A stretch of 11,774 nt of DNA from an uncultured Kouleothrix sp. Lineage in GTDB: Bacteria; Chloroflexota; Chloroflexia; Chloroflexales; Roseiflexaceae. The stretch is from NCBI GenBank assembly GCA_937858455.1, contig CALLYN010000051.1, positions 1 through 11,774 on the forward strand, written 5' to 3'. Each line of letters opens with the position of its first letter. The stretch's first letter is position 1. The notes beneath the pieces are model-generated. The model had not been told where the DNA came from, searched no databases, and worked only from the letters and a program-made list of their open reading frames with translations. Shown piece by piece: positions 1-11,774 of this stretch. A program made the position numbers and the translations under genes.

Positions 1-121
1 CGCCCACCCGGCGCCAGATGTCGGCGTTTCCCTGGGGGTCGGCCCACACCGAGACGATGCCGGGGGTCGGGTCCCAGCCCCAGAGCCACTCGTCTTCGAG
101 GGTGGCGCGGGGGGTGGTCAC
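1..121 (-). CDS. 5' end of an unidentified gene, cut by the window edge
   Basis: An open frame runs from a GTG at 121 to the window edge. It encodes about 40 residues beginning MTTPRATLEDEWLWGWDP and continuing with a PGIVSVWADPQGN stretch. Its codons use G or C at nearly every third position, like the yceD-rpmF-fabD cluster next door, which supports real coding. No clear Shine-Dalgarno sequence precedes the GTG, so the start is tentative. The gene is divergent from yceD, and the two share a spacer of about 115 bases that contains the yceD promoter. The WDPTPGIV pattern faintly recalls the N-terminus of some family-B DNA polymerases, but that is a weak recollection and I assign no function. 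Confidence 0.5.
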   Translation of the reverse strand, partial: MTTPRATLEDEWLWGWDPTPGIVSVWADPQGNADIWRRVG

Positions 122-168
122 GGGCGGAGGGTACCGCGCCGGGCGCCGTCCGTCGTGCAACGCGTCGC

Positions 169-197
169 TTGACACGGGTGCCGCACGTCCATAGTCT
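169..197 (+). promoter_or_regulatory. Sigma-70-type promoter for yceD-rpmF-fabD
   Basis: TTGACA at 169-174 is a perfect -35 box. After exactly 17 bases comes TAGTCT at 192-197, which keeps the three most conserved -10 positions (TA...T). Transcription would begin near 204, leaving a leader of about 34 nt before the ATG at 238. This argues that the in-frame TTG at 169 is part of the promoter and not a start codon. Confidence 0.6.
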
Positions 198-237
198 CCG
201 CCGCCCGTCGCGCCTGGTGCTCGACGTCAGCGCCGCG

Positions 238-765
238 ATGTCACCGCCGCCCACCATCCGTGTCGACACGATCCCCGAGGAGGGGCTGTCGTTGAAGCTC
301 GCCCTCGACGTGGCGTGGCTCGCGCAGGTGCTCGGCGACGCGGAGATGAAGCCCGGCGAGGGCCCGCACAGCGCGGACCTGCGCCTCGACCTCGACGGCC
401 GCGACGTCATCGTGTCGGGCACCTTCGCCACCCGCGTGAAGGCGTCGTGCGTGGCGTGCCTGGAGGACATCGAGCTCCCGGTGAGCGCGGAGTTTCAGCT
501 CATGCTGTCCCCCGCCGCGAGCGCGAAGGCGCACCGCGCCCACGAGGAGGTCGAGCTCACCACGGGCGAGCTCGACGTCGACGTGTACACCGACGACGCC
601 ATCGACCTGTCGCACTGGCTCCGGGAGCAGATTCTCCTGGAGGCGCCCGTGCACCCGCGGCATGAGGGCGACTGCCCGAGGCCGCTCCACACCACCCCAT
701 CGCCCAACGGGGGATCCGAGCGCGCCATCGATCCGCGCCTCGCGCCCCTCTTGAAGCTTCGCTGA
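238..765 (+). CDS. yceD: YceD / DUF177 family protein
   Basis: A protein of 175 residues from the ATG at 238. YceD/DUF177 proteins are nearly always encoded just before rpmF and have been linked to 23S rRNA and ribosomal biogenesis, though the biochemical role is unsettled. Visible family signs are the CVAC pair at residues 71-74 inside a strand-rich core, the acidic EEVELTTGELDVDVY region at about 103-117, the helix DLSHWLREQILLEAPVHP at about 123-140, and the ending IDPRLAPLLKL. The usual second cysteine pair is reduced to a single Cys146. I chose the ATG at 238 because the longer frame begins at a TTG that is the -35 box. A GTG at 217 is also in frame. No strong Shine-Dalgarno sequence is seen before any of them. 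rpmF follows after 18 nt, so the two are surely co-transcribed. Confidence 0.85.
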   Translation: MSPPPTIRVDTIPEEGLSLKLALDVAWLAQVLGDAEMKPGEGPHSADLRLDLDGRDVIVSGTFATRVKASCVACLEDIELPVSAEFQLMLSPAASAKAHRAHEEVELTTGELDVDVYTDDAIDLSHWLREQILLEAPVHPRHEGDCPRPLHTTPSPNGGSERAIDPRLAPLLKLR

Positions 766-783
766 CGAAGGAGAACCCGAGCC

Positions 784-972
784 GTGGCCGTTCCGAAGAG
801 GAGAACCTCGCGCACCAAGCGCGACATGCGTCGTGCCAACCACGACAAGATCAACGCCCCGACCCTCACCCGCTGCACCAACTGCGGGGAGGTGACGCGG
901 CCCCACCGGGTGTGCGGCGCCTGCGGCCACTACGGCGGCGAGGCCGTCATCGAGAAGCCCGCGAGCGAGTGA
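784..972 (+). CDS. rpmF: 50S ribosomal protein L32
   Basis: A 62-residue protein, the normal L32 length, starting at a GTG 9 nt after the Shine-Dalgarno AAGGAGAA. It opens with the diagnostic MAVPKRRTSRTKRDMRRANH, a basic extension that threads into 23S rRNA. The second half carries the four-cysteine zinc ribbon CTNC...CGAC, so this is the zinc-binding form and not the zinc-free paralogue. It sits in the standard place between yceD and a fatty-acid synthesis gene, an arrangement that couples ribosome and lipid production in many bacteria. Nothing is missing or odd. Confidence 0.96.
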   Translation: MAVPKRRTSRTKRDMRRANHDKINAPTLTRCTNCGEVTRPHRVCGACGHYGGEAVIEKPASE

Positions 973-1003
973 CGCTCGCCGTCGTCTCGTCGGCGCGTTT
1001 ACC

Positions 1004-1732
1004 ATGAAGGTCGCGTTCGTCTTCCCGGGACAGGGCGCACAGGAGGTCGGCATGGGCCGATCGCTGGCGTCGTCCATCCCCGAGGCGCGCGCGGTGTTCG
1101 ACACCGTGGACGCTGCCCTCGGCGACGAAACGCCGCTCTCGTCCCTCTGCTTCGAAGGCCCCGCCGAGGCCCTCACCCTCACCGCCAACACGCAGCCCGC
1201 CATCCTCGCCATGAGCATGGCGTGCCTCGCGGCGTTGCGCGCGCGCCTCCCGACGCTCCAGCCCACGATGCTCGCGGGGCACTCCCTCGGCGAGTACAGC
1301 GCCCTCGTCGCCGCGGGGGGCCTCGACCTCCCCACGGCGGCGCGGCTCCTGCGCCTCCGCGGTCGCGCCATGCAAGAGGCCGTCGCCCCCGGCGAAGGCG
1401 CCATGGCCGCCGTCATCGCCCTCGACGACGACAGCGTCGAGCGGCTCTGCGCCGAAGTGCAGCAGGAAATGCCAGGGCACGTCGTGCAGGCGGCCAACTT
1501 CAACTGCCCCGGCCAGGTGGTGGTGGCGGGCAGCGCCGAGGCCGTCGCCTTCGTGCGGCGCTACCCGAGCGACGTATGGCCGACGCTCTGGGTCATCGAG
1601 CCGACCGCGTTGGTGAGGATCGTGTCGACGGCAAACCCCGGCGCGATCGTTACGTCAAACTGGATCAGCCCGAATGCACCGTCGATCAAACGTCCAAAGT
1701 TGACCTTGACCGATGAAGCCGAGGTGTCATAG
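1004..1732 (+). pseudogene. fabD: Malonyl-CoA:ACP transacylase, 3' part replaced at a junction
   Basis: FabD moves malonate from CoA to acyl carrier protein at the start of type II fatty-acid synthesis. Residues 1 to about 184 (to about nt 1556) are a clean FabD N-terminus: the FPGQGAQ loop at 7-13, TQPAI at 63-67, the nucleophile motif GHSLGE at 92-97 (Ser94), RLRG with Arg119, and NCPGQVVVAG at 167-176. The similarity then stops. The remaining frame, to the stop at 1732, is antisense to a gene of the neighbouring element and looks nothing like FabD. The SAPFH-type segment with the catalytic His and the whole C-terminal third of a protein of about 310 residues are absent. As it stands the product would be inactive. 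Because fabD is normally essential, an assembly join or a second intact copy is more likely than a simple gene loss. Confidence 0.85.
1545..1570. other. Junction between two unlike DNA segments
   Basis: To the left, codons belong to fabD on the + strand with extreme GC3. To the right, coding moves to the - strand with moderate GC and different codon habits. FabD similarity fades after the AEAVAFV residues (about nt 1536-1556), and a - strand gene ends with a TAG at 1561-1563. I found no convincing direct repeat shared by this point and the last 100 bases beyond the integrase; the best match is only TCGAGCC. Confidence 0.7.
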
Positions 1733-1824
1733 GTTGCGGGAGCACCATCGAGCATGAATGTGCCATTGGTACCCATCAGGCGCGTGGTGGCGCCGGTCGC
1801 CGGGTGGGTTTTTATCGTGATCAC
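1561..1824 (-). CDS. Small hypothetical protein, possibly cut at the junction
   Basis: 87 residues from a GTG at 1824, preceded at good spacing by AAGGAGTGA, a strong Shine-Dalgarno sequence. The sequence begins MITIKTHPATGATTRLMG and is rich in Thr, Val, Ile and Gly with few charges. It looks like a beta-rich soluble protein, with no signal peptide or membrane helix. I do not recognise the family. It is the last gene of the - strand block, 63 nt after the FtsK-like gene. The stop lies within a few bases of the apparent junction with foreign DNA, so the true C-terminus may be lost and the stop may be accidental. Confidence 0.55.
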   Translation of the reverse strand: MITIKTHPATGATTRLMGTNGTFMLDGAPATYDTSASSVKVNFGRLIDGAFGLIQFDVTIAPGFAVDTILTNAVGSMTQSVGHTSLG

Positions 1825-1841
1825 AGGTCACTCCTTGTCGA

Positions 1842-1873
1842 TTAACCAGTTAACGCTTAACCACTTAACTGGT
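1842..1873. repeat. Four TTAAC repeats with 7-8 bp spacing
   Basis: TTAAC begins at 1842, 1850, 1857 and 1865, spaced 8, 7 and 8. Read as longer units, the 15-mers TTAACCAGTTAACGC (1842-1856) and TTAACCACTTAACTG (1857-1871) form a near-perfect tandem repeat. The array also contains an inverted repeat, ACCAGTTAA (1845-1853) against TTAACTGGT (1865-1873). AACCACTTAA (1859-1868) recurs inverted as TTAAGTGGTT at 1925-1934 inside the end of the FtsK-like gene. The patch from about 1825 to 1945 is sharply AT-rich compared with everything around it. It is a candidate protein-binding array. Its position right after an FtsK-like gene matches that of TraB recognition loci in Streptomyces plasmids. Confidence 0.7.
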
Positions 1874-1887
1874 CAGAATGCGGAATA

Positions 1888-3474
1888 TCAAGCGGAAAGT
1901 ACGAGGCGTGCGGCCATTAATTCATTAAGTGGTTTATTGAGTGACCACTCAAACCGATCGCTCGTGTCGGCGCCAGCGCGCCGACGATCGAGCATGCGAC
2001 GGTTCCACATCGTACTCAGCTCAACCCGAATCACCTGCACATCGATCGCGAGTGCCTCGGCGATCTCTCGCGACGTACACCACGGCCGCGCATCCAAGAG
2101 CATCAGGATCTGCTCTTGTACCGTGGGCTCAGGTAGCTGCGTCGTGGGGGGCACCGTGCCGGCCGGCATTAGCTCTGTGGTTGGCTTAGGGGCGGATGCG
2201 CGCGACACGGGAGCGCCGGGGAGGGCGCGCGGCGTGTAGGGCCGGGGGGGCGCGTCCTGCGCCGCGTACGCCGCATCGTCGTCACCGACCAGTGGCACCG
2301 TCACTGTCACCGTCCCGTCGGGGCCGGCGTAGAGCGCGCGGCCTTTGTCCAGGCCCTGCACCGCCCGCGCCTGTGCGCTCGATCCGCGCGGGAGCAGAAA
2401 CTCAACGTTGCCCGGATCCATCCGGTGGATAATGCGGTGCGTGAACGCGCGGCGCAGCGCTGCCCCCAAATCGCCGCCCAGACTGGCCTTGCTCCAGTCG
2501 TGCGCGATCAGCACCCCGTGTACGCCGACGCCGGCGTACTCAGCTGCCATGCTCGGCAGGATCGCCAGCACATCGTCCGGCAGCAGCTCGCGCCACACCA
2601 GGTTACTAAATTCGTCAATCACCAAAATCACCGGCGTGCGGTCGGGGTCGCCCGCGACGCGCCGCTTGCCGATCTTGTCGGCCAGGCGCACCATCTGCGC
2701 GATCTCCTCGGGCGTCACGGCCTGCCGTGCGAGCCGCCCCGAGAGCGGCCGCAGGCGATTGAGCAGGCCATCCGTCTTCTGAATATGCGGATCGCCAATC
2801 AGCACATGCCAGCCGCTCAGCACGGCCTGATCAATCAGCAGGCTTGCAGTCACGCTCTTGCCGACGCGCGGCTGGCCGCCGATGCCGATGAAGCCGCACT
2901 CGGCCAGCTCGATGTACTGCGGCTGGCCGTCCGCATATCCCACCAGCAGCGAGTTCCCCGATCGGCAGACGTGCCCGATCTGCTGGAGCTGCGCCAGCTG
3001 GGGGCCGCTGCCGCTGGTGATCGCCGGCAGCGCCGGCGCGGGCGGCGGGCTGATGCTCAGCAGGTTGCCCAGCAGCTCGGGCGATGCGATCGGGTGCGTC
3101 TCATTGTGGTAGTGGGTGAGGGTCGGGCTGACGCCGGCGCGCATGTATTCGACCGCGTAGTGCTGATCGAGCGTGGTATGGGCCAGCTGCTCGGCCAGCT
3201 CGGGCACGTCGCGCACGTGAATAGGCATGCCGTTTTGCAGGTGGGTCAGCTCGGCCTGCCAGGCGCGTGCGCGCTGCTGCGCGCCGAAGGCGAAGACGAT
3301 CCGCGCGCCGCCGATGAGTAGCACCACAGTGGTGCTCAGGGCCAGCATGCCAAAGATCGTGGTGTGGTCCGCGATCAGCGCGGCCACGGCCTGGCTGATC
3401 GCCCACGCGACGCTGCCAACCACCAGCAGTCCCGCGCCAACGGCGATGCTGATGCCGATCTGTTTGGGGGACAT
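1888..3474 (-). CDS. Membrane-anchored FtsK/HerA-type DNA translocase with C-terminal winged helix
   Basis: 528 residues from an ATG behind the Shine-Dalgarno AAAGGAT. Two hydrophobic helices (about 6-30 and 40-64) anchor the N-terminus. A linker (70-190) leads to an FtsK/VirB4-superfamily ATPase: Walker A GGQPRVGKS at 199-207, IGDPH at 226-230, Walker B VILVIDEF at 282-289, and an IAHDWSKA segment near 323-330. A Pro-rich stretch (409-450) then connects to a winged-helix domain (about 452-512) with a CTSREIAEALAIDVQVIRVE helix-turn-helix. This order, membrane anchor - motor - winged helix, is that of FtsK and of actinomycete TraB, single-protein pumps that move double-stranded DNA between cells. 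It could instead be a TraD-type coupling protein, but no relaxase or secretion genes are present in the window. The gene is separated from the one upstream by 117 nt holding two hairpins. Confidence 0.85.
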   Translation of the reverse strand: MSPKQIGISIAVGAGLLVVGSVAWAISQAVAALIADHTTIFGMLALSTTVVLLIGGARIVFAFGAQQRARAWQAELTHLQNGMPIHVRDVPELAEQLAHTTLDQHYAVEYMRAGVSPTLTHYHNETHPIASPELLGNLLSISPPPAPALPAITSGSGPQLAQLQQIGHVCRSGNSLLVGYADGQPQYIELAECGFIGIGGQPRVGKSVTASLLIDQAVLSGWHVLIGDPHIQKTDGLLNRLRPLSGRLARQAVTPEEIAQMVRLADKIGKRRVAGDPDRTPVILVIDEFSNLVWRELLPDDVLAILPSMAAEYAGVGVHGVLIAHDWSKASLGGDLGAALRRAFTHRIIHRMDPGNVEFLLPRGSSAQARAVQGLDKGRALYAGPDGTVTVTVPLVGDDDAAYAAQDAPPRPYTPRALPGAPVSRASAPKPTTELMPAGTVPPTTQLPEPTVQEQILMLLDARPWCTSREIAEALAIDVQVIRVELSTMWNRRMLDRRRAGADTSDRFEWSLNKPLNELMAARLVLSA

Positions 3475-3496
3475 AGCACATCCTTTCGATGGGGCA

Positions 3497-3521
3497 GGCT
3501 GTGCTATACTCGCGCACAGCC
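3497..3521 (-). promoter_or_regulatory. Inverted repeat upstream of the FtsK-like gene
   Basis: GGCTGTGC (3497-3504) and GCACAGCC (3514-3521) form an 8-bp inverted repeat around a 9-nt centre that reads GCGAGTATA on the coding strand. It lies about 22 nt before the ATG. The TATAGC inside could serve as a -10 box, but no good -35 lies at the right distance. An operator over a weak promoter, or a leader hairpin, are both possible. Confidence 0.4.
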
Positions 3522-3548
3522 CGCGTTGCTACCTCAATGCGGGCCACT

Positions 3549-3582
3549 GGGGTGCGGCGTGGTTTCAGCACGTCCGCACCCC
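3549..3582 (-). terminator. Strong hairpin after the 120-aa gene (terminator or attenuator)
   Basis: GGGGTGCGG (3549-3557) pairs with CCGCACCCC (3574-3582). Inside, CGTG (3558-3561) pairs with CACG (3569-3572), with one bulged base. The hairpin starts 9 nt after the stop of the 120-aa gene. No T-run follows on the - strand, so it is not a textbook intrinsic terminator. It may attenuate or process the transcript between the 120-aa gene and the FtsK-like gene. Confidence 0.5.
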
Positions 3583-3591
3583 GCCGTGTGT

Positions 3592-3954
3592 CTACAGCAG
3601 ATCGTCCTCGATGCCCATTGCCTGCCGATACTCAGGGCTGTCGCGCTCCTGCGTCCGGGCCTCCTCCTCGTCGAATGGCGGCGGCGGCAGCGTCTTCGCG
3701 CCGTTGGCCACTTGGTCGCTCTCTTTTAGCTTGGCGAGCTTGGCCTCCAGCCGCGCGAGCTGCTCAGTATCCGCCGGCCATGGCCGGCCTTTCGCGTAGC
3801 GGATGCGCCGCTCGAGGTCGTTGACCTTCACATTGTGGCTGTAGCGCTGCTTTTGCGCCTCGAAACGTGTCAGCAGCTCGGCCAGCGCTGCTGGCGGAAT
3901 ATAGTCGGGCAGCTGCTCGAGCAGCCATTTCAGCGGGTAGGTTTCGGTGATCAT
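3592..3954 (-). CDS. Small acidic helical protein, unknown
   Basis: 120 residues from an ATG preceded by AAGGAGG, overlapping the stop of the 104-aa gene by 4 nt (ATGA). The N-terminus, MITETYPLKWLLEQLPDYIP, looks like a compact helical segment. A heptad-like helix follows (about 60-80, LARLEAKLAKLKE), and the tail is very acidic (PFDEEEARTQE...IEDDLL). There are no cysteines, signal peptide or membrane segments. I do not recognise the family. Its place at the end of a chain of overlapping genes, just before the DNA translocase, suggests an accessory role for the element. The acidic tail could contact a DNA-binding partner or mimic DNA, but that is speculation. Confidence 0.75.
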   Translation of the reverse strand: MITETYPLKWLLEQLPDYIPPAALAELLTRFEAQKQRYSHNVKVNDLERRIRYAKGRPWPADTEQLARLEAKLAKLKESDQVANGAKTLPPPPFDEEEARTQERDSPEYRQAMGIEDDLL

Positions 3955-4265
3955 CGGCCCTCCTTGCCGATTCGCGCATCGATCCGTTTGCGCAGAGCTG
4001 TTGCGAACTTCTTGGCAGCTGGTAGCGTCTTAGCCTGGCCGATCTGATACTCGAGGCGATACGACAGCTCCCCCACAAGCACCCACGCCTCGTGGTTGCG
4101 CTGCTGCCAGCCCTCCATCAGCGCCTCGGCGGTCGCGCGCTCTTTGGCCAGCCATGCGCGGTCAGCTTCGGCTTGCGCCAACCGTTCTCGCAGCTGATCG
4201 ATCTCGTCGGCCTGCTGCGCGATCAGCGGCCGATCGGCAATGGCCAGCGCGATTTCTTCGCTCAT
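3951..4265 (-). CDS. Small coiled-coil protein, unknown
   Basis: 104 residues starting at an ATG whose last bases form the TGA of the 875-aa gene (ATGA, 4262-4265). Residues about 18-55 (ADEIDQLRERLAQAEADR and on) make a regular coiled coil. The C-terminus is basic (KKFATALRKRIDARIGKEGR) and could bind nucleic acid. The Shine-Dalgarno sequence is weak (GGGAAAGTGA), so the gene probably depends on translational coupling to the gene before it. Coding is supported by clean 4-nt overlaps at both ends. No family is recognised. With its large upstream neighbour and the following 120-aa gene it forms a fixed unit that may make one complex (inference). Confidence 0.75.
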   Translation of the reverse strand: MSEEIALAIADRPLIAQQADEIDQLRERLAQAEADRAWLAKERATAEALMEGWQQRNHEAWVLVGELSYRLEYQIGQAKTLPAAKKFATALRKRIDARIGKEGR

Positions 4266-6889
4266 GCCGACTTCACTTTCCCGCGCAGATCCTGCTGGGC
4301 CTCGCCGATCTGGCGCGCGAGCGACTCGGCTATGTCCACCGCCACGCTGCCGTCGCTGACGAGCTGCTCAAGCTCGTCAGCGAGCGTTTCCAGCTCGGCT
4401 GCCGTGATGTCGTCGGCGGTACCGTCGGCGATCCGCAGCCGGCAGGTGGCCAGCTGCACGCGAATCCACCGGATCGGCGCGGCCAGCCGGCGCTCCAGCT
4501 CGGCGACGCGCTGCTCTTGCTGGTCGGCGTACGACTCGATCTGGTCGAGGTAGCGCAGCGTGGCGCTCACATCGGCCGAGGCGGGCCGCTGCGGCCGGCG
4601 CACGCCGATCGCGGGCTGTACCATATCTGGTACAGCGGTGAGCGCGGCGGCCGGCTGCTGGCGCCGCGCGCGCTCTGCCTCTCGCTCGGCGTGCGACCGC
4701 TCCGCATAGACCAGATGTTGCAGCATATCCGGCCAATCGTACTGATCAACACCGCTGCCACGCTCGTTCTTGCAGCTAAACTTGCCATACATGTTCATAG
4801 CGAGATTGAGGCCAATCGCCCGCGCGCGGCGCTGCGCGTCGGCGAAGTCGGCCGGCAGCGACACGACCGGCGCCGCCGCTGGCGGCTCGCGCTTGGCCTG
4901 CTGGTCTGCATAGCTACGGATCTCCTGAGATCTAATATAGCCTTCCAGTTCGCCGACCGACTTGTGATAGGCGTAGTTGGCCGCACCCTTCGCATTCATC
5001 GTGCGATAGCTCCTCGTCTCCTTGTAGACCAGCAGGCCCGTCCGCGTCGCGCGATCGGCTAACTCTTTGGGTAGTGGCCAGGGCAGCTGCTCAGGCACTG
5101 GCGCCTTCGGCTGGCCACGCTGCTCAGGCGCGGGGGCGGCCGTGTTATCGAGCGCCCGATCGATTGTGGCAAATGCCCGCGCGTGCAGCGCCGTATCGCG
5201 GATCTCGCGGGCGTGGCTGTACGCCTCTTGGATCTGCGCCGGCCGTGCGCTGTCGGCCCACTGGTCGAGCGTGGCGATGATCTTCTCGATCGCCTGCAGA
5301 TGCTGCGCGTCGGCCTGCGCGAGCTGCTCAGCCTTGCGCGCATCGACGGCGGCCTGCACCTGGCCAGCGGTCGGCGTCGCGCCACCTGCGGCCGTGCTTG
5401 CGACCTGCCAGGCCTGCCGCTGCTGCTCGGGGGTGTCGAGCTGGCCCAGCGGCCGCAGCGTGCGCTCGGGCACCTCCGAGTTGCCCACGGGCAACTCCAA
5501 GAGCCGCTCGATCTTCGCCGCGTTGAGCAAGCGCGAGACATAGCTCTTGCTGTACTGCTCGCCCAGCTCGGCAAATTCGAGCGCGCGCTGGCGAAAGCTG
5601 CCGAGTGAGATCTCGGCCTGGCCGAGATCCTGGCGCATGGCGTCGAGCGTCTCGCGCGCCTCGGCCGCATCCATCATCGCCACGCCAACCGCCACCGGCG
5701 CGGCCGGCGCGAGCGCGGCTGTCGCGAGCAGCGCCACGATCCGCTCGCGGCGTAGCCGGATCTGCTCGACGCGCGCGAGCGCCGCATCGTGCCAGCCGAT
5801 CAGGTGATGCCAGCGGCCGTCGGGCGTGAAGGTGGCCGTCTGCCAGGTGTAGCGCGCCGCGACGAGCTGCGCGTGCAGCGCGTCGTCGAGGTCGGTGGCC
5901 TGCCGATCGCGCGTGACAACCAGGCCGCGCTTGATCGCGGCCGGCGAGAGCGCTGCTGGCTTGGCACGTGTGACCGTGCGGAATTGATGACATTGCGCGC
6001 ACAACGCAAGGCCTGGCGTGCTGAGATCCTCGATCCGCTGCGGCTCTTCGTGCTGCATCGCCATTCCACAGGCGCTCACAAAGCGAATCTTGGCGCTTCT
6101 GCTGGGATCTGAGCGCCACGTGTGGGCCAGCGTCTTCGAGGTATTGTTGCGGTGGAAACCGTAAAACCAGGGGCCAACCAGCTCGGGGAACTTCGCCGGT
6201 GCGGCCGGCTGGGGCGCCTGCAGGGCCGCGTAGCGCCCATCGCCAAGCGCGGCCTGGTAGGTGCCCAGCTCGCGCAGTAGCTTCTGCCAGGCTTCGTAGG
6301 CGGTTTGTGCGTCCTGCTGGCGCGTCTCGATCATCCGCCAGTGATCATCGCTTGGGCAGACGAAGTGATCGCGCTGGTGCGTGGTCGACCAGGGCTTACC
6401 GTCGCGCACCGTATTGAGCATTTTGGGCGTGTGCGCACTGATCTCACTGCGGGAGATACGCGGCACGGGGTTGCCGATAAAGTAATGCGTATCCGTGCTG
6501 TCGGGATCGTCGACGCTGATCACCGTCGGGCTGAGTGGGTTCGGCGCGGTCTTGACGCCGCCGGCCTCGGCCAGCCGCGTGGCGTAGCTGCCAAGCCGGC
6601 GCAGCTCGCCGGCGAAGCGATCGATCGCCAGCTGGAGATCCGCGCGGGCGCGCTCGATGCGCTGCCAGGCCGCCTCGTCCGGCACACACCAGACGTGATA
6701 CTGCTGCTTCGTGACGCCGGATTTCCCTTTAATTGGCTTTACGTCGCCGATCGTGCCGAACTCCAGTGCCACCGTCGTCGGGGTGTGATACTTGGTTTGG
6801 AGCCGCTCGATCGGCGCGAGCTTCCAGGGGTGGCTCTGATCGGCCACGTAGAGCACGTGCGGCACAATCGGCGGGGTGTGATTACTCAT
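4262..6889 (-). CDS. Large multidomain protein with repeated N-terminal module and ParB-like HTH
   Basis: 875 residues from the ATG at 6889, preceded by AGAAAGAGA. An in-frame extension to 7000 exists but overlaps the 61-aa gene and lacks a ribosome site. Residues about 51-102 and 165-211 are two copies of a module: KP...YHVWCVPDEAAWQRIE...LRRLGSY and KP...HFVCPSDDHWRMIE...LRELGTY. A weaker third copy lies at about 350-385 (ATFTPDGRWHHLIGWHDAAL). Between them, C274 and CAQC (297-300) may bind zinc. Residues about 418-515 resemble the DNA-binding part of ParB/KorB-like proteins: a helix-turn-helix around YSKSYVSRLLNAAKI, then PERTLRPLGQLDTPEQQRQA and PTAGQVQAAV. The C-terminal half is helical, with coiled coil at 785-805 and 830-870. 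DNA binding for partition, replication control or transfer is plausible. The overall architecture is unfamiliar to me. Confidence 0.85.
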   Translation of the reverse strand: MSNHTPPIVPHVLYVADQSHPWKLAPIERLQTKYHTPTTVALEFGTIGDVKPIKGKSGVTKQQYHVWCVPDEAAWQRIERARADLQLAIDRFAGELRRLGSYATRLAEAGGVKTAPNPLSPTVISVDDPDSTDTHYFIGNPVPRISRSEISAHTPKMLNTVRDGKPWSTTHQRDHFVCPSDDHWRMIETRQQDAQTAYEAWQKLLRELGTYQAALGDGRYAALQAPQPAAPAKFPELVGPWFYGFHRNNTSKTLAHTWRSDPSRSAKIRFVSACGMAMQHEEPQRIEDLSTPGLALCAQCHQFRTVTRAKPAALSPAAIKRGLVVTRDRQATDLDDALHAQLVAARYTWQTATFTPDGRWHHLIGWHDAALARVEQIRLRRERIVALLATAALAPAAPVAVGVAMMDAAEARETLDAMRQDLGQAEISLGSFRQRALEFAELGEQYSKSYVSRLLNAAKIERLLELPVGNSEVPERTLRPLGQLDTPEQQRQAWQVASTAAGGATPTAGQVQAAVDARKAEQLAQADAQHLQAIEKIIATLDQWADSARPAQIQEAYSHAREIRDTALHARAFATIDRALDNTAAPAPEQRGQPKAPVPEQLPWPLPKELADRATRTGLLVYKETRSYRTMNAKGAANYAYHKSVGELEGYIRSQEIRSYADQQAKREPPAAAPVVSLPADFADAQRRARAIGLNLAMNMYGKFSCKNERGSGVDQYDWPDMLQHLVYAERSHAEREAERARRQQPAAALTAVPDMVQPAIGVRRPQRPASADVSATLRYLDQIESYADQQEQRVAELERRLAAPIRWIRVQLATCRLRIADGTADDITAAELETLADELEQLVSDGSVAVDIAESLARQIGEAQQDLRGKVKSA

Positions 6890-7067
6890 GGGCGGTCTCT
6901 TTCTTGACAATGCCCTGGGCCGCTGCGCAGGCCGGGCAGAACGTTTGGAGCTGGTAGCAGCCGTCGGTCTGCTCGGCCACGCGCCCGATCGTCGCCACAT
7001 TCGTACAGCGACGCAGCGCAGCGACGCGCTGCGAGCAGCGCAGCGGCGGGCTCAGCGTGACAATCAC
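6882..7067 (-). CDS. 61-aa cysteine-rich protein, probable zinc ribbon
   Basis: I start this at a GTG (7065-7067) that shares bases with the TGA of the 96-aa gene (GTGA overlap), not at the far upstream ATG of the same frame, which would lie deep inside that gene. The 61 residues have cysteines at 10, 20 and 36 and a CPAC pair at 43-46, in the context ...RRCTNVATIGR...GCYQLQTFCPACAAA. This looks like a small zinc ribbon. The stop overlaps the start of the 875-aa gene by 8 nt, so translation is coupled on both sides. No known family is assigned. A nucleic-acid-binding or protein-binding adaptor is the usual fate of such folds. Confidence 0.7.
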   Translation of the reverse strand: MIVTLSPPLRCSQRVAALRRCTNVATIGRVAEQTDGCYQLQTFCPACAAAQGIVKKETAHE

Positions 7068-7354
7068 GACTGCACCAGCGGGCCGGCCTGTAATTGCCGG
7101 ATGCGCCAGCGGGCGAGCGCGGCCAGCGTGATATAGGCGGCAACCAGGTCGAGCGGCAGATCGGCCAGCACGGCGCGGCGCTCGCAAAGTGCCACAACCT
7201 GGTCCAGGTGCAAGGAGTGATTGGCGTTCTGGCGGTACAGCGTACGTGCGACCGCATAGTCCTCGTGCGCAGCATCATCGATCGGAATAGTGGCGAGCCG
7301 CTCGGCCACGATGGCGGTGTGCAGCGCGGCATAGGGTGGTTCGGCAATGCTCAT
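7064..7354 (-). CDS. 96-aa helical protein, unknown
   Basis: The start codon overlaps the stop of the preceding 90-aa gene (ATGA, 7351-7354) and lies behind the leader GAGGAGACGC, which also precedes two other genes here. The protein, starting MSIAEPPYAALHTAIVAERL, is mostly helical and rich in Ala, Leu and Arg. Its middle reads HEDYAVARTLYRQNANHSLH, and the C-terminal helix is LAALARWRIRQLQ. It has one cysteine and no membrane segment. I recognise no family. Its having its own strong ribosome site despite the overlap suggests it is needed at a higher level than its neighbours. Confidence 0.75.
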   Translation of the reverse strand: MSIAEPPYAALHTAIVAERLATIPIDDAAHEDYAVARTLYRQNANHSLHLDQVVALCERRAVLADLPLDLVAAYITLAALARWRIRQLQAGPLVQS

Positions 7355-7623
7355 TGCGTCTCCTCAGAGAGGTAGATATTCTTGCCGGTGCATCGGGGGG
7401 GGGGGCAGGCCACGCCCAGCGCGGCACACGCGGCGAGCACATCAGTATCGGTCGTCAGCACCGCCAGGCCGCACAAGCGCGCGGCGGCGGCCACGTCGCG
7501 CGCGGTGTCGAACAGCAGCTGTCCGTCACACAACGCGCCGCGCACCCGCGCGACGCGGTAGCCGCCCGTCAGCCCCGGCCCCACGTCGAGATACACACGC
7601 GGTGTGCTCGTGTTGAAGGTCAT
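7351..7623 (-). CDS. 90-aa protein containing an 11-base C tract, unknown
   Basis: Its ATG overlaps the stop of the helicase-loader gene (ATGA, 7620-7623) and has GGAGG at good spacing. The protein starts MTFNTSTPRVYLDVGPGLTG and looks alpha/beta: predicted strands YLDVG, YRVARVRG and LAVLTTD alternate with helices DTARDVAAAARLCG and DVLAACAALG. This pattern is faintly reminiscent of small Rossmann-like or PIN-like folds, but no catalytic acid set is clear. Near the end it reads CPPPRCTG, coded by an unbroken run of 11 C (7395-7405 as G on the + strand). Reading through that tract in this frame gives the expected 4-nt overlap with the next gene, which supports the frame. One base gained or lost there would change the last residues. 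Confidence 0.7.
   Translation of the reverse strand: MTFNTSTPRVYLDVGPGLTGGYRVARVRGALCDGQLLFDTARDVAAAARLCGLAVLTTDTDVLAACAALGVACPPPRCTGKNIYLSEETQ
7395..7405. repeat. Homopolymer G11/C11 tract
   Basis: An uninterrupted run of 11 G on the + strand lies in the 3' part of the 90-aa gene. It is the longest mononucleotide run I see in the window. The reading frame through it agrees with the gene's overlap with the next gene. Confidence 0.8.
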
Positions 7624-8588
7624 TGCGGCCTCCGTCGGCGCTGATCATCGCCCTCGACCAGTACCACCTCGCCGCGCGTCATTTGCAGCAGGCGCGACAG
7701 CGTGGCATCGTTGATCGTGGCCTGCTCGTACAGCTCCTCGGGCGTGCGATTGCTCGTGAGGATCGTCCAGCGGCGGCGCAGCCAGCGGCGGTTGATCACG
7801 TCGTACCACAGCTTTTCGATGCCGTTGGTGTCGTCGCCCGCGCGCGGCGGCAGTTGCCCCATATCGTCGAACGCAGTCAGCCAGGCCAGATCACCCGGCA
7901 GCGCGGCCAGCTGCTCGCGGTCTTTCAGCGGGGCTGACCAGGCATGCGAGATATAGCTGGCTTCTTCGACAAACACCGAAAGCCGCCCCCAGCCGCGCGC
8001 CCGGTTCACCGCGCCGGCTGCGAGGTGTGTTTTGCCGGTGCCTTTGCCAGGGAAATACAGGTACAGCGCGACGGGCGGCCCGCGGTGATAGTCGCCCTCG
8101 GCACTGGCGCGAATCTTCTCCAGCCAGTCGCACACGAGCCCATGCGGGTTTTCGTGCCCGAACCGCACACGCAACAAATCGGGGTTGTAGGTCTCCAATT
8201 TCAGATGTGCGATGCGCGCCAGCCCCGGATCGCCCAGCGCCCGCTCGGCGTCGGCCTGGCGCGTCTCCGCATCCCGGCGCGCCGTTGCCGCATCACGCGC
8301 AAACCATGCCATGCGCAACTTCTCGCACAAGCGCCACACGTAGTACGGCTCGCCCTTGCGTCCGTCGGGGATCGTCACCACATCCAAAACCTCCCCGCAG
8401 CACGGGCACTCGGTCTGCTCATCCGGACCGGTCGGGCGCGGCATCGGCGGTTTACCAATCGCGCCGCGCGGGGGTGATGCGGGCGGCAATGGCAGCGGGG
8501 TCGTAGACGGGGAGCTGCCGGCGGGCTGGAGGGCGGGCGGCAGATCGTCGGGCGTGATGCGTCGAAACAGCGACTTGTCGGGCTGCAT
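7620..8588 (-). CDS. DnaC/IstB-type AAA+ helicase loader
   Basis: 322 residues from an ATG behind GAGGAGACGC. A Pro-rich, low-complexity N-terminus (about 1-58) precedes a cysteine cluster (CPCCGEVLDVV at 61-71, with Cys88) that may bind zinc. The AAA+ core follows: Walker A PGKGTGKTH at 180-188, Walker B LTAFDDMG at 237-244, sensor I ILTSNRTPEEL at 276-286, and SRLLQM at 298-303 with the likely arginine finger. This is the DnaC/DnaI/lambda-P-like pattern of proteins that load the replicative helicase at an origin. IstB transposition helpers share the fold, but no IstA partner is present. The gene before it is a winged-helix initiator-like protein with an iteron array inside, which strongly favours a replication role. 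Its first 137 nt overlap the end of that gene in another frame. Confidence 0.88.
   Translation of the reverse strand: MQPDKSLFRRITPDDLPPALQPAGSSPSTTPLPLPPASPPRGAIGKPPMPRPTGPDEQTECPCCGEVLDVVTIPDGRKGEPYYVWRLCEKLRMAWFARDAATARRDAETRQADAERALGDPGLARIAHLKLETYNPDLLRVRFGHENPHGLVCDWLEKIRASAEGDYHRGPPVALYLYFPGKGTGKTHLAAGAVNRARGWGRLSVFVEEASYISHAWSAPLKDREQLAALPGDLAWLTAFDDMGQLPPRAGDDTNGIEKLWYDVINRRWLRRRWTILTSNRTPEELYEQATINDATLSRLLQMTRGEVVLVEGDDQRRRRPQ
8452..8588 (-). other. 137-nt out-of-frame overlap of initiator-like and loader genes
   Basis: The initiator-like frame stays open for 137 nt past the loader's ATG. There it codes a basic tail (THHARRSAARPPARRQLPVY...), while the loader frame codes its Pro-rich N-terminus. 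Both readings are low-complexity. The loader start has a strong GAGGAGACGC leader. It is possible that only one of the two terminal segments is functionally constrained. Confidence 0.6.
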
Positions 8589-9258
8589 GGGGCGTCTCCT
8601 CAGGCACGGTTACGCGCTGGCCGTTCGCCCAGCGCTTCGCAGTCAGATAGAAGGGCAGGCGAACACTGGGCAGTGTGGTGGCACGCTGTACATCCTGCTC
8701 AAATTCCGCCAACGTGCCAAGATTCTGCGCGACGATCCGGCGCGCAAGCGCGGCATTCATTCCCGGTTCAGCCAGCAGCCGTGCAAGCAATTGCGACCCG
8801 CGCGCCTCCTCCTCCTGATCTGACTCCTGATCTAGATCATGATCTACCATGCAGTCGTTTTTTACACGCTTTCGAATCGCTGCGGCTTCGAGCGCAGTGG
8901 AATGCGGTGCGCTCGTTTCGTGGGGCTGATCGATCAGCCCTGATCGATCAGGGGAAGGGGGCTGATCGATCAGCCCTGATCGATCAGAGGAAGAGGGCTG
9001 ATCGATCAGGGGTGAGACATCAATCTGGTAGCGGTTTTTGTAGGCGACACGGGTGATCTCGCCAGCCGCCTCCAGGCGCTGCATGAGCTGGCAGATGCGA
9101 CTGGCGGCGACGCCCACGAGCTGTGCCAGTGCGCGATGCCCGATGCTGATCCGTGTGCGTGCGTGCTCGTGCGCGAGCTGTCGGAGCGTGTCACGCAACC
9201 GATCCACCGCAAATGGCGCGGGAATCGTCGCTTGCGTTTTTGGAGATGTCGTGTACAC
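8452..9258 (-). CDS. Winged-helix replication-initiator-like protein with internal iterons
   Basis: 268 residues from the GTG at 9258, which has GAGGTGA at good spacing. A GTG at 9267 is in frame but has only a poor ribosome site. The N-terminal part (about 20-82) is a winged helix: HRALAQLVGVAASRICQLMQ is the helix-turn-helix and GEITRVAYKNRYQID the wing. A low-complexity linker follows with a 12-residue repeat, LIDQP-SSSDRSG then LIDQP-PSPDRSG, then LIDQP again. It is coded by the palindromic array at 8923-9012. Next comes an acidic stretch (DHDLDQESDQEEE), then a helical domain with a PFYLTAKRWANG motif seen in replication proteins of mobile elements, and a basic tail. The organisation (DNA-binding head, origin inside the gene, loader-contacting tail) mirrors phage lambda O. 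The family assignment is by architecture only. Confidence 0.75.
   Translation of the reverse strand: MYTTSPKTQATIPAPFAVDRLRDTLRQLAHEHARTRISIGHRALAQLVGVAASRICQLMQRLEAAGEITRVAYKNRYQIDVSPLIDQPSSSDRSGLIDQPPSPDRSGLIDQPHETSAPHSTALEAAAIRKRVKNDCMVDHDLDQESDQEEEARGSQLLARLLAEPGMNAALARRIVAQNLGTLAEFEQDVQRATTLPSVRLPFYLTAKRWANGQRVTVPEETPHAARQVAVSTHHARRSAARPPARRQLPVYDPAAIAARITPARRDW
8817..8845. repeat. GATC cluster with two overlapping palindromes
   Basis: GATC occurs at 8817, 8829, 8835 and 8841. CTCCTGATCT repeats directly at 8812-8821 and 8824-8833. TGATCTAGATCA (8828-8839) and AGATCATGATCT (8834-8845) are perfect 12-bp palindromes that overlap. A T-rich patch with a TTTTTT run (about 8855-8863) lies between this cluster and the iteron array. 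Together they look like the second half of an origin. Confidence 0.65.
8923..9012. repeat. Five-copy palindromic iteron array, candidate replication origin
   Basis: CTGATCGATCAG occurs perfectly at 8926-8937, 8940-8951, 8962-8973, 8976-8987 and 8998-9009. The spacing alternates 14, 22, 14, 22, giving a 36-bp period. Copies 1 and 3 extend to the 18-bp palindrome GGGCTGATCGATCAGCCC, and copy 2 to CCCTGATCGATCAGGG. Each copy carries two GATC sites, ten in all. The array is inside the winged-helix initiator-like gene, where it codes a 12-residue linker repeat. A T-rich patch and four more GATC sites follow within about 80-180 bp. The order of iterons, then AT-rich patch, then loader gene is that of lambda ori within gene O. 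Confidence 0.85.
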
Positions 9259-9289
9259 TGTGCTCACCTCTAGGGATACAGGGGCACGG

Positions 9290-9329
9290 AACCCGATCGC
9301 ATATGCTCGGCAGGGAGCGCGGTCGGGTT
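9290..9329. other. 11-bp inverted repeat between the 58-aa gene and the initiator gene
   Basis: AACCCGATCGC (9290-9300) pairs with GCGGTCGGGTT (9319-9329), with one G.T wobble, around an 18-nt loop. On the - strand transcript it lies between the stop of the 58-aa gene at 9344 and the initiator start at 9258. There is no T-run. It may be an attenuator, a processing site or an operator controlling the replication genes. Confidence 0.5.
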
Positions 9330-9343
9330 TCGTGCGTTCGGTG

Positions 9344-9520
9344 TTACGGCCGCGCCAGGGCGGCCTGCTGGGTCATAATTTGGCGGGCGATATACTGCGC
9401 CGTCGCAATCGCCGCACGGCGCGCGGGCGGCGGCAGGGCGGTATCAGCCGCGCGGTCTTCCGCCTGGCGCAGCTGGGTGTAGAGCGTTTCGAGCCAGAGG
9501 GCCACAAGCTCGGGGGGCAT
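9344..9520 (-). CDS. 58-aa helical protein, unknown
   Basis: A longer frame runs through here, but I place the start at the ATG 9518-9520, immediately after the TAG of the C2H2 gene (9522-9524). Upstream of that, the same frame merely shadows the zinc-finger gene. The 58 residues begin MPPELVALWLETLYTQLRQA and form two helices split by a PPPARR turn. The second helix reads AATAQYIARQIMTQQAAL-like. There is no good Shine-Dalgarno sequence, so translation probably re-initiates after the upstream stop. The first residues, MPPELV, echo MPPDLD at the start of the upstream gene, and the start contexts are also alike. Function unknown; small all-helical proteins in this position of mobile elements are often regulators, but I see no proof. 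Confidence 0.55.
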   Translation of the reverse strand: MPPELVALWLETLYTQLRQAEDRAADTALPPPARRAAIATAQYIARQIMTQQAALARP

Positions 9521-9521
9521 G

Positions 9522-10280
9522 CTAGGCCGCCCGCGGCAGCTTGGCCGCGCAGTCGAGACACCAGTCGCGCGAGGGGTGTTTGGTGAACGCATCGCGGCCG
9601 CACTTCGGGCACCGCCAGCGCGCCGGCTCGTGCTCGTATTCGTGCGCAGTGCCCGGGGGGAGCTCCAGCGGCGGCGCAGCTGGCCCCTGGTGGGCCCGCC
9701 GCCGCTTGTCGTTGGGGCTGGCGTGCATGGCGACAGCGAGGTCGAAGGGCGCCACCGGCTCGGCCACGCGCGCGGCCAGCACGGGCGGCGGCTGCGTCTC
9801 ATAGTCGCGGAGCGTGATGTGATGCCGGCGCCACACATGCGTGCTGAGCGACCGCCGGCCGGGGTAGCTGGCTCCGCATATCGAGCAGGGCAGCAGATCG
9901 GGCGCGGGTACGGGCGGTGGGGCGCATCCCGTCGCCACACCCAAAGCGGGCGGCGCCGCCCGATCTGTGTCCATCCCCGTGGCCGATGCGGCCACGGCGG
10001 GCGGCACGCGGGTTGCGTCGGCCAGCTGCTGCTGCAAGTGCACAATCAGCGCATCGCGGTCGCTGATCATCTGCGCTTGCTCCAGGAGTTGCCGCTCGGC
10101 CGCAATCACGCGGGCCAGGGTCGATGTGGCCCACGCCCGCCACGGGCCGAGCAGGCGCGGCGCGCTGCCGTCGTGCGGTACGCGCCACACGGCATCCAGG
10201 CGCACATAGTCGGCGCCGTCGAAGCTGCCGAGCGCGTCGTGCTCGAGGAGCAGTTGATGCACATCAAGGTCGGGGGGCAT
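9522..10280 (-). CDS. Protein with a eukaryote-like C2H2 zinc finger and a C-terminal zinc ribbon
   Basis: 252 residues from the ATG at 10280, which has GGAGG at good spacing. The open frame extends to 10475 but there only shadows the upstream gene. The N-terminal 50 residues look globular (LLLEHDALGSFDGADYVRLD). A coiled coil follows at about 55-90 (RVIAAERQLLEQAQ...HLQQQLADA), then a Pro/Ala linker. Residues 132-154 are a classical C2H2 finger: CSIC, twelve residues, H148, four residues, H153-H154 (C-x2-C-x12-H-x4-H). This spacing is the animal type, not the C-x2-C-x9-H form of bacterial Ros/MucR. The C-terminus has a four-cysteine ribbon, CPKC 224-227 and CLDC 241-244. Sequence-specific DNA binding is likely, and its place near the divergent integrase promoter fits a regulator. 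The full protein is not one I recognise. Confidence 0.75.
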   Translation of the reverse strand: MPPDLDVHQLLLEHDALGSFDGADYVRLDAVWRVPHDGSAPRLLGPWRAWATSTLARVIAAERQLLEQAQMISDRDALIVHLQQQLADATRVPPAVAASATGMDTDRAAPPALGVATGCAPPPVPAPDLLPCSICGASYPGRRSLSTHVWRRHHITLRDYETQPPPVLAARVAEPVAPFDLAVAMHASPNDKRRRAHQGPAAPPLELPPGTAHEYEHEPARWRCPKCGRDAFTKHPSRDWCLDCAAKLPRAA

Positions 10281-10497
10281 TGCGGGCCTCCATCCAGTGT
10301 GTGGCACAGTAGGCCAAGCCGTTCTGGCGCGCGGTCGCAGGCTGCCGACAGCTGGGCGACTCGCAGCACCAGGGGTCGCTGTGCGCGGCATCGGTGGTGC
10401 GGAACGCCGCGCGGTATTCCGCCGGCGTGATGGCGCCGGATTGCAGCTGGCGCTGTAATTCGCGGTGCGCTTCAATCGGATCGGTGATACAATACAT
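10264..10497 (-). CDS. 77-aa SHOCT-like / zinc-binding small protein
   Basis: The first gene of the - strand block. Its ATG (10495-10497) has the GAGGAGACGC leader 3 nt upstream of the start. Residues 8-32 (IEAHRELQRQLQSGAITPAEYRAAF) resemble the SHOCT motif, a short helical oligomerisation element with GxITxxEY. Then C44, C45, C50, C64 and H67 form a likely zinc site of the type CESPSCRQPA...GLAYCATHW. The last 17 nt overlap the start of the C2H2 gene. SHOCT segments usually sit at protein ends and mediate self-association. With a zinc knuckle, this could be an adaptor or small transcription factor acting in the nearby intergenic region. It has no feature of a typical excisionase beyond size and position. 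Confidence 0.75.
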   Translation of the reverse strand: MYCITDPIEAHRELQRQLQSGAITPAEYRAAFRTTDAAHSDPWCCESPSCRQPATARQNGLAYCATHWMEARNAPRP

Positions 10498-10510
10498 GGC
10501 GCGTCTCCTC

Positions 10511-10738
10511 GGTGACTGGCTCAGCCGCGCGAACGACTGAGCCGGGCGTCAATGTCGAACATTCTCCCGGTATCCCTCACTTTCTCGCAGTGTGACCGGC
10601 ACTCCGCGCATCTAGTGCGATCCCTGTCAGATCGCCGCAGATGCGCGCCGTGTCGCGTTGTGTACGAATTCGTGTACCAGCTCCGTTCACCAGCGGGGTA
10701 CACACGAAGGATGTACCCACTGGAGAAGGACAGCGATT
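10511..10738. promoter_or_regulatory. Divergent control region between the operon and the integrase
   Basis: About 230 nt without a convincing gene separate the - strand operon from the + strand integrase. It is dense in inverted repeats: GGCTCAG/CTGAGCC (10518-10524, 10537-10543); AATGT/ACATT around 10551-10563; GCGCATCT/AGATGCGC (10606-10613, 10639-10646); the palindrome ACGAATTCGT (10664-10673), flanked by GTGT and GTAC; and GGGTACA/TGTACCC (10696-10702, 10712-10718) just before the integrase ribosome site. TGTAC recurs several times. No clear -35/-10 pair is visible. Several binding sites for element-encoded regulators, or recombinase arm sites, are likely. Confidence 0.55.
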
Positions 10739-11686
10739 ATGGAGACCCGACCGCAAACCCACACCCCAACGGCCCCCACGACGTTGGCAACCGCCCCCAC
10801 CATCGCCAGCACGCTCGACTCATTCGTAGCCGCGTTGGCGGGCCGCAAGTACAGCGCGAACACCATCGACACCTACCGGCGCTGCATGGTGGCGTTCGCC
10901 GCGCATCTCGGCAGCGAGTCAACGCTCGATCAGATCACACACCTGAGCATCCTGGGGTACCAGGCCGGCCTGCGCCACTGTGAGGCGGCAACGATTAGCA
11001 AGGCGTTGTCGGCCATCCGCGCGTATTGCCGCTGGTGCGTGCGCGCCAAGCTGCGCGCCGACGATCCCAGCCTGGATCTGGTGTGGCCCAAGCGGCAGCA
11101 GCCCCTGCCGCGCCACCTGTCCAGCGGGGAGCTGCGCGAGCTGGAGGCGCTGCTCGCGCGGCCCTTGCCTGTGCTCGACAAGAAAGCCCGCTGGATGCTA
11201 CAGCGCGACCGGCGGGCGGTGCTGCTGATGCTCTACGCCGGCCTGCGACTCAGCGAGGCAGCGGCGCTGCTGTGGGGGGACGTGGATTTTGGAGCTGGCA
11301 CGCTGGCCGTGCACAAAGGCAAGGGCGGGAAGTCGCGCCTGGTGCCGTTGCACGCGCGGGTCCGCGCGGCGCTGGAGCTGGTGCCCGAGGCCGCGCGCGT
11401 CGGGCGCGTGGCCGGCGGCAGCCAGGGGCGGCGCGTGGCCGGGAAAACGCTGGCAAAAATGTTTGAGGCTGGCGGATGGGTGCGCGAGGGTGGACTGACG
11501 ATCTCGGCGCATATGCTGCGCCACACCTTTGCGGTCACACTGCTGCGCAATGGGGCCGATCTGCGCAGTATTCAGCTCCTGCTCGGCCATGCCTCATTGG
11601 CAACCACGCAAATGTATCTCGCGCTGGATTTACGCGACAAGCAAAAGGCGATTGCACTGCTGCCGGATTCGTTTATTGGGCAGTAG
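10739..11686 (+). CDS. Tyrosine recombinase / integrase (XerC/D-like)
   Basis: 315 residues from the ATG at 10739, 8 nt after the Shine-Dalgarno GGAGAAGGA. An in-frame ATG at 10658 lies in the repeat-rich control region and has no ribosome site. Residues about 24-107 form the SAM-like core-binding domain (STLDSFVAALAGRKYSANTI... RAYCRWCVRAKL). The catalytic domain is complete: Arg170 in LMLYAGLRLSEAA, the beta-hairpin Lys at 193-198 (HKGKGGKSRLVPL), His258 and Arg261 in HMLRHTFA, His284 in LLGHASLATT, and the nucleophile Tyr293 in TQMYLAL. The size and the LLGH-x8-Y spacing are those of Xer-type enzymes, with no long arm-binding N-terminal domain. It should cut and join DNA at an attachment site, giving integration and excision. 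It is the only + strand gene of the element and faces its right end. Confidence 0.93.
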   Translation: METRPQTHTPTAPTTLATAPTIASTLDSFVAALAGRKYSANTIDTYRRCMVAFAAHLGSESTLDQITHLSILGYQAGLRHCEAATISKALSAIRAYCRWCVRAKLRADDPSLDLVWPKRQQPLPRHLSSGELRELEALLARPLPVLDKKARWMLQRDRRAVLLMLYAGLRLSEAAALLWGDVDFGAGTLAVHKGKGGKSRLVPLHARVRAALELVPEAARVGRVAGGSQGRRVAGKTLAKMFEAGGWVREGGLTISAHMLRHTFAVTLLRNGADLRSIQLLLGHASLATTQMYLALDLRDKQKAIALLPDSFIGQ

Positions 11687-11695
11687 AAGGGGCGT

Positions 11696-11728
11696 AGACG
11701 GGATGGGAGGCGGGACATCATCCCGTCT
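11696..11728 (+). terminator. Hairpin after the integrase gene
   Basis: AGACGGGATG (11696-11705) pairs perfectly with CATCCCGTCT (11719-11728) around a 13-nt loop, starting 9 nt after the integrase stop. The bases after it (CCCGCTCCATAAG) contain no T-run. It is probably a terminator or RNA-stabilising hairpin. Being at the integrase end, it could also be part of an attachment site. Confidence 0.55.
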
Positions 11729-11743
11729 CCCGCTCCATAAGTA

Positions 11744-11774
11744 CAGGGGTGTGGCTCTTCGAGCCACACCCCTG
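11744..11774. repeat. Perfect 14-bp inverted repeat with 3-nt loop at the window end
   Basis: CAGGGGTGTGGCTC (11744-11757), TTC, then GAGCCACACCCCTG (11761-11774). The repeat ends exactly on the last base of the window. It could be a bidirectional terminator whose T-run lies beyond the window, part of an element end, or a fold-back at a contig end. Confidence 0.8.

Follow-up and report, generated by a model that had tools for sequence, protein, structure and literature searches.

A GATC-palindrome array within an initiator-like gene of a Kouleothrix integrative element is a probable embedded replication origin in the manner of phage lambda

The region at positions 8818-9009 of the window, by which we mean the whole 11,774-bp stretch of DNA that was analysed, is probably the replication origin of a small integrative element and is embedded in the initiator gene of that element in the manner of the lambda O-ori. 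It is most likely a lambda-like embedded origin with new sites, whose initiators are not homologous to lambda O. The window is the entire contig G000:C51 of a 5.14-Mb draft genome (71.5% complete) of an uncultured Kouleothrix sp. The core of the region is an array of five exact copies of CTGATCGATCAG, whose starts are separated by steps of 14, 22, 14 and 22 bp (Table 1). The preliminary description of this DNA had reported both the array and a cluster of 14 GATC sites within about 200 bp; re-counting bore out the copies and their alternating spacing over 8926-9009, as well as the 14 sites in 8812-9012. Each copy contains two GATC. With up to three mismatches allowed, the window had 26 occurrences of CTGATCGATCAG (5.5 expected), a number reached by 0 of 200 shuffles. 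The array had also been placed inside a winged-helix initiator-like gene, and indeed it lies within a minus-strand open reading frame (ORF). A T-rich patch at about 8858-8863 (A-rich on the coding strand of the initiator gene) and a group of overlapping GATC palindromes are found 3' of the array in the coding direction, followed by the ORF of a helicase loader, again as described. A weak inverted repeat at 8889-8915 was not significant as a single-strand fold (z -1.23, with 23 of 200 shuffles folding equally).

Table 1. Positions of the array, of the neighbouring sequence features and of the main genes in the window
Feature	Position	Strand	Remark
Iteron copy 1, CTGATCGATCAG	8926..8937		exact match
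Iteron copy 2, CTGATCGATCAG	8940..8951		exact match
Iteron copy 3, CTGATCGATCAG	8962..8973		exact match
Iteron copy 4, CTGATCGATCAG	8976..8987		exact match
Iteron copy 5, CTGATCGATCAG	8998..9009		exact match
Overlapping GATC palindromes	8828..8846		TGATCTAGATCA (8828-8839) and TAGATCATGATCTA (8833-8846)
Proposed unwinding element	8818..8877		lowest-stability 60 bp of the window except a few positions at 1808-1811
Inverted repeat, weak	8889..8915		8-bp arms CGAGCGCA / TGCGCTCG
Initiator-like gene	8452..9267	-	271 aa
DnaC/IstB-type helicase-loader-like gene	7620..8588	-	137-bp overlap with the initiator ORF
Membrane-anchored ATPase-like gene, FtsK/HerA-type by reading	1888..3474	-	sub-threshold matches, AAA_22 E 0.0017
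Tyrosine integrase of the element	10658..11686	+	PF00589 E 7.6e-29

The initiator-like protein comprises a winged helix (about residues 16 to 90, an assignment based on VIA-align with coverage mainly of residues 13 to 94), a linker predicted to be disordered (residues 91 to 154) and a C-terminal domain predicted to be helical (residues 155 to 222). A Foldseek search with this protein gave no match at an E value of 0.001 or better. Since the array codes for nothing but this predicted linker, which joins the two domains, the protein would tolerate it. The product of the overlapping loader ORF matched phrog_50, "DnaC-like helicase loader" (E 4.6e-19), and, under its curated cut-off, the Pfam family IstB_IS21 (E 0.0012). 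No match to a 901-bp region of the window was found by blastn (E 1e-5) among 50,697 GenBank phage records or 72,556 plasmids, and a tblastn search (E 0.01) with two initiators found none among the same 50,697 phage records.

The element (1551-11774) lies as if inserted in fabD, judging from the gene at 1004-1732, whose family match covers only residues 1 to about 183 of 290 positions. After fabD, the order is the FtsK/HerA-like gene (weak matches), a large unknown gene, small genes, the loader, the initiator, a gene with weak zinc-finger matches and the integrase. Over 324 residues, the ATPase-like gene was 30% identical to one of the viral contig L039; the product of the latter gene weakly matched a PHROG annotated as terminase large subunit (E 7.9e-4). 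The large gene (4262-6886) had no Pfam or NCBIfam match. As to att repeats, 1401-2000 and 11601-11774 shared no word of 10 bp or more; the right end may be beyond the contig.

We then asked how much of the array is dictated by the peptide. As a null model, synonymous codons were permuted within a gene, so that the protein and the codon usage were preserved (2000 permutations). The window initiator gene contains five TGATCGATCA against a mean of about 1.0, and 0 of 2000 permutations were as high in either of two runs. It also has 19 GATC against a mean of about 13 (5 and 1 of 2000 as high in the two runs) and 14 GATC in its best 200 bp against a mean of about 9 (4 and 1 of 2000). Since no synonymous-codon permutation gave five copies, the array exceeds what the peptide requires. 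Among the control genes, the loader (498 of 2000), the integrase and fabD were ordinary under this null. The large unknown gene had a high GATC total (38 against 25; 0 of 2000) that was not clustered, and the FtsK-like gene was above the null in its total (4 and 2 of 2000) but not in its clustering. In the whole window, GATC occurs 121 times against 57 expected from dinucleotides. Such a global enrichment was rejected as a signal: under the trinucleotide expectation, the ratio for the element (1.18) was about that of host stretches totalling 26 kb (1.17), and the signal is therefore the local cluster, not the total. Elsewhere in the host genome, the exact 12-mer was found as five single copies; the one inspected falls in a long ORF, and no initiator was present in the examined stretch of its contig.

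According to a nearest-neighbor profile, only 0.026% of the positions in the window are less stable than the proposed unwinding element, which sits 3' of the array in the coding direction. Of the sequence checks put forward in the preliminary description, most speak for the origin; duplex stability and cumulative GC skew were among them. The former favours the origin reading, with 8818-8877 adjoining the array on its 3' side; the latter had its minimum at 5696 and its maximum at 11714 in the element, and nothing at the array. We compared the layout in 12 genes (the window's, that of the phage contig L181, nine of a second initiator family and that of the genome G008; see below). In 11 of the 12, the 60 bp of lowest stability within the gene came 3' of the main array, and five of the nine second-family genes had further sites beyond them. 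The exception was G008, in which they were elsewhere in the gene (relative positions 296-356) and came after the array only with a calculation window of 30 or 40 bp. An in-frame ATGG was present near the start of the low-stability stretch in 11 of the 12 genes, G008 again excepted; in the window, it directly precedes the overlapping palindromes. When four further array-bearing genes were considered, L036 obeyed the layout, L178 was ambiguous, with its least stable stretch between sites, and L128 and L175 did not have it, as their least stable stretch overlaps the sites. Lambda O was run identically as a control: its annotated iterons end at relative position 432, and its least stable 60 bp are at 437-497. 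The order winged helix, array, low-stability stretch, C-terminal domain and loader gene recurs; the preliminary description had likened the arrangement in the window to lambda O-ori-P.

The closest homologue of the window initiator, with 47% identity over 231 residues, is encoded by L181, an IMG/VR contig that has terminase and amidase genes and is thus a phage. This gene bears three exact CTGATCGATCAG and has a phrog_50 loader next to it, and the L181 integrase is 49% identical to that of the window. Scrambled synonymous codons behind the LIDQP peptide had been named as an outcome against the origin; L181 has LIDQP twice, and its codons there, CTG ATC GAT CAG CCC, are those of the window. At residues identical between the window and L181, the same codon was used at 21 of 24 positions touching GATC versus 48 of 88 elsewhere (p 0.004). 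The same test was not significant for the closer pairs L197/L199 (p 0.60) and L198/L199 (p 0.28) of the second family. When 82 genomes of the order were scanned for triple GATCGATC, only two genes were found, the window's and that of G008, a genome from the same family but a different genus; among 400 genomes drawn from the phylum, G008 not being one of them, the window alone was hit. The G008 initiator (379 aa, two winged-helix repeats) is 24% identical to that of the window, and its phrog_50 loader ORF comes next, with a 167-bp overlap. Its peptide differs, but the GATCGATC cluster is kept. Under the codon null, this gene had 22 GATC against 13.7 (0 of 2000) and four GATCGATC against 0.7 (1 of 2000), with an ordinary TGATCGATCA count (321 of 2000 permutations). 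The G008 element has the order integrase, initiator, loader, D12 adenine methylase, Prim-Pol fragment and FtsK/HerA-like gene, the last by reading. A homologue without the repeat, the other outcome named against an origin, was seen in G051: this partial relative (37% over 60 residues, mainly the C-terminal domain being shared) has no cluster and only 4 GATC in 1740 bp, below the null. Its gene has a ParA-like neighbor (by reading) and no loader in the stretch examined. With the window/L181 alignment as a protein query, no new full-length relative was obtained: the viral search returned L181 again, and the 400 genomes gave three matches, the window's own and two partial ones. A related-locus search with single window proteins found none, although the collection included L181, which is a limit of the method.

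A second initiator family (L038, L039, L043, L048 and L179) was recognised via its arrays; the winged helix relates it to the first (hhalign 93.4%, E 2.6e-7). A protein-similarity search with this family gave ten loci, six known and four new. All four new members, L195, L197, L198 and L199, had GATC clusters (12, 12, 12 and 11 per 200 bp, reached by 2, 0, 2 and 2 of 2000 permutations, respectively), the query containing the array-coded linker, so that these loci are not wholly independent of the array. The total GATC of L199 was ordinary (145 of 2000). Wider protein searches with the second family gave weak, mostly winged-helix-only matches in 17 of 400 and 3 of 82 genomes; sixteen loci from such matches, used as controls, had at most 3 to 7 GATC per 200 bp. 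The cores of the sites vary within the family, with GATCACGnnnCGTGATC in L197 to L199 and GATCAGCTGATC in L195, and L197 and L199 share 98 bp of the low-stability region without any difference. The next ORF encodes a stand-alone DnaA domain-IV-like protein, not a loader, in three cases (L194:7080-7445, L199:4336-4707 and L201:6921-7292; Bac_DnaA_C, E 2.5e-20 to 2e-14). In four chosen genes of the family, a hairpin fold was obtained for the low-stability stretch (z -4.2 to -5.4). Across nine genes, compensatory changes were found in 8 of 18 pairs, together with several broken cells, and the covariation term was slightly unfavourable, at +0.46 kcal/mol.

We also examined how specific the GATC word is. 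Two TGATCGATCA within 30 bp were found at 11 loci of viral contigs, 8 of them in initiator-type genes: L039, L048 and L179 of the second family, L181, L175, and L176/L178/L180, which form one group and are not independent. The L178 product matched phrog_16167, "replication initiation protein" (E 3.8e-6). That of L175:6735-7811, a gene with two TGATCGATCA, had no PHROG match and carries a match to the DnaA N-terminal domain near its C terminus (PF11638, DnaA_N, E 3.2e-6); it is the weakest array gene under the codon null, with 7 GATC per 200 bp (30 of 2000 permutations). The loci outside initiator-type genes were L051, L177 and L182. The control palindrome TCATGCATGA gave five viral loci, one of them in a replication-initiation gene (L186). 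Because the double TGATCGATCA fell in initiator-type genes in 8 of 11 cases and the control in 1 of 5, sites within initiator genes are a general design that the GATC word marks often, not exclusively. In L186:1106-2095, the TCATGCATGA sites are in the stretch after the helix-turn-helix. Iterons of other sequence may mark other initiators.

A viral triple-site scan gave 41 loci, 6 of them in initiator-tied genes (L026, L036, L038, L039, L043 and L048, with an identical protein in L026 and L043). One more, L035, is a winged-helix-looking gene without a PHROG match, and the other 34 are not initiator-tied by reading. In a viral group of about fifteen loci by reading, L019, L024, L028 and L029 among them, GATCGATC runs were at the end of, or close to, a terminase-small-subunit-looking gene. 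A genome-wide double-site scan gave at least 119 loci, for 16 of which the ORFs were read. L128 matched replication-initiation PHROGs, and its gene has 13 GATC per 200 bp, reached by 1 of 2000 permutations; the remaining 15 resemble chance occurrences or simple tandem repeats. The presence of such strings in several other phage initiator genes points to retention of the DNA signal as such.

In the origin proposed here, the winged-helix N terminus of the 271-aa protein would bind the GATC palindromes as iterons. The bound array would help to open the low-stability stretch just downstream, as the position and stability of the latter suggest, and the C-terminal domain, together with the overlapping DnaC-like protein, would recruit the replicative helicase, to judge from gene content and order. 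More speculatively, adenine methylation may tune binding or melting, because each iteron has two GATC and the host has a Dam-like methylase. The host assembly contains one D12 methylase gene (PF02086, E 6.8e-55), whose product is closest in the PDB to DpnM (2dpm, E 8.8e-68) and then to Escherichia coli Dam (E about 3e-39); its activity is predicted. In the G008 element, a D12-class adenine methylase gene (L227:12462-13328) comes right after the initiator and loader. Its product matched PF02086 (E 3.6e-11) over a span of 46 residues and had no PDB relative at an E value of 0.001. SeqA-like control had been suggested initially; SeqA itself was not found, in that PF03925 had no match in the host assembly, which is 71.5% complete, or in G008, and among 25 genomes it matched in one (G013, with one stop inside). 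A broader idea, which we consider possible but rather doubtful, is that origins built from GATC-palindrome iterons in initiator genes recur in several distant or unrelated initiator families of phages and integrative elements. The reason for their retention or repeated emergence would be that a methylase of the host or of the element, by acting on GATC, gates initiator binding or strand opening, and the elements would then have a methylation-clocked origin without SeqA.

The same features could be read in other ways. The resemblance of the winged helix to CRP/FNR and MarR regulators and the palindromic form of the sites, which is common in operators, would fit an operator through which the protein regulates its own gene or the replication operon while replication starts elsewhere. 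However, the array is internal to the gene and comes 3' of the codons for the winged helix; a low-stability stretch adjoins it in 11 of 12 genes, and the same embedded-array design is present in genes that PHROGs label replication initiation protein (L036, L128 and L178). We regard an operator in place of an origin as unlikely, and the two roles could coexist. It is very unlikely that the array is a methylation switch in the first place, with GATC there for methylation and not as the initiator's binding array. Although GATC is kept while the site cores differ between subgroups, and the host enzyme and the methylase gene after the G008 loader are in line with such a switch, GATC alone would suffice for it and the 12-bp palindromes in the arrays would be unneeded; neither SeqA in the two assemblies nor a PDB relative of the G008 methylase at an E value of 0.001 was found.

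Still less probable, and already disfavoured, is a low-complexity peptide linker that arose by tandem duplication and has no function as DNA. The window array is composed of two 36-bp units and one third site, and between the units 2 of the 36 positions differ, neither of them in a palindrome. Some of the array could thus stem from tandem duplication, so that the five copies do not count as five independent events; a disordered linker, as predicted here, would also agree with this explanation. Against it are the codon permutations, the arrays in relatives with other peptides and the identical palindromes in two reading frames: the two sites of each unit are translated as LIDQ and DRS, so that no single peptide motif accounts for both. 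The least probable explanation is a recognition site for the FtsK/HerA-like ATPase, for transfer or packaging, that is in the initiator gene by chance. ATPase-like genes occur in the window and G008 elements (by reading, with weak matches), but tblastn (E 1e-4) found no relative of the window gene in the 14.6-kb L181 stretch with the array, and across different elements the arrays go with initiator genes. If the array is an origin, as we favour, clustered GATC palindromes in a coding linker would by themselves indicate, in uncultivated phages and integrative elements, where the origin lies and which gene encodes the initiator. The word would be useful where initiators match no or few family models, given that 8 of the 11 viral double-site loci are initiator-type. 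It would also raise a testable question, whether adenine methylation controls replication outside Dam/SeqA bacteria.

The element can be compared with three known systems. AICE-type integrative elements of actinomycetes combine an integrase, a replication initiator and an FtsK-type translocase. The window and G008 elements likewise have an integrase, an initiator and a putative FtsK/HerA-like gene (weak matches), and G008 has a Prim-Pol fragment in addition. Unlike AICEs, the window has a phage-type initiator/loader pair and seemingly interrupts fabD, not a tRNA gene, and the bearer of the orthologous initiator, L181, is a phage. E. coli oriC and P1 oriR are GATC-rich origins under Dam/SeqA control. 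They share with the window the dense GATC at the presumed origin and a Dam-like methylase gene in the host, whereas the GATC sites of the window belong to palindromic arrays inside the initiator gene and SeqA was not found in the host assembly or G008. Phage lambda differs in its initiator and its sites. Lambda O has no profile similarity to the window initiator (hhalign probability 0.1%, E 0.59), which had no match to the Pfam O family either. The lambda O gene has 3 GATC, and the lambda iterons are 18 bp as annotated while the window sites are 12-bp GATC palindromes. The helicase loader of lambda is P; the matches listed for the window loader are of the DnaC/IstB type. In its arrangement, the window resembles lambda O-ori-P: the presumed iterons are within the initiator gene, a low-stability stretch is directly 3' of them, and a helicase-loader gene comes next, overlapping or abutting the initiator gene.
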